DNA from: an uncultured Clostridia bacterium
GTDB lineage: Bacteria > Bacillota > Clostridia > Christensenellales > Borkfalkiaceae
Assembly: GCA_944368925.1 (NCBI GenBank)
Contig: CALVXG010000007.1
Span: forward strand, 53,714 to 117,713
DNA length: 64,000 nt
Direction: 5' to 3'
The position numbers and the translations under genes were made by a program. The notes below the pieces were generated by a model. That model was not told the origin of the DNA. It did not search any database and saw only the letters and a list, made by a program, of their open reading frames with translations. Below, one piece after another: positions 1 to 64,000 of this stretch. Position 1 is the first letter of the stretch; every line of letters starts with the position of its first letter.

Positions 1-110
1 CCGCCCAGGCTGTCGCCTTCCAGAACCAAAACTTTTTTTCCGTTTCTTAAAGCGTAGAGCGCGGAGGTCATGCCTGCCGCGCCCGCTCCGATGATGATAA
101 TATCGTACAT
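1..110 (-). CDS. trxB: Thioredoxin reductase-like flavoprotein, N-terminal part only
   Basis: Only the first 36 or so codons lie in the window; the rest runs off the left edge. The start of the protein reads MYDIIIIGAGAAGM, a Rossmann FAD-binding motif GxGxxG with the glycines in the usual place, followed by the conserved E of the second strand (LVLEGDSLGG). This is the beginning of the thioredoxin reductase / pyridine nucleotide-disulfide oxidoreductase family. The ATG lies one base after the nrdD stop, so the two genes should be translated together. Because NrdD here ends in a glutaredoxin-like CPNC domain, a reductase as next gene makes sense as its electron donor; that link is inference. 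The family call cannot be refined to TrxB proper without the CxxC region. Confidence 0.72.
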   Translation of the reverse strand, partial: MYDIIIIGAGAAGMTSALYALRNGKKVLVLEGDSLG

Positions 111-111
111 A

Positions 112-2475
112 TCAGCCGATGCTCTCAATGTATTTGCGGATCTCGCTCGCGTTGTCGTACGTCTTGAACCCGTCGCCGTCGGGAACCAGCAGGGAAGGTG
201 CTTTCTTTACGCCGTATTTGCGGGTGGTATCCGCATCCTGTTCGGCGTTGATCACGCGGTATTTCACCCCTGCTTTATCCAGCATCATCTTGCTGGTCTT
301 GCAGTTGGGGCAGCCGTCCCGCGTGAACAGCACGGGGCCGTCCAAAGCAGGTGCCGCGCAGCACGCTTCCGCCTTTTCTTCCGCGTGTTTGTGTCCTTTC
401 AGCGTGGAATGGTTGATATCGTAAACTTTTCTGTCCTTGAATTCCTGCGTTTTGCCGTCGTTCCAGTTCTGTACGGGGCGATAATATCCCGTGATGCGGC
501 TGTAAACTTCCGTCTTTTGTCCGCAGTGCGGGCAGGTATACTGTTCTCCCGCAAGATATCCGTGATCTTTGCAGATGGAATAAGTCGGGGACAGGGTATA
601 GTAAGGGAGTTTGTAGTTGTCCGCGATCTTCTTGACCAGCGAAGCCGCCGCTTTCCAGTCGGGGAGTTTTTCGCCGAGGAATGCGTGGAATACCGTTCCC
701 GAGGTATAGAGAGTCTGCAGATCGTCCTGAATATCGAGCGCGTCGAAAATGTCTTCCGTGAATCCGACAGGCAGGTGCGAGCTGTTCGTATAGTAAGGCG
801 TTCCGTTTTCGTTCGCCGTGATGATGTCGGGGAATTGTTCCTTATCGTGTTTCGCAAAGCGGTAGGTCGTCGATTCCGCAGGGGTCGCTTCAAGGTTGTA
901 CAGATCGCCGTACTGTTCCTGGTAATCGGAAAGACGTTCGCGCATATGGTTGAGAACGCGCTTCGTGAATTCCTGCGCTTCGGGATGTGTCAGATCCTTG
1001 CGGAGCCAAGCCGCGTTGAGAGTCGCTTCGTTCATGCCCACCAGACCGATCGTCGAGAAGTGGTTTGCAAAGGTGCCGAGATACCGCTTCGTGTAGGGGT
1101 AAAGCCCTTCTTCGAGCAGTTTTGTGATGACCGTACGCTTTGTTTTGAGCGAACGTGCCGAAATGTCCATCAGACGGTCAAGGCGTGCAAAGAATTCCTT
1201 TTCGTTCTTGCTCTGGTAAGCGATGCGCGGCATATTGATGGTCACAACGCCCACCGAACCCGTGCTTTCGCCGCTTCCGAAATAGCCGCCCGACTTCTTG
1301 CGCAGTTCGCGAAGATCGAGACGCAGACGGCAGCACATACTGCGGATGTCGCTCGGTTCCATATCCGAATTGATATAGTTGGAGAAATACGGCGTACCGT
1401 ATTTGGATGTCATTTCAAACAGCAGACGGTTATTTTCCGTATCCGACCAGTCGAAGTTTTTCGTGATGGAATAGGTCGGGATCGGGTACTGGAATCCGCG
1501 CCCGTTGGCGTCGCCTTCGATCATGACTTCGATGAACGCTTTGTTCACCATGTCCATTTCTTTCTGGCAGTCTTTGTATTTGAAATTCTGCGGCTTTCCG
1601 CCCACGATCGCGGGGAGTTCGGCGAGGTCGTTCGGGACTGTCCAGTCCAGCGTGATGTTCGAGAACGGTGCCTGCGTACCCCAACGGCTGGGTGTATTCA
1701 CGCCGTAAATAAAGGATTCAATGCACTTTTTCGTCTGTTCGTAGGTGAGGTTGTCCTTTTTCACGAACGGTGCAAGATAGGTATCGAACGAGGAGAACGC
1801 CTGCGCGCCTGCCCATTCGTTCTGCATGATGCCCAGAAAGTTCACCATCTGGTTGCACAGCGTCGCAAGATGGCTCGCCGGCGCCGACGTGATTTTGCCG
1901 GGGATCCCGCCCAGTCCTTCCTGGATCAGCTGTTTGAGCGACCAGCCTGCGCAGTACCCTGTCAGCATGGAAAGATCGTGGATGTGAATGTCCGCATTGC
2001 GGTGCGCGTTCGCCACTTCTTCGTCATAAATCTCCGAAAGCCAGTAGTTCGCCGTGATCGCCCCGCTGTTGGAAAGGATCAGTCCGCCTACGGAGTAGGT
2101 GACCGTCGAATTTTCCTTGACGCGCCAGTCCGTCGCTTTTACATAGCTGTTGACAAGCGCTTTGTAATCGAGCATGGTCGATTTCATGTTGCGGATCTTC
2201 TCCCGCTGTTTGCGGTAGAGGATGTACGTCTTCGCAACGTCCGCATACCCCGCCTGGCTCAAAACGGATTCCACGCTGTCCTGTATGTCTTCTACGGCGA
2301 TCTTTCCGTCCTTGATCTTGGGTTCAAAATCCGCCGTTACTTTCAGCGCCAAAAGATCGATGATGCTCGGATGATATTGTTTTTTTACAGCGTCAAATGC
2401 CTTCGTGATCGCCACCGAGATCTTCTTCAAATCAAATTCTGCGATTGTTCCGTCGCGCTTGATGACCTGATACAT
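112..2475 (-). CDS. nrdD: Anaerobic (class III) ribonucleoside-triphosphate reductase with C-terminal glutaredoxin-like domain
   Basis: This 787-aa protein reduces ribonucleotides to deoxyribonucleotides with a glycyl radical. Visible parts: an N-terminal ATP-cone (VIKRDGTIAEFD, about residues 4-95), the catalytic barrel with the cysteine-bearing CCRLRLDLRELRKK stretch, the zinc/radical end with CPHC at 648-651, and RITGY with the radical Gly663. NrdD normally stops soon after this. Here a linker with CC leads into a thioredoxin/glutaredoxin-like domain from about 712 to the end, with CPNC at 722-725 and a cis-proline-like APSLLVPDG. The fused domain is probably the reductant that replaces formate; that is inference. 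The start has a good GGAGAGAG ribosome site. A strong promoter and two NrdR boxes lie upstream, and nrdG is the next gene upstream on the same strand. Confidence 0.96.
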   Translation of the reverse strand: MYQVIKRDGTIAEFDLKKISVAITKAFDAVKKQYHPSIIDLLALKVTADFEPKIKDGKIAVEDIQDSVESVLSQAGYADVAKTYILYRKQREKIRNMKSTMLDYKALVNSYVKATDWRVKENSTVTYSVGGLILSNSGAITANYWLSEIYDEEVANAHRNADIHIHDLSMLTGYCAGWSLKQLIQEGLGGIPGKITSAPASHLATLCNQMVNFLGIMQNEWAGAQAFSSFDTYLAPFVKKDNLTYEQTKKCIESFIYGVNTPSRWGTQAPFSNITLDWTVPNDLAELPAIVGGKPQNFKYKDCQKEMDMVNKAFIEVMIEGDANGRGFQYPIPTYSITKNFDWSDTENNRLLFEMTSKYGTPYFSNYINSDMEPSDIRSMCCRLRLDLRELRKKSGGYFGSGESTGSVGVVTINMPRIAYQSKNEKEFFARLDRLMDISARSLKTKRTVITKLLEEGLYPYTKRYLGTFANHFSTIGLVGMNEATLNAAWLRKDLTHPEAQEFTKRVLNHMRERLSDYQEQYGDLYNLEATPAESTTYRFAKHDKEQFPDIITANENGTPYYTNSSHLPVGFTEDIFDALDIQDDLQTLYTSGTVFHAFLGEKLPDWKAAASLVKKIADNYKLPYYTLSPTYSICKDHGYLAGEQYTCPHCGQKTEVYSRITGYYRPVQNWNDGKTQEFKDRKVYDINHSTLKGHKHAEEKAEACCAAPALDGPVLFTRDGCPNCKTSKMMLDKAGVKYRVINAEQDADTTRKYGVKKAPSLLVPDGDGFKTYDNASEIRKYIESIG

Positions 2476-2565
2476 AGTTCTTCTCTCTCCTTACCCCTTT
2501 GTTTAAAGCTACCGTAGTGCGGCAGCCTTTGCCGCGGCTATCTTTGTTTTAGCGGGTCGAGTTTC

Positions 2566-2594
2566 ATTATAGCACTCCTTTCTGTATATGTCAA
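2566..2594 (-). promoter_or_regulatory. Sigma-A promoter of nrdD
   Basis: On the minus strand TTGACA (2594-2589) and TATAAT (2571-2566) are separated by exactly 17 bases, a perfect consensus promoter. It lies about 90 bases upstream of the nrdD ATG and right next to the NrdR box pair. Confidence 0.9.
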
Positions 2595-2601
2595 TAGGTT
2601 A

Positions 2602-2650
2602 AGACAAGATATTGTATTTATTTTTTTTCTATATATACAATATATAGTAT
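2602..2650. promoter_or_regulatory. Pair of NrdR boxes upstream of nrdD
   Basis: Two 16-bp palindrome-like elements at 2602-2617 and 2635-2650 fit the NrdR-box consensus (acaCwATATwTwGtgt type): on the minus strand ATACAATATCTTGTCT and ATACTATATATTGTAT. Their starts are 33 bp apart, close to three helical turns, which is the usual arrangement. They sit just upstream of the nrdD -35 box. NrdR is the ATP/dATP-sensing repressor of ribonucleotide reductase genes, so this predicts control of nrdD by nucleotide pools. The regulator itself is not in the window. Confidence 0.8.
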
Positions 2651-2670
2651 TTTGTTGAAAAATGCAAAAA

Positions 2671-2896
2671 CGGCGCAAGGGATGCAAAAACGGTATGTCT
2701 GCACCCTTGCGCCGCGAAATTCTGCCCGCGCTCTCCCCGCATTGGTGTGGGGAGAGCGCTTGTTTTTCCGCTCCCGCGCGGTTTTCGGGAACGGAGCTGT
2801 TCTTTTTTTTTCGTCCCGCGTTGTGCCGCCCAGCCGCTCCGCATCGGCGGGGCGGCTGGGCGGCACGATTTATTTTCGCCCTGCGGGGCAGGGCGG
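2671..2896. repeat. Cluster of GC-rich inverted repeats between nrdG and nrdD
   Basis: This gene-free stretch holds four hairpins: arms at 2671-2681/2704-2714, 2728-2738/2749-2759, 2823-2837/2852-2866 (15 perfect pairs) and a short one at 2877-2896 directly after the nrdG stop. Inside the first, a 12-bp direct repeat ATGCAAAAACGG occurs at 2662 and 2682. None has a T-run in the right place to be a clear nrdG terminator; they may act as mRNA-stabilising or partly terminating structures. Confidence 0.7.
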
Positions 2897-2898
2897 CA

Positions 2899-3585
2899 TT
2901 ATTCTTCGCCGCGGATGAGAACGCTCGGGATAAAGGGTTTCACAAGCTGTTTAAAGGCCTGCATCTGCGCGTCGGAGCAGGGGGAGAGGCTGCGGCAGAG
3001 CACGGCGTCGCTGTCGCGGAAGTTCTGCAAAAAGTAGCGTTTTGCGCCGCGCAGCCATTGCCCGATGCGGATAAAATCTTCGCCTTTGTGCAATTCTTTG
3101 ACGACCGTTGTGCGGAATTCGTAGCGAACGGTATCGGAAAGGAGAAATTCGGCGCTCTCGAAGACGGCGTCCATGTTGACTTTCACGCCCGCCGTTTTTT
3201 CGTAGTTCTGCGGCGAATTTTTAATGTCCATGGCGACAAAATCGACGAGTTTGTCGCGGCAGAGCTCTTTCAGCCTTGCGGGAAAGGCGCCGTTCGTGTC
3301 CAGCTTGACGGCATACCCGAGCGCTTTGATGTCCGCAAGCAGGGCGGGCGTGTCCGCCTGCAGGAGGGGTTCGCCGCCCGAAACGCATACCCCGTCCAAA
3401 ATTCCCTTGCGCTTTTTTAAAAAAGCCAAAAGCTCGTCGCGCGCAACGTCGCCTTCGCCGCCTTTGAGGATCTCCCCGTTCTGGCAGAAAGGACAGCGGA
3501 AGTTGCATCCGCGCAGAAAAACCGTGCAAGCCACTTTGCCGGGAAAATCCAGAAGGGTGGTTTTTTGCAGTCCTGCAATGGTCAT
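2899..3585 (-). CDS. nrdG: Anaerobic ribonucleotide reductase activating protein (radical SAM)
   Basis: This 228-aa enzyme installs the glycyl radical on NrdD using S-adenosylmethionine and a [4Fe-4S] cluster. The cluster motif is C-N-F-R-C-P-F-C near residue 28, preceded by TTLLDFPGKVACTVF, which is typical of the NrdG2-type activases. SAM-binding GGEP follows (VCVSGGEPLLQ), and D-T-N-G (KLDTNGAFP) is conserved too. I chose ATG at 3585 because GGAGG lies seven bases upstream and the family starts with MTIAGLQK; the open frame continues upstream without support. It faces nrdD across a 423-bp gap of hairpins and the nrdD promoter. Confidence 0.93.
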   Translation of the reverse strand: MTIAGLQKTTLLDFPGKVACTVFLRGCNFRCPFCQNGEILKGGEGDVARDELLAFLKKRKGILDGVCVSGGEPLLQADTPALLADIKALGYAVKLDTNGAFPARLKELCRDKLVDFVAMDIKNSPQNYEKTAGVKVNMDAVFESAEFLLSDTVRYEFRTTVVKELHKGEDFIRIGQWLRGAKRYFLQNFRDSDAVLCRSLSPCSDAQMQAFKQLVKPFIPSVLIRGEE

Positions 3586-3794
3586 GTTTGCTTCCTCCGT
3601 TTTCGGTTGTGAACTTGCGCAACCGGAACATTTTTTTATAGTATACACCGCGGCGCGGGAAAAGTAAATCTTTTTGCGTCGGGAGAAAAGAGCAGGCTTC
3701 ACGATTTTTTCATAAAAAATTCACGTATTCGGTGGTATCCTTTTAGTAAAAAGGTGTTATAATAGGGCTATCAAAAAAAGCGGAGATGAGATGT

Positions 3795-5252
3795 ATGAAA
3801 CGGCTGACAAAAACTGTTTTGACGGTGCTGGCGGTGATGGTGCTGGCATTTGCTCTGGTTCTTGCGGGTTGTTCGGGGGAAACGGTATCGGTAAAGGATA
3901 TCCGAAAGACGTCTTCCGGGACGGACGGCGACGTGTACACGATCTATTATACGGACGGGACGTCGTCGACGATCACGCTTGCGGGGACGGCGGACGAAGT
4001 GACGGCGCAGGAGCTTTACGAATATTACAAAGAGGTCTATAATGAGGATCTCACGTACGACGAATTTCTGAAAAAATATCTTGCGGAGCCTACGGACAAC
4101 GCGTCGGTGATCGGTGCGTGTCTGCAACCGGCGGTGAAGATCTACACGGAGTTTGTAGAGAAGACGACGATGGAAGACTGGATGAGCGGGAACCGTAAGG
4201 AGAACAAGGTAGCGCTGTACACGGGATCGGGCGTGCTGTACCAGATGCAGGACGACTATACGTATATCATCACGAATTACCACGTGGTATACGATGCGAA
4301 CGTGGCGTCGGCGAACGGCGGGAACATGGCGCGCAAGATTATCTGCTATCTTTACGGAAGCGAGGGAACTTATTCCAGCCAGGGGATGGATTCGGACGGA
4401 CTGGCCGTCTACGATTACGGCGCGTACGGGATCGAATGCGAGTATGTGGGCGGATCGATCTCCAACGACATTGCGGTGATCCGTGCGAAGACGGAAGACA
4501 TCACGGCGATCAATCCCGAAGCGACGACGGCGGAATTTGCGAGCGAATACCATGTGGGCGAGACGGCGATCGCGATCGGCAACCCCGAAGGGGAAGGCAT
4601 CAGCGTGACGGAAGGGATCGTCAGCGTGGACAACGAATATATCAACCTGCAGATCGACAACGTGGTGCGTTCGTACCGGTCTTTGCGTATCGATACGGCG
4701 ATCTACGGCGGAAATTCGGGCGGCGGGCTGTTCAATCTGAAAGGCGAACTGATCGGCATCACCAACGCGGGCAACACCACCGATCAGAACATCAACTACG
4801 CGGTTCCGCTGGAAATCGCGAAGGGCACGGCGGACAATATCCTGCATTACTATTTCGGAAACGGCGAGAATGTAGGCTACGGCATCAAATTGGGAGTGCA
4901 GGTCGTGTCGCAGAATTCGAAGTACGTTTACGACAAAGCGAGCGGCTACGGCACCATCGAAGAGGAGATCGTCGTCGATTCGGTCAATTCCGGGTCGATC
5001 GCAAAGAGCATGGCACTCGAACTCAACGATGTGCTCAAAACGCTGAACATCCGCACCAAGAGCGGAGAGACGCGCGAAGTGGAACTCAACCGCAACTTCA
5101 ACATTTCGGATGCCATTCTCACCATCCGCGCGGGCGATACCATTTCCTTCAGCATCGTGCGCGGGGGCGAGACGACGGTGTCCGCAGAATATACGGTCAA
5201 AGAATCCGATCTCGTGGAGCTGGATACCCTGTACACGTCCAACAAGGCATAA
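3795..5252 (+). CDS. HtrA/DegP-like trypsin-fold serine protease, lipoprotein with PDZ-like C-terminus
   Basis: A 485-aa exported protease. The N-terminus is a lipoprotein signal (KRLTKTVLTVLAVMVLAFALVLAGC is read as signal plus LAGC lipobox), so it should be anchored outside the cell membrane. After a helical spacer comes a trypsin-like domain with the triad visible: His in TNYHVV, Asp in SNDIAVI, Ser in GGNSGGGLF. The last 110 residues (SGSIAKSMALELNDVL, then FSIVRGGE) look like a PDZ domain that would bind protein C-termini. Start: ATG at 3795 has GGAG nine bases upstream; an ATG at 3786 is too close to it. A TATAAT at 3755 is a possible -10. Likely role is envelope protein quality control. 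It ends at a strong terminator facing hppA. Confidence 0.86.
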   Translation: MKRLTKTVLTVLAVMVLAFALVLAGCSGETVSVKDIRKTSSGTDGDVYTIYYTDGTSSTITLAGTADEVTAQELYEYYKEVYNEDLTYDEFLKKYLAEPTDNASVIGACLQPAVKIYTEFVEKTTMEDWMSGNRKENKVALYTGSGVLYQMQDDYTYIITNYHVVYDANVASANGGNMARKIICYLYGSEGTYSSQGMDSDGLAVYDYGAYGIECEYVGGSISNDIAVIRAKTEDITAINPEATTAEFASEYHVGETAIAIGNPEGEGISVTEGIVSVDNEYINLQIDNVVRSYRSLRIDTAIYGGNSGGGLFNLKGELIGITNAGNTTDQNINYAVPLEIAKGTADNILHYYFGNGENVGYGIKLGVQVVSQNSKYVYDKASGYGTIEEEIVVDSVNSGSIAKSMALELNDVLKTLNIRTKSGETREVELNRNFNISDAILTIRAGDTISFSIVRGGETTVSAEYTVKESDLVELDTLYTSNKA

Positions 5253-5261
5253 CGGCAGATA

Positions 5262-5299
5262 TTCCGCACACGCGCTGCGTGTGCGGAAAATTATTTTTT
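5262..5299 (+). terminator. Intrinsic terminator of the protease gene
   Basis: Arms 5262-5273 and 5277-5288 pair perfectly over 12 bases with a GCT loop, followed by AATTATTTTTT. Confidence 0.9.
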
Positions 5300-5342
5300 G
5301 TAGGACGTCACCGCATTTTTTCGGCGAAAACGTTTGAAAAGA

Positions 5343-5384
5343 GGGGCGGGGCGCGCAGAATTTTCTGCACGCCCCGCCCCTTTT
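5343..5384. terminator. GC-rich hairpin between convergent genes
   Basis: An 18-bp near-perfect inverted repeat (5343-5360/5363-5380) is followed by TTTT on the plus strand. It sits between the two convergent terminators and probably backs them up. Confidence 0.6.
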
Positions 5385-5391
5385 GAATATT

Positions 5392-5434
5392 AAAAAAACG
5401 CGCAAACCCTTGTTTCGGAACAGGGGTTTGCGCG
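5392..5434 (-). terminator. Intrinsic terminator of hppA
   Basis: On the minus strand an 11-bp stem (5434-5424 with 5409-5399) is followed by seven T residues (5398-5392), right downstream of the hppA stop. Confidence 0.88.
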
Positions 5435-5462
5435 CGTTTGCGTCAAAGTCACAAGGCGAGAA

Positions 5463-7547
5463 TCAGAGCAAGCCGATGGTGAGGATGACCTGTGCAAAGA
5501 CGATGGCGACGACAGAGATGAGTTTGATGAGAATATTGATGGAAGGGCCGGAAGTGTCCTTGAAGGGGTCGCCGACGGTATCGCCGATGACGGCGGCCTT
5601 ATGGGCAGGGCTGCCTTTTCCGCCGAAGTTTCCGTCCTCGATGAATTTTTTGGCGTTGTCCCAGGCGCCGCCGCTGTTGCTCATGAAGACGGCGAGAAGA
5701 AATCCCGTGACGGAGGAGCCGAGCAAGAGGCCCATGACACCGTTGGCGCCGAGGAAGAAGCCTGCGACAAGAGGTGAGAGAACGGCGATGACGGCGGGGA
5801 GAATCATTTGTTTTTGAGCGGACTTTGTGCAGATGGTGACGCAATTTTTGTAATCGGGTTCGCTTGTGCCGAGCAAGATCCCTTTATTGCGGGCGAATTG
5901 TGCGCGCACTTCGAGGACGACGCGCTGGGCGCTCTTTCCGACGGCGGACATGGTGAGGGCGGAGAAGAGGAAGGGGAGCATGGCGCCTACGAACACGCCG
6001 ACGAGGACGACGGGGTTCGTGACGGAAAGGGAGAACTGAAAGTCGAGGCCGTTCTGGGCGACGAGGGACTGTACCTGGACGTAGAACGAGGAGAGCAGTG
6101 CGAGGGCGGTGAGCATGGCGGAGCCGATGGCGAAGCCTTTGCCCGTGGCGGCGGTGGTATTGCCGAGGGAGTCGAGGGCGTCGGTGCGTCGGCGGACGGT
6201 TTCGTCCATGCCGGACATTTGGGCGATGCCGCCCGCGTTGTCGGCGACGGGGCCGTAGGCGTCGGTGGAGAGTGTGATGCCGAGGGTAGAGAGCATACCG
6301 ACGGCGGCGATGCCGATGCCGAACATGCCGTATTCGCTGCCTCCGAGGGCGTAGTAAGAGCCGAGGACGGCGGCGGCGATGATGAGGACGGGCGCGAGGG
6401 TGGAGAGCATGCCGAGGGCGGTGCCGTTGATGATGACGGGGCCTGCGCCGCTCTGCGCGGCTTCGGCGAGTTTTCGGGTCGCGGAATAGGAAGCGCTGGT
6501 GAAAAGCTCGGTAAAGAAGCCGATGAGCACGCCTGCGGCGAGACCGATGAGTACGGGAATAATGACGAGAGGGTAGCCGACTGCCCAAAGGAAGAGGGCG
6601 GACGCGGCGGCGGTGGCGGCGGCGGCGAACCAGGTGCCCGCGCGCAGGGCGCGCAGGAGCTGTTTTTGGCCTGCGCCTTCTTTGGTGCGGACGAAGAAGG
6701 TTCCTATGACGGAGAAGACGATGCCGATGGCGGCGATCCCGAGGGGAATGAGCGCGCCGAAAAATTCGAGACCCGCGGCGACGCCGAGTGCCATGGACGA
6801 GAGGAGGGAGCCGACGTACGATTCATAGAGGTCTGCGCCCATGCCTGCGACGTCTCCGACGTTGTCTCCGACGTTGTCGGCGATGACGGCGGGGTTGCGG
6901 CAGTCGTCTTCGGGGATATTTTCTTCGACTTTCCCGACGAGGTCTGCGCCGACGTCGGCGGCTTTGGTGAAGATGCCGCCCCCGACGCGCGCAAAGAGCG
7001 CCATGCAGGATGCGCCCATGCCGAAGGTGATCATGTTGGTGGAGATAAAGGCGGCTTCGGTGAGGGCGGAATCGGAGAGGGCGTAAAAGCCTTTGAGAAT
7101 AAAATACCAGATGGAGAGGTCGCAAAGCCCGAGGCCGACCACGACGAGGCCCATGACGCTTCCTGCGGAAAAGGCGGCGCGCAGTCCCTTATTGAGGCTG
7201 TTTTGGGCGGCGGTGGCGGTGCGGGCGTTGGCGGCGGTGGCGATCTTCATGCCCAAAAAGCCCGAAAGTCCGGAGAAGAAACCGCCGGTGAGGAATGCGA
7301 AGGGCATGAACGGCCCTACGAATCCGACGAGGGCGAGAATGCCCAAGAGTATAAAAACGCAAGCAAAAAAGACGGCAACCACGATGTATTGCCGTTTCAA
7401 AAAGGCGTTGGCGCCTTTGCGTATGATCGCGGCAATGCCTTTGGTCTGTTCGCCTTCGGGCATTTTGAGAACTTTCCGAGCAAAAACGAGCGCGAAAAGG
7501 AGCGCCAGCACGGCGGCGCCGGGTGCGATCAGAATCGCATATTCCAT
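5463..7547 (-). CDS. hppA: Membrane-bound ion-translocating pyrophosphatase, K+-dependent subtype
   Basis: A 694-aa integral membrane enzyme that couples pyrophosphate hydrolysis to H+ or Na+ export. Family signatures are all present: [11 protein letters not shown], the acidic [33 protein letters not shown], and [15 protein letters not shown] at the end. The diagnostic stretch reads [10 protein letters not shown]: alanine and glycine at the two subtype positions mark the K+-dependent class (K+-independent enzymes have lysine and threonine). Whether it pumps Na+ or H+ cannot be settled by eye. Start: ATG at 7547 follows GAAGGGGGAAACA; the longer open frame upstream runs through GC-rich repeats and has no ribosome site. 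About 15 hydrophobic segments fit the family. Single gene with its own promoter and terminator. Confidence 0.96.
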
Positions 7548-7608
7548 TGTTTCCCCCTTCAAAGCGGGCAAATTTTTTTCGTTCGGGAAAAAAATTGCGC
7601 TTTTTTTA

Positions 7609-7637
7609 ATAATACCATGAAAAAACCGACAGGTCAA
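7609..7637 (-). promoter_or_regulatory. Promoter of hppA
   Basis: Minus strand TTGACC (7637-7632), 17-base spacer, TATTAT (7614-7609); 62 bases upstream of the start codon. Confidence 0.85.
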
Positions 7638-7676
7638 TACCTGTTCAGATTTTTTTGCCGAAAGGTTTTTAAATCT

Positions 7677-7842
7677 CGCCGCGCGGGGCAAATTTTTGCC
7701 CCGCGCGGCGCAAATTTTTGCCCCGCGCGGCGCAAATAATGCCGCCATCGGTGCAAATAACGCTGCCATCGGCGCGAAAAACGCATAAAATCACGTTTTA
7801 TCCGCAAAAGTTCCCTCGCGACTTTGTTCCCTCGCGACTTTG
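7677..7842. repeat. Perfect 34-bp palindrome with tandem 22-bp and 16-bp repeats in the hppA upstream region
   Basis: The 691-bp gap 7548-8239 holds no gene I can support. It contains a perfect 16+2+16 palindrome (7677-7710), a 22-bp unit repeated in tandem (7689-7710 and 7711-7732), two near-copies of GCCATCGGyGC (7742 and 7764), and a 16-bp unit repeated in tandem (7811-7826, 7827-7842). The rest of the gap is GC-rich, low-complexity sequence up to the next promoter at 8164. Confidence 0.85.
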
Positions 7843-8163
7843 CTCCCGCGCGGCTTCTCTCCCGCATCGTCATCGGGTTGCTTTTGCAATCGGCTGTGCG
7901 AATTTTTCACAGTTTGCGCAAAGCGGGGTGCCGCTATACTTTCAGGGCAGGACGGTTTTTTTAAGATTGTATGCGCGGCGCATAAAAATTGTGCGTTGTC
8001 TCGGATTTGTGGGTACGTGTTGCAAAAAATTCTGCAAAAGCGGGCAAACTGATGGCAAAACGGCGGCGGGTTGCTCATGAGGGAGGGGGCGTTTCGCGGG
8101 CAAAAAAGAGAAGGGGCGGGAAACAGCGCGGATTAAAAGGCGGGAAAGGGAGGTCGGAACGTT

Positions 8164-8191
8164 TTGAAAAAGCTGCGGGATATGGTATAAT
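8164..8191 (+). promoter_or_regulatory. Promoter of the DUF2156-GNAT gene
   Basis: TTGAAA (8164-8169), 16-base spacer, TATAAT (8186-8191), 49 bases before the ATG. Confidence 0.78.
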
Positions 8192-8239
8192 GGCAGGGAA
8201 GAAAAGGAGAGCCGCGAGGGAGCGGGCTATGAGGAGCGT

Positions 8240-9661
8240 ATGCAGTTACAGAAATTAGAGCGGAAGGACATAGAGAAGTTATTGCCATATTTTCGGAATC
8301 AAGGCACGCACATATCGAATTATTCGGCGGGGAGTCTGTTCATGTGGAACAAGTACTTATCGACGATGTACGCGGAAGAAGAGGGATGTTTGGTATTGTG
8401 TGACAGGTATGTAGGGAACCGATATTTTTACTGGCCGTTATCGAAGGACGGGGATGCGGCGGCGGAAGAGCGGGTCGCGGAGAAGATCGAGAAATTTTGT
8501 CGGGAGAATTATATACGGTTGCATTTTACGGCGGTGCCGCGGGAGCGGTTAAGCGGGCTGGTACTGCGGTACGGGTCGGAGGTGCATGTATCGGACATAC
8601 GCAAGTGGCGCGATTATCTGTACAATGCGCAGGATTTTATACAATATCCGGGCGGGAAATACAGCGGTCAGCGGAATCATGTAAACAAGTTCAAGAAGAA
8701 CAATCCGGATTATACGTTTGCGCGGTACACGGTGGCGGACAGGGCGGAGACGGAAGCGTTTTTGCGGGAGATCGCGAAGGTGCAGACGGAGAAAGAGGAA
8801 ACGTTGGCGGCGGAGGAGATGCGGGGTGTATTTGAGATTCTGCCGAAGATGGAAGAACTCGGACTGTTTGGCGGGATATTGCGCGCGGGCGGAGAGATGG
8901 TGGCGTTTTCGGTGGGCGAATATTGCGGGGACATGCTGGTGGTGCATATCGAGAAGGCGAAGCGCGGCGTAGCGGGAGCGTATCCGACGGTGGCGCAGTT
9001 GTTTGCGAAGGAATATTGCAACGAGCGAACGAAATATATCAACCGAGAAGACGATTCGGGGGATGCGGGACTGCGCAAGTCGAAATTGCAGTATTTGCCG
9101 GTGCAGGTGGTGGACAAATACAATCTGGCGGTAAGGCGCACGTTTGACGCGGTATCGGACTATCCGCACATCAAGACATTGCGGCTGGAGCTGAAGGGGA
9201 TTGCGGACGAAGACGCATCGGACTTTGCGCGGCTTGCGCGGGACGAGGAATTGAACCGTTACTGGGGGTATGACTGGCGCGAGAACGCGACGGAAGAAAA
9301 CCCCGCGGATGCGTGGTTTTTGCAGGACGTACGCAAAGATTTCAAGCAAAAGAACGAGTTGCCGCTGGGCGTATACTTTGAAAACAAGCTGGTGGGGGAA
9401 GTCGTATTGCACAATTTCGGGTATCAGTCGGAGGCTGAGATCGGGATGCGGATCCTGCCCGAATGGCAGGGCAGGGGCTTTGCGCGCGAATCGCTGATCG
9501 CCATGATGGAGTACGGATTCATGAAGCTGAGTCTGGAAAAAATCGAAGCCAAGTGCTATAAAGAGAATACGGTATCGGCTTATACGCTGAAGGCGGCGGG
9601 GATGCGTCCGTGCGGGGAAGACGATATGTATTATTATTTTTATAAAACGCCGTCCATGTAA
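8240..9661 (+). CDS. DUF2156 (LPG-synthase C-terminal type) and GNAT acetyltransferase fusion
   Basis: A 473-aa cytosolic protein with two acyltransferase-fold halves. Residues 1 to about 300 resemble the DUF2156 / phosphatidylglycerol lysyltransferase catalytic family: an early SAGSLFMWNKY, the GKYSGQRNHVNKFKK basic loop, and KYINREDDSGDAGLRKSK near the end, all hallmarks of that family. Residues from about 308 to 473 form a RimJ/RimL-like N-acetyltransferase with the acetyl-CoA loop LPEWQGRGFARESL and the C-terminal NTVSAYTLKAAGM. The DUF2156 half would use aminoacyl-tRNA or acyl-CoA; the substrate of either half is unknown. The gene stands alone. Start ATG 8240 has a weak GAGG site (AUGAGGAGCGU) and a good promoter. 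Confidence 0.8.
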   Translation: MQLQKLERKDIEKLLPYFRNQGTHISNYSAGSLFMWNKYLSTMYAEEEGCLVLCDRYVGNRYFYWPLSKDGDAAAEERVAEKIEKFCRENYIRLHFTAVPRERLSGLVLRYGSEVHVSDIRKWRDYLYNAQDFIQYPGGKYSGQRNHVNKFKKNNPDYTFARYTVADRAETEAFLREIAKVQTEKEETLAAEEMRGVFEILPKMEELGLFGGILRAGGEMVAFSVGEYCGDMLVVHIEKAKRGVAGAYPTVAQLFAKEYCNERTKYINREDDSGDAGLRKSKLQYLPVQVVDKYNLAVRRTFDAVSDYPHIKTLRLELKGIADEDASDFARLARDEELNRYWGYDWRENATEENPADAWFLQDVRKDFKQKNELPLGVYFENKLVGEVVLHNFGYQSEAEIGMRILPEWQGRGFARESLIAMMEYGFMKLSLEKIEAKCYKENTVSAYTLKAAGMRPCGEDDMYYYFYKTPSM

Positions 9662-9700
9662 ATATTTTGTAAAAAATAACAAAAATTCCACTGATTTAGG

Positions 9701-9729
9701 TTGATTTTGGCGGGAAAAAGTGATAGAAT
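9701..9729 (+). promoter_or_regulatory. Promoter of prepilin-type gene 1
   Basis: TTGATT (9701), 17-base spacer, TAGAAT (9724). The block AGTGATAGAATAAACACG around the -10 is shared with the other two prepilin promoters (12139 and 16829) and contains a GTGA...CAC inverted repeat. Confidence 0.82.
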
Positions 9730-9746
9730 AAACACGAAATAACCGC

Positions 9747-9787
9747 AAGACAGCCGCGGCTGTCTTTTTTGCACAAGCAAAAAAGAC
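9747..9787 (+). promoter_or_regulatory. Double-hairpin leader, copy 1 (terminator overlapping a second hairpin)
   Basis: Right after the promoter a near-perfect palindrome (9747-9766, AAGACAGCC/GGCTGTCTT) runs into a six-T tract and so has the form of an intrinsic terminator. Its 3' half plus the T tract is also the 5' arm of a second hairpin, 9762-9772 pairing with 9777-9787 (GTCTTTTTTGC/GCAAAAAAGAC, loop ACAA). The two helices exclude each other. The ribosome site lies about 40 bases downstream. Confidence 0.75.
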
Positions 9788-9835
9788 GCGATCTAACGGC
9801 GAAAAAGCGGAAAAAACAAAAAGGAGAGTAAAAGT

Positions 9836-12052
9836 ATGGCAAAGAAGCTGAAAAGAGCATTTACGATCGTAGAACTTGTGATCGTGATTGCGGTGATCGC
9901 GATTCTGGCGGCGGTGCTGATCCCGACGTTCACGACGCTGATCGACAAAGCGAACCAGTCGGCGGACACGTCGAACGTAAAGAACATGAACACGATTTTG
10001 TCTATGGACGAAACGACGAACGGGAAACCGAAGACGATGCACGACGCAGTGAAAGTGATCCGTGAAGGCGGATACGATCTGGAGAAGCTGACGCCGACGG
10101 GGCAGGGATATGATATCGTATGGGACCAGGACGCGAACAGACTGCTGATGGTGAACGGGGATGAAGTAATTTTCGGCGAGACGGAAAAGAACGCAAACGA
10201 AAAGCATCTTTGGGTAGTGGTCGACAGTGCGGAAAAGATCGCGGCAACGGGTTACAGCGTATATCTGACGGATGTTTTTGAGGGCACAGTGACGGCGGAG
10301 CAGGGCGTAGACGTCGGCTCGAACGAAGACATCACAAAAGTTACATATAATACGGCAGAAGAGCAGAACGTAAAGATCCGCACGAATGGCGGCGCGTTGG
10401 TAGTAAATGCGGCGGCGGCGACGGTAGCGCACTATGACGCAGCGGCGAGTGTAGACATTCAGGCTGTTGCCAAAGAATCGTATCATGAATACGGCACGGT
10501 AGCGGGTAACATCACGTTGAAGCAGGGACGCTTTGTAGCGGAAGACAAATCATCTGCGGCGGCGGTCATCGTAACGGCAACGGATGTAAATGCTGTTGAA
10601 ATCGTTATCAACGACACAACGAAAACGTGGAGCATAGCGGCAGAAAATGACACTGTTTCGAAAGGTCTTGCGGGTATTGTAAGCGGCAATAAGGCGAACG
10701 CGGAAATAGCGGAAAATCCTGTAGTATCAGGGTTTGCAGGCGGTGTTGGCACAGAAAGCAGTCCTTATCAAATTGCAACGACGGAACAATTTTTCAATAT
10801 TAGTTTGTTTTCAAACGAAATGAAGAGTGGTAAAGGTTATTATTTTAATTTAGTTGCTGACATTCAAGCGCCTAAAGAAACTGTAGATTATTTCTCGGGT
10901 GAATTGAACGGGGATAAAGGAAACGGAGAAAATTATAAAATTTACATTTCAGATGAATGCGGCGGGTCGTATGGTACTATTTTTGATAGTGCTTATTTTG
11001 GAAATGTAAGCTTTAAGAATTTAGACTTGGTTTATACAGGGACGAGTGCGTATTCACTGTGCTATTTTGTAGGAACAAAGAGCAATGATTATCAGGCAAG
11101 TATGGAAAACATAGTTGTATATGCAGATAATGATCAAACTATGGTTACAGGGTATGGTTATAGTGCTTTTTGTGTCCAGGCATTAGGGAATATAAAGTTT
11201 ATAAATTGTGTTTCAAAAATTGACTGTGTAGTAGAGGAAGGCGGCTATAGAGGAATAATTATAGGTAATTTTATTATAGCAAACTATGCTAATAATATTG
11301 CATTTATTAATTGTAGAAACGAGGGGGCAGTTTCTACATCTTATACAGGATTCTTTCTTGCCAACAGAAATGCTATAACATCAATTACTTTAGTGGATTC
11401 ACAAGCGGAATTGATAAATAAAACTATCGGTACAGCTTATATCTATGTTGAAAATTGTAGAAATGACGGGACAATGTTTGGAGCCGTTTCTTGTGGGGCT
11501 TTTGGTAAGACCAGCGGCAATGCGGATGCGGTTATTGATTCACTCAATGCAGAAATAGTCGAAAGCGGAAAATTTTATGCAGGTAGAATGTCCCGTGGTT
11601 CTTATAGTCCAGAGTTTGTATTGGAAGATAAAATGGTGAAGGTTTTTCCTGGTGATGATGTTCCTGTTGCTGCTGAATACATAGTGGTTTATGCTGTTTC
11701 TACGGGATTTAGTGCGGCAGATGGAAAGAGTGCAGGTAGCTCATATTTTCAGGTGCAAATAGTTTTGGATTCTTCTTTGCAGACAGAATATGTGTCGAAA
11801 ATTATGCTTGATACGGATTATACAGGTTCTTTAAACTCGGATGATGTTCGTGAAGATGTTTATGGTAATCAGTATTATTTAGTTCAAGGTGATGATGGCT
11901 TTAAGACTGCAGTTGTGGTTAAAGAATCGTTAATAAATAATTTTGGCAACGGAAGTGTAGATGTAACAATAGGGTCATTGCCGAGATATAGCTTGCAGAT
12001 ACGAAGCGATGGACAGTTGGTCGGTCAAGTTGATGGTTTAAAGGAAAATTAA
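9836..12052 (+). CDS. Large prepilin-type surface protein 1 (N-methylation domain, variable C-terminal region)
   Basis: 738 aa. The N-terminus MAKKLKRAFTIVELVIV is a class III signal: basic leader, cleavage expected between A and F, Glu at +5, then a hydrophobic helix to about residue 31. Prepilin peptidase would process it and a type IV pilus/T2SS-like machine would export it; none of those genes is in the window. Residues 1-180 are identical at DNA level to the next paralogue. A coiled DUF-like region follows, and from about residue 300 an F-A-G-G-x-G-T-xx-S-P-Y-x-I segment (GLUG/adhesin-like motif) starts a beta-rich tail with repeated short strands, as in a beta-helix. Codon use shifts from GC-rich to AT-rich at about nucleotide 10740. 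Ribosome site AAGGAGAG. Probably an adhesin or pilus-tip protein. Confidence 0.82.
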   Translation: MAKKLKRAFTIVELVIVIAVIAILAAVLIPTFTTLIDKANQSADTSNVKNMNTILSMDETTNGKPKTMHDAVKVIREGGYDLEKLTPTGQGYDIVWDQDANRLLMVNGDEVIFGETEKNANEKHLWVVVDSAEKIAATGYSVYLTDVFEGTVTAEQGVDVGSNEDITKVTYNTAEEQNVKIRTNGGALVVNAAAATVAHYDAAASVDIQAVAKESYHEYGTVAGNITLKQGRFVAEDKSSAAAVIVTATDVNAVEIVINDTTKTWSIAAENDTVSKGLAGIVSGNKANAEIAENPVVSGFAGGVGTESSPYQIATTEQFFNISLFSNEMKSGKGYYFNLVADIQAPKETVDYFSGELNGDKGNGENYKIYISDECGGSYGTIFDSAYFGNVSFKNLDLVYTGTSAYSLCYFVGTKSNDYQASMENIVVYADNDQTMVTGYGYSAFCVQALGNIKFINCVSKIDCVVEEGGYRGIIIGNFIIANYANNIAFINCRNEGAVSTSYTGFFLANRNAITSITLVDSQAELINKTIGTAYIYVENCRNDGTMFGAVSCGAFGKTSGNADAVIDSLNAEIVESGKFYAGRMSRGSYSPEFVLEDKMVKVFPGDDVPVAAEYIVVYAVSTGFSAADGKSAGSSYFQVQIVLDSSLQTEYVSKIMLDTDYTGSLNSDDVREDVYGNQYYLVQGDDGFKTAVVVKESLINNFGNGSVDVTIGSLPRYSLQIRSDGQLVGQVDGLKEN

Positions 12053-12084
12053 TTTTGTTTCTTTATAACTTTCATTAATTACTA

Positions 12085-12118
12085 AAAAAGCCGCGACGCG
12101 AATGCGTTGCGGCTTTTT
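12085..12118 (+). terminator. Intrinsic terminator of prepilin gene 1
   Basis: Stem GCCGCGACGC (12090-12099) with GCGTTGCGGC (12104-12113), GAAT loop, five Ts after and six As before, so it could work both ways. Confidence 0.88.
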
Positions 12119-12138
12119 GGTTTATGTATGAAAAACAT

Positions 12139-12167
12139 TTGATTTTTATAACAGAAAGTGATAAAAT
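12139..12167 (+). promoter_or_regulatory. Promoter of prepilin-type gene 2
   Basis: TTGATT (12139), 17-base spacer, TAAAAT (12162), followed by AAACACGG; nearly the same as the promoter of gene 1. Confidence 0.82.
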
Positions 12168-12184
12168 AAACACGGAAAAACCGC

Positions 12185-12225
12185 AAGACAGCTGCGGCTG
12201 TCTTTTTTGCTTGTGCAAAAAAGAC
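12185..12225 (+). promoter_or_regulatory. Double-hairpin leader, copy 2
   Basis: First hairpin 12185-12192/12197-12204 (AAGACAGC/GCTGTCTT) ends in a T tract; second hairpin 12200-12210/12215-12225 (GTCTTTTTTGC/GCAAAAAAGAC) reuses the 3' arm and the Ts. The loop of the second hairpin is TTGT, the exact reverse complement of the ACAA in copy 1. Confidence 0.75.
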
Positions 12226-12275
12226 GCGATTTAACGGCGAAAAAGCGGAAAAAACAAAAAAAGGAGAGTAAAAGT

Positions 12276-14390
12276 ATGGCAAAGAAGCTGAAAAGAGCAT
12301 TTACGATCGTAGAACTTGTGATCGTGATTGCGGTGATCGCGATTCTGGCGGCGGTGCTGATCCCGACGTTCACGACGCTGATCGACAAAGCGAACCAGTC
12401 GGCGGACACGTCGAACGTAAAGAACATGAACACGATTTTGTCTATGGACGAAACGACGAACGGGAAACCGAAGACGATGCACGACGCAGTGAAAGTGATC
12501 CGTGAAGGCGGATACGATCTGGAGAAGCTGACGCCGACGGGGCAGGGATATGATATCGTATGGGACCAGGACGCGAACAGACTGCTGATGGTGAACGGGG
12601 ATGAAGTAATTTTCGGCGAGACGGAAAAGAACGCAAACGAAAAGCATCTTTGGGTAGTGGTCGACAGTGCGGAAAAGATCGCGGCAACGGGTTACAGCGT
12701 ATATCTGACGGATGTTTTTGAGGGCACAGTGACGGCGGAGCAGGGCGTAGACGTCGGCTCGAACGAAGACATCACAAAAGTTACATATAATACGGCAGAA
12801 GAGCAGAACGTAACGATCCGCACGAACGGCGGCGCACTGGAAGTGGACGCAGGGCTAGCGACGGTATCGCACTATGACACAGCGGCGAGTGTAGACATTA
12901 AAAAAGTAGCCGACGAATCGTATCATGAATACGGCACTGTCAATCAGATCAATGTAACGGCGGGTCGCGTCGTGTTGGAATCGGGTGCGGCAACGAAGAC
13001 TGTCTATGTCAAAGGTGAAGGCGTCAAGGTTGAATGGAAAGAAGATTCAAAACCGGTGGAAGTAGGTATCAGTACGATGGTAGATGATACAAAAGTTCAA
13101 TTACCTACCGATTCTGATGTTCCGGTAAAAGAGGTAGATGAAGAGGTTTCTTCTTTGTTCGCGGGCGGTTTAGGAACGGCAGGAAGTCCTTATCAGATCG
13201 CAACGGCAGAGCAGTTTGAAAATATTAATGATTTGTTCGGTAACTCGGCTATTATTTATTATCAACTTATAAATGATAATATTGATTTAGCGGAGACTGA
13301 AACACATATTGGTCAATGGGAACATGAGGCAACCATTGGTAATCTTAAAAATGCAATCATTGATGGCAATAATTATAAGCTGATTGCAAAAGAAGGTGTT
13401 GCTATATTTGGAGATTGTCAAGGGACTATTGTTTTTGAAAATTTGCAAGCTGAAATTAAAAACTGCCCTATGGTTGCTGCTGCGTATAGAGGCGCAGATA
13501 TGACTTTTGAAAATGTGACAGTTAGCGGAGATTACTATGCGAATGATGGCGGCAACATTGGTATATTTTTGGTATATGGCTGGGGCGATTTAACATTTAA
13601 AAATTGTTTAAATTTGGCAAATTTATCAACAACAAGTTATAATGCAATTTTTGTCGGATACTCCTTTGGGGGGGATTGGGTATTTGAAAACTGTACAAAT
13701 AGCGGAAAACTTGTTTGCGATAAGGCAGCAATGTTTGTTGGTAATGATAGTCAAGTGAACAGTGGAGCAAATCCTAAACTTACATTGAATATTACTAATT
13801 GTAAAAATACGGGAGAAATACGCAGTACAGACGTAAGAAATTATGGTTGGAATTGCTATGTTGCTGTTGCAAAGCATCCTGAAAAGGTTAATATTTTTAT
13901 TAATGGCGTGCAAAAGTCTTTTGATGATGTTTTGGATAACGGATTTGTACAAGGGCCTAACGATACAAGTTTGAGCATAGTTAAAAATGAAGACGGAACA
14001 TTCACTATAACAAAATCCAGCTATGATAATACTGCTTATTATAAAATAAGTATAGGACTTTATACGCAGCTGCTTCCTAGCGGAACAAATAGATTTTATG
14101 TGAATGAAGTTATCAACGCAGAAGAACTCGTTTCGGGAAGTTATATTTCAAAGATAAAAGAACTGAAATTTGTAAGTAAATATGATGAACTTGGAAACGA
14201 AGTGGAAGGATTGGGAGAAATACAACAAGATATTTGCGGAAATGATATAGTGACTATTGACGGCATTGAGTATTTCTTGATGAATCAAGAAGGAGAATAT
14301 TTGAAAGGAATCAGTGCTGCACAAATGATTACTGTATATGCTTATGATGAAAATGATAACTTGATTTCTTCAGCAAATTTAGTAAAATAA
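12276..14390 (+). CDS. Large prepilin-type surface protein 2 (paralogue with a different C-terminal half)
   Basis: 704 aa. The first 538 bases are identical to gene 1 (class III signal, hydrophobic helix, first 179 residues), then the two diverge abruptly. The central part keeps the SYHEYGTV motif seen in all three paralogues. From about residue 294 an S-L-F-A-G-G-L-G-T-A-G-S-P-Y-Q-I segment starts a GLUG-like, beta-strand-rich tail with repeated NC/NCTNSG-type turns. The tail is AT-rich and its order of strands differs from gene 1. This is the pattern expected of paralogues kept alike at the 5' end by gene conversion while the exposed part varies. ATG 12276 has AAGGAGAG. It ends in a bidirectional terminator facing the EF-G-like gene. 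Confidence 0.82.
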   Translation: MAKKLKRAFTIVELVIVIAVIAILAAVLIPTFTTLIDKANQSADTSNVKNMNTILSMDETTNGKPKTMHDAVKVIREGGYDLEKLTPTGQGYDIVWDQDANRLLMVNGDEVIFGETEKNANEKHLWVVVDSAEKIAATGYSVYLTDVFEGTVTAEQGVDVGSNEDITKVTYNTAEEQNVTIRTNGGALEVDAGLATVSHYDTAASVDIKKVADESYHEYGTVNQINVTAGRVVLESGAATKTVYVKGEGVKVEWKEDSKPVEVGISTMVDDTKVQLPTDSDVPVKEVDEEVSSLFAGGLGTAGSPYQIATAEQFENINDLFGNSAIIYYQLINDNIDLAETETHIGQWEHEATIGNLKNAIIDGNNYKLIAKEGVAIFGDCQGTIVFENLQAEIKNCPMVAAAYRGADMTFENVTVSGDYYANDGGNIGIFLVYGWGDLTFKNCLNLANLSTTSYNAIFVGYSFGGDWVFENCTNSGKLVCDKAAMFVGNDSQVNSGANPKLTLNITNCKNTGEIRSTDVRNYGWNCYVAVAKHPEKVNIFINGVQKSFDDVLDNGFVQGPNDTSLSIVKNEDGTFTITKSSYDNTAYYKISIGLYTQLLPSGTNRFYVNEVINAEELVSGSYISKIKELKFVSKYDELGNEVEGLGEIQQDICGNDIVTIDGIEYFLMNQEGEYLKGISAAQMITVYAYDENDNLISSANLVK

Positions 14391-14430
14391 AAGAATACCG
14401 CCGCAATTTATTTTGCGGCGGTATTCTTTT
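14391..14430. terminator. Bidirectional terminator after prepilin gene 2
   Basis: 14-bp perfect stem (14393-14406/14413-14426) followed by TTTT and preceded by AAAA. Confidence 0.9.
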
Positions 14431-14452
14431 ATCATATCGGCTTTTGGCATAT

Positions 14453-14488
14453 AAAAACCTGCCCTTTTCGCAAAGGGCAGGTTTTTTA
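14453..14488. terminator. Bidirectional terminator, mainly for the EF-G-like gene
   Basis: 13-bp perfect stem (14455-14467/14472-14484), TCGC loop, Ts on both strands. Confidence 0.9.
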
Positions 14489-14518
14489 TATCAATTTCTC
14501 AATTGTTTTTATTATTGA

Positions 14519-16585
14519 TCAACCCTGTTGCTCTGCGGCGCGCATCTTGATGATTTTTTCTGCTTCGGGGGCAGGTACTTCTTCGTATCTTGCGAGTTCT
14601 GCCATAAATTTTCCGCGGCCCTGGGTCATACTCCGCAGGTCTGTCGCGTATTTCTGGATTTCGGCCTGGGGAGCTTCGGCGTTTACGATCTGCAAACCTT
14701 CCATCATGTCTATGCCGAGGATTCTGCCGCGGCGTTTGTTCATGTCGCCCATGATATCGCCCAAGAAGTTTTCGGGAATGGCGATTTTCAGCCGCATAAT
14801 GGGTTCGAGCAGGCAGGGGGAGGCATTTTTCAAACCGTCTTTAAACGCGAGCGCGGCGGCGAGTTTGAATGCCATTTCCGAGGAATCGACGTCATGATAG
14901 CTTCCGTCGTATAGCACGGCGCGCAGGCCTGTAACGGGGTAACCCGCCAGAACGCCGTGCGGCAGGCATTCGATGAGACCTTTTTCCACGGCGGGGATAT
15001 ACTGTTTGGGAACGGATCCGCCGACCACTTCTTCCGCGAATTCGAAATCGCCGTCGAAGGGTTCGAATCGAACTTTGCAGTGTCCGTACTGGCCGTGTCC
15101 GCCCGATTGTTTTTTATGTTTACCTTCGGCTTCCACTTTTTTGCGGATGGTTTCGCGGTAGGCGATTTTCGGGGTTTTGAGTGCGGCGGAAACGTTGAAT
15201 TTTGCTTTCAGTTTCTTATTGATGACGTCGAGGTGGGTTTCGCCCTGGCCGCCGATGAGCATTTCGCCGGTCTCGTTATTTTTGGTAACGGTGAAGGTAT
15301 AATCTTCTTCGGCGAGTTTATTCAGGCCCTGGAAAATTTTATCTTCCTCGCCTTTCTTTTCGGCGTAGATTGCCATCCAGAGCACGGGGCGGGGGAAGTG
15401 AATGGGGTCGAATCTGATTTTTTCGGATTCGTCGCAGAGCGTATCGCCGGTGTTGGTTGCGTTGAGTTTATTGACGGCGCCGATATCACCGGCGGTGAGT
15501 TCGCTGACAGGTTCCTGTTTTTTGCCTTTGAGAAGGTAGATCTGGTTGATCCGTTCGGTTTTTCCGGTGGTCGAATTATAGACGGTCGAGCCGGCTTTGA
15601 GCGAACCGCGGAAGACTTTCATGACGTTGAGTTTTCCGACAAAGGGGTCGACCACGGTTTTGAATACCTGAGCGGCGAACGGTGCGTCGGTTTCGCAGGT
15701 GATGCCGACCAATTCGTCCTTATCGACGGCGGAAGCGAGCATTTCCTGACGTTCTTCGGCGCTGGGCATATATTTGACGATCTCGCCCATGAGATTGATG
15801 ATCCCGCGGTTCTGCAAGGCGGAGCCTGCCATGACGGGAATGGTATTGACGTTATAAATTCCTTTTCGGATCCCGTGAATGATCTCTTCTTTCGAGAGCG
15901 AGCCTTCGCCGAAGAATTTATCGAGCAGGGCATCGTCATTTTCTGCGGCGGTTTCGGTGAGGCTTGCCTGCATATCGGCGAGCGTCTGTTTCATGGACTC
16001 GGGAATGGGTATTTCCTTGAGTCCTTCCTCGGAAAATCGGAATGCTTTTTCGGTCAGTGCGTTGATATACCCGATCATCTTGTTTCCGTCCATGAGCGGG
16101 ATCTGTATGGGTGCGATTTTCCCGGCGTATTTCTCGGACAAAGCGGCTACCGTACCTTTATAATCGGCGTTTTCTTTATCCATGCCGTTGATGAACAGAA
16201 CCATCGGTTTCTTGTTTTTCAGACATTTTTCGATGGCTTTTTCCGCGCCGACGCTGACCGATCCCGATGCCGAAGTCACGATCAATGCCCCGCCCGCGGC
16301 GCGCAGCGCTTCGTTCTCTTCCCCTTCAAAATCGTAAAACCCGGGAACGTCCAATAAATTGATCTTCACTCCTTCCCACATGGTGTACGCGAGCGACAGG
16401 GAAATCGACATCTTCCTTGCAATTTCCTGCTCGTCGTAGTCGGTGACGGTATTGCCATCGGTCACTTTGCCGAGACGATCCGTCGCTTTGCCGTTGAAAA
16501 GAATCGCTTCGCAGACAGAGGTTTTACCTTCTCCGCTGTGACCGATCACTGCAATGTTGCGAATGTCAGCGCTCTTGATGCTCAT
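14519..16585 (-). CDS. EF-G-like translational GTPase (FusA paralogue)
   Basis: 688 aa with the full EF-G domain order. The G-domain motifs depart from canonical EF-G: G1 is GHSGEGKT (15-22) instead of GHIDAGKT, G3 is DVPGF (79-83) instead of DTPGH, and G4 is NGMD (133-136) instead of NKMD. The histidine that activates water in canonical EF-G (PGH) is replaced by Phe. Domain IV still carries HKKQSGGHGQYGHCKVRFEP, typical of EF-G. This fits the widespread second EF-G-like family of Clostridia and others, whose exact role (translocation backup, recycling or stress) is not settled. GGGAG precedes the ATG. It has its own promoter and a strong 5' UTR hairpin, and lies between prepilin genes 2 and 3 on the opposite strand. 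Confidence 0.88.
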   Translation of the reverse strand: MSIKSADIRNIAVIGHSGEGKTSVCEAILFNGKATDRLGKVTDGNTVTDYDEQEIARKMSISLSLAYTMWEGVKINLLDVPGFYDFEGEENEALRAAGGALIVTSASGSVSVGAEKAIEKCLKNKKPMVLFINGMDKENADYKGTVAALSEKYAGKIAPIQIPLMDGNKMIGYINALTEKAFRFSEEGLKEIPIPESMKQTLADMQASLTETAAENDDALLDKFFGEGSLSKEEIIHGIRKGIYNVNTIPVMAGSALQNRGIINLMGEIVKYMPSAEERQEMLASAVDKDELVGITCETDAPFAAQVFKTVVDPFVGKLNVMKVFRGSLKAGSTVYNSTTGKTERINQIYLLKGKKQEPVSELTAGDIGAVNKLNATNTGDTLCDESEKIRFDPIHFPRPVLWMAIYAEKKGEEDKIFQGLNKLAEEDYTFTVTKNNETGEMLIGGQGETHLDVINKKLKAKFNVSAALKTPKIAYRETIRKKVEAEGKHKKQSGGHGQYGHCKVRFEPFDGDFEFAEEVVGGSVPKQYIPAVEKGLIECLPHGVLAGYPVTGLRAVLYDGSYHDVDSSEMAFKLAAALAFKDGLKNASPCLLEPIMRLKIAIPENFLGDIMGDMNKRRGRILGIDMMEGLQIVNAEAPQAEIQKYATDLRSMTQGRGKFMAELARYEEVPAPEAEKIIKMRAAEQQG

Positions 16586-16639
16586 AATTGTACTCCCTTA
16601 TCGACGGACGCGCAAAAGATTTGGATTGAAAGACCTAGC

Positions 16640-16676
16640 CCGCCGCCGTCGGGGCTTTTCGCCCCGACGGCGGCGG
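16640..16676 (-). promoter_or_regulatory. 16-bp perfect hairpin in the 5' UTR of the EF-G-like gene
   Basis: Arms 16640-16655 and 16661-16676 pair completely, with a five-base loop (GAAAA on the mRNA). It lies between the promoter and the ATG, 55 bases before the start codon, without a T-run, so it is a UTR structure and not a terminator. Confidence 0.8.
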
Positions 16677-16697
16677 CAATGCGTCCGCTTCTTTTTT

Positions 16698-16726
16698 ATT
16701 ATAATATAGATTTTGCCCGATTTCAA
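16698..16726 (-). promoter_or_regulatory. Promoter of the EF-G-like gene
   Basis: Minus strand TTGAAA (16726-16721), 17-base spacer, TATAAT (16703-16698). Confidence 0.88.
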
Positions 16727-16828
16727 TAGGTAATTGAAAATTTTTTGCAAAAAATGCAAAAATGTAGCGAAACGAAAAAAAAGGAATTATGAAAGAAAAA
16801 TGAAAATCATGAAAGATATACAAAAAAC

Positions 16829-16857
16829 TTGCAAAATCAAAATAAAGGTGATAGAAT
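16829..16857 (+). promoter_or_regulatory. Promoter of prepilin-type gene 3
   Basis: TTGCAA (16829), 17-base spacer, TAGAAT (16852). GTGATAGAATAATCAC around the -10 is an inverted repeat, shared in degraded form with the promoters of genes 1 and 2. Confidence 0.82.
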
Positions 16858-16870
16858 AATCACGAAAGAA

Positions 16871-16909
16871 AAATACAGCCGGCTGTATTTTTTGCGCAAG
16901 CAAAAAATA
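16871..16909 (+). promoter_or_regulatory. Double-hairpin leader, copy 3
   Basis: Perfect 20-bp palindrome 16871-16890 followed by Ts, then an overlapping hairpin 16886-16895/16900-16909 (TATTTTTTGC/GCAAAAAATA, loop GCAA). Relative to copies 1 and 2 the stem bases GTC/GAC have become TAT/ATA on both sides of both helices, a compensatory change. Confidence 0.75.
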
Positions 16910-16952
16910 AATCGATTAAAAGCAGGCTGAAAAAAAGAAAGGAGAAGGAAGA

Positions 16953-19016
16953 ATGGTAAAGAAGCTGAGAAGGGCATTCACGATCGTGGAACTTGTAATC
17001 GTGATTGCGGTGATCGCGATATTGGCGGCGGTACTGATCCCGACGTTCACCTCGCTGATCCAGAAGGCGAACGTATCGAATGATACGCAGATTGTGCGCG
17101 AAATGAATACGGCACTGTCTATGGGAGAAGCGGACGGCAGACCCGAAGATATGGGGGATGTTTTGGATGTATTGTCCGAATATGGCGGATTTGATATGGC
17201 AAAACTCAACCCTTCGACGGACGGATATCTGTATGTATGGGAAAAAACTTCCAATCAGATTTTACTGATGGACGACAAGGGGGCGGTTGCTTTTAACGTC
17301 AAAGATTACGATGAGAGCAACTGGGAGTTGTATGTACCTGTTGCAAATACGCAAACCGCAGAAGCCATTTGTGCTTATGTTACAGAGGTCGGCGTTTATG
17401 TTACGGAAGATATGACATATGATTTTAATTTAAAAAATGTTGTACCTTTCCAAGTGGCAGACGGGAAGACGTTGACGGGAAATGTAACAATGGTCGGCAC
17501 GAATGCGATCACGACTACTGTAAGCGGTAATATTGTCGGAACGTTAACGATCAATAATGCGAACGCGGAAGTGTCCCATAACGGTACGGTAAATGCCGTA
17601 GTATTGACGGCTGTAAAATCTTCGAGCTACCACGAATACGGCACGGTCAAAGAAAGTTTTGAAGTGTCCAACGGCAGAGTGGTTATCGAAGAAAGTGCGA
17701 ACGTACCGCAGATAGCTGTTCCGTCTGATGCGGAAAACGTAAAGATCATGTCGAATTCGTTGCAGAATATTATCGTTTCGACTGAATCTGCGAACGTGAC
17801 TTTGGAGAATGGCTCGGGTAAATTGTTCTTGGACGGCTCGGCGGCGAACGCGGTTGCGGATAAAAACCAAAACAGCGAAAGCATGGTAACAAAAACGGTA
17901 GTAAACAATGCCGCTGAATTGAAAGCTGAATTTGCTAAAGAAAACGCGTATATCCAGTTGGGAGCAGATATTGTGTTGGCTACCAGCGATTTCGATGAAA
18001 CCGTTGCAGCAAGCGGAAGTTATCTTTATAATAGTATAAATACTTCCTCTATTTATTTGGATTTGAATGGTCACTATATCAAAGATCCGAACTATGATAC
18101 GTTTGGCTTTACAGATGCGAATAATAAAGGGCAGCAATTGATCGGAACGGTCGGCTCCATAACGATTGACGATACTTCCAGCGATTTGAGCGGAGCGATT
18201 TATGCAACGCGAAATTTGTTAAGGGCAGAAGGCAATGACGAAGCGAAGACCTTTGCGCAGATTAAGCAGGGGACATTCGTAACGAAATCTTATACAGGAG
18301 GGACTTGCCTGTACTTGTCTACGACTACGGTTATCATTGATAACTGTAACGTTTATTCAACTAATTTTGGTGTTTATATTGGAGAAAGCGGTAATACAGA
18401 AAGTGTAATCATAAATGGCGGCAAGGTAGTCGGTACGGCGAACAATGCAACGAAAATAAAGAATAACTTTGCGTATGCTTTTGTAATAGCATATTGCGTA
18501 GACGGAACAATAAATAATCTGACAGTTTACGGAATTCAAGGGGCCTTGTCTTTAAATGGTGGATCTGTTACTGTCAATGAAGGGTATTACGAAGCATCGG
18601 GCGTTGCCTATGATTTATATAAAAAGGCAACGGGCTTTGATGCGAAGGCAGAATATTTCGGGGATGGAGCAATACAAGACGGACACGTATACTATGGTGG
18701 TTATTTTGCCGGTGAAAATGAAGCAACAAACATTATTGTTAATGGCGGAACGTTTGTTTCTTCGGGAAGGAATGCCGTTAATGTAGGAAACTCTGCTGAC
18801 GGAGGAAAAGGCGAAACAGCGCGTGTGATTATTTACGGCGGCAAATATACAGGGAAAAATAGTGCTGTTGCGGTGGATGATAGACAGCTATACGGTTTAG
18901 GTGTGTTGGCAGTATATGGCGGAACATATTCTCACGATATTTCCAACATTATGAGCGACCTTGAACACTATGAATGCACGCAAGAAGGGGATGTGTTTGT
19001 AGTAAGAGCAAAATAA
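16953..19016 (+). CDS. Large prepilin-type surface protein 3
   Basis: 687 aa, same class III signal (VKKLRRAFTIVELVIV) and hydrophobic helix, then a related but more diverged segment (IQKANVSNDTQIVREMNTALSM, YLYVWEKTSNQILLMDDKG). The SSYHEYGTV block at about residue 220 aligns with genes 1 and 2. From about residue 320 the tail is a pectate-lyase-like beta-helix with repeated INGGKV, VNEGYYE, VNGGTFVSSGR and YGGKYTG turns, typical of surface right-handed beta-helices. Ribosome site AAAGGAGAAGG. The same leader architecture as in the paralogues suggests joint regulation. Function as adhesin or pilus-associated protein is inference. Confidence 0.82.
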   Translation: MVKKLRRAFTIVELVIVIAVIAILAAVLIPTFTSLIQKANVSNDTQIVREMNTALSMGEADGRPEDMGDVLDVLSEYGGFDMAKLNPSTDGYLYVWEKTSNQILLMDDKGAVAFNVKDYDESNWELYVPVANTQTAEAICAYVTEVGVYVTEDMTYDFNLKNVVPFQVADGKTLTGNVTMVGTNAITTTVSGNIVGTLTINNANAEVSHNGTVNAVVLTAVKSSSYHEYGTVKESFEVSNGRVVIEESANVPQIAVPSDAENVKIMSNSLQNIIVSTESANVTLENGSGKLFLDGSAANAVADKNQNSESMVTKTVVNNAAELKAEFAKENAYIQLGADIVLATSDFDETVAASGSYLYNSINTSSIYLDLNGHYIKDPNYDTFGFTDANNKGQQLIGTVGSITIDDTSSDLSGAIYATRNLLRAEGNDEAKTFAQIKQGTFVTKSYTGGTCLYLSTTTVIIDNCNVYSTNFGVYIGESGNTESVIINGGKVVGTANNATKIKNNFAYAFVIAYCVDGTINNLTVYGIQGALSLNGGSVTVNEGYYEASGVAYDLYKKATGFDAKAEYFGDGAIQDGHVYYGGYFAGENEATNIIVNGGTFVSSGRNAVNVGNSADGGKGETARVIIYGGKYTGKNSAVAVDDRQLYGLGVLAVYGGTYSHDISNIMSDLEHYECTQEGDVFVVRAK

Positions 19017-19023
19017 AAAAAAG

Positions 19024-19060
19024 AGAGGTCTTTCGCAGAAGCGAAAGACCTCTTTTTTTA
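19024..19060. terminator. Bidirectional terminator between prepilin gene 3 and tcdA
   Basis: 13-bp stem (19024-19036/19041-19053), AGAA loop, seven Ts after and eight As before. Confidence 0.92.
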
Positions 19061-19076
19061 TTTTTATGATTCTTTT

Positions 19077-19778
19077 TTACATTTTCAAAATATCCTGAAT
19101 GATTGTACCTGCGAGTAGCAGGCCTGCCATAGAGGGGACATAGGAGATGCTTCCGATGAATCGTTCGCCGTCTGCGGCGCGCGATTTATCGGGGGCGAGC
19201 GGTTTTTCTTCCGAATAGACGGCTTTTACGCCCGTAACGCCCCGCGCTTTCAATTCTCTGCGCATGATGCGTGCCAGCGGACATTCGCGCGTGTTTTCAA
19301 TGTCAGCCACGCGGAAGGCGTTTCCGTCCAGCTTGTTTCCTGCGCCCATGCTTGAGATCACTCGGATGCCTGCTTGCCTCGCCTTCTCGATCAGGCGGGC
19401 TTTCGCCTTGACGCTGTCGATACAGTCGGCTACATAGGTATAGTCGGAAAAATCAAAACCGTTTTCTGTTTTTTCGTCGAAAAAGCATTCTTTTGCACAG
19501 AAATTTCCGTTCGGACGGATGTCCAGGGCGCGCTCTTTCATGACCGCCGCTTTGTTTTTCCCGAGCGTGGAATGCAGGGCGATCAGCTGTCGGTTCAGGT
19601 TGCTTTCCGCTACGTTGTCGCCGTCAATAAAGGTCAGTTTTCCGATCCCTGCCCGAACCAGCGCTTCCGCGGCGTACGATCCCACGCCGCCGATCCCGAA
19701 CACCGCAACGTGTGCGCCCTGCAGTTTTTTAAAATTTTCTTCGCCGATCAGCGCGATTTCTCGGATAAATGTCTGCAT
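19077..19778 (-). CDS. tcdA: tRNA threonylcarbamoyladenosine dehydratase (ThiF/E1-like)
   Basis: 233 aa. It would activate t6A37 of ANN-decoding tRNAs with ATP to form cyclic ct6A. The ATP-binding Rossmann motif G-I-G-G-V-G-S-Y-A-A-E-A-L-V-R lies at residues 29-43, followed by the conserved IDGDNVAESNLNRQ. The central C-I-D and the late SMGAGNKLDG are TcdA/CsdL hallmarks that separate it from ThiF and MoeB. It is three bases downstream of the Crp/Fnr gene on the same strand, so the two probably share a transcript; I see no functional link. Confidence 0.88.
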   Translation of the reverse strand: MQTFIREIALIGEENFKKLQGAHVAVFGIGGVGSYAAEALVRAGIGKLTFIDGDNVAESNLNRQLIALHSTLGKNKAAVMKERALDIRPNGNFCAKECFFDEKTENGFDFSDYTYVADCIDSVKAKARLIEKARQAGIRVISSMGAGNKLDGNAFRVADIENTRECPLARIMRRELKARGVTGVKAVYSEEKPLAPDKSRAADGERFIGSISYVPSMAGLLLAGTIIQDILKM

Positions 19779-19781
19779 TGT

Positions 19782-20435
19782 TTACCTTCCCGCCTCCGCA
19801 GGCTTGCGCAGTTTTACGTTGCGCCTGTCCAGTTCGATCAGTCCGTCGTCGCTCATTCGTTTCAGTTCCCGCACCATCGCGCTGCGATCCACACATATAT
19901 AATCCGCAAGGCTCGTCTGCGAAAAGGGCAGGGTAAAATACGAGCTCTTGTTCTTCGCCGCCAGCATCGAAAAATACGCCGTCAGCTTCTCGCGGATCGT
20001 ACGCCTGCTTAATATCTCCAAATGTTCCGAAAGCGCCTGCGTTTTTTCGCTCATCAGCTGCACAAGGTTCGCCACCACCACCGAATGATGCGTACAGGCG
20101 TTCGGACATCGTTTGATAATGTGTTCGTAATCAATGTACAAAATTTCACAGTCCTCATCCGCCGACAGGTAAAAATTCGCGTCCGCCCACGAAAATCCCA
20201 ATACGTCACCGAATACCCCGCCCTTTTTCAGCTGCTCAAAAATCGTCCGCACTCCGTTGACGTCCGTCTTGATCATGCTCAGCTTCCCGCTCTGCACAAC
20301 CCCGACCCGCCCGCTCGGCATCGGAATCTCTTCCCCCTTCCCGTACGCGCGAACCGTCGTCTTGAAACACGTCATCATCGCGGCGTATTCCTGCTTCGTC
20401 ACTCCGTCAAAAAGCGATGTCGTAACTTCTTCCAT
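19782..20435 (-). CDS. Crp/Fnr-family transcription regulator
   Basis: 217 aa: a cyclic-nucleotide-binding-like beta barrel (residues about 15-125, with QLKKGGVFGDVLGF in the position of the phosphate-binding cassette but lacking the cAMP Arg-Ser pair) and a C-terminal winged helix (FSQTSLADYICVDRSAMVRELKRM). No cysteine cluster of the Fnr type is seen, so the ligand is unknown. ATG 20435 is chosen for the GGAGAAGG site; an earlier ATG exists in frame. A 14-bp palindrome between promoter and start may be its own operator. Confidence 0.82.
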   Translation of the reverse strand: MEEVTTSLFDGVTKQEYAAMMTCFKTTVRAYGKGEEIPMPSGRVGVVQSGKLSMIKTDVNGVRTIFEQLKKGGVFGDVLGFSWADANFYLSADEDCEILYIDYEHIIKRCPNACTHHSVVVANLVQLMSEKTQALSEHLEILSRRTIREKLTAYFSMLAAKNKSSYFTLPFSQTSLADYICVDRSAMVRELKRMSDDGLIELDRRNVKLRKPAEAGR

Positions 20436-20449
20436 CGTACCTTCTCCCT

Positions 20450-20463
20450 GTTGCATTTGCAAC
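20450..20463. promoter_or_regulatory. Possible autoregulatory operator of the Crp/Fnr gene
   Basis: GTTGCATTTGCAAC is a perfect 5+4+5 palindrome in the 5' UTR, 15 bases before the ATG. The arm spacing fits a Crp-type dimer site; binding is not shown. Confidence 0.45.
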
Positions 20464-20476
20464 AAATCATGCGTAT

Positions 20477-20505
20477 AGAATACCGCATCGCCAAAAAAAA
20501 GTCAA
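20477..20505 (-). promoter_or_regulatory. Promoter of the Crp/Fnr-tcdA operon
   Basis: Minus strand TTGACT (20505-20500), 17-base spacer, TATTCT (20482-20477). Confidence 0.78.
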
Positions 20506-20563
20506 TAAAAATCTCCGTTTTCTTTCAAAAAAATTCTGTGAAAAATTGCCGTCCCGCCGCCGC

Positions 20564-20603
20564 AAAAAAAGAGCCGCCCCGCAGTCGGAATCTGCGGGGC
20601 GGC
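20564..20603 (-). terminator. Terminator of queT
   Basis: On the minus strand an 11-bp stem (20603-20593 with 20583-20573) is followed by TCTTTTTTT. Confidence 0.88.
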
Positions 20604-20622
20604 GGTAAGACCGCGCAAGCGG

Positions 20623-21207
20623 TTATTTATTTTTCTGTTGTACGGCAGTATCCTGCAGGGGAGCACCGACGGAGTTGTCGCAGAACGCGGAAACGCCTTT
20701 TTTGCGCATGGAATGAATAAACGCATAGAGTGGTGCGCCGAGTGCATAGACCCAAAGCGCTTCGGTCACGGCAAGCGAGCCGAAGTACGTCCAATAGGTC
20801 GCGGCGAGGGTGCCGTAGGAGAGATCTCCGCACAAGAACACGATGATCACGGGAATGACGAACGCATTGATGAGAACGGGGAACAAGCCGCCGATCGCGA
20901 CGCGCAGCACGTGATTGCGGAAGAGTTTTCCCATGCCCCAGGTACCGAGCGCGGCGAAGAGGGTAGCCAAAGAGCCGACGAACACGTCGTAGACCCAGAA
21001 GGGGGACGCGATATTGCTGAGCATGCAGCCTATGTACAGGGCAGGGATCGCTTCCGGGAAAAAGAGCGGAAGGATGGTGAGCGCTTCGGCGGGGCGGATC
21101 TGTAAGAATCCGTTGTAAGCGAGTGCGCCGAAGGCGTAGGTGAGTGCGACGTACAGGGCGGCGATGATGCCGGCTCTGCACAACATCTTGGTTGTGAGTT
21201 TTTTCAT
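20623..21207 (-). CDS. queT: QueT-type queuosine precursor transporter (ECF S component)
   Basis: 194 aa, almost all hydrophobic, with six predicted membrane helices. LQIRPAEALTILPLFFPEAIPALYIGCMLSN is close to the QueT signature around residues 35-66. It would take up preQ0/preQ1 or queuine as substrate-binding part of an energy-coupling factor transporter; the ECF ATPases are not in the window. The 51-base 5' UTR can fold into a small pseudoknot with an A-rich tail as in preQ1 riboswitches, which supports the assignment. Own promoter and terminator. The C-terminal tail after residue 165 is polar and unusual. Confidence 0.82.
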   Translation of the reverse strand: MKKLTTKMLCRAGIIAALYVALTYAFGALAYNGFLQIRPAEALTILPLFFPEAIPALYIGCMLSNIASPFWVYDVFVGSLATLFAALGTWGMGKLFRNHVLRVAIGGLFPVLINAFVIPVIIVFLCGDLSYGTLAATYWTYFGSLAVTEALWVYALGAPLYAFIHSMRKKGVSAFCDNSVGAPLQDTAVQQKNK

Positions 21208-21218
21208 TATTCAGTTTA

Positions 21219-21257
21219 CCTCGGTTGTTTTTAGGTAGTGTTTTCCGAAAACCTACC
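21219..21257 (-). promoter_or_regulatory. Candidate preQ1 riboswitch in the queT leader
   Basis: On the RNA: GGUAG (21257-21253) pairs with CUACC (21238-21234), loop CGG (21247-21245) can pair with CCG (21224-21222) across an A-rich linker UAAAAACAA, giving an H-type pseudoknot that ends next to the AGG of the ribosome site. Size, A-rich third loop and position before queT match the class I preQ1 riboswitch. Caveat: GUUUU/AAAAC inside the first loop can also pair, which is not typical. Confidence 0.5.
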
Positions 21258-21264
21258 AAACGAA

Positions 21265-21293
21265 AGGATAGCAAAAACGCAAAAAAATGTCAA
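21265..21293 (-). promoter_or_regulatory. Promoter of queT
   Basis: Minus strand TTGACA (21293-21288), 17-base spacer, TATCCT (21270-21265). The transcript should begin within a few bases of the pseudoknot. Confidence 0.82.
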
Positions 21294-21374
21294 GTGAAAT
21301 TAGAAATAATGCAAAAAATGTTTAATTTTTGCGAAAAAGTAAAATTTTGTCATAAAATAAAAAAGCGCAACGTT

Positions 21375-21485
21375 TTGATTGTTTTTTCAAATATGCTATA
21401 TACTATCGCAGCATAAAAATAACAATTTAAAGTATTGCAAACGAGAGCTCTCGTTTTTGTTTCCCTTGGTCGGGAAACAAAAACG
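21375..21485 (+). promoter_or_regulatory. Promoter and double-hairpin leader, copy 4
   Basis: TTGATT (21375) with TATACT (21399, 18-base spacer), then a perfect 18-bp palindrome 21439-21456 running into Ts, overlapped by a 14-bp hairpin 21452-21465/21472-21485 (CGTTTTTGTTTCCC pairing with GGGAAACAAAAACG). Same architecture as copies 1-3 with a wholly different stem sequence. Unlike them it is not followed by a ribosome site and prepilin start. Confidence 0.7.
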
Positions 21486-21492
21486 ACCTTAA

Positions 21493-21918
21493 TTGAAAGT
21501 GAGTGTAGAACTTACAACGTGGAAAAGTGTTGAGTTTTCCATTGCGGATAAGGCAGATGTATTGTATGGGCGTATTCTTACGGATTATTATTTATGTGTA
21601 GCAATATTTGAAGGACTGACGATTACAGATTATACGGAAACGGGGGATAAAGTAACTGTAGTTCCTACAAAAGACAATGTGCAGGTAACCGTGCTTAATG
21701 CAAGTTATCCTTTTTCCCGAATGATATATAAGAAGTGTGACGGAAAAGTATATTTGTGCAGCGATCAGGCGGCAAACAATAAAGGAAATTATACTGTCAC
21801 GGTAAAATATAGTTATACCGGTCTGAACGGACAGACCATTTCATCGGAAGAAAGGACTTTCACATTCAGCGGATCGACAAGTGATAAATCTTGGCTTTGG
21901 AATTTCGGTAACGTATAA
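21493..21918 (+). pseudogene. Remnant beta-rich coding segment behind leader copy 4
   Basis: An open frame of 141 codons starts at a TTG seven bases after the leader hairpin, with no ribosome site, no class III signal and no signal peptide. Its content (YTVTVKYSYTGLNGQTISSEERTFTFSG) is beta-strand-like, as in the tails of secreted proteins. The simplest reading is that a prepilin-type or other surface gene lost its 5' coding part, leaving promoter and leader joined to an internal fragment. It overlaps the next frame by 38 bases. It could also be a real small protein with an atypical start; I cannot exclude that. Confidence 0.45.
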
Positions 21919-22525
21919 TGACAAAAAAGTAAAAATCATTCTGATTGTATTGGGTGCGGCGGCGGTATTGATCGCCGCCGCGCTGACGGTATTTTTCGTT
22001 TGGCGCAATATCGAAGGTCAGAAAATTTCGGGGATCCAGGTATCGTCATATCCAGAAAAAGTGCGTTACTATGTCGGCGACAAAGCGGATTTTGAAGGAC
22101 TGACGGTGCAGGTTTTGCGCAAAAACGGAGAATTTTATCTTGTGGACGGGCAGGAATGTGAAATCACGGGTTTTGACAGTTCGGAACCAGTTGAAAGGCA
22201 GAAAATTCTTGTGCGGTACGAAGATTTTTCCTGCTCGTTTACGGTACAGATCGTGGCTTTGCCCACGCCCGTAAAGACGCTTGCGTCGGTGGAAGTGGAA
22301 GTTTTGCCGAAGACGGAATACAAAGTGGGGGAAAGCCTGGATACGAAGGGGGGCGTTCTCAAACTCACGTATACGGACGGTTCGGTATTTCGGGTCGATC
22401 TTTTGAACAGGTTTGTCAGCGGGTTCACGTCCGAGGAGCCGAACGAAGCGCTCGTTTTAACGGTGAAATATTCCGAAAACGGCGTGCTTGTGCAGACGAC
22501 GTACACAGTCGTCGTTCAGTCCTGA
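21881..22525 (+). CDS. Membrane-anchored protein with two Ig-like (Big_3 type) domains
   Basis: About 214 aa if the GTG at 21881 is used; the true start is uncertain because no good ribosome site is visible. One N-terminal membrane helix (KIILIVLGAAAVLIAAALTVFF) is followed by two repeats of the bacterial Ig-like type: ISGIQVSSYPEKVRYYVGD..., then LASVEVEVLPKTEYKVGE..., each ending in a TVKY/VRYED strand and the ...TYTVVV closing strand. Such domains occur in cell-wall and surface proteins and serve adhesion or spacing. The stop is one base from the following gene's ATG, so the two are probably co-translated. Confidence 0.6.
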   Translation: MINLGFGISVTYNDKKVKIILIVLGAAAVLIAAALTVFFVWRNIEGQKISGIQVSSYPEKVRYYVGDKADFEGLTVQVLRKNGEFYLVDGQECEITGFDSSEPVERQKILVRYEDFSCSFTVQIVALPTPVKTLASVEVEVLPKTEYKVGESLDTKGGVLKLTYTDGSVFRVDLLNRFVSGFTSEEPNEALVLTVKYSENGVLVQTTYTVVVQS

Positions 22526-22526
22526 C

Positions 22527-23300
22527 ATGGTACGCGGTGATTTTACGCACGTTAGCATGCTGGCGGCGACGTTTGTCTGGTTCGTGCTCGGCTTTTTTGC
22601 GATGCGAAAAGTCGGCAAAAGAGTGCAAAACGCGGTCTTTATCCTGCTGACCCTGCTTTGCTGCGGCGGAATTTTCTTTCGGTATGCGATGGGGCTTCGC
22701 CCGACCCTTCATTTTCAATGGCAGACGTTCGCCATGCAGCTCATGCAGGTATGCAATTTCAATTTTGTATTGCTTCCGCTGATGTTGGTGCCGAAATTCG
22801 AGTTGGCGCGGCAATATTCGGTTATGTTTTCCATGTTGTGCGCCGCCACGCCTTTTTTTTCGCCGCCTGCCGCGTGGGCGGGGCTTCCCTGGTACGACCT
22901 GCAGATTTTAAACTCCTGGCTGAATCACGCCTGTGCCGTTTCCCTGCCGCTGTTTATGCTCGCCGCCCGTCGGCTCAAACCGCAAAGGGCGTACGCGTTG
23001 CCCGTCACGATCGCCGTGTTTTTCTATTTTACGGCGGTAGCGATCATCTGCTATCCGCTCATTTACTTCGGCATTCTGACGGCGGAAACCAGCTTTTCGT
23101 ATGTTTTTAAGCAGGACGGTATCTTGATTTTTAAACTGTTGTACCGACTTATTCCTTATCCGTACTTCTATTTGTACCCGCTTCTTCCCGTTTTGTACCT
23201 CTTTTTCCGCTTCTTCGCATGGGCCATGAAGGGTTACAAAACGGCGCCCTTTGCATGGCGCGTATCCCGCGCCGCGCAGAATGCGCCGCTGCTAAAATAA
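22527..23300 (+). CDS. Integral membrane protein of the YwaF/TMEM164 type
   Basis: 257 aa with seven likely membrane helices. FQWQTFAMQLMQVCNFNFVLLPLML in the middle, PWYDLQILNSWLNHACAVSLPLFM and the late ICYPLIYFG fit the conserved, uncharacterised YwaF/TP0381 family; the match is from memory and only moderate. ATG 22527 is preferred over an upstream frame start because it follows the previous stop directly. Function unknown. A hairpin with a T-run on the opposite strand lies just after it. Confidence 0.5.
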   Translation: MVRGDFTHVSMLAATFVWFVLGFFAMRKVGKRVQNAVFILLTLLCCGGIFFRYAMGLRPTLHFQWQTFAMQLMQVCNFNFVLLPLMLVPKFELARQYSVMFSMLCAATPFFSPPAAWAGLPWYDLQILNSWLNHACAVSLPLFMLAARRLKPQRAYALPVTIAVFFYFTAVAIICYPLIYFGILTAETSFSYVFKQDGILIFKLLYRLIPYPYFYLYPLLPVLYLFFRFFAWAMKGYKTAPFAWRVSRAAQNAPLLK

Positions 23301-23305
23301 AAAAA

Positions 23306-23336
23306 CGCGGACTTCGGCAAAATGCCGAAGTCCGCG
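23306..23336. terminator. Palindromic terminator-like hairpin
   Basis: 13-bp perfect stem 23306-23318/23324-23336. The T-run (seven bases) is on the minus-strand side; on the plus side only CCTTCGTTTT follows, so it stops readthrough from the right better than from the left. Confidence 0.7.
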
Positions 23337-23514
23337 CCTTCGTTTTCGGCCCGTACCTTCATTCCGACCCGCGCCCGCGTCTTTGCGGCGGGCGAACACG
23401 CCCGCGCACAGCTCCCGCTTCGCATTTGCTCCCGCTCCGCCTTTGCTTTGCTCCCGCTCTCTTGACGTTTCCGCGCTCATTCCCGCGCGTGCCGCCAAAA
23501 GTTCCCGCGCTCCG

Positions 23515-23544
23515 AAAGAAAAAAGGCGGCCGTTTAAGGCCGCC
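23515..23544 (-). terminator. Terminator of the 87-aa protein gene
   Basis: Minus-strand stem GGCGGCC (23544-23538) with GGCCGCC (23531-23525), then TTTTTTC. Confidence 0.85.
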
Positions 23545-23565
23545 GAAAGGATCGCAAAAGGGAAG

Positions 23566-23829
23566 TTACGGAATGATATGTTCGAGCAGGAGGTAATCGA
23601 AGTCGACGCCTTCGACGAAGTCGCGGGGGTAAAAGCGCACGTGGTTGAATTTGGCGAAGTTAAAGATATGGGTTTTGAGCAGGACGGGGGTGGGGACGTC
23701 GAGTTCGCGGCAGATATCGGCGAGGTAATTGAAAAAGTGGGAATAGGTAAGTTTTTCCTCGTCGTTCTGGTAGACGAATTGTTTGGCGATCTTGCCGTCG
23801 CGCATAATTTTTGCCCAGATTCTGAACAT
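23566..23829 (-). CDS. Small conserved-looking cytosolic protein of unknown function
   Basis: 87 aa without signal or membrane segment: MFRIWAKIMRDGKIAKQFVYQNDEEKLTYSHFFNYL, then ELDVPTPVLLKTHIFNFAKFNHVRFYPRDFVEGVDFDYLLLE. Well-balanced composition, own terminator and a divergent arrangement to the Lrp gene support a real gene. I recognise the general pattern from Clostridia genomes (the family is usually annotated as hypothetical) but know no function. Confidence 0.7.
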   Translation of the reverse strand: MFRIWAKIMRDGKIAKQFVYQNDEEKLTYSHFFNYLADICRELDVPTPVLLKTHIFNFAKFNHVRFYPRDFVEGVDFDYLLLEHIIP

Positions 23830-23889
23830 AAGCGGCTCCGAATGTTTTTTTAAAATTATAGTGAATTTTTCGGTAAAAGTAAAATATTA

Positions 23890-23918
23890 TTGACTTATTT
23901 TCCGTAAAAATATATACT
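23890..23918 (+). promoter_or_regulatory. Promoter of the Lrp-aminotransferase operon
   Basis: TTGACT (23890), 17-base spacer, TATACT (23913); the 5' UTR is about 140 bases. Confidence 0.82.
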
Positions 23919-24061
23919 AATTGAAAGAGTTTTGTATTCCGAAAAAAGAGGAAGGGGCGCGAATTTGTCGTTGCAAGCGGAACGAGGGAGCGAAAATCGC
24001 ATCACGTACAGTGAAAAAGCGGACAAAAATTCTTTGAGTACATCGAAAAAGAGGTGTGAAG

Positions 24062-24556
24062 ATGGAAAAGCTGGAATCGGATATTCTCGGGATATTGCAG
24101 GAAGACTGCCGTTACACGGCGGCGAAGATAGCAATCATGCTGGACAAGACGGAGAAAGAGGTAGCGGACACGATCGCGTCGATGGAAGCGCGGGGGATCA
24201 TCGTGAAGTACACGGCGATCGTGAACGACGAGCGGCTTTCGGACGATATCGTGCAGGCGCTGATCGAGGTGAAGGTATCGCCGCAGAAGACGAGCGGGTT
24301 TGACGCGATCGCGGAAGAGGTATACCGTTTTGAGGAAGTGAAGAGCTGTTATCTGATGAGCGGCGGGTATGATCTGGCGGTGTTTATTGAGGGGAAGAAT
24401 CTGCGCGAGGTAGCGCGGTTTGTATCCGAGCGGCTTTCGACGCTGGACGAAGTGCAGTCGACGGCGACGCATTTTATTTTGAAGAAGTACAAGATCGAGG
24501 GGACGATCACGGACACGGAGGACGATAACCGGAGACGGATATCGGTACACGCATGA
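24062..24556 (+). CDS. Lrp/AsnC-family transcription regulator
   Basis: 164 aa: N-terminal winged helix (LESDILGILQEDCRYTAAKIAIMLDKTEKEVADTIASMEARGII) and a RAM/ACT-type effector domain (VKSCYLMSGGYDLAVFIEGKN). The C-terminal THFILKKYKIEG replaces the usual T-x-x-V-L-x-x-x-K motif. ATG 24062 has AGAGGUG eight bases upstream. Its stop overlaps the aminotransferase start by four bases (ATGA), so it probably controls amino-acid metabolism through that gene. Confidence 0.88.
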   Translation: MEKLESDILGILQEDCRYTAAKIAIMLDKTEKEVADTIASMEARGIIVKYTAIVNDERLSDDIVQALIEVKVSPQKTSGFDAIAEEVYRFEEVKSCYLMSGGYDLAVFIEGKNLREVARFVSERLSTLDEVQSTATHFILKKYKIEGTITDTEDDNRRRISVHA

Positions 24557-25728
24557 GGAATTTTGTGAACGAGCGGTCGGGATCGCTTCGGCCGAGCGGG
24601 ATCCGCAAATTTTTCGACATTGTGTCGGAGATGAAGGATGCGATCTCGCTGGGTGTGGGCGAACCGGATTTTATTACGCCGTGGAATATCCGCAACGCGG
24701 CGATCAAGTCGATACAGCGCGGCTACACGCAGTACACAGGCAACCGCGGTCTGCCCGTGTTGCGCGGGCTGATCTCGCGGTACATGAAGGAGCGTTTCGG
24801 GGTGGAATATCCTGCGGAAAACGTGATCGTGACGGTGGGCGCGAGCGAGGGGATCGACCTCGTGATGCGCGCGGTCTGCGATCCGGGGGACGAAGTGCTG
24901 ATCCCCGATCCGAGTTATGTTTCCTATTCTCCGTGCGTGATTTTGTCGGGCGGGGTGCCCGTGCACGTGCCGTGCAGGCAGGAAAATTCCTTCATACTCA
25001 CGCCCGAACAGCTGGAAAAGGCGATCACGCCGCGCACGAAGGCGATCATTCTGCCCTATCCGAACAATCCGACGGGCGGGATCATGACGAAAGAGCAGCT
25101 GGAAGCGATCGCGCCCGTCTTTGAAAAGCACGATCTTTTGGTGGTGTCGGACGAAATTTATGCGGAACTGACGTACGGCGGCAAGCACGTTTCGATCGCG
25201 TCTATCCCGGGCATGAAGGAGCGCACGGTGCTGATCAACGGTTTTTCGAAGGCGTTTGCGATGACGGGCTGGCGGATCGGGTTTGTGTGCGCGCCGCCCG
25301 CGATCGACGAGGCGCTGTTCAAGATCCACCAGTACGCGATCATGTGCGCCCCGAGTGCGTCGCAGTATGCGGCGGTGGAGGGCCTCAAAGACGGCTTTAC
25401 CGACAACTTTGCGGTGGTGGAATCCATGCGCGAAGAGTACGACAAGCGGCGGCGGTTCATCACGAAATTTTTCAACGAGACGGGGCTTTCCTGTTTCGAG
25501 CCGCGCGGCGCGTTTTACGTATACCCGTCCACGGAAAAATTGGGCGTCACGGGCGAAGAATTTGCCAACGGTCTTTTGCGCGCGGAAAAGGTGGCGGTGG
25601 TGCCGGGCGACGCCTTCGGCGACGCGGGCAAATACCACGTGCGCTGTTCGTACGCCACGAGCATGGCGCATCTGGACACCGCGGCTAACCGCATCGCGGC
25701 GTACGTGCGCTCGCTGCAAAAAGGCTGA
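24553..25728 (+). CDS. PLP-dependent class I aminotransferase
   Basis: 391 aa, fold type I. SLGVGEPDFITPWNIRNAA at the N-terminus, Y-x-x-x-G (YTQYTGNRGLPVLR), PYPNNPTGG, DEIYAELTY, and the Schiff-base lysine in NGFSKAFAMTGWRIG all agree with the aspartate/aromatic aminotransferase subgroup I-gamma. The arginine that binds the alpha-carboxylate is in the expected C-terminal YHVRCSYA. Substrate cannot be named; this clade is often annotated PatA-like. Translationally coupled to the Lrp regulator. Confidence 0.9.
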   Translation: MRNFVNERSGSLRPSGIRKFFDIVSEMKDAISLGVGEPDFITPWNIRNAAIKSIQRGYTQYTGNRGLPVLRGLISRYMKERFGVEYPAENVIVTVGASEGIDLVMRAVCDPGDEVLIPDPSYVSYSPCVILSGGVPVHVPCRQENSFILTPEQLEKAITPRTKAIILPYPNNPTGGIMTKEQLEAIAPVFEKHDLLVVSDEIYAELTYGGKHVSIASIPGMKERTVLINGFSKAFAMTGWRIGFVCAPPAIDEALFKIHQYAIMCAPSASQYAAVEGLKDGFTDNFAVVESMREEYDKRRRFITKFFNETGLSCFEPRGAFYVYPSTEKLGVTGEEFANGLLRAEKVAVVPGDAFGDAGKYHVRCSYATSMAHLDTAANRIAAYVRSLQKG

Positions 25729-25734
25729 CAAACC

Positions 25735-25766
25735 GCCCTGCGCCCGCAAACTTGCGGGCGCAGGGC
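25735..25766. repeat. Hairpin after the aminotransferase gene
   Basis: 15-bp perfect stem (25735-25749/25752-25766) with a two-base loop and no T-run; perhaps a 3'-end stabiliser. The rest of the 305-bp gap to greA holds its promoter and nothing else I can support. Confidence 0.75.
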
Positions 25767-25896
25767 GCAAGCATAAAACCGCGGTAAAGACAGAGCGCAT
25801 AAAATATGCGGCATATTTATACGGAAAGCGGAAGGAAAGGGAAAAAAGATTCTTGCGCGGGGGAGCGCGGCGGAAGGTTTACGCGGCGAATATAAC

Positions 25897-25925
25897 TTGA
25901 CAATCGCGCGCGCATGATGTATAAT
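25897..25925 (+). promoter_or_regulatory. Promoter of greA
   Basis: TTGACA (25897), 17-base spacer, TATAAT (25920): a perfect consensus, matching the high expression expected for GreA. Confidence 0.92.
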
Positions 25926-26033
25926 AAACGGCAGAGCAAGGTATGATTCCGCAGGGTTAAGGGGCGGGATCATTCTTTTAGGGAAGGGAGCGGCAGAAAG
26001 CCGTACATTTTTTTATAAACAGAGGTGTTGAAA

Positions 26034-26504
26034 ATGGCAGAAGAATTTATCATGACGCAAAAGGGTTATGACGAGGCTGTGGCGAGGCTGAAATATCTTC
26101 AAACGGAGAAGAAGAAGGAGATCACGGAGCGGATCAAGATCGCGCGCGGGTTCGGGGATCTGAGCGAGAATGCGGAATACGATGCGGCGAAGAACGAAGA
26201 GGCGTTGAACGAGAGTGAGATCCGCGAGCTGGAGAACAAGATCAAGAACGCGAAGATCATGGAAGAGAGCACGGACAATTCCAAGGTACATTTCGGGAAC
26301 ACGGTGACGGTGTACGATTATGATTTGGAGGAATTGGCGACGTACACGATCATGGGGAGTACGGAAGCGGATCCGGACAAGAACATTGTATCGATCGATT
26401 CGCCGTTCGGCGAAGCGCTGCGCGGGGCGCGGGTCGGGGACAAAGTGACGGTACACGCGCCGAACGGATTTGATTACCAGGTAGAGATCCGGGACATCAA
26501 GTAA
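26034..26504 (+). CDS. greA: Transcription elongation factor GreA
   Basis: 156 aa, standard length. The N-terminal coiled coil carries the catalytic acidic tip GDLSENAEYDAAK (residues about 41-53) that enters the RNA polymerase secondary channel and stimulates transcript cleavage; the C-terminal FKBP-like domain includes SPFGEALRGARVGDKV. ATG 26034 with AGAGGUG upstream is chosen over a GTG three codons earlier. First gene of a run of co-directional genes. Confidence 0.97.
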   Translation: MAEEFIMTQKGYDEAVARLKYLQTEKKKEITERIKIARGFGDLSENAEYDAAKNEEALNESEIRELENKIKNAKIMEESTDNSKVHFGNTVTVYDYDLEELATYTIMGSTEADPDKNIVSIDSPFGEALRGARVGDKVTVHAPNGFDYQVEIRDIK

Positions 26505-26540
26505 GGGAAAAAAGATCGAAAAGGGACAAAAAGGCAGAGA

Positions 26541-27563
26541 ATGGACGCAAAAATCACGAAGAGCCGTTTGGGGCTTTTGCTGTCGTACGACTGGATCAAG
26601 ATCATAGCGATCTGTGTTGCGGCGGTGCTGGTCTGGGCGTTGTTGTACACGATGCTGGCCACGCGGGCAACGAACGGGCAGAGGTTTGAAATATACTCCT
26701 ATCTGAACGTAAGGATGGATTCCTCGGCGCTGGGGGATCTGGAGGAATTGCGGGAGAAGAAGGCGCTGTCGGAGGACGTGCTGGATTTTTCGACGTACAC
26801 GCTCAACCGGGAAGGGTATGAAGACATGATCCTGCAGGCGCATTTTGCGGCGGGGCAGGGAGACGTGATGTTTGCGCCGAATCTTCCGTCGACGACCGAT
26901 TCGGACGGGAACGTTACGTATGCGGGGCTTACGGATTTTCTGGCGAGTTACCGTACGAACGCGGTATGGCTGGGAGAAGACGGATATTCGGAAGGCGGGA
27001 ACGTACTGTACGCAAAGAGTTATTTCACGCAATGCGAAGAATATCTGGGCAGATTTTTCAAAGACGCGTCGGGGGCGGCGGATTTTGCGGAAGGGACGCT
27101 GGACAAGGCGGCTGCGGAAGCGAATTACCGTGCGCGCATCAAAGGGGACAAGCGTTACAAGAACGAAGCGCAGCGCCTGGCGGGACTGGAAAAGGAATAC
27201 GGGCGTTTGGAAGCGCTGCGTGCTTCGTACGTGAAAGTGCTGGACTGGGTGAGCAACGACAGCAGTGAAGATCCGATCGAGCTTTGCACGGTTACGGTGA
27301 CGGGGCAGGACGAAAACGGGCAGGAGCAGACGGCGGATTGGACGTACGCGTTCGATCTGAGCAATCTGGAAGAGCTGACGAAGTTTGTGAGCAGGCCTGC
27401 GCAGGAAGGCGAGATCGAAGGCGTAGCGGAAGGGACGTATATATCGGACAAGATGTGCATGGTGATTCTCAGCGGCGGGAGCGCGGGGGAAGAGGACATG
27501 CGGTACGAGCCGGTCACGTTTCTGACCTATCTGGCGGATACATTTGACAAAAAAGAGGCATAA
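26541..27563 (+). CDS. Membrane-anchored extracytoplasmic protein, unknown function
   Basis: 340 aa with one N-terminal helix (WIKIIAICVAAVLVWALLYTML, residues 18-39) and a large outer part. The early part, IYSYLNVRMDSS and HFAAGQGDVMFAP, resembles extracytoplasmic solute-binding lobes (compare family 1 binding proteins) but no lipobox is present. A basic helical stretch lies in the middle and FLTYLADTF at the end. Spaced 36 bases from greA. No family recognised with confidence. Confidence 0.7.
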   Translation: MDAKITKSRLGLLLSYDWIKIIAICVAAVLVWALLYTMLATRATNGQRFEIYSYLNVRMDSSALGDLEELREKKALSEDVLDFSTYTLNREGYEDMILQAHFAAGQGDVMFAPNLPSTTDSDGNVTYAGLTDFLASYRTNAVWLGEDGYSEGGNVLYAKSYFTQCEEYLGRFFKDASGAADFAEGTLDKAAAEANYRARIKGDKRYKNEAQRLAGLEKEYGRLEALRASYVKVLDWVSNDSSEDPIELCTVTVTGQDENGQEQTADWTYAFDLSNLEELTKFVSRPAQEGEIEGVAEGTYISDKMCMVILSGGSAGEEDMRYEPVTFLTYLADTFDKKEA

Positions 27564-27572
27564 CGAGAGGGA

Positions 27573-27598
27573 GCCCGCCGCAAAAGACTGCGGCGGGC
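27573..27598 (+). terminator. Hairpin between the membrane protein and the decarboxylase gene
   Basis: 10-bp stem GCCCGCCGCA/TGCGGCGGGC, then GAAACCGCTTTTTTT; a weak terminator or intercistronic structure. The Ts also precede the next ribosome site. Confidence 0.6.
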
Positions 27599-27626
27599 GA
27601 AACCGCTTTTTTTGAAGGAGAAAGGG

Positions 27627-28994
27627 ATGAAGCTGCATATATACGGCGCACTGAAGGGATACAAGAGCCGCAGACCGTTGCGGCTGCACATGCCCGGGCA
27701 CAAGGGGGAGAGGAAGTATATACCGCTTTTTAAGGATGCGCCTCTGGACGTTACGGAGCTTTCAATAACCGACTGTCTGGAGAACCCGGACGGGGTGATC
27801 CGCGAGGCGGAGGCGGACATAGCCGAGGTATTGGGGGCGAAGCGGAGTCATCTTCTGACGGACGGATCGACGGCAGGCGTGTATGCGATGCTGTACGCGG
27901 CGAAGAGCCGAGGCGGGAAGATCGCGATCGCGCGCAACTCGCACAAGAGCGTGTACAATGCGTGCAGGGTGCTGGGGATCGAGCCGTATCTTCTGAAAAA
28001 CAACGAGCGGGACGGAATTTTGCTGCCGCCTTCGGCGTCGGACGTGGAAGAGGCGTTCAAGAAAGAGCCGAATCTTTGCGGGGTTTTGATGACGTCGCCC
28101 GATTATTTCGGGAACGTGGCGGATCTTGCGGGGATCCGCAAGGTATGCGGGCGGTACGGAAAGCTGTTGCTTGCGGACGGAGCGCACGGGGCGTATATGC
28201 GTTTCGATGCGGACGAGCGTGCGGCCTATGCGGGCAATTTTGCGCAGGCGTGGGTGGACGGCGCGCACAAGACGCTGCCGACGCTGACGCAGGGCGCGAT
28301 CCTGAACGTGAACGACGAGGCGCTGGAAGAGAGCATTGCGGAGGGGCTGGAGCTGTTCCGCACGACGAGCCCGTCCTATCTGATCATGGCGTCCGCGGAA
28401 TACGGGGTGAAGTTCATGCAGGAGCAGGGCGCGGCGCTGATCGACGCGTTCCGCCGTCAGTTTGCGTTCATCAAGGCGCGGCTGAAAAAGCGGGGCGTGC
28501 GCTTTTACGAGGACAGCCGCACGCTGGTATTGGCGGTAGATTTCGGCGGCGCGGGGATCCGCGCGCAGGCGGCGGCGGAAGAGCTGGAGCGCCGCGGCAT
28601 CTTTGCGGAGCTGGAAGACGGGCGGTACGTCCTGTTTTACTTTTCACCGCTCACGCGCGTGTCGGCGCTTTCGCGGCTGGAACGCGCGATCTGGTCGGTC
28701 TGGCGCATGAAACAGCTGCGCGGCGGCGCGGCCTCTGAGCAAAAATACGTTTCGGGCGTGAAGAAATTCAGCTATCTGACGGCGCACACGCTCGCGTACG
28801 AATACGTTCCCGTCGCGGACGCGGCGGGCAGGATCGCGGCGCGCAACGCGGGCATCACGCCGCCCTGTTACCCGATCGTCATCGCGGGCGAACAGATCAC
28901 GCCGCAGGCGGTGCGCGCGCTGACGCAAGCGCCGCACACCTTCGGATTGAAAGACAAAAAGATCGCCGTGACCAAGATCGGCGGCAGGGAATGA
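27627..28994 (+). CDS. Orn/Lys/Arg decarboxylase family protein (short form)
   Basis: 455 aa. RLHMPGHKG at the N-terminus, the PLP-binding lysine in VDGAHKTLPTLTQG, and DGAHGAY just before it are family hallmarks. The protein lacks the N-terminal response-regulator-like wing of the inducible enterobacterial enzymes and belongs to the short Firmicutes form next to tmk and holB (as yaaO/speA-like genes in Bacillus). Reaction: decarboxylation of a basic amino acid to a polyamine precursor; which one is open. GGAG precedes ATG 27627. Confidence 0.9.
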   Translation: MKLHIYGALKGYKSRRPLRLHMPGHKGERKYIPLFKDAPLDVTELSITDCLENPDGVIREAEADIAEVLGAKRSHLLTDGSTAGVYAMLYAAKSRGGKIAIARNSHKSVYNACRVLGIEPYLLKNNERDGILLPPSASDVEEAFKKEPNLCGVLMTSPDYFGNVADLAGIRKVCGRYGKLLLADGAHGAYMRFDADERAAYAGNFAQAWVDGAHKTLPTLTQGAILNVNDEALEESIAEGLELFRTTSPSYLIMASAEYGVKFMQEQGAALIDAFRRQFAFIKARLKKRGVRFYEDSRTLVLAVDFGGAGIRAQAAAEELERRGIFAELEDGRYVLFYFSPLTRVSALSRLERAIWSVWRMKQLRGGAASEQKYVSGVKKFSYLTAHTLAYEYVPVADAAGRIAARNAGITPPCYPIVIAGEQITPQAVRALTQAPHTFGLKDKKIAVTKIGGRE

Positions 28995-29053
28995 CGCGCG
29001 GAAAAATTGCATGCGCGGGAAAAGAGAATTTACGGAAAAACGGACATACGTAT

Positions 29054-29686
29054 ATGAAAAATAAAGGCAAGTTTATCGCATTCGAAGGGTGCGAAGGGGT
29101 CGGAAAGTCGACGCAGATGCGGCTTTTGTCGGAATATCTTGCGAATCGGGGGATCGCGCACGTCGTGACGCGCGAGCCGGGCGGCGGAGAGATTTCGGAA
29201 GCGATCCGCAAGATCATACTCAACGGGAAGTTCACGTCGATGACGGACGAATGCGAAGCGCTGTTGTACGCGGCGGCGCGGGTGCAGCATCTGGCGGACA
29301 CGGTGGTTCCCGCGTTGGAGCGGGGCGAAACGGTGCTTTGCGACCGTTACATTTTTTCGTCGCTGGCGTACCAGGGCGGCGGAAGGGGGTTAAGCCGCAA
29401 GTTCCTGATGGGGATCAACAGTTACGCGGCGGAAAATTATATGCCCGACGTCACTTTGTTTTTGGATCTTCCGCCCGCGCGCGCGTTTGCGCGCAAGCAC
29501 GGCGCGGACAAGAACGACCGCATCGAGCAGGCGGGGGCGGCGTTTCATTGCAAGGTCTACGAGACGTATAAGGAGCTTTTGGACGAGTTTCCGGGAAAGT
29601 TCGTGGCGGTGGACTGTTCGGGCACGAAGCAGGAGACGCAGGAGAAGATCCGCGCCCTGCTCAAAGAGAAAGGACTGATCGGCTGA
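29054..29686 (+). CDS. tmk: Thymidylate kinase
   Basis: 210 aa. P-loop FEGCEGVGKSTQ (residues about 9-20), TREPGG, the DRY motif CDRYIFSSLAYQGGGRG, and LDLPPARAF. dTMP + ATP gives dTDP. The frame opens at 28991 with an ATGA overlap to the decarboxylase; that start would add 21 residues not seen in the family, so I place it at 29054, though its ribosome site is poor. Sits in the classic tmk-holB-ricT order. Confidence 0.94.
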   Translation: MKNKGKFIAFEGCEGVGKSTQMRLLSEYLANRGIAHVVTREPGGGEISEAIRKIILNGKFTSMTDECEALLYAAARVQHLADTVVPALERGETVLCDRYIFSSLAYQGGGRGLSRKFLMGINSYAAENYMPDVTLFLDLPPARAFARKHGADKNDRIEQAGAAFHCKVYETYKELLDEFPGKFVAVDCSGTKQETQEKIRALLKEKGLIG

Positions 29687-29741
29687 TCGTACGCAAAAAG
29701 GACGTACGTTGGGCGGTTTTGGCGTCTTTGGGGGTGATGCG

Positions 29742-30665
29742 ATGCGGCTTTTTGAAAGCAGTAAAGCGTATAAGATCGTAGAGGGGGACGTAAAGGCGGG
29801 GCGGCTGTCCCACGCGTACCTTTTGGTGACTCCGGACGCGAAGAATCTGCGCGGGTGGCTGAAAGAGCTTGCGGCGCTGGTGTTGCAGGCGGACGCGCGC
29901 GCGGCGCGGCTGATCGCGCAGGAGCAGTACAGCGATTGCCGCATTTTCCCTGCGGAAGGGGAGAAAGCGGGGGTCGCGGAAGTGCGCGCGATGCTGGACG
30001 ACGTGTATATACGTCCCGTGGAGGGGACGAGGAAGGTGTTCGTGCTGGACAACGTGCAGGACATGCTGGCGCCGGCGCAGAACAAATTGCTGAAAGTATT
30101 GGAAGAGCCGCCCGAAAACGTGTGTTTTGTGTTGGGGGCGACGAGTGAATTTCCCGTGCTCACGACGGTGAAGTCGCGCACGAAGCGGCTGGATCTCGGC
30201 GGGTTCACGGAGGAAGAGACGGAGCGGTATCTGCGGGAGAAATACCCGCACCGAACGGATGCGAAGGAGATCGCGGCGGTATCGGGCGGGATTTTGAGCA
30301 AGGCGGACGAGCTGGCGCAGGCGGCGGACGAGACGGGGCAGGAAGCGGCGCGGCTGTTGTCGGTGCTTTCGCCCGCGGCGGTGCCCGCGGAAGCGCGCAA
30401 GGTCACGGACAGACAGCAGGCGGGCAGGCTTCTGGCGGCGATGCGGCTGATTTTGCGGGACGCGCTCGTTCTCAAAACGGGCGGCGCGGCGCCGCTCACG
30501 GCGACGGACGGGCAGCTCCTTGCGAGGATCGCGGGCCGTTACAGCGCGGCGGGACTCGTCCGCGCGCAGGAAAAAATTACGCAGACGGAAAAATATTTGA
30601 AGTTCAACGCCAACGTTTCCATGAGTCTGGAAGAGTTGTTTGTCGGCATTTTGGAGGGACGATGA
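29742..30665 (+). CDS. holB: DNA polymerase III delta-prime subunit
   Basis: 307 aa. It is the clamp-loader subunit that opens the beta clamp. KAGRLSHAYLLVTP, VRAMLDDVYIRPVEGTRKVFVLDNVQDMLAPAQNKLLKVLEEPPENVCFVL and the SRTKR (sensor/SRC-like) stretch identify it. The P-loop is degenerate and there is no zinc cysteine cluster, as usual for many Firmicutes delta-primes. The stop overlaps the ricT start. Confidence 0.92.
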   Translation: MRLFESSKAYKIVEGDVKAGRLSHAYLLVTPDAKNLRGWLKELAALVLQADARAARLIAQEQYSDCRIFPAEGEKAGVAEVRAMLDDVYIRPVEGTRKVFVLDNVQDMLAPAQNKLLKVLEEPPENVCFVLGATSEFPVLTTVKSRTKRLDLGGFTEEETERYLREKYPHRTDAKEIAAVSGGILSKADELAQAADETGQEAARLLSVLSPAAVPAEARKVTDRQQAGRLLAAMRLILRDALVLKTGGAAPLTATDGQLLARIAGRYSAAGLVRAQEKITQTEKYLKFNANVSMSLEELFVGILEGR

Positions 30666-31534
30666 AAGTAATCGGTGTCAAATTCAAGGACGGCGGAAAG
30701 ATTTATTATTTCGCGCCGCGGGAAAACGAAAAATACGAGGAAGGCATGCAGGTCGTCGTGGAGACGAGCAAGAGCACGGAATTTGCGTACGTTGCGTTTC
30801 CGCCGAAGGAAGTGGAGGATTCGGAAGTGATCCAGCCGCTCAAACCCATTCTGCGCATAGCGACGGATAAAGACCGCGAGCAGGTGAAACGCAATCTCGA
30901 GCGCAAGCCGCAGGCGATGAAGATCGCGCAGGAGAAGATCGAAAAACATAAGCTGGACATGAAACTCATCGACTGTGAGTTCGCCTTCGACGGAAACAAG
31001 GTGATCTTCTATTTCGCGGCGGACGGAAGGGTGGACTTCCGCGAACTGGTCAAAGACCTCGCGTCGGCGTTCCATATCCGCATTGAATTGAGGCAGGTCG
31101 GCATCCGCGACGAAACCAGGCTTTTGGGCGGCATCGCGCCCTGCGGCAGGGAATGCTGCTGCGCGGGGGCTATGTCCGATTTCCGCAAAGTGTCCATCAA
31201 GATGGCAAAAGTGCAGGGGCTTTCGCTCAATCCGGGCAAGATCAGCGGACTTTGCGGAAGACTCATGTGCTGCCTCAGCTACGAAAACGAGTATTACAGC
31301 GAAGTGTATAAAAAAATGCCCAAAGTCGGTTCGGAAGTCTCCACGCCCGAAGGCCGCGGCACCGTCGTGTCCGAAAATATGCTCAAAATGACGGTGCGCG
31401 TCAAGATCGAAAAGGACGGAAGCCTGGTCTATAAGGACTTCCCGCTGGAAAATATCCGCTTCAAAAACAAAAAAGAGGAGAAAGGGGAAAAAGAAGAAAA
31501 TTTGGACCCCGAACTCAAAAACCTCACCGACTGA
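30662..31534 (+). CDS. ricT: RicT (PSP1 domain, YaaT) regulatory iron-sulfur protein
   Basis: 290 aa with a PSP1 C-terminal domain. The conserved cysteines are APCGRECCCAG and GLCGRLMCCLSYE, the cluster ligands seen in Bacillus YaaT. In Bacillus it works with RicA and RicF in RNA processing and development. The last 30 residues are a charged tail rich in Lys and Glu. Four-base overlap with holB (ATGA). Confidence 0.94.
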   Translation: MKVIGVKFKDGGKIYYFAPRENEKYEEGMQVVVETSKSTEFAYVAFPPKEVEDSEVIQPLKPILRIATDKDREQVKRNLERKPQAMKIAQEKIEKHKLDMKLIDCEFAFDGNKVIFYFAADGRVDFRELVKDLASAFHIRIELRQVGIRDETRLLGGIAPCGRECCCAGAMSDFRKVSIKMAKVQGLSLNPGKISGLCGRLMCCLSYENEYYSEVYKKMPKVGSEVSTPEGRGTVVSENMLKMTVRVKIEKDGSLVYKDFPLENIRFKNKKEEKGEKEENLDPELKNLTD

Positions 31535-31589
31535 CCCTTTTTGCGGAAAATATGGCAAGAAAATTTTTCAAAATTTTTCGTACACAGGC

Positions 31590-31618
31590 TTTACGAAACG
31601 CCGAAGTTATGATATAAT
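31590..31618 (+). promoter_or_regulatory. Promoter of the ferredoxin gene
   Basis: TTTACG (31590), 17-base spacer, TATAAT (31613); weak -35, good -10. Confidence 0.7.
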
Positions 31619-31661
31619 TAAAAAAACGGAAACGTTAGAGATTTATTGGAGGTAGAAGACA

Positions 31662-31835
31662 ATGGCACATAAAATTTCGGATGACTGCATCAGCTGCGGC
31701 GCATGCGCGGAAACCTGCCCGGTAAGCGCAATTTCGCAGGGAGATACCAAGTACGAAATCGATCCGGACGTCTGCATCGACTGCGGTGCTTGCGAAGACG
31801 GATGCCCCGTCGGCGCGATCAAGCCGGAAGACTAA
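31662..31835 (+). CDS. Small 2[4Fe-4S] clostridial-type ferredoxin
   Basis: 57 aa. Two C-x2-C-x2-C-x3-C motifs: C9, C12, C15, C19 and C38, C41, C44, C48 (CISCGACAETCP and CIDCGACEDGCP). Low-potential electron carrier in the cytosol for anaerobic metabolism, for example for NrdG or hydrogenases. GGAGG nine bases before the ATG. Own promoter and terminator. Confidence 0.97.
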   Translation: MAHKISDDCISCGACAETCPVSAISQGDTKYEIDPDVCIDCGACEDGCPVGAIKPED

Positions 31836-31847
31836 GGGAAAAAATTG

Positions 31848-31886
31848 CGGCGCGCAAAGCAGCGTTTGCGCGCCGGATTTTTATTT
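31848..31886 (+). terminator. Terminator of the ferredoxin gene
   Basis: 11-bp stem 31848-31858/31865-31875 followed by GATTTTTATTTT. Confidence 0.9.
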
Positions 31887-31910
31887 TCCGAACCAAGCGA
31901 ACAAAAGAAC

Positions 31911-31986
31911 GGGGATATAGCTCATCTGGTAGAGCGCTTGAATGGCATTCAAGAGGTGGACGGTTCGAGTCCGTTTATCTCCACCA
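31911..31986 (+). tRNA. tRNA-Ala(GGC)
   Basis: 76 bases with all four arms: acceptor GGGGATA/TATCTCC (one G-U), D arm GCTC/GAGC, anticodon stem CTTGA/TCAAG around ATGGCAT (anticodon GGC), T arm with GGTTCGAGTCC, and an encoded CCA end. It reads GCC/GCU alanine codons. It marks the left border of the accessory island. Confidence 0.96.
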
Positions 31987-31988
31987 CA

Positions 31989-32046
31989 CAATACCCAGTC
32001 GAACTTTTTTGTGACGAGCAAAGAGTTTTGGCTGGGTATTTTTCTG
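31989..32046 (+). terminator. Probable tRNA terminator with long loop
   Basis: AATACCCAG (31989) can pair with CTGGGTATT (32033-32041), followed by TTTC; the 35-base loop makes it unusual. Confidence 0.45.
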
Positions 32047-32139
32047 TCCGAACTAAAATAACGTGCCTTTGCCCTTGACCCCATTATAAACCCTCCGAAT
32101 TTGCTTTTTCGGGGGCGTAGGTTAGCATAGTTCCTCGCG

Positions 32140-32291
32140 GAAGTCAACGGCCGCAAAATCGTTGCTTAAAACACATATAGAAAGACTTTGAGAGCCGAGT
32201 AAGGATTTGTTCCTTGCTCGGCTATTTTGCTGTCTGATAAGTTGTTCTGCGCGTTTATAACGCAACGATTTTTCTTTGTTCCGTTGACTTC
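32140..32291. repeat. Long nested inverted repeat downstream of the tRNA
   Basis: GAAGTCAACGG (32140-32150) pairs with CCGTTGACTTC (32281-32291) and AAAATCGTTGC (32155-32165) with GCAACGATTTT (32262-32272); between them lies an inner hairpin AGCCGAGtAAGG/CCTTgCTCGGCT (32192-32222) followed by ATTTT. The 399-bp gap 31987-32385 otherwise holds nothing I can support. Looks like a mobile-element end or a structured RNA. Confidence 0.65.
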
Positions 32292-32385
32292 TGCAAACTA
32301 TATTTTGAGTAAACCGACATTTACCGTCCTATGCTCCTTCGCCCGGTGCCCGAAAAAGGCAAATACAAATTCAGAGGTAGAACAG

Positions 32386-33045
32386 ATGGAAATGTTGGTA
32401 ACAAAGTTCTCAAACGGAAAGTATCGGAATGAAGGTGAATTGTTTGATGAGCCTATCTCAAACGAAAATGTAAAGCTCATGGGAGAGATGATTGCATTGC
32501 AGACTCTTCGCACCTTAAAAAAGTACGATTGGAAAATCGCGGATAAGTACTATATCGGTTTAATTAAAGATCTTCACCATATGGGTGAGGTCGGTTATAT
32601 CGTATCGGACGGCTACGATGTAGCGCAGACGGCGATCTGCTTTCTGTATCAATTCATAGGCAGAAAAGTTTCCGATATTTACGGCAAAGACCGCAGAGGA
32701 AAAGAAATCACGATTAAACTCGCCTGCTATCGGGAAGTAGACGGAGAGCTTATGCGTTACCGCAGGAAGATGGAGAAAACTTCTTACATCGATTTTACAA
32801 GCTATAAGGCGCTTCCTATGGATCCCGTAAACTGCTTTGAGCATGAACAGACCGATTACAGCAAATATGACGTACTTTTGGAATCATTACATATTACCGA
32901 ATTGGAGCTTGCCATCCTGAATTGTTACATGAATGGTATGCGTCAGTCGGAAGTCTGCGCCGAACTCGACATCGGAAGAGGAACAATTAACCATAGAAAG
33001 GCAAGTATTCGGCAAAGATATTATACTCTTTATGACAAACTATAA
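32386..33045 (+). CDS. Sigma-70 region 4-like HTH protein of the accessory island
   Basis: 219 aa. The C-terminal part, ITELELAILNCYMNGMRQSEVCAELDIGRGTINHRKASIRQRY, is a helix-turn-helix like sigma region 4 or a phage late regulator. The rest (DLHHMGEVGYIVSDGYDVAQTAICFLYQFIGRKVSDIYGKDRRGKEITIKLACYREVDGELMRYRRK) is not recognised by me but such proteins are frequent in integrative elements of Firmicutes. ATG 32386 has AGAGGUAGAACAG. Orientation is opposite to the defence genes that follow. Confidence 0.65.
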   Translation: MEMLVTKFSNGKYRNEGELFDEPISNENVKLMGEMIALQTLRTLKKYDWKIADKYYIGLIKDLHHMGEVGYIVSDGYDVAQTAICFLYQFIGRKVSDIYGKDRRGKEITIKLACYREVDGELMRYRRKMEKTSYIDFTSYKALPMDPVNCFEHEQTDYSKYDVLLESLHITELELAILNCYMNGMRQSEVCAELDIGRGTINHRKASIRQRYYTLYDKL

Positions 33046-33201
33046 TGTGGTAAAATCCTTTATTATAAATAAAAGTTAATCTAATTTGACTACATTTTAG
33101 AAAAACTATAAGATACATCTGTCATCAGAAGAAATTAGGCTGTATATTATGGCATAAAATAATTTATTAGTAAATAGATGGAAATGCATAATTAGTTTTT
33201 A

Positions 33202-34944
33202 TCAGTTTTGGTTAGGTACTAAAATAAGTTTATTATGACAATATTTTAATACTTCTTTTGCATACGTAGCTGATCTAACTTCGTCTCTATTTTCTTTTAA
33301 GCCAATTTCATTTAATATACTCGGAATTTTATTTACAACACTTTGTATAATAGTTTCTTGCTTACAAATATTTATTATTTTGGAGCAGTAAGCAGAGACT
33401 TTTTTCTTTTGCAAAATTTTAGGCGGCTCTTGCTGACAACACAAGTAGCCAAAAATCGTAATAACATGCCACTTATATTTAGCATAATTATTTAGAGGCT
33501 TTCCTTTTTGATAGTATGGACGCAAACAATAATCAACTAACGCGGCGACATAAAACGCTTCTTCATCATTCTTTTCATCAAAAAGCTCTTTTTTCATCTC
33601 AGAAATAAATTTATTTGGATAACGGCTAGCCAAATCTGGTTTTCCAAGGAATAAAGCTCCTAAGGCTCTCCCTGTTTCAAGTATTGAGAAAACACGTTTT
33701 TTAGGAATATCAGTGTTACGGTATTGATCAAAGCGACGCTCAAAATATAGTTCTTGAACTTTACTGCTGAAAGGTTTCATTGCAACAAAATACTTTTCAA
33801 GACGTCTAACGAAAGGATTGAAGGCTAAAAACTGATTATTATCGACTTCGCTTTGGCTATTAGTTGCGCTGACAATATCAGAAACCACATCTACATCTGT
33901 TACCTCGATGATTTTAATTGTAACATATGACTTTTCAATATTAGCATTTCTGCATTCAAATAATACGTTACTGGTTTGGCATCCGTTAACAATTTGATAG
34001 TTTTCCATGGAAATGCGCTTGTTTTGCACTTTTACATCTGGTGATATAATAGTAATACCGTTATTAAATATCGCAAATTTATCAGCCTGTTCACTATCTT
34101 CAAGGGTAGCTTTTATTTTTTTATTGACAGGATTATCTTCGCCTAAGTAAAAACGGACATTTTCCTCAAAAATATTTGTACGCAATTTGCCCTCTTCATT
34201 GAGTAACAATTTCTGAATAAATTCTTTGGCTGAAACAGTTGCTATATATGCTTCAGCAATTCCTTTCATGGATGGAAAAGGCACGAATTGATCAACCTCA
34301 AGTGTAGCTATTGTTGTATTAACTGTTTTATTCCAAAGATCAGTCAATTCCGATAAGCCTAGATATTTAAATTCAGTACTACGAACAAACCCTGTTTGTT
34401 GCACTTTCGTTTCAGCCGAAATTCTAGTAGCTTCGATTTCTGGTGCAATCGAATTACTACTAGTACATGCATAGTATAACTTACAGTTAGGACGTCCATT
34501 TTTAACTTTTGATGCATTTTCTATTATATAATCATAGATGCTTTTGCAACTTTGTAAAAATGCACCTTGAGGCAACAAACATCTAGTAGAGACAAAATCT
34601 TCAACACCATCAGCAAATTTTAGAATTTCACCCCGATCATACGATTCTGAACTTTTTGCTTGAATAAATATTATTTCAACAGGAATATTTTTTTTAGGGC
34701 GCGAAAAAATAGACTTTACTTCTTCTAACGTAGAAGCAAGTTCATCATCCGCTAAAAAAATAATTCCATCAATCCCGCCATCCACATCGTCGCTGGTTAT
34801 TTCTCTGACATCAAATTCTCTTGGATATTTATCATAGGCAACAATATAATTTACAAAGTATTCAAATTGAGTACTTTCTTCTTCTGACTCAAAACCGTTC
34901 TCTTCACTAAATTTTGACAAAAAACTACCAATGATCTTATGCAT
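33202..34944 (-). CDS. AIPR-family protein (abortive-infection phage resistance type)
   Basis: 580 aa, no signal peptide. The centre holds the family hallmark FNNGITIISPDVKV...ENYQIVNGCQTSNVLF, and before it an EIIFIQAKSSE strand (a PD-D/ExK-like Q-x-K core, from about residue 89: VEIIFIQAKSSESYDRGEI). The known family (AIPR) is linked with phage abortive infection and sits near restriction genes, as here. Mechanism is not established; a nucleic-acid nuclease is the usual guess. AGGGG lies ten bases before the ATG. AT-rich compared with the chromosome. Last gene of the restriction operon by order, with a 41-bp gap. Confidence 0.85.
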   Translation of the reverse strand: MHKIIGSFLSKFSEENGFESEEESTQFEYFVNYIVAYDKYPREFDVREITSDDVDGGIDGIIFLADDELASTLEEVKSIFSRPKKNIPVEIIFIQAKSSESYDRGEILKFADGVEDFVSTRCLLPQGAFLQSCKSIYDYIIENASKVKNGRPNCKLYYACTSSNSIAPEIEATRISAETKVQQTGFVRSTEFKYLGLSELTDLWNKTVNTTIATLEVDQFVPFPSMKGIAEAYIATVSAKEFIQKLLLNEEGKLRTNIFEENVRFYLGEDNPVNKKIKATLEDSEQADKFAIFNNGITIISPDVKVQNKRISMENYQIVNGCQTSNVLFECRNANIEKSYVTIKIIEVTDVDVVSDIVSATNSQSEVDNNQFLAFNPFVRRLEKYFVAMKPFSSKVQELYFERRFDQYRNTDIPKKRVFSILETGRALGALFLGKPDLASRYPNKFISEMKKELFDEKNDEEAFYVAALVDYCLRPYYQKGKPLNNYAKYKWHVITIFGYLCCQQEPPKILQKKKVSAYCSKIINICKQETIIQSVVNKIPSILNEIGLKENRDEVRSATYAKEVLKYCHNKLILVPNQN

Positions 34945-34985
34945 AAAATAGCCCCTTTTGTAAAAACTAATATTAAATAGTCAGA

Positions 34986-36317
34986 TTATAAATTTATTAA
35001 TGCATTTTTCATACTCTTTGCCAGTGCTTTAGCCATTAAAACAGGGATCGCATCGCCGATCTGCTCATATTTATCTTGCTCTGGATCGCTATGGAACTTG
35101 ACATATGGTCCATTAATGTAATACCAATCCGGAAATGCCTGCAAACGGGCAACTTCTCTAGGCGTAGGTTGACGGTCAAATATAGGATGTATCATCTCAT
35201 CTAAGCAGTGTGATGTCACCGTAAAACTCGGCTCATCGGCTTTTAAGCGACGGTTGCGGGAGCCATATATCTTTCTCGGAAAAACATCCTTGACAACATC
35301 TTCCTTGCCTTCTGCAATCAAACGGTTAACAGCTGTTTGCATTCCTTCGCCTTGTTTAATTTCATGCAAGCGCCGCACCATTTTTTTGTTATGATTTAAT
35401 GCTTTATGGAACGTGACAATATCGGGGTTGTACTCATTATTGCCCGAATGAGTATCGTCAAAGATAAATTTGTAGTATAAATATGCCGCTTCTGTAATTT
35501 TACCGGAGTTAAAATCCTCCTCATAGGAAGGAGCATATGGCATTGCATCAGCACCTTCACCGCTAAGAATAGGAGGCAAGTAACGGAAAGCATCTTCTAC
35601 AGTAACATAATCATATTTTCTGCCAGGGCCATGCGTTTTTTCGGGATAAACAAATGTATTTTTGGGATATTTACTGCTGCAGCCGACAATGAAGATGCGC
35701 TCGCGTTTTTGTGGCGTACCATAATCTGCTGCAAGGCATTTAAATACGCTAACGTCTTTGCATGCTAAACGATAAAATATACCTGTTTTTTTATCAGGAC
35801 GTTCGAATTCACTGAATACATATTCGATTTGTCCGCCTTTTTTTCCATCCCTTTTTTTTGTCAATAATCCGGGAACATTTTCAAAGAGGACAAACTTTGA
35901 GTCCACCGCATGAGCAATGCGCAAAATATTAGAAAAAAGATCGTTTCTGTCGTCATCTTCTAACCGTTTGCCTGCCATTGAAAAGCTTTCACACGGGGCA
36001 CCGCCTGTAACAACGTCAACAGTATCTTCTCCAAATTTTTTCTTTAAAATCTCCTGAATGAGTTCATCTGATACAAGATTAATATCACCATGGATAAGAC
36101 AAGTTTTATTTGTTTGTTTTAATATATTTTCCAAATTCCCTGAATGAGACAAAAGGTCATTCAATTCATATATTTCAGCATCATGCGATTTTGCATAGGT
36201 AATTACGGTTGTATCGCTCCATTCTACTGCGATTCGGGGAATAAATCCTTCGCTGATAAATCCCGTGCAAAGGCCACCCGGGCCTGAAAATAAATCTATA
36301 TAAGTATATTGTTTCAT
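34986..36317 (-). CDS. C5-cytosine DNA methyltransferase
   Basis: 443 aa with the ordered m5C motifs: I DLFSGPGG (8-15), IV GGAPCESFS with catalytic Cys109, VI FENVPG, VIII QKRERIFIVG, IX/X with TPREVARLQAFPDWY and GDAIPVLMAKALA. The target-recognition region lies between about 270 and 350. Next to an MspI-like nuclease it should protect CCGG (inferred from the nuclease). The ATG overlaps the stop of the other methyltransferase by one base (TAATG), so they are co-translated. Confidence 0.95.
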   Translation of the reverse strand: MKQYTYIDLFSGPGGLCTGFISEGFIPRIAVEWSDTTVITYAKSHDAEIYELNDLLSHSGNLENILKQTNKTCLIHGDINLVSDELIQEILKKKFGEDTVDVVTGGAPCESFSMAGKRLEDDDRNDLFSNILRIAHAVDSKFVLFENVPGLLTKKRDGKKGGQIEYVFSEFERPDKKTGIFYRLACKDVSVFKCLAADYGTPQKRERIFIVGCSSKYPKNTFVYPEKTHGPGRKYDYVTVEDAFRYLPPILSGEGADAMPYAPSYEEDFNSGKITEAAYLYYKFIFDDTHSGNNEYNPDIVTFHKALNHNKKMVRRLHEIKQGEGMQTAVNRLIAEGKEDVVKDVFPRKIYGSRNRRLKADEPSFTVTSHCLDEMIHPIFDRQPTPREVARLQAFPDWYYINGPYVKFHSDPEQDKYEQIGDAIPVLMAKALAKSMKNALINL

Positions 36318-37078
36318 TATTTTGTTTCCTTTAGAATACGGTGCATTGCTAAAGCACAATAATCCTGATCAATGTCGATACCGATTCCGTTTCTATTATT
36401 TTGTTTGGCGGCAACTATGGTTGTTCCGCTGCCCATGAAGGGATCTAAAACAGTATCTCCGACAAAACTAAAAAGCTTAATGCAACGTTTAGGTAATTCA
36501 ACAGGGAATGGGGCGGGATGCCCAATCTTCGATTTCTTTTCTCCGCTGAATGTCCAAACCCCGTTTGTCCATGATATAAATTCTTCACGTGTTATGTCAG
36601 ATATTTTACTTCCTTGAATACGTTTCCAGCTCTTTTTATAAAGTAAAATGATAAGTTCAACAGGCGCAATTACATATGGACACGAAGCACTCTTCCATGA
36701 TCCCCACGCCGAGGATTTAGAGATATTGCCCTCATTCCAGATAATCGTGGAATGGTATTGAAAACCAACTTTCTTTGCAATTGCAGTAATATCAGCCCCA
36801 ACACTCTGATGGCCGCCTTTATTTTTATCCAACGGAACATTCAAGCACAACCTGCCATCTGGTTTCAACCATTCGTATGCCCTTTTCAGCCATTGCTTCG
36901 AAAATGAAAGGTAATCACCATACGGTAATTGATCACTGCTCGATTTGTATTTGATATCAAGGTTGTATGGCGGAGAGGTAACAATTAGATCAATGCTTTC
37001 AGAGGCTATTTGTTTTGTCGTCAAAGTATTTGCATAAAGTATTTTTGCATTCGGTTCTTCAAAATAAGTTCTGTACAT
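36317..37078 (-). CDS. Beta-class DNA methyltransferase (N4-cytosine or N6-adenine)
   Basis: 253 aa. The catalytic TSPPYNL (residues 34-40) precedes the AdoMet motif DPFMGSGTT (near 214), which is the beta-class order; S-P-P-Y is more typical of N4-cytosine enzymes. A second methyltransferase beside an m5C enzyme and one nuclease is unusual: it could methylate the other strand or an overlapping site, or come from a second system that lost its nuclease. No ribosome site is obvious upstream of the ATG. Confidence 0.93.
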   Translation of the reverse strand: MYRTYFEEPNAKILYANTLTTKQIASESIDLIVTSPPYNLDIKYKSSSDQLPYGDYLSFSKQWLKRAYEWLKPDGRLCLNVPLDKNKGGHQSVGADITAIAKKVGFQYHSTIIWNEGNISKSSAWGSWKSASCPYVIAPVELIILLYKKSWKRIQGSKISDITREEFISWTNGVWTFSGEKKSKIGHPAPFPVELPKRCIKLFSFVGDTVLDPFMGSGTTIVAAKQNNRNGIGIDIDQDYCALAMHRILKETK

Positions 37079-37120
37079 ACAACAAGTAGTATACCATAAA
37101 TGTGGCTCATAGTCAACATA

Positions 37121-37948
37121 TTATGCCTTGAATTGAATTTTTCTCCCGCCGGATCCGGAGGCATATGTCCAAGATAATCCTGTACCGAATCCACCAGTTC
37201 TGTTTTTACCATTTTTGTTTAGCATTGTCATGTCAATATATTCGTTAATGGTGTAGATAGAGCAGTCTTTATATTGAAGATCACCATCTGCGACATTGAT
37301 TTTATACCTATCTTTAGGCCTTTGAATTCTAAATTTAACTATTAACTTTGGGAATATAATATCAGCAGGATTTTCTTTCGGACTTCCGGTAATCGCCCAA
37401 CGCACGAGCTGTTTTGAATAAGGTTTGATCAATTCCCCCAATTCTTGCTTTTCAGATTCAGTCAAACCTTTTGCGGAGTGTGCTGTTTGGAATTTTAACA
37501 TGAGTTCCTTAATCCTGTCATTGTTTATTTCGGCCTCACGGCAAATTGTATTGACATCAAACTCAGCAACGGCAACCCTTTGTACATAGGATTGCTTACT
37601 GCTAATAGGCAATTTCACCTCGTCGCCATTTTGATAAAGAATTGTTGCAATAACATCCGTTTTTGCATTTCCTCTTGTTTGCCGATGAGGAACTTGGTTG
37701 GTTGCTTTTATTTCTTTTATATCTTTAATATTTATAAAACTAGCTTTATTAAAAAGTGTTTTAAAAATGCGGAATTCGACGCTATTAAGGTCCGTTTCTT
37801 TTTGAATAGCTATTAGAAATTCTTTACATGTTAAAATTTTAATACAATATGCCTCATAAACATCACCTAATTTATCATGGACAATCCCGTAAGGTAAATT
37901 GGCTATGTTAAAATTTGTATAAAGCTCCTTTAATAATTCAGTGTTCAT
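37121..37948 (-). CDS. Type II restriction endonuclease, MspI-like (predicted CCGG)
   Basis: 275 aa. It aligns by eye from end to end with R.MspI: N-terminal TELLKELYTNFNIANLPYGIVHDKLGDVYEAY, RGNAKTDV with the probable catalytic Asp, LPISSKQS with the lysine, VAVAEFDVNTICREAEI, LVRWAITG, PKLIVKFRI, and the C-terminal GFGTGLSWTYASGSGGRK, which is nearly identical in MspI. Catalytic D and K are thus conserved, so it should be active and cut C^CGG. GGAGG sits before the ATG. Directly follows the control gene. Confidence 0.86.
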   Translation of the reverse strand: MNTELLKELYTNFNIANLPYGIVHDKLGDVYEAYCIKILTCKEFLIAIQKETDLNSVEFRIFKTLFNKASFINIKDIKEIKATNQVPHRQTRGNAKTDVIATILYQNGDEVKLPISSKQSYVQRVAVAEFDVNTICREAEINNDRIKELMLKFQTAHSAKGLTESEKQELGELIKPYSKQLVRWAITGSPKENPADIIFPKLIVKFRIQRPKDRYKINVADGDLQYKDCSIYTINEYIDMTMLNKNGKNRTGGFGTGLSWTYASGSGGRKIQFKA

Positions 37949-37966
37949 TTTTCCTCCGTAATCAAA

Positions 37967-38170
37967 CTAGAAATTAAAAAATTCATGCATTGTACAATTT
38001 AACTGCAAAACAATTTTTTCCAAAGTTCCGATTGAGATATTACGTTTTCCGCGTTCAACGCTAGTAATATAAGTTCTATCAAGATTTGCCCGCGCGGCAA
38101 GTTCTTCTTGACTGATGCCAAGTTGTCCACGTAATTCTTTGATCCGCTGGCCTACTTTCTCTTGAATCAT
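37967..38170 (-). CDS. Controller (C) protein of the restriction-modification system, Xre-type HTH
   Basis: 67 aa, a single helix-turn-helix domain: RIKELRGQLGISQEELAARANLDRTYITSVERGKRNISIGTLEKIVLQL. The size, the sequence and a position right before the nuclease gene match C proteins, which first activate and then limit expression of the nuclease. ATG 38170 follows GGAGGUAAUU. A C-box lies just upstream. Confidence 0.88.
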   Translation of the reverse strand: MIQEKVGQRIKELRGQLGISQEELAARANLDRTYITSVERGKRNISIGTLEKIVLQLNCTMHEFFNF

Positions 38171-38190
38171 AATTACCTCCATTACTTTTT

Positions 38191-38219
38191 ATTTTAATAT
38201 TATGTGATTTATTTTGCAA
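38191..38219 (-). promoter_or_regulatory. Promoter of the C-R-M operon
   Basis: Minus strand TTGCAA (38219-38214), 17-base spacer, TAAAAT (38196-38191). Confidence 0.75.
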
Positions 38220-38221
38220 CG

Positions 38222-38232
38222 GACTATAAGTC
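38222..38232. promoter_or_regulatory. C-box operator
   Basis: GACTATAAGTC, that is GACTTATAGTC on the minus strand, is the consensus box of C.PvuII/C.BamHI-type controllers. It touches the -35 of the C-gene promoter, where the C protein would activate, and lies 20 bases from the -35 of vsr on the other side. I see only one box, not the usual two. Confidence 0.75.
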
Positions 38233-38251
38233 ACGTTAGATGGTTGGATAC

Positions 38252-38280
38252 TTGCAATTTTTTCTTCTCCATGTTAAAAT
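38252..38280 (+). promoter_or_regulatory. Promoter of vsr
   Basis: TTGCAA (38252), 17-base spacer, TAAAAT (38275). Confidence 0.75.
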
Positions 38281-38295
38281 AAATTAGAGGTATTT

Positions 38296-38742
38296 ATGGT
38301 CCAAAAAAGGAATGGACGACGTCCGAGCGGGATGTCGTCTAGAAGCTACAATATGTCTAAGATCAAGCCCAAAGACACAAAGCCTGAGCTTTTGCTTAGA
38401 AAAGAGCTTTGGCATCGAGGGCTACGCTATCGCAAGAATGCAAAGAATGTCATTGGACATCCTGATATCGTATTTTTGCATGCGCAGATTGCCGTTTTTT
38501 GTGACGGTACTTTATGGCATGGTTATGAATGGGACAAAAAGAAAGAGCAGATAAAAACGAACCGTAGCTATTGGATTCCAAAAATAGAGCGGAATATGGA
38601 ACGCGATTTCAATTATACGGAAGAACTTATTGAGCAGGGGTGGCTTGTTCTTCGTTTTTGGGATTTTGAAATAAAAGAAAACGTTGAGTCTTGCGCTGAT
38701 AAAATTGAGATAGCATTTAGAAACAGAATGCGAAACAGGTAA
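38296..38742 (+). CDS. vsr: Very short patch repair endonuclease
   Basis: 148 aa. MSKIKPKDTKPELLLRKELWHRGLRYRKN, IGHPDIVFLHAQIAVFCDGTLWHGYEW and the late RDFNYTEELIEQGWLVLRFWDFEI are clear Vsr motifs (the catalytic Asp is in GHPDIVF). It nicks T:G mismatches that arise from deamination of 5-methylcytosine, so it belongs with the m5C methyltransferase of this locus. AGAGG five bases before the ATG. Divergent from the C gene. Confidence 0.93.
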   Translation: MVQKRNGRRPSGMSSRSYNMSKIKPKDTKPELLLRKELWHRGLRYRKNAKNVIGHPDIVFLHAQIAVFCDGTLWHGYEWDKKKEQIKTNRSYWIPKIERNMERDFNYTEELIEQGWLVLRFWDFEIKENVESCADKIEIAFRNRMRNR

Positions 38743-38752
38743 ATGGCAGTAA

Positions 38753-38859
38753 GGCGTGCGCTTGGCTTTATACAAGTCGGCGGCGAAGCTGACGGCGCGG
38801 CTGACGCCGCACCGTCACCCGCTCGCTGCGCTCGCGGGCGCCGAAGCCAAGCGCACGCC
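38753..38859. repeat. Cloverleaf-like nested inverted repeat between vsr and rep
   Basis: A perfect 16-bp outer stem (38753-38768/38844-38859) encloses two further hairpins: TGACGG..CCGTCA with an inner GCGGC-TGAC-GCCGC (38790-38817) and CCCGC..GCGGG (38818-38838). The block is far more GC-rich than the restriction genes before it. On the rep strand it lies beyond the end of rep. Candidate replication origin or recombination site; the 246-bp gap has no gene. Confidence 0.75.
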
Positions 38860-38988
38860 CCGAGCAAACAAACCGACAAGCAAACGAGAAAGCGCGGCGG
38901 CCGCGGAGCCGTCCCGCTGAACCGCTTGGGATCGGCTTCCGCTTTTCCCGCCGCGCATCGCTTTCTTCTTTGTCTTTGTTGCGTCTTC

Positions 38989-39990
38989 CTATGTTACTTT
39001 CGGGAGACGTGCGATCACTTCCGGGCTCGTCTGTCCGATGTACTCTCCGTCGATCCAGCACCCGAAGCTGTCAAAGAGCAGGAGCTTTCTGTCCTCCAAT
39101 CCATACGGGCATACGACGTCATCGTCCATGATATCCGTTACAAAATACTGATAAAGCCCTCTCGAATAAATGAGTTTTCCTCCCGATTTTTCGATATACT
39201 TCACCAGATATTGTACCATTTCGGGAAGTTCTGAGGCATGACAAACAGGACGGAATTCATTCCGTCCGAATTTTTTTGCAAAGAAGGTATTTTGCTGAAT
39301 GGTACGCATTTTCTTTGCCCTCGTATCATAGTCGCGCAGCGTTTCTATCTCGCCCGGCAATGCGCCGTCGGGGATATAGAAGATCCCGTGAAAATGCAGT
39401 CGGTTCGTATCTCCGCCGCGTTCCCATGCCCCAATATATAGCCAGCCTTTGCGCGAGCTGAAATGCTGGATACAGCGCATGAGTTTCTTTACAAAACTTT
39501 CCTCGTCGTGGAGTTCATCCGAATAGGTGAAAGTTACAAAATAATTGAAATGCTGGTGATTGATCTTTCTCCAAAGCCTTGTCCTGCGGCAGATCATATT
39601 GCGGTGCTTGCGTGCAAAGTTTTCTTCCACGAACGCACGGCAAGAAATGCTGTCCCTGAAATAGGGCAGCATTTCCTTTACCACAAACGGCTTTTGTTCC
39701 CGCTTTTTCAGTGTTATACATTTCATATACACTTCATCGAACAATTCTTTACGCGTCATCTGTCTGACGGCAGGTGGCGCGGTTTTTTCGCATACGTCAT
39801 CCTGATTTTGCGTCGAAAGCACAGTATTGTCTGTGTCAGAAACAGATTGCGTTTTCTGTTCGATTGATTCTTTCACGTCGATGATTTCCTCCTTGTGCGG
39901 GCGACGGTTTTTTGCCCGCGGATTCGGCTCATAAGGGATGCCTATGTAGTGGTTCCCGTCCGAATAAACTTTTACTTTGCTATATGGCAT
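38989..39990 (-). CDS. HUH-type replication initiator (Rep) endonuclease
   Basis: 333 aa. Motif 1 FVTFTYSDELHD, motif 2 with the two metal-binding histidines RLHFHGIFYIPDG, and motif 3 LPEMVQYLVKYIEKSGGK with the Tyr/Lys of a single-strand nickase. This is the core of rolling-circle replication initiators (phage/plasmid/CRESS-like). The first 100 residues are polar and basic; no helicase domain is present. AAGGAGG before the ATG. It would start replication or excision of a small mobile element by nicking one strand at a hairpin. Confidence 0.8.
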   Translation of the reverse strand: MPYSKVKVYSDGNHYIGIPYEPNPRAKNRRPHKEEIIDVKESIEQKTQSVSDTDNTVLSTQNQDDVCEKTAPPAVRQMTRKELFDEVYMKCITLKKREQKPFVVKEMLPYFRDSISCRAFVEENFARKHRNMICRRTRLWRKINHQHFNYFVTFTYSDELHDEESFVKKLMRCIQHFSSRKGWLYIGAWERGGDTNRLHFHGIFYIPDGALPGEIETLRDYDTRAKKMRTIQQNTFFAKKFGRNEFRPVCHASELPEMVQYLVKYIEKSGGKLIYSRGLYQYFVTDIMDDDVVCPYGLEDRKLLLFDSFGCWIDGEYIGQTSPEVIARLPKVT

Positions 39991-40121
39991 AGCGTTTTCC
40001 TCCTTGAATGAAATAAAATTTTCTCTTTATTCCTTCCATGGACGGATGAAAATGGTTTTGATTTTTTCATACGAAATTCACGGCAGTCACTTGTTTTTGT
40101 GCATCTTGCCGTCCGTATGCT

Positions 40122-40277
40122 TTACTTGCTTTGTTTTTCGAAATATTCACTCATCCTAAGTTCCAAAGAAGAAACAAAGAGGCTGAACTCTTCCTCTGAC
40201 ATATTGCCTATGTTCGGTTTCCCGTTCACAAAAATGCGAATGCCGAGAGGATTGTCCTTGACCTCGATCTCTTCCAA
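40122..40277 (-). CDS. 51-aa protein with TTG start in the rep operon
   Basis: Reads LEEIEVKDNPLGIRIFVNGK, then PNIGNMSEEEFSLFVSSLEL and RMSEYFEKQSK. The TTG at 40277 comes right after the stop of the sigma-like gene (TAA-TTG) and has AAGGAGGUG seven bases upstream, so the start is well supported. An amphipathic C-terminal helix is likely. No family recognised; I infer a small accessory protein of the Rep module. Confidence 0.72.
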   Translation of the reverse strand: MEEIEVKDNPLGIRIFVNGKPNIGNMSEEEFSLFVSSLELRMSEYFEKQSK

Positions 40278-40583
40278 TTATGCCACCTCCTTTTCGTTGA
40301 TTTTTTGTTGGAGAAACAACAACAGACTTTTATTTTTCTGTCGGACATACTCTGAACTGTAATTCATCTCTTCCGCCGCGGCTTCCTGCGTCAAACCCTT
40401 GACATAGAGATAGAAATAGATCAGGTACAGATCCAGCGGCGCGTCGCTGATGATCTCTGCATACTCCTTGGCGAGAGTTATGACCTTGTGCGGAAGGACA
40501 GAAAATGCCGCGTCGAAACCCGCCTTGTCCGCATAGTACAGGCGTATCGTCTTTAATTGTTCTTTGATTTGTTCAATCGTCAT
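40278..40583 (-). CDS. Sigma-like small HTH protein of the rep operon
   Basis: 101 aa: MTIEQIKEQLKTIRLYYADKAGFDAAF, then LYLIYFYLYVKGLTQEAAAEEMNYSSEYVRQKNKSLLLFLQQKI. The second part has the form of a sigma region 4 HTH. Similar proteins of about 100 residues sit before Rep-type genes in Firmicutes elements. ATG 40583 has GGGAGGAAAUU; the frame runs further upstream without support. Stop and next start are adjacent (translational coupling). Confidence 0.75.
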   Translation of the reverse strand: MTIEQIKEQLKTIRLYYADKAGFDAAFSVLPHKVITLAKEYAEIISDAPLDLYLIYFYLYVKGLTQEAAAEEMNYSSEYVRQKNKSLLLFLQQKINEKEVA

Positions 40584-40607
40584 AATTTCCTCCCGATCGT
40601 TTTGCCT

Positions 40608-40877
40608 CTTCACTATAAAGGAGTGGGACATATGCTTTTGACTACCCTTTTCACAAAAATTTCTTAAAAAAATTTCCTCTCACTATTCCAAGGACACAAA
40701 GATTGAAAATGTGGCGGTCTAACGAAAAATTTCACACAACTTTTTTCTTTGTGATTACAGTAAATTATATAAATACGATACATCTTGACGTATTTAAGAA
40801 AGATTTTTCCTTCACTATAAAGGAGTGGAAAATATACTTTTGACGGCCCTCTTTGCAAATATTTTAAGAAAATTTTT
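40608..40877. repeat. Direct repeat pair in the rep-operon upstream region
   Basis: A 19-bp identical unit CTTCACTATAAAGGAGTGG occurs at 40608-40626 and 40810-40828, 202 bp apart, and similarity continues for about 50 more bases (ATATrCTTTTGAC..CCCT, then A/T-rich). Each unit contains the inverted repeat CACT-N7-AGTG. Likely binding sites for a regulator or Rep. Confidence 0.8.
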
Positions 40878-40929
40878 TTTACTGTCACAAGGAGACTTAT
40901 CGAAAAAAACTTAAAGTAACTTTTTTTGA

Positions 40930-41001
40930 AAAACAAAAAAGACCGTGACCACAGACAAAGTACAGACGATTTCTCGTCCGTCTTGTCTGACAGTCACGGT
41001 C
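40930..41001 (-). terminator. Long attenuator-like terminator in front of the rep operon
   Basis: On the minus strand the arms GACCGTGAC (41001-40993) and GTCACGGTC (40949-40941) enclose CAGACAA/TTGTCTG and ACGGACGA/TCGTCTGT pairs, then TTTTTTGTTTTTC follows. It lies between a minus-strand promoter (41105-41133) and the rep operon, so it either ends a 165-base RNA or attenuates the operon. Confidence 0.78.
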
Positions 41002-41104
41002 ACCCGGTTTTTCATCGGCTGTTTTCCGATTACTTCCGCTGGCTTTTTCCCACAGTCAAAAAATATCCGTGATATGAAGCCGTGTTCGGCTTGTTTACGC
41101 AATT

Positions 41105-41133
41105 ATTTTAACACACTTTTACTCCCGTTACAA
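41105..41133 (-). promoter_or_regulatory. Promoter upstream of the rep-operon attenuator
   Basis: Minus strand TTGTAA (41133-41128), 17-base spacer, TAAAAT (41110-41105). The 962-bp gap 40584-41545 is otherwise gene-free. Confidence 0.7.
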
Positions 41134-41224
41134 TGAACTCTGCCGTTATAAAAACCCAACAAACAGAAACTCTTGTTGAAAAAACCGCAACAAACCGCGC
41201 ATTTTGTTACCCAAACGGGACATT

Positions 41225-41401
41225 TTTGTGCCTTTCGGCTTTGGGATGATGGGAGAGCATTGCGTTCTGTCAAAGGCGTCAAGAAATTTTGAAAGAGAAA
41301 CAAAGGTGCCGATTTCTATAAAATTTCTTCCCGTCCCTTGCGGGCAGGCCTTTGACAGTCCGCTTCCGCTCTCCTGTTTTTTTGGCGCCGAAAGGCACAA
41401 A
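41225..41401. repeat. 177-bp imperfect inverted repeat upstream of the serine recombinase
   Basis: Arms nest as 41225-41239/41387-41401 (15 perfect pairs), GGAGAGC region/GCTCTCC, 41267-41277/41348-41358 (CTGTCAAAGGC) and 41281-41290/41320-41329 (AAGAAATTTT/AAAATTTCTT). Further pairs (GGGAATAC/GTATTCCC, about 41403-41500) follow. A candidate recombination site or structured 5' UTR of the recombinase. Confidence 0.75.
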
Positions 41402-41545
41402 GGGAATACGGAAACAGTCCCTGTCCGTTGGGGTTTTCCTGCGCTTCCGTTTGGTTTTTGTCGGGAAACACCGACGGTGCGGTGCCTGGTATTCCCTGCC
41501 GTAAAGGTGTATCATGGAAGCAAAAAGTTTTGGAGGCAAAAACAA

Positions 41546-43048
41546 ATGAAATCAGCAGTTATCTATGCGAGGTATTCGAGTGAACGGCAGTCGGAACAGT
41601 CCATCGAAGGCCAGCTGCGCGTGTGCAACGATTTTGCCGCGCGGAACGGCCTCAGGATTGTCGGTACATATATCGACCGCGCCATGACCGGTACCAACGA
41701 CCACAGGGCGGAGTTCCAGCGCATGCTTTCGGACAGCGATACTCCCCAGGAATGGGAGATCGTACTCGTCTATGCTCTTGACAGGTTCGGAAGAAATTCC
41801 ATCGAGATCGCCATCAACAAGCAGCGTTTGCAAAAGAACGGGAAGATCCTTATTTCCGCAACGCAGAGAACGTCGCAAAACATAGACGGCTCTCAGAATC
41901 TGGACGGAATCATTCTGGAAAACGTCATGATCGGCATTGCGGAATATTATTCCGCAGAGCTTTCCCAAAAGATCCGTCGCGGACAGAACGAAAGCCGCGA
42001 AAAAGGAAACTTTGTCGGCGGAGGCATTGCTTACGGCTATAAAGTCGTGAACAAGAAGGTTGTCGTCAATGACGACGAGGCGGAAGCTGTCCGCACTATA
42101 TTTCATCAATATGCGTCCGGACGGGTGGCGAGAGAGATCATCGAAACCCTTCACGAACAGGGATTATCGCACAGAGGAAAGCAGTTCCTCCCCAATGCGA
42201 TCTATCAGATCTTGCGGAACACCCGCTATATCGGCTTTTACACGCATAACGGAAAGAAATATACTAATACATTTCCGTCTATCATTGCGACCGAACTGTT
42301 CAACACGGTACAGGCAATGCTGGCAAAAAACAAACTTGGCTCTCACAGCCGCGATACGCAATTTCTTCTCAAAGGGAAACTCTATTGCGGCATCTGCGGC
42401 AAGAAGATGAACGGCGAGAGCGGCACCTCGTTCACGGGAAAGGCAAACTATTATTATAAATGTGCCACAAAGAAAAAGAAGAGCTCTGCCTGTCCGAAAG
42501 AGACGGTACGCAAAGAAGAAATCGAAAAGCTCGTTGTGCAGACGACCATTGACACACTGCGTTCACCCGAAACGGCAGAAAAGATCGCGGACGCCGTTGT
42601 AAGCATCCATCAAAGGCGTTGGCAGGATAAATCGATCCTTCATCTTTTAAAAGAGGACAGGGACAAAAAGCAAAAGGCATTGAAAAATCTTTTGTCTGCC
42701 GTAGAAGAAGGTCTCCTGACACCGACGACAAAGAACCGCATGACGGAGTTGGAGGAAGAGATCGATATTCTGAACGGCAAGATCCTTGCGGAAGAAAGCA
42801 AAGAGGCAAACCTGATCACAAAAGAGCAAGTCATAGCTTTCCTGACAGATCTTCCAGAAAGGGAGCCGCAGATCATCATCGATACGTTGATCAGAAAAGT
42901 CGTCCTCTTTGATGACAGAATAGAGATCCATTACAATTTCATAGAAAAACCTGAACCTGACGAACCCGACGGCACTTCTCCAGAAGACCGCCGGGTTATT
43001 CCTTTCTCCTTCCAATCGAGTTTGCAATCCCGCGTTCCACCACCTTAA
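41546..43048 (+). CDS. Large serine recombinase (site-specific integrase/invertase)
   Basis: 500 aa. Resolvase domain with catalytic serine in YARYSSERQ (Ser11), YIDRAMTGTNDHRAEFQRML, and YALDRFGRNS; recombinase domain GIAYGYKVVNKKVVVNDDEAEAVRTIF; zinc ribbon YCGICGKKMNGESG...YYKCATKKKK..CPK; then a long coiled coil and a C-terminal tail. Complete, so probably active. GGAGG lies ten bases before ATG 41546. It would move the accessory island or a part of it. A terminator follows. Confidence 0.95.
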   Translation: MKSAVIYARYSSERQSEQSIEGQLRVCNDFAARNGLRIVGTYIDRAMTGTNDHRAEFQRMLSDSDTPQEWEIVLVYALDRFGRNSIEIAINKQRLQKNGKILISATQRTSQNIDGSQNLDGIILENVMIGIAEYYSAELSQKIRRGQNESREKGNFVGGGIAYGYKVVNKKVVVNDDEAEAVRTIFHQYASGRVAREIIETLHEQGLSHRGKQFLPNAIYQILRNTRYIGFYTHNGKKYTNTFPSIIATELFNTVQAMLAKNKLGSHSRDTQFLLKGKLYCGICGKKMNGESGTSFTGKANYYYKCATKKKKSSACPKETVRKEEIEKLVVQTTIDTLRSPETAEKIADAVVSIHQRRWQDKSILHLLKEDRDKKQKALKNLLSAVEEGLLTPTTKNRMTELEEEIDILNGKILAEESKEANLITKEQVIAFLTDLPEREPQIIIDTLIRKVVLFDDRIEIHYNFIEKPEPDEPDGTSPEDRRVIPFSFQSSLQSRVPPP

Positions 43049-43096
43049 ACCTAAATTGAACATCTCGGAAAGGGTGTTTGATTTAGGTTTTTTCTT
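43047..43096 (+). terminator. Terminator of the serine recombinase gene
   Basis: AAACCTAAAT (43047-43056) with ATTTAGGTTT (43081-43090), then TTTTTCTTTT. Confidence 0.82.
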
Positions 43097-43151
43097 TTAT
43101 CTGTAAAGGCATATGATCGCGTATAAGGCATAAAATCGGCTTTCAGCGGCG

Positions 43152-43412
43152 CGCAATGCTTTTGGGAAAGTATTTTCCCGTAACGTATACGGCGGCGGTT
43201 TATGCCGCGAAAGGCTCTTGACGTGAGTCGGAGCGTGTTAGGCTGGTACGCCTGCGGCAAACCAAAACCCCGCACCCTGTTTGGGTGCGGGGTTGCGTGT
43301 TTCGCCCGTATTTGCCTTGTAACACGCTCCGAGAGAGGCTCGCGTCAAGAGCACCGTGGAATAAATAGCCGCCGCTTATACGTTCATTTTGAAACGTATG
43401 GCGCGCATTGCG
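43152..43412. repeat. Large nested inverted repeat between the two recombinase loci
   Basis: Symmetric shells around a centre at about 43281: 43152-43160 with 43404-43412, 43182-43203 with 43361-43384 (AACGTATA.GGCGGCGG / CCGCCGC.TATACGTT), 43214-43223 with 43343-43352 (GCTCTTGACG), 43229-43240 with 43320-43331 (CGGAGCGTGTTA, perfect), and a 12-bp perfect central hairpin 43266-43277/43283-43294. The right arm starts inside the last codons of the recombinase pseudogene. The left arm is preceded by a second short remnant of a recombinase 3' end (LKADFMPY, minus strand, about 43110-43145). Confidence 0.8.
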
Positions 43413-44880
43413 GGATTGGGTTTGTTCTGTATAATATACGGCATAAAAGCGGTTTCGTCGTAAAAAGAAAAGCCCTGACTGTTTTCGTCGGGGCTTGTTT
43501 GCAAGGGGCTATTAAAATAAACTATTATTTTGTCGTTGTACAATACGATTTCTTTTATCAGCAAGTTGATGAGCATTTGCGGCTCTTTGAGCAAAGCCTG
43601 TTCGTAAAACTTCCGTATCGAACTTTCGGGGAGAGTTACGGCTGTTTTGCTCTGTTCTATCACGATGTTCCTTTCCAGTTCCGACAGCTTGCTTTCGAGT
43701 TCGTGCAGACGCTTGTTTGTCGTATTCGAGAAGATACCCTGCTCAATGGCGGACAGTAAATTGTTTAACGCATTTTGCGTCTGCCGTTTCTCTGCAAGCA
43801 TTGTATTGAGTATCGGGTTTTCTTTGTTTTGCATTTCCTGCAAGTGCATCAGTCCGTTGACGATCGTATTCATCATATCGGGTTTGGAAAGTTCGCGCAG
43901 GATATTTTCAAGCACAAAATTTTCTAAAAATTCTTTGCGTAAGGCTGTTTTTTCGCAGCCGTTCCGATACTTCTTTCTGCCGATACATTTGTAGTAGTGA
44001 ATCACCTCTCCGTTGGAAGAGGTGCCGCTCTCCGCGCTGATAGGGTGTCCGCAATAACCGCATTTGAGTTTATGGCGCAGCAAATAGACGGTTTGGGTAC
44101 TTCTTTTGCCGAATTTGTTCTTTTCCACTTTACGGCGCACTTTATCGAAAATTTCCGTCGGGACGATTTGTGGGTAAATGTTCTTAAAAACCTCGTCTTT
44201 GTTTCGGTATATGCCGAGATACTTTTCGTTTTTCAAAATTTGGTACACGGTATTGAGCGCAAAAGGTTTTCCGTTACGGTATACGCCGCGTCCCGTCAAA
44301 GCCTTTATGATGGTCGGCACATATACGCCGAGGGAATATTGTTCATAGATATAGCGCACGATTTCGGCTCTGTCAGAATCGATAACGATTTTACGGTCAA
44401 CTACTTTATACCCGTTAGGCATGCCCCCCCGCAGTATAAGCCTTTTTTTCGGCTTTCATTCAACCCGCGCAGTATCTTTTGCGAAAGTTTTTCGGAATAG
44501 TATTCGGCAAGTCCGATATACATATTTTCGAGGAAATACCGTCAAGGTTTTTTGTGTCGTCTATATTTTCCGCGGTGCACTGTGTGGAGGATATAAGCGT
44601 TTTATGGTTATTTTTCAAGCGTGGTTTATTGACGGCAATCTCAATAGAATTTCTTCCGAAATGGTGAATGGCACAAACAAGTACAATTTCCCAAGTTACG
44701 GGCTTTTCGCGATTGGATAATAATTGCTGAAAAAAGGCTTTCTAGTAGTTTTTTCCGTCATAGCGCGGACTATATATGTAATCACAAATTGGAAAAGGTT
44801 TTCCTGTGCGTACTATTTGCAAGCATCAAGCTAATCTTAGCCAAAAGAGCGCTTATCATTGCCGTTTGTGCGGATGTATA
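43376..44880 (-). pseudogene. Decayed large serine recombinase
   Basis: The C-terminal 348 codons (43376-44422) are intact: recombinase domain NGYKVVDRKIVIDSDRAEIVRYIYEQYS, zinc ribbon CGYCGHPISAESGTSSNGE..YYKC, coiled coil. Upstream on the minus strand the resolvase domain is still readable but broken by shifts and stops: VTWEIVLVCAIHHFGRNSIE near 44640-44700, VITYIVRAMTEKTTRK near 44740-44780, and traces to about 44880. The last homologous bases before the break are near 44420. It is a relative, not a copy, of the intact recombinase at 41546. Confidence 0.85.
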
Positions 44881-45193
44881 AAGTGGCTCATTCTAAAAAT
44901 TACACTTTAAAAGTTGATATTTTGCCGGGTACTTACGATATGAACAGCAGTCGTTATAAATTGCAGTCTTTTATAGAAAATGTGATTTTGTATGGGCTGA
45001 ATGGGTTGGATTGTGAACCGCAGATTGAAATAAACTACCCGAAAAGTTAAAATGATTTTGGAAATTAAGATAAAGAACAACGATTACGAAATGAAAGAAA
45101 GTAATGTGTACGATCTACAAACAACAGGGGGTAAGGCTTGTAAAGATGAGTAAAAACAACCTTAATATTTTCAAGTTTATGAAAATATTCGTC
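44881..45193. other. Gene-poor spacer between the island and the sugar operon
   Basis: A 63-codon plus-strand frame (44859-45050: FRMYKVAHSKNYTL.., KLQSFIENVILYGLNG) has no ribosome site and no recognised relative; it overlaps the decayed recombinase. Otherwise AT-rich sequence without visible features. Confidence 0.5.
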
Positions 45194-45222
45194 TTTACAG
45201 GCAAATAGCCGTATGATAAAAT
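45194..45222 (+). promoter_or_regulatory. Promoter of the carbohydrate operon
   Basis: TTTACA (45194), 17-base spacer, TAAAAT (45217); 89 bases before the first gene. No other clear promoter is seen until 58566. Confidence 0.75.
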
Positions 45223-45310
45223 GAAATTAAGGAAACCGTGCTTTTTTGAGGTTTTTTCTATAAATCTATTAAAAAATTAAGAACAAAGGGAGGAAAATGT
45301 TAAAAAAACC

Positions 45311-46756
45311 ATGAAAAAAATTCTGTATTTTTTATTGGTCATCTTGATGTCGGTAACTTGTTTTTTTGGATGTGCAAAATCTTCAAACGGAGATGAAAAC
45401 AGCGGGTTGGCTGAGGGGACGATCGATCCTTCGGCAGAGAAAGAAAGCATGCCGGACTATTTGGAGTCTGATGAAAAAGTTTTTAATATCGGAATGTGGG
45501 TAGGAGTACCGCAGCAGTGTCCGATTTTGGATGAATATGACAGGGTAACGGGATACAGAACTTGGACAGATGAAGAATTTTTGGAGCAATATCAGTGGAT
45601 TGCTGATGCCGGATTTACCATTGCTGCACCCCCGCAGGGCACATCTTCGCAGGAACATATATTAAGGATGTTGGATGCGGCTGAGTCTGTAGGGATCAAA
45701 CAGTTGATTTGGGATGAAAATGTTAACACCATTCTGCTGAACACATCTCTTTCTGATGACGATGCAATGGCGCAGGTGCGTCGGGCAATGGTATATTATT
45801 CCGATCATCCGGCGCTTTACGGTAATATGATTACGGACGAACCGCAAATGCAAGAATATGATGCGCTGGGGGTAGGAGAAAAAAGGTACAAGGCATTGTT
45901 TCCGGATAAGATGTATTATCTGAATCTTTTTCCGGTTGTTGCAACGACGGATCAGCTGGGGGCCAATTCCTACGATGAGTATTTAACTGCTTATATTGAG
46001 AAGGTGACAGATGAATATTTGTGTTATGATCATTATCCGCTTTTGCCCGGTACGAATGGCGGCAGCCGTTTAGTAGAGGATTTTTTATGGAACATGGAAC
46101 TGGCACAAAAATATATGCAGAAAAGCAAAGGCGAGGTTTGGACTTTTTTGCAGTCTATGGGGTATTCCAATAAAAAAGATCCGAATTGTGAAGAAGATTT
46201 TCGTTCTCAGGCGGCGGCAGCGCTTGCATACGGAATACGAGGAATTCAGTGGTTTTGCTACTGTTCGCCCGGATACGGAGGAATAGAAAGTTTTACGCCG
46301 GCGATCATAGCATTGGATAGTACGAAGACGCAAAAGTATGACATGGTAAAAAAAGTAAACAATGAAATATTAGCTTTTGATGATATATATTTAAATTTTG
46401 AATGGAAACGCGTGATGACTTTTATCGGAAGCAATAATTCAAAAAAAGAAAACAATGCATTTAACTATCTTACGGTCACGAATACGCATGAGCGGATTGC
46501 GGGAATTTCTTGCGGGTATGATATGGTGGCGGGAGTGTTTAAAGACGAAGACAACAGAGATGGATTTTTGTTTGCAAATTATGATACACCCACGTCAGAA
46601 AATATAAACGAAGTGCAGGTTTCTTTTAATAATTGCACGCAAGTATTGTGTTATATAAATGGCAAAGAGACAGCTTTGGACGTAAAAAACGGAATTGTAG
46701 AAATGTCTTTAAATGCAGGGGACTGGGCTTTTGTGATTCCCTTGAATATAGGATAG
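45311..46756 (+). CDS. Glycosidase-like TIM-barrel lipoprotein
   Basis: 481 aa. Lipoprotein signal KKILYFLLVILMSVTCFFGC. The body looks like a (beta/alpha)8 glycoside hydrolase: NIGMWVGVPQ, IKQLIWDENV, GNMITDEPQM (an acidic D-E-P at the end of a strand), YDHYPLLPG, EVWTFLQSMGY, ALAYGIRGIQWFCY. A beta domain ends the protein. It is a clear paralogue of the cytosolic protein at 52606, sharing DEP, DHYP, WTF and AYGxxG motifs. Substrate unknown. The ribosome site AGGAGG is 17 bases from this ATG; a five-codon frame (ATG 45297, MLKKP) lies between and ends in the overlap ATGA. Confidence 0.72.
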   Translation: MKKILYFLLVILMSVTCFFGCAKSSNGDENSGLAEGTIDPSAEKESMPDYLESDEKVFNIGMWVGVPQQCPILDEYDRVTGYRTWTDEEFLEQYQWIADAGFTIAAPPQGTSSQEHILRMLDAAESVGIKQLIWDENVNTILLNTSLSDDDAMAQVRRAMVYYSDHPALYGNMITDEPQMQEYDALGVGEKRYKALFPDKMYYLNLFPVVATTDQLGANSYDEYLTAYIEKVTDEYLCYDHYPLLPGTNGGSRLVEDFLWNMELAQKYMQKSKGEVWTFLQSMGYSNKKDPNCEEDFRSQAAAALAYGIRGIQWFCYCSPGYGGIESFTPAIIALDSTKTQKYDMVKKVNNEILAFDDIYLNFEWKRVMTFIGSNNSKKENNAFNYLTVTNTHERIAGISCGYDMVAGVFKDEDNRDGFLFANYDTPTSENINEVQVSFNNCTQVLCYINGKETALDVKNGIVEMSLNAGDWAFVIPLNIG

Positions 46757-46768
46757 GAGGAGAAAGAA

Positions 46769-48217
46769 GTGAAAAAGATTTGCTGTATACTGGTTGCTGT
46801 TTTGTCCCTGTTTATTATAGTTGTAGGTTTTGCGGGATGTCGGAATTCAAAGGAAATAGGGGATGACGGTATTGTTGTGGAAAATGAAGGGGATGCAATT
46901 TATTATAAAGATACGCAGAATCCGGTGACCTTAAAAATTGCGTTTACGGAAGCGGGATTCGGAAGAGAGTGGATCGTAGAGATGTCCAAAGCATTTGTTC
47001 GGGAAAACAAAGATGTGCGTATCGAACTGGAAGGTGACCCGGTTTTAGCGAATTCGTTGTTTACAAAACTTGATTCGGGAAAAAATCTTGCCGATATTTT
47101 TATACCGCTCAACAGTGCGTGGGAGACATACGCATATAAAGGCAAAATTGAGCCTTTGGACAGTCTGTATGAGCAGAAAGTAGACGGAGAGGAAGGGAAA
47201 ACGGTTGCCGAGTCTATGAATGAGGTGTATCGTGAATATTGTTCTCTTACGACCAAGGACGGGACGCATTATTATGCATTCCCCTGGAATACGACGGTAA
47301 CGGGCATTGTGTACAATAAAAAGATGTTCCGGGAGTATGGTTGGGAAATTCCGAAGACGACGGCGGAATTAAAAACACTTTGCGATAAGATTCTTGCCGA
47401 TACAAACGGATCGGTTAAGCCGTTTGTGTATCCGGGCAAGATAGGCGGCTATTTTGATTATATCGGTTCGACATGGTGGATGCAATCGGTCGGGCTGGAA
47501 GGCTATAAAAGCTTTTGGGAATTTGGAAGTCCGGATATTTACGATTTGACCAAATCGCCCGCATCCGGTAAGTTGGCGGCGCTGACCGAATTTGAAAAAT
47601 TTTTCGATATAGAAACAGGGTATAGTGTCAGCGGCTCCATGAGTAAAGATCATACAACGGCGCAGATGGACTTTATGCGCGGGCAAGCTGCGATGATTAT
47701 AAATGCAAACTGGATGGAGACGGAAATGAAAACAAGTACTCCGGAAGGGTTTGAAATGGGGATGATGGCAATTCCTTTCCTGGAAAATGCATATTCCGAG
47801 GACGGTGTGCCCGTTCAATATAATTATACAACGGCTCCCGATTATATGATAATTCCTTCGGAAGCGGCGCAGAAGGAGCTGGCAAAAGAATTTCTTTTGT
47901 TTTCCGTCAGCGATGATATGTTGCAGATGTATACCGAATTAACGGGGAGTATGCGACCGTTTGAGTATGAGATAGAAGATGAATCCAAAATTTCGGATTT
48001 TGCAAAAGATGCATTTGCTATTTACAAAAATTCGGTAAGTTATTTTGATTTCAGCAGAGAAAATATTTATATGAAAGGATATGCAAAGAAATATTTGAAC
48101 GGAGGGGATCCCTATTCCTTGTTGGTTCGCGGTGAAGTGACCCCGAGTCGTTTTTGCAATCTGGAATATGCAGAGGCTGATTCTGACTGGACGACATGGC
48201 TGGAATCAAGCAAATAG
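46769..48217 (+). CDS. ABC-transporter sugar-binding lipoprotein (family 1)
   Basis: 482 aa, GTG start with AGGAGG. Signal and lipobox (LFIIVVGFAGC). VTLKIAFTEAG, YAFPWNTTVTGIVYNKKMFREYGWEIPKTTAEL, AAMIINANWMETEM are the usual blocks of family 1 solute-binding proteins for sugars or glycans. Works with the permeases at 48227 and 51758; the ATPase must come from elsewhere (a shared MsmX-type ATPase would fit). Confidence 0.92.
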   Translation: MKKICCILVAVLSLFIIVVGFAGCRNSKEIGDDGIVVENEGDAIYYKDTQNPVTLKIAFTEAGFGREWIVEMSKAFVRENKDVRIELEGDPVLANSLFTKLDSGKNLADIFIPLNSAWETYAYKGKIEPLDSLYEQKVDGEEGKTVAESMNEVYREYCSLTTKDGTHYYAFPWNTTVTGIVYNKKMFREYGWEIPKTTAELKTLCDKILADTNGSVKPFVYPGKIGGYFDYIGSTWWMQSVGLEGYKSFWEFGSPDIYDLTKSPASGKLAALTEFEKFFDIETGYSVSGSMSKDHTTAQMDFMRGQAAMIINANWMETEMKTSTPEGFEMGMMAIPFLENAYSEDGVPVQYNYTTAPDYMIIPSEAAQKELAKEFLLFSVSDDMLQMYTELTGSMRPFEYEIEDESKISDFAKDAFAIYKNSVSYFDFSRENIYMKGYAKKYLNGGDPYSLLVRGEVTPSRFCNLEYAEADSDWTTWLESSK

Positions 48218-48226
48218 GAGAAAGAA

Positions 48227-49189
48227 ATGACAGAACAAAAAAAGAGCCGTGCTTTTGAATGCAGGATTCGGGACAAAAGGAATGCAAAATTTAAACGTGC
48301 ACTGTTTATTTGTTCGTTCATAGGAATTCCTGTTTTACATTTTTTGCTGTTTTTTGTTTATACAAATGCCGATACAATTTTTCTATCTTTTCAGACATTT
48401 GATAATATGTCCGGCGGGTATAAATGGATAGGTCTCAGAAACTATAAAGAATTTTTTTCAGGATTTACGCAAGCAAATTCTGTAATGCCGAAAGCGATCC
48501 GCAATTCAATTTATTTTTTCCTGTTGAATGATTTTGTCATTCTGCCGCTTTCATTTATTTCGGCGTTTTTTCTGTACAAAAAAATTCCGCTCGGAAACGC
48601 GTTCCGTGTATTATTCTTTTTGCCTTCCATCATATCTGTAGTAATTTTAACAATGCTGTTTTCGTTTATGTTTGATTCGTCTATCGGTGTTTTTGACAGT
48701 TTGTTGCGCAGCTTAGGTTTGGGACATTTGATATCCGAATTAGGTTGGTTCGGTGATGCACGTTATGCAATGCCGCTGTTGCTTCTGTATTGTGTTTGGG
48801 CGGGAATCGGTTATAACGTAGTGCTTTTATCCGGTGCAATGAGTCGTATTCCGCAAGAGATCATTGAATCGGGGCGGTTGGACGGAATGTCAATGTTTCG
48901 AGAGATGATAACCATTACGCTTCCTTTGGTCGGAGCAACATTGTCTACGCTCTTTATGATGGGGATAACGGTTATTTTTACTCTGTTTATGCAGCCTATG
49001 CTTATTACAAACGGCGGACCGAACGGAGAAACTTATACGATCGCTTTGTATATAGTAAATTCCATTCGTGCAGAAGGTAATTTGACGATGGGGGCAACGG
49101 TTGGTATTCTTTGCGCATTGGTGGGAACACCCATCGTGGTGTTGGTTCGTAAGGTGTTGGAAAAGATATTTCCCATATATGAATATTAA
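48227..49189 (+). CDS. ABC sugar permease, MalF type
   Basis: 320 aa with six membrane helices. EAA loop IPQEIIESGRLDGMSMFREMITITLPLVGAT binds the ATPase. N-terminal cytosolic tail is basic. GGAG-type site before the ATG. Confidence 0.93.
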   Translation: MTEQKKSRAFECRIRDKRNAKFKRALFICSFIGIPVLHFLLFFVYTNADTIFLSFQTFDNMSGGYKWIGLRNYKEFFSGFTQANSVMPKAIRNSIYFFLLNDFVILPLSFISAFFLYKKIPLGNAFRVLFFLPSIISVVILTMLFSFMFDSSIGVFDSLLRSLGLGHLISELGWFGDARYAMPLLLLYCVWAGIGYNVVLLSGAMSRIPQEIIESGRLDGMSMFREMITITLPLVGATLSTLFMMGITVIFTLFMQPMLITNGGPNGETYTIALYIVNSIRAEGNLTMGATVGILCALVGTPIVVLVRKVLEKIFPIYEY

Positions 49190-49197
49190 GGAGGTCA

Positions 49198-51699
49198 ATG
49201 ATGAAAATTAAAAAGAACGCAGTTGGGTTAGTTGCTTTTTTAATGATCACCTTTCTTGTAATAGGGCTGATCGGAATGGTAGGGGTGAGTGTTGGCGCTG
49301 CTACAAAACGTACGGTTATCTCTGAGAGTTTACTGTTGTCGAACGGGCGGATCAATCCTGCAGATTGGAGTGCTTCCGGGAACGAGGACGTATTTGAAGT
49401 AACGAATAACGGTAATGTATTTGAATTTGCAAAAGACGGATCGATCGGATATCGAATTATGGGGTTTGATCCCATAGATGCGGGAAAAGGTTTTTCGATG
49501 TATTTTGATGTGATCAAGACAGATCCTGCGGCCGCCAAGATAAACATAGCGGGGATGACGGAAGATGTGAATATGGGCGCAAAGAGCAATGTATTTATCA
49601 GTGCGCTCGGATTGGATCCCGGAGCGGGGACAGACTGGGGAGCGGAAGGTTATGACAGAACCGGCTACACGCCGGACGGATCCGGCACGGTGGATGCCGA
49701 TCTTTTGAACCTCAAACTGGAAGCGGGGTATCGTTATGTGTTTACTATGCGTCCTTCGTCCGATGCACAGGACAGAGCAGATCTTCTTTACGGCAGAGCG
49801 CCGATAAATGGGACAGGGGGAGAAGTTGAGGAGCAGGTATTGCTCAAAAAGTTGTTGTATGCAGATCATACCAAACAGCACTATGCCATGTTGTTTGCAC
49901 CGACAACAGGTGGAGCTGTCGTTATCGACAATTTTATGGTAAAAGACAGTGACGGAAACGTAAAATGCAATCTGAATTTTGATGATTCGGGGAAAATAGG
50001 GTTTGATCCGGCACAGCCGATCCAGGGAGGCATTTGGACAAATGGCGGTTCAATCAAGAGCGACACGTATCTGACGCTTAATTCGCCGACCGCAACGGAT
50101 AAACTTGTGACCATTCTGGCGGCAAAAAAGGATGAAGAAAGTCCAGATGCGATTAACGTATCTGCATCAGTGAGATTGGATTCAAATGTCGGCAAAGCGG
50201 GCTTTTTATTCGGGATGAAAGATGAGACGACATCTGTCGGAGATGAAAATGCGAGTTTCTTGTATTTTGAAAAAGGAACCGCAACGACGAAAGTAAATTT
50301 ACAGACAGGAGCAGCTGTCGGTACTTCTCAGGATTTGGGCGTCGATTTGCAGGCAGATTTTACCGACATCGATATTCGGATCAAGACGGACGGTACTTTA
50401 ACGGTGCTTGTAGGGAATGTCGAAAAAGCGAGTTTTACGGGTTGCAAATATGAAGGATTTATCGGTTTGGTCACAGACGGCACACAGGGTACCAAGATAA
50501 GTTTTCAGCCGGAGTTGAAAATCGATAATTTTGAGCGAGTTGTCGGGGAAGGGGCGGATCTTCAAAACAATTTTAACAGCGGTTGGGTAAATCCGCAGTA
50601 TTATGAAGTTGATGGTCATCCGGCTGTCAATTTAGGTGCGAACGGAAAAGGGATCTCTTTGACGGACGGCGTTTTGATGTTTGACGGAACAAGCGACGGA
50701 ACGCATTTTGCTCTGAAGGGCACGTATGCGGATTTTATTCTTCAGTTTGATTGGATCAATTATCCTTGGGAAGAGCGTCCGACAAATGAGCAGGGGATGG
50801 CAGGTGCGCCGATGAAAGAAAAACCTGACGACGGTCGCGGCGTAGAGCTGTACAGCCCTTTGGGCATAGCTTTCGGGAAAAATACACCTACGGGTGCATG
50901 GACGGAAAATCAGTTATATCGTTTGTACGACGATCTAAATCTGATCCAGCAAAATCTTCAGGGTGTTGCAACGAATGTTACGATGGGAAAATCCTTTGCA
51001 TCTCCCGACGATTGCGCGGATATTCAGCCGGGGAAAATTGATTTTTACGAAAATACGATCAACATAAAAATGATCGTGCGCAACAACAAAGTAGAATTTT
51101 GGGGCGCGGTACATAATAATCCAGCGGAAGAACCCGAACACCAGCTTTTAGCGACGTTTGAGGCGGAAAATTATAAAGGATATGTTTCCATTTCGACAAC
51201 TGAGTCTGCGTATTTCGCTATTGATAATCTGCGAATTACAAAAATTGACGGATGGACGGATGAGCAGCTGGCGGCATACGACGATTATATTGAGATCGAA
51301 GATGAAGTAAAGCCGGATCCCGTACAGTTACAGGCACCTGCGTTGCAGTTGAATGATAAAACCGTTACATGGGCGGAAGTGGAACATGCAACGGGGTATG
51401 AAGTGTACGTCAACGGAGTCAAAACAGGAGAAACGCTTTCTGTTTGTTCATTTACTTTCGAACAAACTGCTCCGGGTACTTATAACATCACGGTAAAAGC
51501 AGTAGGAGACGGAGATTTATATCTTACAAGCGAAGAAAGTACCGCAGTGAAAATTACCGTCCAAAAACAGGAAGAAGACAAGCAGGATGAGGAGCCGAAA
51601 GGAGGATGTTCGGGAGCTGTGGCATTTGCAAGTCTGGCTTTTGCGGTGGTTTGCATGAGCGGGGCGGCGGCAATGGTTTTCAAACGGAAAAAAGTATAA
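49198..51699 (+). CDS. Large surface protein with concanavalin-like and fibronectin-type domains, C-terminal membrane anchor
   Basis: 833 aa. Signal peptide (KKNAVGLVAFLMITFLVIGLIGMVGVSVGAA). Two or more beta-sandwich segments (GYVSISTTESAYFAIDNLRIT; GFIGLVTDGTQG) resemble LamG/DUF1080-like carbohydrate-binding folds; a fibronectin III-like module follows (TWAEVEHATGYEVYVNGVKTG ... YNITVKAVGDGD). The C-terminus is EEPKGGCSG, a membrane helix, and FKRKKV: an anchor without LPxTG but with a cysteine just before the helix. Placed between the permeases, it probably binds the glycan outside. Start 49198 or 49201; AAGGAGG. Confidence 0.75.
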   Translation: MMKIKKNAVGLVAFLMITFLVIGLIGMVGVSVGAATKRTVISESLLLSNGRINPADWSASGNEDVFEVTNNGNVFEFAKDGSIGYRIMGFDPIDAGKGFSMYFDVIKTDPAAAKINIAGMTEDVNMGAKSNVFISALGLDPGAGTDWGAEGYDRTGYTPDGSGTVDADLLNLKLEAGYRYVFTMRPSSDAQDRADLLYGRAPINGTGGEVEEQVLLKKLLYADHTKQHYAMLFAPTTGGAVVIDNFMVKDSDGNVKCNLNFDDSGKIGFDPAQPIQGGIWTNGGSIKSDTYLTLNSPTATDKLVTILAAKKDEESPDAINVSASVRLDSNVGKAGFLFGMKDETTSVGDENASFLYFEKGTATTKVNLQTGAAVGTSQDLGVDLQADFTDIDIRIKTDGTLTVLVGNVEKASFTGCKYEGFIGLVTDGTQGTKISFQPELKIDNFERVVGEGADLQNNFNSGWVNPQYYEVDGHPAVNLGANGKGISLTDGVLMFDGTSDGTHFALKGTYADFILQFDWINYPWEERPTNEQGMAGAPMKEKPDDGRGVELYSPLGIAFGKNTPTGAWTENQLYRLYDDLNLIQQNLQGVATNVTMGKSFASPDDCADIQPGKIDFYENTINIKMIVRNNKVEFWGAVHNNPAEEPEHQLLATFEAENYKGYVSISTTESAYFAIDNLRITKIDGWTDEQLAAYDDYIEIEDEVKPDPVQLQAPALQLNDKTVTWAEVEHATGYEVYVNGVKTGETLSVCSFTFEQTAPGTYNITVKAVGDGDLYLTSEESTAVKITVQKQEEDKQDEEPKGGCSGAVAFASLAFAVVCMSGAAAMVFKRKKV

Positions 51700-51707
51700 A
51701 AAACCAC

Positions 51708-51733
51708 CCTTGCCGGAATAATCCGGCAAGGGG
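51708..51733 (+). promoter_or_regulatory. Intercistronic hairpin inside the carbohydrate operon
   Basis: CCCTTGCCGGA/TCCGGCAAGG with an ATAA loop, no T-run; likely separates the expression of the surface protein from the downstream permease. Confidence 0.7.
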
Positions 51734-51757
51734 CTGCTGCGGCAGAGGGAAGGCAAG

Positions 51758-52606
51758 ATGGAAAAAAGATTATTTCATGAAAAGGTTTGGATAGCGATCA
51801 TCTTTATTGTTTTTGTGATCTATTCGATCACACTGATATTTCCTTTCGTATGGTGTTTTTATAATTCTTTTAAATCCAATAACGAGTTTTTTCTGGATGT
51901 ATGGAGCATGCCGGAAGAATGGCAATTTTCGAACTGGATCGATTCGTTTGAGTTGTCGGTAAACGGTGTTAATATTTTAGGAATGTACGCAAACAGTATT
52001 TTTATGACTGTCTGCTGTACTCTGATAAGTATTATGATGTCTGCAATGACATCTTATGTCATTGCAAAATACAAATTTCCCGGAAGTGGATTTTTTTACT
52101 CGGCAGCCTTTGTTCTCATGATGATTCCGTCGATGGGATCGATGTCGGCAATGTATAAATTATACAATGATACGGGTTTATACGACACATATCTGGGAAT
52201 CGTAATTGGTTCATTCGGCGGTTTTGGTACAGGATTTGTTCTCTTGTATGGTTTTTTCAAGCATTTGGATTGGGGATATGCTGAAGCTGCAGAGATTGAC
52301 GGGGCGGGACATTATACAATTTTTTTCAGGATCATGTTTCCCATGGCCTTGCCAGGAATTTTGTCTGTCGCCATTTTATCAGCGATCGGTGTCTGGAACG
52401 ACTATTTTACGATTTACATGTATGCGCCGAGTAAGGTGACTATTGCTGTGGGGCTGCAGGGGTTGGTAGATCAAATGAAATACCGTGCAAATTATCCTCT
52501 TTTATTTGCCGTTATGCTGATTTCTCTGATACCTATCCTTGTGGTATTTGTGCTTTTTCAAAAAACGATCATGGAAAATACTACGGTGGGAGGATTAAAA
52601 GGATAA
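51758..52606 (+). CDS. ABC sugar permease, MalG type
   Basis: 282 aa, six membrane helices, EAA loop EAAEIDGAGHYTIFFRIMFPMALPGIL. GGAAGGCAAG before the ATG. Stop overlaps the next start (TAATG). Confidence 0.93.
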   Translation: MEKRLFHEKVWIAIIFIVFVIYSITLIFPFVWCFYNSFKSNNEFFLDVWSMPEEWQFSNWIDSFELSVNGVNILGMYANSIFMTVCCTLISIMMSAMTSYVIAKYKFPGSGFFYSAAFVLMMIPSMGSMSAMYKLYNDTGLYDTYLGIVIGSFGGFGTGFVLLYGFFKHLDWGYAEAAEIDGAGHYTIFFRIMFPMALPGILSVAILSAIGVWNDYFTIYMYAPSKVTIAVGLQGLVDQMKYRANYPLLFAVMLISLIPILVVFVLFQKTIMENTTVGGLKG

Positions 52607-53721
52607 TGGCAAATTTTCAGGAAATTATAAAAAATAAATTAAACGATTTCCCTGTTGGGGTGTGGGTACCTTACTATCGCGAACAGTTCAGCAAAGAATG
52701 GTTACAAAAAATTTATCAATGTGGAGTTAATTTTATTCCTACCAATTCCCCCGAGGAGCAGGAACTGGAACTTATTCGTAAATCGGGGTTAAAATGTATT
52801 GTTAGTGACGATCAAGTTGTGTATGCGAACGTAAAGACGGTATATGACATTCGTTCGAGGCTGACACAATACATGGACAGAGAGGAGGTCATGGGATTAT
52901 TTATTTGGGATGAACCATCTCCGTTGATGATGCGTATATGCGGGACGATTAATGATGAAGTTCAGCATATAGCCCCGCATCTGTTTGGGTTTATCAACCT
53001 GCATCCCTCTTATTCTGATTGTCAAAAACAGAGGGACGGATTATCGTATGAAGAATATCTTGAATTTTTTGTAAATACGGCGCATCCTAAATTTATTTGT
53101 TTTGATCATTATCCTTTTCTGGACGGGAAAATCACGGAAGATTATTTCTATAACCTGCAATGCATACGAAATTGCTGTAATACACACGGGTTGGATTTTT
53201 GGACTTTTATTCAGACATGCAGCTTTGGGAATAATATCACTCCGACCGATGCGCAGATTAAGTGGCATGCATACACAAACTTGGCTTACGGAGCAAAGGG
53301 ACTGATTTATTTTACCTATGCGACGGTCACGCATGATCCCGACCCGAATTTCGGCCCTGCGTTAGTAGATTTGAAAGGGGATCCGACTTCCCGATATTAT
53401 GCGGCTGCAGATATCAATGTCTATGTCCGTTCGATAGGAAAGAAATTACTTTCGTTATCGCACCGAGGTGTTCTGTTTTTCAATTATCCGCAGGAAAGCA
53501 CGGCAGAAGAAGGTTTTGCATCCATTGAAAAAATTGAAGGCGGCCCTGTTCTTGCGGGATGTTTTGAAGATGAAAACAAAGATAAATATTTGTTTTTGGT
53601 CAATTTAAACCAGAACGCCGAGGAAGAATTTACATTGGTTTTTAAAGGAAAGAATGGCAAGCCACAGCAAAAGATCTGTTTGGGTGCGGGTGAAGGCCGT
53701 TTGATTTGTGTGACAATATGA
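52606..53721 (+). CDS. Glycosidase-like TIM-barrel protein, cytosolic paralogue
   Basis: 371 aa, no signal peptide. PVGVWVPYYREQF, GLFIWDEPSP, FDHYPFLDGK, FWTFIQTCSFG, NLAYGAKGLIYFTY repeat the motifs of the lipoprotein at 45311. DEP is probably the acid/base centre, by analogy with other TIM-barrel hydrolases. The C-terminal beta domain ends ...LVFKGKNGKPQQKICLGAGEGRLI. Having one exported and one internal copy points to stepwise breakdown of the same oligosaccharide. Confidence 0.72.
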   Translation: MANFQEIIKNKLNDFPVGVWVPYYREQFSKEWLQKIYQCGVNFIPTNSPEEQELELIRKSGLKCIVSDDQVVYANVKTVYDIRSRLTQYMDREEVMGLFIWDEPSPLMMRICGTINDEVQHIAPHLFGFINLHPSYSDCQKQRDGLSYEEYLEFFVNTAHPKFICFDHYPFLDGKITEDYFYNLQCIRNCCNTHGLDFWTFIQTCSFGNNITPTDAQIKWHAYTNLAYGAKGLIYFTYATVTHDPDPNFGPALVDLKGDPTSRYYAAADINVYVRSIGKKLLSLSHRGVLFFNYPQESTAEEGFASIEKIEGGPVLAGCFEDENKDKYLFLVNLNQNAEEEFTLVFKGKNGKPQQKICLGAGEGRLICVTI

Positions 53722-56261
53722 GATATACGATACATATAGCGTCGGAACAGACGCAAAAAGCGTATCTGCGTTTTTTTCGGTGTTTACCGGAACCGTCCGC
53801 CTGCAGCCAGGCGGACGCGTCTTACTTGTTAACGGAAAGCGGAAGTTCTTTTGTGATTTGTGACGAAGGCGGCGAAGGTGCTTATCAAAGTTATATTGAG
53901 GTGCGTACAGAAGACGGGAAAGGTTTTACGTTCAAACCGCGCGATGTTTTTTGCGGGGAGACTATTTTTTCGTCCTGTTTGAAAATTGCCATTACAGGGG
54001 ATAGACCGCCGCACGATTATCAAAGCATAAAAAGAAGGGTTGCGGCAAGAAAATTCGAAACGCAGGTATGCAGAGAAGAACAGTCGGAAGAAGCAACTCT
54101 TCGGCAAGCGGAAAGATTGTGCGGGCGCAAATGTCCGACCTTTTTGACGGTTCCGGGCAATGCGCGGTTGTTTGAGGTGGGATTCCGAGGTTTTCCCATT
54201 GAAGAAAAACAGCATATGGAGTTGTACGATTATATAATTCCGCGTATAAATTGGGACAGGTGTGATTTTGGAGAAGGCGCCGAACGTGTTGTTTATAGGT
54301 ATTTGCTCGGGCGGGGAATGGGCTGTCGCATACGGCTGCGCCGATCATTGTATCGTAAAATACTTCCTATTCTTAAAGCGGAACTGGCGGATGGCGGTGT
54401 TGTATATTCGGCAGAATATTTTGTTGATACGTTGCATGAAAATATTGACGAAAATAAAGGTACGCATTATTTGGAGGCAGACTTTCATTCCGCGGCACAT
54501 GTATTGACGCACGAGCAGGAAGCAGAGAGGAGGTGCATAGCAAAGGAAAGTGAGGAGGAAATGCCTTTTTTGCGTATGCAAATAACCGTAAAAAATGTTT
54601 GCGACGTTGCTAAATATGCCTTTATACGGTTGCCTCAAATCAATACTCCTGTTATGGCAGAATCGAACACGCTTCCGCAAAAATTTGAAAACGGGCGCGG
54701 TATTTTTTGCGAAAAAGTTTATATGATGGCTTTTTCGGACGGTTGTGTTGCCGAAAATCAGGAAGTTGCATACCTGTTGCCGCCTCAGGGCAAAAAAACG
54801 GTTGATATTCTGTTGTTTTTTGTTCCGGTTTCGGCGGAAATTGCAGAAAAAGCAGTTGCGGATTTTCAAAAAAGAAAGGTCAAGGCAGCCAAAGTATGGC
54901 AAAAGATGTTGGGTAGTTTAAAACACTGGCACCTGCCTGAAAAAAAGATTGACCAAGCAATAAAAGCCGGGTTTTTACAGTTGCGGGCATCCTGTTTCGG
55001 CGAAAAAGATTCGGACGTGATCGCCCCTTGTATCGGGGTTTACAGCCCGATTGCAACGGAATCGATTTCTGTTGTAGAGGTATTGTCTTCTTTCGGTGCC
55101 GCCGAGTTTGCAAAAAAATGTGTGAATTATTTTTACCGCAAACAACACGGCGACGGATTTATCCAAAATATGGTCAACTACATGGCGGAAACGGGTGGGA
55201 CACTGTATCTGACGGGAAGAATTTATCGTGAAACCCGAGATAAGCAGTGGCTGGAAACATTGAGAAAAAATATATGCGCAGCAGTGACATATATAGAAAG
55301 GTGGATACAGAGGAATCAGGAAGAGCGCTATGGCGGCAAGGGCATGCTGGACGGGCAGGTAGCGGATCCGAAAGATCCGTATCGGGCATATTCGTTGAAC
55401 GCTCTTGCGTGTGCAGGGTTACGCGAAGCTGCCGAACTGTTGCATGTTTTATCCGACCCGTTGGAGAAAACAGCGCGATTGTTGGCAGAAAACCTGCAGG
55501 ATTCAATAAAACGTGCGTATTCCGAATCGGAAATTCGTGCGGTGCTTGTACCTTTGGAAAACGGGGAATGGGTTCCTTTATTGGCGCCTTGGGCAGAAGA
55601 TAGGAGCGGTTGTTGTCTGCATTTGAACGGAGGGAGTGCCGTTACGCATGCGTCAGCTGTTTTAAAGGATTCGCTTTTGTCGGGAGGACTTGTCTTTGTG
55701 TTGGGACTGCTTCCCGCAACAGGAAAACAAGCCGATGACTTTGTGTATTTGCAGACGGATATGTTTTCTGATTGTTTGACAGATTTCAGTCAGCCATATT
55801 ATAATGTTGTTCCATATCTCAATTTGTACAGGGGAGAACGAAATAGTTTTTTAAGGGAATATTACACGGCTTTTTCAACGATGAGTGATCGTGAAACGTA
55901 TTCTTTTTGGGAACACTATTTTTTGGCAACTCCGCATAAAACATCCGAACAAGCGGCGTTTTTGTTGCGAAGCAGGATGATGCTGTATTATGAGAGGTTG
56001 GATTTTCTTTATTTTTTATCGGGAGTCCCGCGAAATTGGCTTTTGCCGGGAAAAAGAATTTGTTTGGAGAATGCCGTTTGTGCGTTCGGTACCTTTTCAT
56101 TGGAAATCCGATCGCTGCAAGATAGCTTTTCTGTTGAGATTTCTTGCCGATGGTTTACGGAACAGGAGGTACAAGCCGTTTGGCGTTTTCCCGGACAGGC
56201 GGAGGTGGTAACCGGCCTTGCATCGGGGAACCATAGATTTAATTTCAAGAGGTCACAATGA
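53718..56261 (+). CDS. Six-hairpin glycosidase-like protein
   Basis: 847 aa, no signal peptide. N-terminal beta sandwich followed from about residue 400 by an alpha/alpha toroid: KAGFLQLRASCFGEKDSDVIAPC, FIQNMVNYMAETGGTLYLTGRIYRETRD, AYSLNALACAGLREAAEL, then a C-terminal beta domain. This is the layout of alpha-rhamnosidase/GH95-like enzymes, but I cannot name the family. ATG 53718 overlaps the previous stop (ATGA). Confidence 0.65.
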   Translation: MRYTIHIASEQTQKAYLRFFRCLPEPSACSQADASYLLTESGSSFVICDEGGEGAYQSYIEVRTEDGKGFTFKPRDVFCGETIFSSCLKIAITGDRPPHDYQSIKRRVAARKFETQVCREEQSEEATLRQAERLCGRKCPTFLTVPGNARLFEVGFRGFPIEEKQHMELYDYIIPRINWDRCDFGEGAERVVYRYLLGRGMGCRIRLRRSLYRKILPILKAELADGGVVYSAEYFVDTLHENIDENKGTHYLEADFHSAAHVLTHEQEAERRCIAKESEEEMPFLRMQITVKNVCDVAKYAFIRLPQINTPVMAESNTLPQKFENGRGIFCEKVYMMAFSDGCVAENQEVAYLLPPQGKKTVDILLFFVPVSAEIAEKAVADFQKRKVKAAKVWQKMLGSLKHWHLPEKKIDQAIKAGFLQLRASCFGEKDSDVIAPCIGVYSPIATESISVVEVLSSFGAAEFAKKCVNYFYRKQHGDGFIQNMVNYMAETGGTLYLTGRIYRETRDKQWLETLRKNICAAVTYIERWIQRNQEERYGGKGMLDGQVADPKDPYRAYSLNALACAGLREAAELLHVLSDPLEKTARLLAENLQDSIKRAYSESEIRAVLVPLENGEWVPLLAPWAEDRSGCCLHLNGGSAVTHASAVLKDSLLSGGLVFVLGLLPATGKQADDFVYLQTDMFSDCLTDFSQPYYNVVPYLNLYRGERNSFLREYYTAFSTMSDRETYSFWEHYFLATPHKTSEQAAFLLRSRMMLYYERLDFLYFLSGVPRNWLLPGKRICLENAVCAFGTFSLEIRSLQDSFSVEISCRWFTEQEVQAVWRFPGQAEVVTGLASGNHRFNFKRSQ

Positions 56262-57139
56262 AATACTTACACATTCGTTTTGACGAATTGCCTCGCATAA
56301 TGTACTCGCACAGTTGTGTGTTAAAAAAATTGGATTCATGCAAACGCAATAATCCTTATTACGAAATAACTTTTTTCGAAGAAGGAAAATACAAAGTAAA
56401 AATCGACGGAGAAGTTTTTTACGGAGATGCGAATACATTTATATTTACTCCGGCGGATGTTGATTACAGTATAAGTAATCACGGAGAGAATATCCGTATG
56501 AGCTGTGTGGCGTTTTTTTTCGGGCCAAATACGGAGATCGTAGATGAAAGCAACATTGTCTTTGAATCCTATGATAATCATTTTTTAGTGCGCAATGAAA
56601 GTGTTTATGTACCGCTTACAGGCAATTACGATCCGATAAATCCTTCGTCGTTGATATTGCTGCGGCGCATCATTGAGGAGAATCGGAAAGGCGGAAGATA
56701 TACGAATGTCAAGTGTGCCAATCTGATCGTCGAGTTGATATTATCGATGGCAACGAGTGTGGCAGAACAGTTGGAAAAGAAGGGAAAATTCGATGCCGGT
56801 ATCCCCAGCAATCAATATTATTGTAAAAGGATAGAGGAATATTTACACAATAATTATTCTCACGATATTGATCTGTCGGATGTCGCAAAACATGTCGGGT
56901 TGCATCCGAATTATGTGAGTTCCGTGTTTAAGCAGGAAACCGGTTCAACGATCATGAGTGTTTTGCGAAATATACGAGTGGATCAGGCCAAAAAGCTTAT
57001 TTTTATGAAAAAGTACAGGATTAAAGATATAGCGCATATGGTCGGTTTCTTGGATGAAAATTATTTTTCCAGTGTTTTTAAGCGACTGGAGGGGTGTTTG
57101 CCGAGCGATTATATCGATCATCTTTTGAAAAAGGAATGA
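56258..57139 (+). CDS. AraC-family transcription activator
   Basis: 293 aa: N-terminal cupin-like sensing domain (PYYEITFFEEGKYKVKIDG) and a C-terminal pair of HTH motifs (IDLSDVAKHVGLHPNYVSSVFKQETG; RIKDIAHMVGFLDENYFSSVFKRLEG). Four-base overlap with the upstream gene. Being inside the operon, it is likely its own regulator, responding to a sugar. Confidence 0.92.
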   Translation: MKYLHIRFDELPRIMYSHSCVLKKLDSCKRNNPYYEITFFEEGKYKVKIDGEVFYGDANTFIFTPADVDYSISNHGENIRMSCVAFFFGPNTEIVDESNIVFESYDNHFLVRNESVYVPLTGNYDPINPSSLILLRRIIEENRKGGRYTNVKCANLIVELILSMATSVAEQLEKKGKFDAGIPSNQYYCKRIEEYLHNNYSHDIDLSDVAKHVGLHPNYVSSVFKQETGSTIMSVLRNIRVDQAKKLIFMKKYRIKDIAHMVGFLDENYFSSVFKRLEGCLPSDYIDHLLKKE

Positions 57140-57142
57140 AAT

Positions 57143-57889
57143 ATGGATGTTCTCATTTTTGGCGGGCAAAGTAATATGCAGGGCCAGACAGAAATATTGC
57201 CGCCCGACAATGAACCGGTTAAAAATATACTGGAATATCGGCATAAGACGCATAGTCTTCTACCTCTTGTGCATCCGGTGGGGGAAGATTTAGAGGATTT
57301 GTTGTTGGCGGCTCACGAGGGACACGGTTCACTGCTTCCCGATTTTTGCAAAGCCTATCAAAAAGAATGCGGAAACAATGTTGTAGCCGTTCATGTCGCT
57401 AAAGGAGCTACTTGTCTTTCCGATTGGCTTTCAGGGACACGCCGCTTTGAGCAAACTTTGGAAAAAATACAGGCGGCGGTTGCTTTGGCGGAAAAGCAGG
57501 AAAGGGTAGAGAATATTTTTTTTATCTGGCTGCAAGGGGAATCGGATGCTCTTGCAAAAACAGAAAAGAATATTTATCTGAGGCAGCTTATCGAGTTCAA
57601 AAATTCTTTGAAACGTAAGATCGACATAAAGCGGTTTTGTATAATTCGGGTCGGATTTTTTTCACAAGAAAAAGTATATGACCGTGCCATTATGCGCGCG
57701 CAGGAAATGGCGGCAAAAACGGATAAGGATTTTTGTATTCTTACACGTATCTGTTCAAAATTGTCTCGCAGGAAAAAGTATCTAAATCCGTATGCTGCAG
57801 GGCATTTCAACAATGAAGGGATGCACGTTATCGGCTGCAAAGCGGGGAAAAATTTGGGAAAATCAGCGGTGAGAGTAAGAAGAACATGA
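57143..57889 (+). CDS. SGNH-type carbohydrate esterase (CE6/sialate O-acetylesterase-like)
   Basis: 248 aa, no signal. GGQSNMQGQ with nucleophile Ser10, WLQGESDA (block III), and HFNNEGMHVIG with the Asp/His-like end. It would remove acetyl groups from a sugar inside the cell. GGAAUGAAAU before the ATG; four-base overlap with the next gene. Confidence 0.85.
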   Translation: MDVLIFGGQSNMQGQTEILPPDNEPVKNILEYRHKTHSLLPLVHPVGEDLEDLLLAAHEGHGSLLPDFCKAYQKECGNNVVAVHVAKGATCLSDWLSGTRRFEQTLEKIQAAVALAEKQERVENIFFIWLQGESDALAKTEKNIYLRQLIEFKNSLKRKIDIKRFCIIRVGFFSQEKVYDRAIMRAQEMAAKTDKDFCILTRICSKLSRRKKYLNPYAAGHFNNEGMHVIGCKAGKNLGKSAVRVRRT

Positions 57890-58566
57890 AAGAAACTTTA
57901 AAAAAACGGATTTATTCAGTGGGTTTGTATGTTTTTCTTCTGATTGCCGTCTTCTTAGTGGGTGTTTTCGGGAAAGACAAATGGTATGCGGTTTTGAGCT
58001 CGGTCATTGCAGTAATTTATCTGTTGCTTTTAAATGAAGGAATCCGTTTGGGTTATTTGCTTTGCGGGGTATATGCAGTGGCATATGGAGTCATCAGTTA
58101 CCTCAATGGGTTGTATGCCGGTGCTTTTTATCATGTTTTTGTACTTCTTCCTTGCGGTATCTATCGTTTTTTTAAAAAAAAGGAAGAGCGGGAAGGACAG
58201 ATTCAGTTTTTAAGGTTACGAGGTTGGATATTTTCATGCCTTGTTACGGTTATTTTAGGTGTTGCTGCTTTTTTTCTTTTGCAAAAAATCGGCGATCCTC
58301 AGCCGCTTTTAGACGGTGCAACGCTGGCTGTCAGTGTGGTTACGGCTTTTTTGATGGCACAAAAATATATTGAGATGTGGGTATTTAATTTATTCTCGTC
58401 TTTGATATATATTGCGGTGTGGACCATACAATTTTTTTCGATAGGTGTGGGATTATCCATTGTAGCTCTTCAAACGGTGGTTGCGTTCATTAATATAAGA
58501 GGCATTATACTTTGGTATCGGCAGAGTAAACATTCGCGTAAAAAAAATGATGAATGTATGCTTTGA
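57886..58566 (+). CDS. PnuC-like nicotinamide riboside/vitamin transporter
   Basis: 226 aa, seven hydrophobic segments. LNEGIRLGYLLCGVYAVAYGVISYLNGLYAGAFYHVFVLLPCGIYRFF, QKYIEMWVFNLFSSLIYIAVW and the closing FINIRGIILWYRQ match the PnuC fold. It is out of place in a glycan operon; either a cofactor or a nucleoside-like product is imported. Last gene of the operon. Confidence 0.8.
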   Translation: MKETLKKRIYSVGLYVFLLIAVFLVGVFGKDKWYAVLSSVIAVIYLLLLNEGIRLGYLLCGVYAVAYGVISYLNGLYAGAFYHVFVLLPCGIYRFFKKKEEREGQIQFLRLRGWIFSCLVTVILGVAAFFLLQKIGDPQPLLDGATLAVSVVTAFLMAQKYIEMWVFNLFSSLIYIAVWTIQFFSIGVGLSIVALQTVVAFINIRGIILWYRQSKHSRKKNDECML

Positions 58567-58661
58567 TTTAACGTCAAAGGTTTTATTCTCAGCAAATTTT
58601 TCCCCTTAAGGTGGAATTCTCTGAGCAATTCTTTCTGGTTCTCGTTTGTTACTTTCTGTCA

Positions 58662-58692
58662 TGTGATATACGGCTCCGCAACGCGTATATCA
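58662..58692. repeat. Short palindrome after the operon
   Basis: GTGATATACG pairs with CGTATATCAC around an 11-base loop; no T-run. Perhaps the end of the IS30 remnant that follows. Confidence 0.6.
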
Positions 58693-58840
58693 CAGCTTAA
58701 AGTTGTTTCTATCTCTCTCAAGCTCAAGCATGCGAACTTACTGCCTCTGTTGTAAATGATGTTTTCATTGTTTTTTCTGGGAGTGCCGATAGAGCGGATA
58801 TAATCTCTATTGTTCCTCCCTTACTGTCAGTATCCGCTTT

Positions 58841-59274
58841 TTAAGGTTCTGATTCTTTGCGGTTGTATAAGCTTTTAACCATTCTGCGTATGCTTTCCCC
58901 GTTGTGGATCTTTTTTCCGCTGCTCATTCTTTTGCTGATTTTTCTTATTCTGTGCAGATTTTTAACCGTAGAGCGCAGATACTTTTTATAGATCCAACGG
59001 TAAATCATTTTGAACAAATCATTTTCATTCCGCACGGCGTTTTTGTGATCTGCTCGGATGATCACGTTTGTGAAAACTTTTCGTATATACAATTTAATAC
59101 TTCACGTTTTCAGAACATCACGCGGTGGCGGTACTGTTTCGCAAGTAGTTTTTCGTTTGTGCCTTATATGGAAAATAGTTCGGGATATTCCTAAAAAAAT
59201 GTGTAATTTCTCCGCAGTTCTCTTGATACTGAATTCACGTTTCTTTCGAGAAGTCTTGTGATTTCTGACAACAT
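58841..59274 (-). pseudogene. IS30-family transposase remnant
   Basis: The minus strand reads, with stops and shifts, LSEITRLLERNVNSVSRELRRN (HTH of IS30 transposases), NYFPYKAQTKNYL, then IYRWIYKKYLRSTVKNLHRI, IHNGESIRRMVKSLYNRKE in the order of an IS30 transposase N-terminal half. The DDE core is missing or unrecognisable, so it cannot be active. Confidence 0.6.
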
Positions 59275-59707
59275 TTTTTTACACATTATCCTTGTAGATA
59301 ACAACGTTTTTCCGTGGTAAATTTATGTAATTTATACAAATTTTTATGAAAAAATGTTGGTTTTGCGACTCTATTTTATTACAGATTTATATGAATTTTT
59401 TCTATTTGTTGCACTTAAATGTTTATTCCTTCCGCTTTTATTTGGCAAATCTTGGGGTTGGAATAAAAAAGTGGATGAGTACAAAGCATTTCAAAGTTCT
59501 CTTGTCAATGCATTTTGATGTTTTACAATGGCAGGGACGCCGTTAAGGAAAAATTGGATATATACATATGTATGCAGCGTATGTCGATGTCATGGCCGTG
59601 AATAAAATAGTTTCGAGTATAATTAACGCCGAGATTTTTGTGGACATCTAACGTTGCAGTCAGTAAACCGTCTTCGTCGCAATAGGAATCGAAAATACTC
59701 TGGATAA

Positions 59708-59740
59708 GAAACTCCCCGTAATTGTAACGGGGAGTTTTGT
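59708..59740. terminator. Bidirectional hairpin upstream of the IS200 remnant
   Basis: AAACTCCCCGT (59709) pairs with ACGGGGAGTTT (59727-59737); Ts and As on both sides. Such a terminator at the left end is typical of IS200. Confidence 0.75.
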
Positions 59741-59863
59741 ATTGTCTATAAAACCCACTTACAGATCGAGGGGGGTAAAGAGCTTAAGATGTGGACAATA
59801 AGAAACTTACGTAAAACAATGGAAGTGACTGGCAATCGCAACAAAAGTAAAACAGGAAGTCTG

Positions 59864-60060
59864 ATGAAAAACGTAGATAGTTTAGCACACACGAAGTGAA
59901 AATATAAATCATATTGTAGTTTGCACCAAAATATTGAAGGCAAATCATGTACGGAAAGTATAAAGACGTGATAGGAAAAATATTGAGGCGAATATGCGAG
60001 AAGTCTAACGTGGTAAAAATAATTTAGATAAACGCATGTGAAGGTTATATCAATGTTTAA
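59864..60060 (+). pseudogene. tnpA: IS200/IS605-type TnpA remnant
   Basis: MKNVDSLAHTK, a stop in place of W, then KYK and, after a frameshift, HIVVCTKILKANHVRK, KYKDVIGKILRRICEKSN: the order and spacing match the first 60 residues of IS200 Y1 transposases (HIVFAPKYRR, GDILRELCKYKGV). The catalytic HUH and Tyr parts are lost. Confidence 0.65.
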
Positions 60061-60389
60061 ATATCAATTTTAATTTTATTAGGCAATGTGAGATTGCTAT
60101 AAGGGGATCGGGTTGATCAAGGGGCAAAATGTAGGAATAATATATATTTTTGTCATTATTATCCGGAACGACTTGGATGGAATTGGAAAAGCGGCTTTGT
60201 GTTGCCGATTCGATTTACTTCGGAACATTATCATCAGCAGAAAAATATTCACTGCTTCGCTTCCGAATGTCCCCGGAATCATTAAAGGCAAAATTGCGGT
60301 GAATATCATCACCATAGAAGGGATTTTTTTCTTTTGAACACCCTATATGAGCGTGTTCCGTTGTGATAAAAATTTTTTCATTAAAGGTA
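60061..60389. other. Spacer without supported gene
   Basis: A 72-codon minus-strand frame (60097-60315) is hydrophobic at its start but lacks a ribosome site. AT-rich; nothing else seen up to the promoter at 60390. Confidence 0.5.
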
Positions 60390-60418
60390 TTGACAACTCA
60401 CAAATTTTGTGATAGTAT
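60390..60418 (+). promoter_or_regulatory. Strong promoter before the structured leader
   Basis: TTGACA (60390), 17-base spacer, TAGTAT (60413). The spacer contains the palindrome CACAAATTTTGTG. Confidence 0.88.
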
Positions 60419-60422
60419 AACA

Positions 60423-60652
60423 GTGTCCACGAAGACACATGATCACAATGCGAGGACGTTTTGAGACAAATCGGTGATTTGTCACAAACGAAGCGATAGT
60501 TTGCAATGCCATGAAAACCATTTGCCGAATGTGATAAGTGCTTTCGGGATACGGCGGGATATTGTGAAAAAGTTCCGCGCCGTCCGCCTCTTTGCTCAAG
60601 GCAAAGGAAGAGGGGCGGATCATATTTTTTGATCATGTGTCTGCGTGGACAC
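60423..60652 (+). ncRNA. Candidate structured RNA or long leader with 23-base closing helix
   Basis: From the expected transcription start, bases 60423-60445 pair with 60630-60652 in 22 of 23 positions. Inside: GACAAATC-GGU-GATTTGTC (60465-60483), CAAAC..GTTTG (60485-60503), ACGGCGGGA..TTCCGcGCCGT (60551-60584), and CCGCC..GGGCGG with CTTTGC/GCAAAG (60584-60617) followed by ATCATATTTTTT, a possible terminator. The 3' arm ends 13 bases before the lacI-type start. Each end also contains a LacI-operator-like GTGTC-N6-GACAC with central CG, so DNA sites are an alternative or additional reading. Confidence 0.6.
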
Positions 60653-60665
60653 ATGGGGAGAATGT

Positions 60666-60950
60666 ATGGTTACAAAGCAAGAAGTCGCCGGGCGTGCGGG
60701 GGTTTCCACTGCGACGGTGGGGCGGGTCATCAGCGGAAAGGGGTATGTTTCCGCGGAGGCGCGCGCAAAGGTCAATGCCGCCGTCAAAGAATTGAACTAC
60801 CGCGCCAATAAGCTCGCATCCAATCTGCGAAAGAGCAAAAGCAACATCATTGCAGTCCTCGTATCAAGACTGTCACATATTTTTATGGACACTATATATT
60901 TATGCGGAAAACAGCAGGAACAAAAGAATGCTTGCCGTAGCTGCAAATGA
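60666..60950 (+). pseudogene. Truncated LacI-family regulator
   Basis: 94 codons. Intact DNA-binding head: MVTKQEVAGRAGVSTATVGRVISGKGYVSAEARAKVNAAVKEL, hinge NYRANKLASNLRKSKSNIIAVLV. LacI proteins then need about 270 more residues; here the frame leaves the family at a 24-bp repeat (60870) and stops. The head alone could still bind DNA weakly, but the effector domain is gone. GGGGAG precedes the ATG. Confidence 0.82.
60870..60893. repeat. 24-bp direct repeat, left copy
   Basis: Identical to 63927-63950 (28 of 29 if extended by five bases leftward). Ends in TGTC...GACA, like a transposon tip. Marks the point where the LacI reading frame leaves its family. Confidence 0.85.
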
Positions 60951-60973
60951 TAGACATGGGTCAATTCTTTTGC

Positions 60974-60979
60974 TATAAT
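60974..60979 (+). promoter_or_regulatory. -10 element of the lysR-type gene
   Basis: TATAAT at 60974 with TAGACA 17 bases upstream (60951). The message has only about 35 bases of leader. Confidence 0.65.
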
Positions 60980-61013
60980 ATATATATACTTGAAGTAAAC
61001 ACGGAAGCGGAAA

Positions 61014-61904
61014 ATGTTCGACGGGAGATTGGAAACATTTGTCAAAGTTGCGGAATGCGGCTCGTTCACCAAAGCGGCGGACGCGCTCTTTGTTACGCCG
61101 ACGGCGGTGATGAAACAGATCAACGCGCTGGAAAAGGAGCTTTCGGTGACGTTGTTTACGCGCACCAACCACGGCCTGCGCATAACGAAAGCGGGCGAAA
61201 GTTTTTTGCAGGACGCGCGCTATATCCTCGAATATCTTTCGCGCGCGGCGGAAAAGGCGCGGGAGATCGAGGGCGGCGAAAACCGCAACTCCATCCGCAT
61301 AGGAACTTCGGTAATGACGCCCGCAAAGTTCATTTTAGACGTGTGGTCGGAAGTGCAGAGCCGCATGCCCACATTGAAAATCGAACTCATTCCCTTTGAA
61401 AACAACCCCGTAAATTCGGTGGAGATCCTGCGCAATCTGGGGCAGCATATCGACGTTGTGGCGGGACTGTATGACGACGAATTTCTCAAAGACCGCCGCT
61501 GCCTCGCCGCGCATATGTACGATAAAAAGATAATTTTAGCCGTTCCCGTAACGCATGCTTTGAGCGCCGAAAGGCTGATAACGCCCCAAAAGCTCGTCGG
61601 GCGGAAGGTGCTGTTCATCCGCCGCGGGTGGAACAGATATATCGACGAACTGCGCGACGATCTGGAAGCCGCGGGCGTGCAGACGGAAGATTTTGCAATG
61701 TTCAACATAACCGCTTACAACCGCGCCGTCGCCGAAAACACTCCCATCATCACCGTGGAGGGCTGGGAGGACGTGCATCCCCTGTTAAAACTCATCCCCG
61801 CAAGCTGGGAAAACAGCATCCCCTTCGGCGTGTTCTATTCGCCCAAACCTACGCGGCTCGTCAAAAAGTTTATCGATCTTTTAAGCTCCGTTGCCGCAAA
61901 ATAA
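61014..61904 (+). CDS. LysR-family transcription regulator
   Basis: 296 aa: N-terminal winged helix (LETFVKVAECGSFTKAADALFVTPTAVMKQINALEKELSVTLFTRTNHGLRIT) and a periplasmic-binding-like effector domain. Probably controls the aldo/keto reductase and flavodoxin genes downstream, as is common for such neighbours; the co-inducer is unknown. It ends at a strong terminator, so the targets are transcribed separately. Confidence 0.93.
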   Translation: MFDGRLETFVKVAECGSFTKAADALFVTPTAVMKQINALEKELSVTLFTRTNHGLRITKAGESFLQDARYILEYLSRAAEKAREIEGGENRNSIRIGTSVMTPAKFILDVWSEVQSRMPTLKIELIPFENNPVNSVEILRNLGQHIDVVAGLYDDEFLKDRRCLAAHMYDKKIILAVPVTHALSAERLITPQKLVGRKVLFIRRGWNRYIDELRDDLEAAGVQTEDFAMFNITAYNRAVAENTPIITVEGWEDVHPLLKLIPASWENSIPFGVFYSPKPTRLVKKFIDLLSSVAAK

Positions 61905-61921
61905 AAATTATTTCGTAACGC

Positions 61922-61960
61922 AAAGCGCCGCGCTTTCAAAGTGAAAGCGCGGCGCTTTTA
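61922..61960 (+). terminator. Terminator of the lysR-type gene
   Basis: 16-bp perfect stem 61922-61937/61943-61958, then TTATATGTTTT. Confidence 0.88.
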
Positions 61961-62066
61961 TATGTTTTGCATTTACTAACAGTTCACACGATGAACTTTT
62001 TTGCTATTCCCTTTTGAAAAGCGTTGCGGTATAATATAGCCGTAAATCAAAGGGAGGTTTATCATT

Positions 62067-62951
62067 ATGGAATATGTAACGCTTTCTAACGGTGTAAAAA
62101 TGCCCCAACTCGGCTACGGCGTGTATCAGGTGACGAGGGAGGAGTGCGAGCGGTGCGTTTCGGACGCGCTCGAGGTCGGCTACCGCCATATCGACACGGC
62201 GCAGTCCTACTTCAACGAACAAGAGATGGGAAACGCCGTAAAAAAATCGGGCATCCCCCGCGAAGAACTCTTTATCACCACCAAGGTGTGGATAGAGCAC
62301 TACGGCCACGACGAATGCAGAAAGTCCGTCCTGCAATCGCTGCAAAAATTGCAGCTCGACTATATCGACCTCGTTCTTCTTCACCAGCCGTTTTCCGATT
62401 ATTACGGCGCGTGGCGCGCTCTGGAAGAGCTGTATGCCGAAGGCAGGCTGCGCGCGATCGGCGTTTCAAATTTCCTGCCAGACAGACTGGTCGATTTGTG
62501 CAGCTTTTCGCGCATAAAGCCCATGGTCAATCAGGTGGAAACGCACCCGCACGATCAGCAGAAGACCGCGCATGAATGGATGAAAAAGTACGGCGTGGTG
62601 CACGAGGCGTGGGCGCCCTTCGGCGAGGGCCGCGGAGGCCTGTTCACCGACCCCGTGCTTACGAAAATCGGCGCAAAGTATGGCAAGACGGCGGCGCAGG
62701 TCATCCTTCGGTGGCACTTGCAGCGCGGCATCGTCGTCATCCCCAAATCGACGCACAAAGAGCGCATGGCGGAAAACCTGAACGTGTTCGATTTCGCTCT
62801 TTCCGATGAGGACATAAAAGCAATCGCCGCGCTCGACAAGGAGCAGTCGTCCTTCTTCTCCCACACCGACCCCAACATGGTGGAATGGTTTGTCAAGATC
62901 GTGGAAGAGCGCAAAGGCGCAACGGAAGATAATGCCAAGAAAAATTGGTAA
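62067..62951 (+). CDS. Aldo/keto reductase
   Basis: 294 aa. The catalytic tetrad is visible: Asp and Tyr in HIDTAQSYFNE, Lys in FITTKVWIEH, His in LVLLHQPF; IGVSNFLPDRL and VVIPKSTHKERMAEN (NADPH phosphate binding) follow. AKR5-like NADPH-dependent carbonyl reductase; substrate unknown. AGGGAGG site. TATAAT at 62031 without a good -35 fits LysR-activated transcription. Confidence 0.94.
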   Translation: MEYVTLSNGVKMPQLGYGVYQVTREECERCVSDALEVGYRHIDTAQSYFNEQEMGNAVKKSGIPREELFITTKVWIEHYGHDECRKSVLQSLQKLQLDYIDLVLLHQPFSDYYGAWRALEELYAEGRLRAIGVSNFLPDRLVDLCSFSRIKPMVNQVETHPHDQQKTAHEWMKKYGVVHEAWAPFGEGRGGLFTDPVLTKIGAKYGKTAAQVILRWHLQRGIVVIPKSTHKERMAENLNVFDFALSDEDIKAIAALDKEQSSFFSHTDPNMVEWFVKIVEERKGATEDNAKKNW

Positions 62952-62978
62952 ACGGCTTTGCCGCAAGGAGAAAAGATC

Positions 62979-63896
62979 ATGAAAAAGTTTTTAATTATTC
63001 TTTTGAGCCTTGTATTGAGCGTGTCCATGTTTGCGTTTGCCGCCTGCTCCGATACGCCCGCCGATGACGATCCGCAAACGGGCAACGAACAGACGGGCGA
63101 CGACGGACAGGACGGTACCCAACCCGACGGCGACGATGAAAACACGGGCGACGACACGACGGAAGCGCAGCCGCCCCACACGGCGGGCGATCCCGACAGC
63201 GACACTCTCGTGGTCTACTTCTCGTGGTCGAGCTCGCAGAACACAGAGCATATGGCGGAATACATTGCCGAAGCTACGGGCGGCTATCTCGTTGAGATCG
63301 TACCCGAAGAGCCGTATATGGGCAGCTATAACGACGTGGCCTACGGCAGAGCGCAGGAAGAGGCAGAGCAAAACGCCCGCCCCGCCGTTTCGCAGGCAAC
63401 TTACGACCTCATCGACCTGCAAAAATACGACACCGTGCTCGTCGGATACCCCATCTGGTGGCACACCGCGCCCATGGTTGTCGGCACCTTTTTGGAGCAT
63501 TACGACTGGACGAACAAAGATATTTATCCATTCTCGCAGTCTGCATCCATGGATGAGGAACAATTCGCCCAATCCGAACAATTTGTACGCGACTGCGCCG
63601 AAAACGCGACAGTTCACGACGGTTTATTCGTCCGTCCGAGCGCAACGCAGGCAATCGACGCATATCTTGCCGAAAACGGACTTTTGGGCGAAACTTCTGA
63701 AACGCCGGAGGAGCCGCAAGAACCTGTCGGTGAGGCGACCCAAAGCCTTACTTATGAACGGTATGAAGAGGGATATGCCGCTGGGAAAGGGAAAACCGTG
63801 AGCCGCAAATCGTATCGCAAGGCAAATTCTACGCTTTTTGCGAGCGCAAAGGCATTCGCTTTGAAGAACGGTAACCCCCATGTCAAATGCTCTTGA
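62979..63896 (+). CDS. Flavodoxin-like lipoprotein with Asp-rich linker
   Basis: 305 aa. Signal and lipobox (LSVSMFAFAAC), then a 50-residue linker rich in D, T, G, Q, E, then a flavodoxin_4-type domain: LVVYFSWSSSQNTEHMAEYIAE (FMN phosphate loop), VGYPIWWHTAPMVVGTFLEHYDW, FVRPSATQAIDAYLAENGLL. It would carry electrons outside the membrane, perhaps together with the reductase. The last 65 residues (after ETPEEPQEP) are extra for this family and basic at the end, possibly through loss of the original stop. AAGGAG before ATG 62979. Confidence 0.85.
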   Translation: MKKFLIILLSLVLSVSMFAFAACSDTPADDDPQTGNEQTGDDGQDGTQPDGDDENTGDDTTEAQPPHTAGDPDSDTLVVYFSWSSSQNTEHMAEYIAEATGGYLVEIVPEEPYMGSYNDVAYGRAQEEAEQNARPAVSQATYDLIDLQKYDTVLVGYPIWWHTAPMVVGTFLEHYDWTNKDIYPFSQSASMDEEQFAQSEQFVRDCAENATVHDGLFVRPSATQAIDAYLAENGLLGETSETPEEPQEPVGEATQSLTYERYEEGYAAGKGKTVSRKSYRKANSTLFASAKAFALKNGNPHVKCS

Positions 63897-63926
63897 CCGC
63901 AAAATGTAACATTCTTTCTGCCAAAA

Positions 63927-63950
63927 CTGTCACATATTTTTATGGACACT
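63927..63950. repeat. 24-bp direct repeat, right copy
   Basis: Perfect copy of 60870-60893; the two bracket the lysR-reductase-flavodoxin segment (about 3.03 kb). Sequence to the right does not continue the LacI gene. Confidence 0.85.
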
Positions 63951-64000
63951 TTGATAAATACTGATGTGATGTTTTTATCAGAATTTTATTGCATTACATT

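Follow-up and report, generated by a model that had tools for sequence, protein, structure and literature searches.

Background

Several described leader RNAs come close to the element that is the subject of this work. ANTAR dual-hairpin antitermination uses two hairpins with conserved hexanucleotide loops, and the LoaP-dependent leader elements are leader hairpins that act on RNA polymerase. Pause hairpins sit 10-13 nt upstream of pause ends, as described in PMC12288461. In the Clostridia, the pilin mRNA pilA2 is described as controlled by RNase Y cleavage of its 5' UTR, with a stem-loop predicted at the new end (PMC7395162), and mRNA processing set by stem-loops is described for Ruminiclostridium (PMC10311766).

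Here we describe a family of elements from Borkfalkia (Clostridia), which lie in the putative 5' leader between promoter and gene and are probably a real control element. The usual order of parts is a promoter-like site, a palindrome x·x' (hairpin 1 or H1, mostly loop-free), a second hairpin (H2) that builds its 5' arm with the end of x', in many cases the motif TTTAWCRGC a few nucleotides past H2, and then the gene. With attenuators (trp, riboswitches, ANTAR) the element shares two exclusive leader hairpins and, in many copies, a T tract nearby, but its hairpin is weak, its T tract is inconstant, its competitor strand lies downstream and its two folds are nearly equal in energy. Its loops are mostly 0 (H1) and 3-4 nt (H2), unlike those of ANTAR. 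With hairpin-stabilised pauses (the his/trp type and the NusG pauses of B. subtilis) it would share a hairpin 10-13 nt upstream of a near-constant leader position; it differs in having two exclusive hairpins with H1 mostly loop-free, and pausing is in this case only proposed. The likeness to the LoaP elements is the leader hairpins themselves. With 5' stem-loop stabilisers and C. perfringens pilA2 it shares a structured 5' leader, pilin-type genes and a place in the Clostridia. However, the stem-loop described for pilA2 is single, weak and predicted, and lies inside an operon at an end that RNase Y cleavage creates (PMC7395162), whereas the Borkfalkia element is palindromic and double and stands behind a promoter-like site of its own.

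Results and discussion

Four copies in the window

The window is the whole 64-kb stretch of DNA that was analysed. A sequence-only reading had placed double hairpins at 9747, 12185, 16871 and 21439; all four are present, and re-reading the coordinates agrees with a scanner for the design. The scanner looks for a perfect stem of at least 7 overlapped by a perfect stem of at least 10, and it finds no match on either strand in 40 first-order Markov shuffles of the window. The parts of the four copies, all on the + strand, and the prepilin-type genes behind three of them are as follows.

9701 to 9729, +: copy 1 promoter-like site, TTGATT, 17 nt, extended -10 TGA-TAGAAT (from sequence)
9747 to 9766, +: copy 1 H1, perfect 20-bp palindrome x.x', loop-free (scanner)
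9762 to 9787, +: copy 1 H2, loop ACAA; GTCTT is common to both hairpins (scanner)
9792 to 9800, +: copy 1 3' motif TCTAACGGC (motif scoring)
9836 to 12052, +: prepilin-type gene after copy 1, N_methyl, 738 aa (Pfam)
12139 to 12167, +: copy 2 promoter-like site, TTGATT, 17 nt, TGA-TAAAAT (from sequence)
12185 to 12204, +: copy 2 H1, TGCG centre, single T/G mismatch (scanner)
12200 to 12225, +: copy 2 H2, loop TTGT, the reverse complement of the copy 1 loop
12230 to 12238, +: copy 2 motif TTTAACGGC (motif scoring)
12276 to 14390, +: prepilin-type gene after copy 2, 704 aa, residues 1-179 identical to those of P0001 (Pfam)
16829 to 16857, +: copy 3 promoter-like site, TTGCAA, 17 nt, TGA-TAGAAT (from sequence)
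16869 to 16892, +: copy 3 H1, 24-bp palindrome, loop-free (scanner)
16886 to 16909, +: copy 3 H2, loop GCAA (scanner)
16915 to 16923, +: copy 3 motif ATTAAAAGC, score 6/9
16953 to 19016, +: prepilin-type gene after copy 3, 687 aa (Pfam)
21399 to 21404, +: copy 4 candidate -10 TATACT, non-extended type
21439 to 21456, +: copy 4 H1, 18-bp palindrome, loop-free (scanner)
21451 to 21486, +: copy 4 H2, 15 bp, loop TTGGTC (scanner)
21488 to 21496, +: copy 4 weak motif match CTTAATTGA, 5/9, a score often reached by chance

H1 is loop-free in three of the four, the exception being copy 2 with the T/G mismatch in its centre. The change from GTC/GAC in copies 1 and 2 to TAT/ATA in copy 3 is seen as the reading said, and copy 4 is indeed an unrelated sequence of the same design. 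It is important to realize that the copies are not all independent. Copies 1 and 2 are a duplication (87% over 122 nt, 99% over the next 300 nt) and copy 3 is a more distant relative of them (65%), so the window holds about two to three independent cases. Although copies 1 and 2 are nearly identical, their minimum-energy folds are of opposite types. The scanner has further matches in the window at 61922 (both strands; H1 loop of 1, motif absent) and opposite copy 3, on the minus strand.

The claim that these leaders stand in front of prepilin-type loci holds for copies 1-3, whose genes match Pfam N_methyl, and not for copy 4. The frame after copy 4 has no Pfam match and no recognisable start, and the second frame is a Big_3 Ig-like protein. 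An association with prepilins only is too narrow in any case: genes for solute-binding proteins, LytTR regulators, an ABC ATPase and a purine-type permease carry the leader too. Of 35 prepilin-type loci examined, 15 have the design, hence it is not general there either. Two orthologues of one gene (L213, L214) lack the hairpins wholly. A frame of at least 60 aa follows the element in 48 of 53 rows (four of the five rows later removed by hand being left out), and 41 of those 48 have a ribosome-site match, a count that has no control.

The family in Borkfalkia and beyond

On the 378-kb contig C1 the scanner has six matches: four show the design, and the other two have a loop of 6. It accepts perfect stems only and so misses imperfect cases; L040, with one T-G pair in H2, and L191, with one mismatch in H1, were both found by eye. 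A first filter dropped matches with k1+m2 below 18, mirror-strand readings and H1 loops longer than 1 nt (copy 2 was kept), along with loci judged to be chance (L018, L067, L081, L137, L138) and the window match at 61922, which left 57 rows. Hand removal of L032 4216, L092 1514, L132 1337, L132 1320 and L098 1499 gave the 52 elements used below. The last of these, L098 1499, may be a true half of a back-to-back element.

Outside the genus, the design is present in one of ten order-level loci (L156) and in L219 of the same family; at the order-level locus L157 the hairpins overlap, the loop is 4 and the motif is missing. The palindrome is absent in seven pattern matches from other groups (two Moraniibacteriota, two Saprospiraceae, Saccharibacteria, one 'Proteobacteria' bin and L169). 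We reject a viral origin, the pattern being absent from viral_contigs, and also a mobile repeat of the REP or MITE kind, since sequence varies from copy to copy and a co-oriented frame follows most of them. Rfam (4227 families) finds only a tRNA at or above gathering score in the window, and nothing above cut-off over 10 element loci with E up to 2. The sole sub-threshold match there is trpB at 33.7 bits (cut-off 59), at L060 1819-1897, away from the element.

Two helices that exclude each other

The reading argued that both helices covary, and the family bears this out. Among 42 aligned matches, 15 of 15 pairs changed on both sides, which 0 of 500 shuffles reach; the covariation score is 0.470 versus 0.115, in an alignment fitted to the model. 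The two hairpins overlap in 67 of 67 distinct palindrome/hairpin pairs, in a scan that allowed gaps down to -8 and gave no pairs on one Markov shuffle of the loci. The median energy gap between the two folds is 0.6 kcal/mol. The overlap and the near-equal folds together mean that the exclusive pairing which had been claimed holds. H2 contains no G-U pair in 290 cells.

Five tests in one set concerned an outer helix, downstream pairing and an anti-Shine-Dalgarno role. An outer helix around the element gives a weak signal (z 2.3, p 0.015, 47 of 52 elements; a variant z 1.76, p 0.03; control z 0.5), and the predicted folds of copies 1 and 2 contain it as CCGC/GCGG. Pairing of x1 with all downstream sequence has z 2.4, p 0.015. 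An anti-Shine-Dalgarno role of x' gives no signal (z -0.29). Pairing of x1 with the 3' motif was rejected as contradictory, with p 0.011 in a 4-nt test and 0.9998 in a 3-nt test.

Pairing this strict could also come from mutation. Template switching would keep inverted repeats perfect, and the element would then have little function of its own. The copy 2 loop, being the reverse complement of that of copy 1, is what one would expect from it, and the unit stands in tandem in L091 and L127. However, template switching does not account for the position of the element between promoter and gene, for the distinct 3' motif or for the overlap in every pair, so we consider it very unlikely.

The loop-free centre

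Among 31 elements chosen by a motif score of at least 7, with loop length unfiltered, H1 is loop-free in 28, whereas the commonest loop sizes among hairpins on contig C1 and in the window are 3-4. An earlier count of 54 of 57 was circular because the rows had been filtered on loop length; 50 of 52 palindromic centres is circular in the same way and was used solely to list their kinds. There are nine kinds of central tetramer, and the arms (8-13 bp) differ in sequence. By eye, there is a loose tendency for x1 to be purine-rich and to end in GCC.

This centre brings up a reading in which the palindrome acts double-stranded, as a protein site in DNA or as two RNA copies paired with each other. 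The innermost bases, which a hairpin could not pair, still change together (GGC/GCC in L103, GGA/TCC in L128), H2 is also loop-free in four LytTR leaders (L182, L190, L195, L208), and the lack of G-U in H2 points the same way. The palindromes within one genome share little sequence, though, so one protein reading them all is unlikely. The order promoter, H1, H2, motif, gene is fixed in most cases and H2 loops are mostly 3-4 nt, which also speak against a duplex. We believe it is improbable that the palindrome acts in this manner, and an operator of one DNA-binding protein is unlikely, as neither the nine tetramers nor the differing arms amount to a shared sequence.

Promoter, motif and the 5' end

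In 28 of the 52 elements an extended -10 lies no more than 45 nt upstream of x1, and in the other 24 there is none within that distance; a control stretch gives 4 of 52. Where there is one within 60 nt (29 elements), it ends 6-24 nt before x1 in 25; the promoter distance is 35-42 nt in the other four.

Predicted transcripts would thus start near x1 in part of the elements, and 5' stabilisers have a hairpin a few nucleotides from the 5' end that prolongs the half-life of the mRNA. H1 might then keep decay enzymes off the 5' end of the transcript, exchange to H2 would free x1 and expose that end, and the motif would be a processing or protein-binding site. The 25 of 29 promoter distances fit this, and pilA2 (PMC7395162) and the stem-loop-set processing in Ruminiclostridium (PMC10311766) are described precedents for it. 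Against it, H1 is weak (median -6.5 kcal/mol), the promoter lies 35-42 nt away in four of 29, and an H1 working alone needs neither a second exclusive hairpin nor a loop-free centre. A role in mRNA stability is in our opinion a doubtful explanation, if a serious one.

The motif counts give TTTAWCRGC. A score of at least 7/9 is reached in 23 of 52 elements versus 0.7% of shuffles, and two control stretches never reach it (0 of 50, 0 of 52); 17 of 52 elements score below 6, including L028 and L029 of contig C1, which are of the design type. Of 35 elements scoring at least 6, 24 have a spacer of 4-5 nt between H2 and motif. The motif may also be a more general leader signal that needs no hairpins: in the 150 nt before each of 274 C1 genes there are 14 matches versus 4.8 expected, 6 of these at 50-74 nt versus 0.8 expected, although one of the 14 is an element, one gene is counted twice and all are on one contig strand.

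Possible termination or pausing

As first read, the element was an attenuator: H1 and its T tract would end transcription unless H2 wins. The pairing is exclusive, as this needs, and the T run is visible by eye in all four window copies. Across the family, many elements are T-rich but not all, with at least 6 T in the 9 nt at the 3' edge of H1 in 33 of 52 and at least 7 in 16. H1, at its median of -6.5 kcal/mol over 52 elements, compares with -25.4 for 58 sites on contig C1 with a hairpin and T tract. A stable terminator hairpin with a U tract is not found family-wide, though single copies may have one. Nor does the competing strand come early enough to prevent termination. In the printed elements x2 lies 3' of H1 and its T run, so it would not yet be made when termination would occur. 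Attenuation is therefore a poor fit, and we reject it as the common function on the grounds of stem strength, T tract and order of synthesis. The element does not look like an ordinary on/off terminator, and we give little credence to the attenuator reading.

Our tentative best guess, unproven, is that H2 and the motif pause RNA polymerase and that the exchange between H1 and H2 serves as a timer. H1 would form first while the RNA leaves the polymerase. H2 would then capture the 3' strand of H1, a strand exchange at almost zero energy cost. From the end of H2 to bases 6-7 of TTTAWCRGC, which we take as the putative pause position, it is about 10-12 nt; this would be the spacing of a hairpin-stabilised pause, where the duplex lies 10-13 nt upstream. 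The polymerase would be held at the motif, just ahead of synthesis of the ribosome site, for a time set by the exchange. The outcome would be a tuning of leader folding or of coupling to translation, not an end to the transcript.

The sequence itself shows the order in which the parts stand, pairing that is both strict and exclusive, and a motif that many copies carry at near-constant spacing. Covariation, overlap, near-equal energies, motif score and spacing, the extended -10 and the downstream frames all support pausing. We count against it the loop-free H1 and the lack of G-U in H2, both of which it leaves unexplained, the 17 low motif scores and 24 missing extended -10 sites among 52 elements, and the hairpin-free L213 and L214. 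A NusG-dependent pause has TTNTTT at -11 to -6, and the motif here is not that of B. subtilis. By eye, TTNTTT strings turn up in single cases, for example L051 and L129. Processive antitermination of the LoaP type is rejected since LoaP is over the family cut-off in none of 40 Borkfalkia genomes; a weaker match to the family, one each in 36 of the 40, is read as housekeeping NusG and is found likewise in 13 of 14 control genomes.

Conclusions

We put forward, as a conjecture more easily doubted than believed, that these leaders form a class whose common feature is topology (x x' z L z' x2, motif) and not sequence. It would have a built-in three-strand exchange, in which a 5' and a 3' copy of one sequence are rivals for a single partner and the energies of the two pairings hardly differ. 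Every gene would carry a private barcode, and the loop-free palindrome might also let leaders of the same mRNA species pair with one another. A plain RNA hairpin switch needs neither a loop-free centre nor near-equal energies, and this raises the question whether it is RNA, DNA or the mutation process that selection acts upon. The covariance models from this analysis are a route for finding the element elsewhere. The leader would keep its fold and its exclusive alternative while the letters turn over, and one gut genus would use it for surface proteins, nutrient uptake and response regulators.

The two overlapping hairpins

All four double hairpins described from the sequence alone are present in the window (hairpin 1, then hairpin 2):

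9747-9766, 9762-9787: copy 1, before a prepilin-type gene
12185-12204, 12200-12225: copy 2, before a prepilin-type gene
16869-16892, 16886-16909: copy 3, before a prepilin-type gene
21439-21456, 21451-21486: copy 4, before a frame lacking any Pfam match

The sequence-only reading had placed all four at prepilin loci. That holds for copies 1-3, each preceded by a promoter-like site (extended -10) and followed by a prepilin-type gene (N_methyl, Pfam). Copy 4 is followed directly by a frame with no Pfam match and then by a Big_3 protein, and is therefore not a prepilin locus. Within an element x1, x', z, loop, z' and x2 follow one another and lead into a spacer and a motif. Hairpin 1 forms from x1 and x', and hairpin 2 pairs the end of x' and z with z' and x2; since x1 and x2 share the end of x' as their partner, the start of x1 recurs in x2. 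Our scanner (a perfect stem of at least 7 and an overlapping perfect stem of at least 10) found nothing in 40 shuffled windows, and in the real window its extra matches are at 61922 and, for copy 3, on the minus strand. The 378-kb contig C1, scanned independently of the element, has six matches: four fit the design and are all loop-free, and the other two have a loop of 6. Folding of the four leaders as RNA against shuffles gives z = -3.9, -2.6, -3.5 and -2.9 for copies 1-4.

Hairpin 1/hairpin 2 overlap is a rule of the element. All 67 distinct pairs of a loop-free palindrome and a hairpin in 1.18 Mb of loci overlap, with gaps as large as 8 nt permitted, some loci overlapping one another and a few double counts where both hairpins are palindromes. 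The overlap is 1-2 nt in 4, 3-8 nt in 60 and 14-17 nt in 3, and one Markov shuffle of the same loci contains no such pair. Most of these loci were gathered with the element models; only C1 and the window were chosen independently of the element. This agrees with the earlier claim of an exclusive alternative hairpin.

The claim that both helices covary is also borne out. In 42 model-aligned matches 15 of 15 pairs have changes on both sides, and 97.2% of 607 cells pair vs 77.8% in shuffles, counts biased by an alignment fitted to the structure and by related sequences. The covariation score is 0.470 vs 0.115, none of 500 shuffles attains any of the measures, and shifting the partner position abolishes the signal. 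Hairpin 2 has no G-U in 290 cells, and the 317 cells of hairpin 1 hold 7 G-U and 17 unpaired; part of this near lack of wobble pairs may come from search models that began with perfect cases.

Several features of the window copies and their surroundings deserve mention. The hairpin 2 loops of copy 1 (9773-9776, ACAA) and copy 2 (12211-12214, TTGT) are reverse complements; the leaders are nearly identical apart from this, and a small inversion at the hairpin may be the cause. The prepilin-type proteins behind copies 1 and 2 (9836-10372 and 12276-12812) share 179 identical residues and then diverge; this conserved head with exchanged tails suggests cassette-like recombination of surface proteins. 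The frame behind copy 4 (21493-22525), which shows neither a clear start nor a clear family, may be a truncated surface gene. A long GC-rich hairpin (16630-16680) lies upstream of a minus-strand frame (14519-16585) whose start reads by eye as an EF-G-type GTPase.

Motif, promoter and gene

Within 9 nt after x2 we searched for a motif with consensus TTTAACGGC. It scores at least 7/9 in 23 of 52 parsed elements vs 0.7% of shuffles and 0/50 and 0/52 control stretches, though the consensus was derived from the same elements, so the controls somewhat understate chance. A score of at least 5 (47/52) carries little weight alone, being reached by about 30% of shuffles and by 23/50 and 22/52 controls. 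Position 8 is G in all 47 elements scoring at least 5, and the spacer from x2 is 4-5 nt in 24 of 35 scoring at least 6. An extended -10 lies within 45 nt upstream of x1 in 28/52 elements, compared with 4/52 stretches farther upstream, 2/50 downstream and 5.8% of shuffles. In a slightly different set of 53 rows, 48 have a co-oriented frame of at least 60 aa starting within 330 nt (a raw count without a control); 41 of these 48 frames have a ribosome-site match, 30 of them at 30-75 nt.

The loop-free centre

With any loop up to 8 allowed, hairpin 1 is loop-free in 28 of 31 elements with a motif score of at least 7/9. Three do not fit: copy 2 with T/G, L073 with CC, and L091, a tandem in which each copy taken singly is loop-free. 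Lowering the threshold to 6 gives 43/53 loop-free; the other ten are these three, four mirror-strand readings (L003, L091, L096, L219) and three seemingly unrelated rows (L081, L154, window 7607). Below 6 the count is 27/97, which takes in mirror readings and chance cases. Of the 15 elements at prepilin loci located through the protein search, 14 are loop-free. Hairpins of C1 and the window have loop lengths peaking at 3-4. The palindromic centres are of nine kinds, though a folded hairpin cannot form its two innermost pairs, and they co-vary between similar genes (L103/L128). Hairpin 2 is loop-free as well in four LytTR leaders.

What the element might do

The sequence-only reading suggested a switch or attenuator that includes a terminator. 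We reject termination as the common function because hairpin 1 alone is weak (median -6.5 kcal/mol vs -25.4 for 58 hairpin and T-tract sites of C1) and x2 is synthesised after the T tract; individual copies could terminate transcription. Modelled as RNA, two states, A with hairpin 1 whole and z:z' short, and B with hairpin 2 whole and hairpin 1 shortened, differ by a median of 0.6 kcal/mol over the 52 elements, the tandem L127 being an outlier. The minimum-energy folds of the nearly identical copies 1 and 2 are of opposite type.

Our best guess, unproven and based on geometry, is that hairpin 2 and the motif would act as a hairpin-stabilised transcriptional pause; the position of the motif relative to hairpin 2 fits the geometry of such pauses (PMC12288461). 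An almost equally likely role is to protect or process the mRNA end, for which pilA2 of C. perfringens offers a functional precedent (PMC7395162). None of the explanations offered fully covers the loop-free centre, which is the strangest part of the element. Among the papers searched on Borkfalkia, exclusive leader hairpins, pilin leaders, NusG pauses and stem-loop stabilisers we recognised nothing as this element, which does not mean that none has been published elsewhere. Rfam has no match for it in the window or at ten element loci.

Distribution

The material consists of draft assemblies with many related sequences, the scanner takes perfect stems only, and some rows were removed by hand. 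Searching the own genome for the prepilin N-terminus yielded 12 loci at E<=1. Of the 8 best, 7 carry the design in their leader (L001-L005, L007, L008); at L006 it lies about 500 nt upstream, ahead of another frame, and the scanner found none at the four weaker matches (L009-L012). Adding 23 loci of relatives makes 35 prepilin-type loci, 15 with the design by the perfect-stem scanner; among the other 20, a contig end truncates L037 and L053, and the design at L040 is imperfect by eye. The design also precedes genes for a solute-binding protein (SBP_bac_8, L016), a purine-type permease (Xan_ur_permease, L029) and a protein that looks secreted (L028).

Of 40 genus genomes, covariance model R1 matches 29 at E<=0.05, the own genome counted, and 24 at E<=0.01 (counted from the table). 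Model R2 gives 19 matches in the own genome at E<=1, nine at E<6e-5. Across 200 genomes of the order, R2 matches 10 at E<=0.003, again counting the own genome. Among these order-level loci the design occurs outside the genus only at L156. In the family of L156, matches came from 2 of 6 genomes; L156 and L219 both carry the design, preceded by a -10, and L158 is without it. Under stricter filters there was no R2 match in 12 listed genomes of other genera in the own family, and in a search of 391 genomes of the class the own genome was the sole one to match at E<=3e-4, weak matches being lost. An exact pattern search of genome contigs returned 17 stretches, three from Candidatus Borkfalkia faecipullorum. 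Nine were inspected: the palindrome is missing from seven, which come from other groups, and present in two from Clostridia.

Some individual loci show unusual arrangements. In the own genome an element with a near-perfect motif TTTAACGGA precedes a short frame (L220 1500-1560), and a stretch nearby reads by eye as a recombinase. The whole unit is tandemly duplicated at L091 1468-1542 and at L127 2416-2488, the latter at a contig end. At L098 1478-1562 a single palindrome has hairpin 2 and a motif-like stretch on either side, which makes the element back-to-back; the genes flanking it read by eye as LacI-type and lipoprotein genes, and operator-like AAAACGTTTT repeats lie close by.

Apparent gain and loss

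LytTR response regulators at E<=1e-40 number 8-15 in each of four Borkfalkia genomes (L181-L210; G001, G016, G019, G054) and none or one in the other 36. From 48 LytTR matches in 8 genomes 30 loci were fetched, and 7 of them carry the design, either within the leader or as far as about 200 nt upstream (L181, L182, L186, L190, L195, L205, L208). Of four ABC ATPase orthologues (E<=1e-110), L211 and L212 have the design and L213 and L214, one of them in the own genome, are without it. This patchy presence at both kinds of locus makes the element appear to be a module that is gained and lost, coming and going between promoter and gene.
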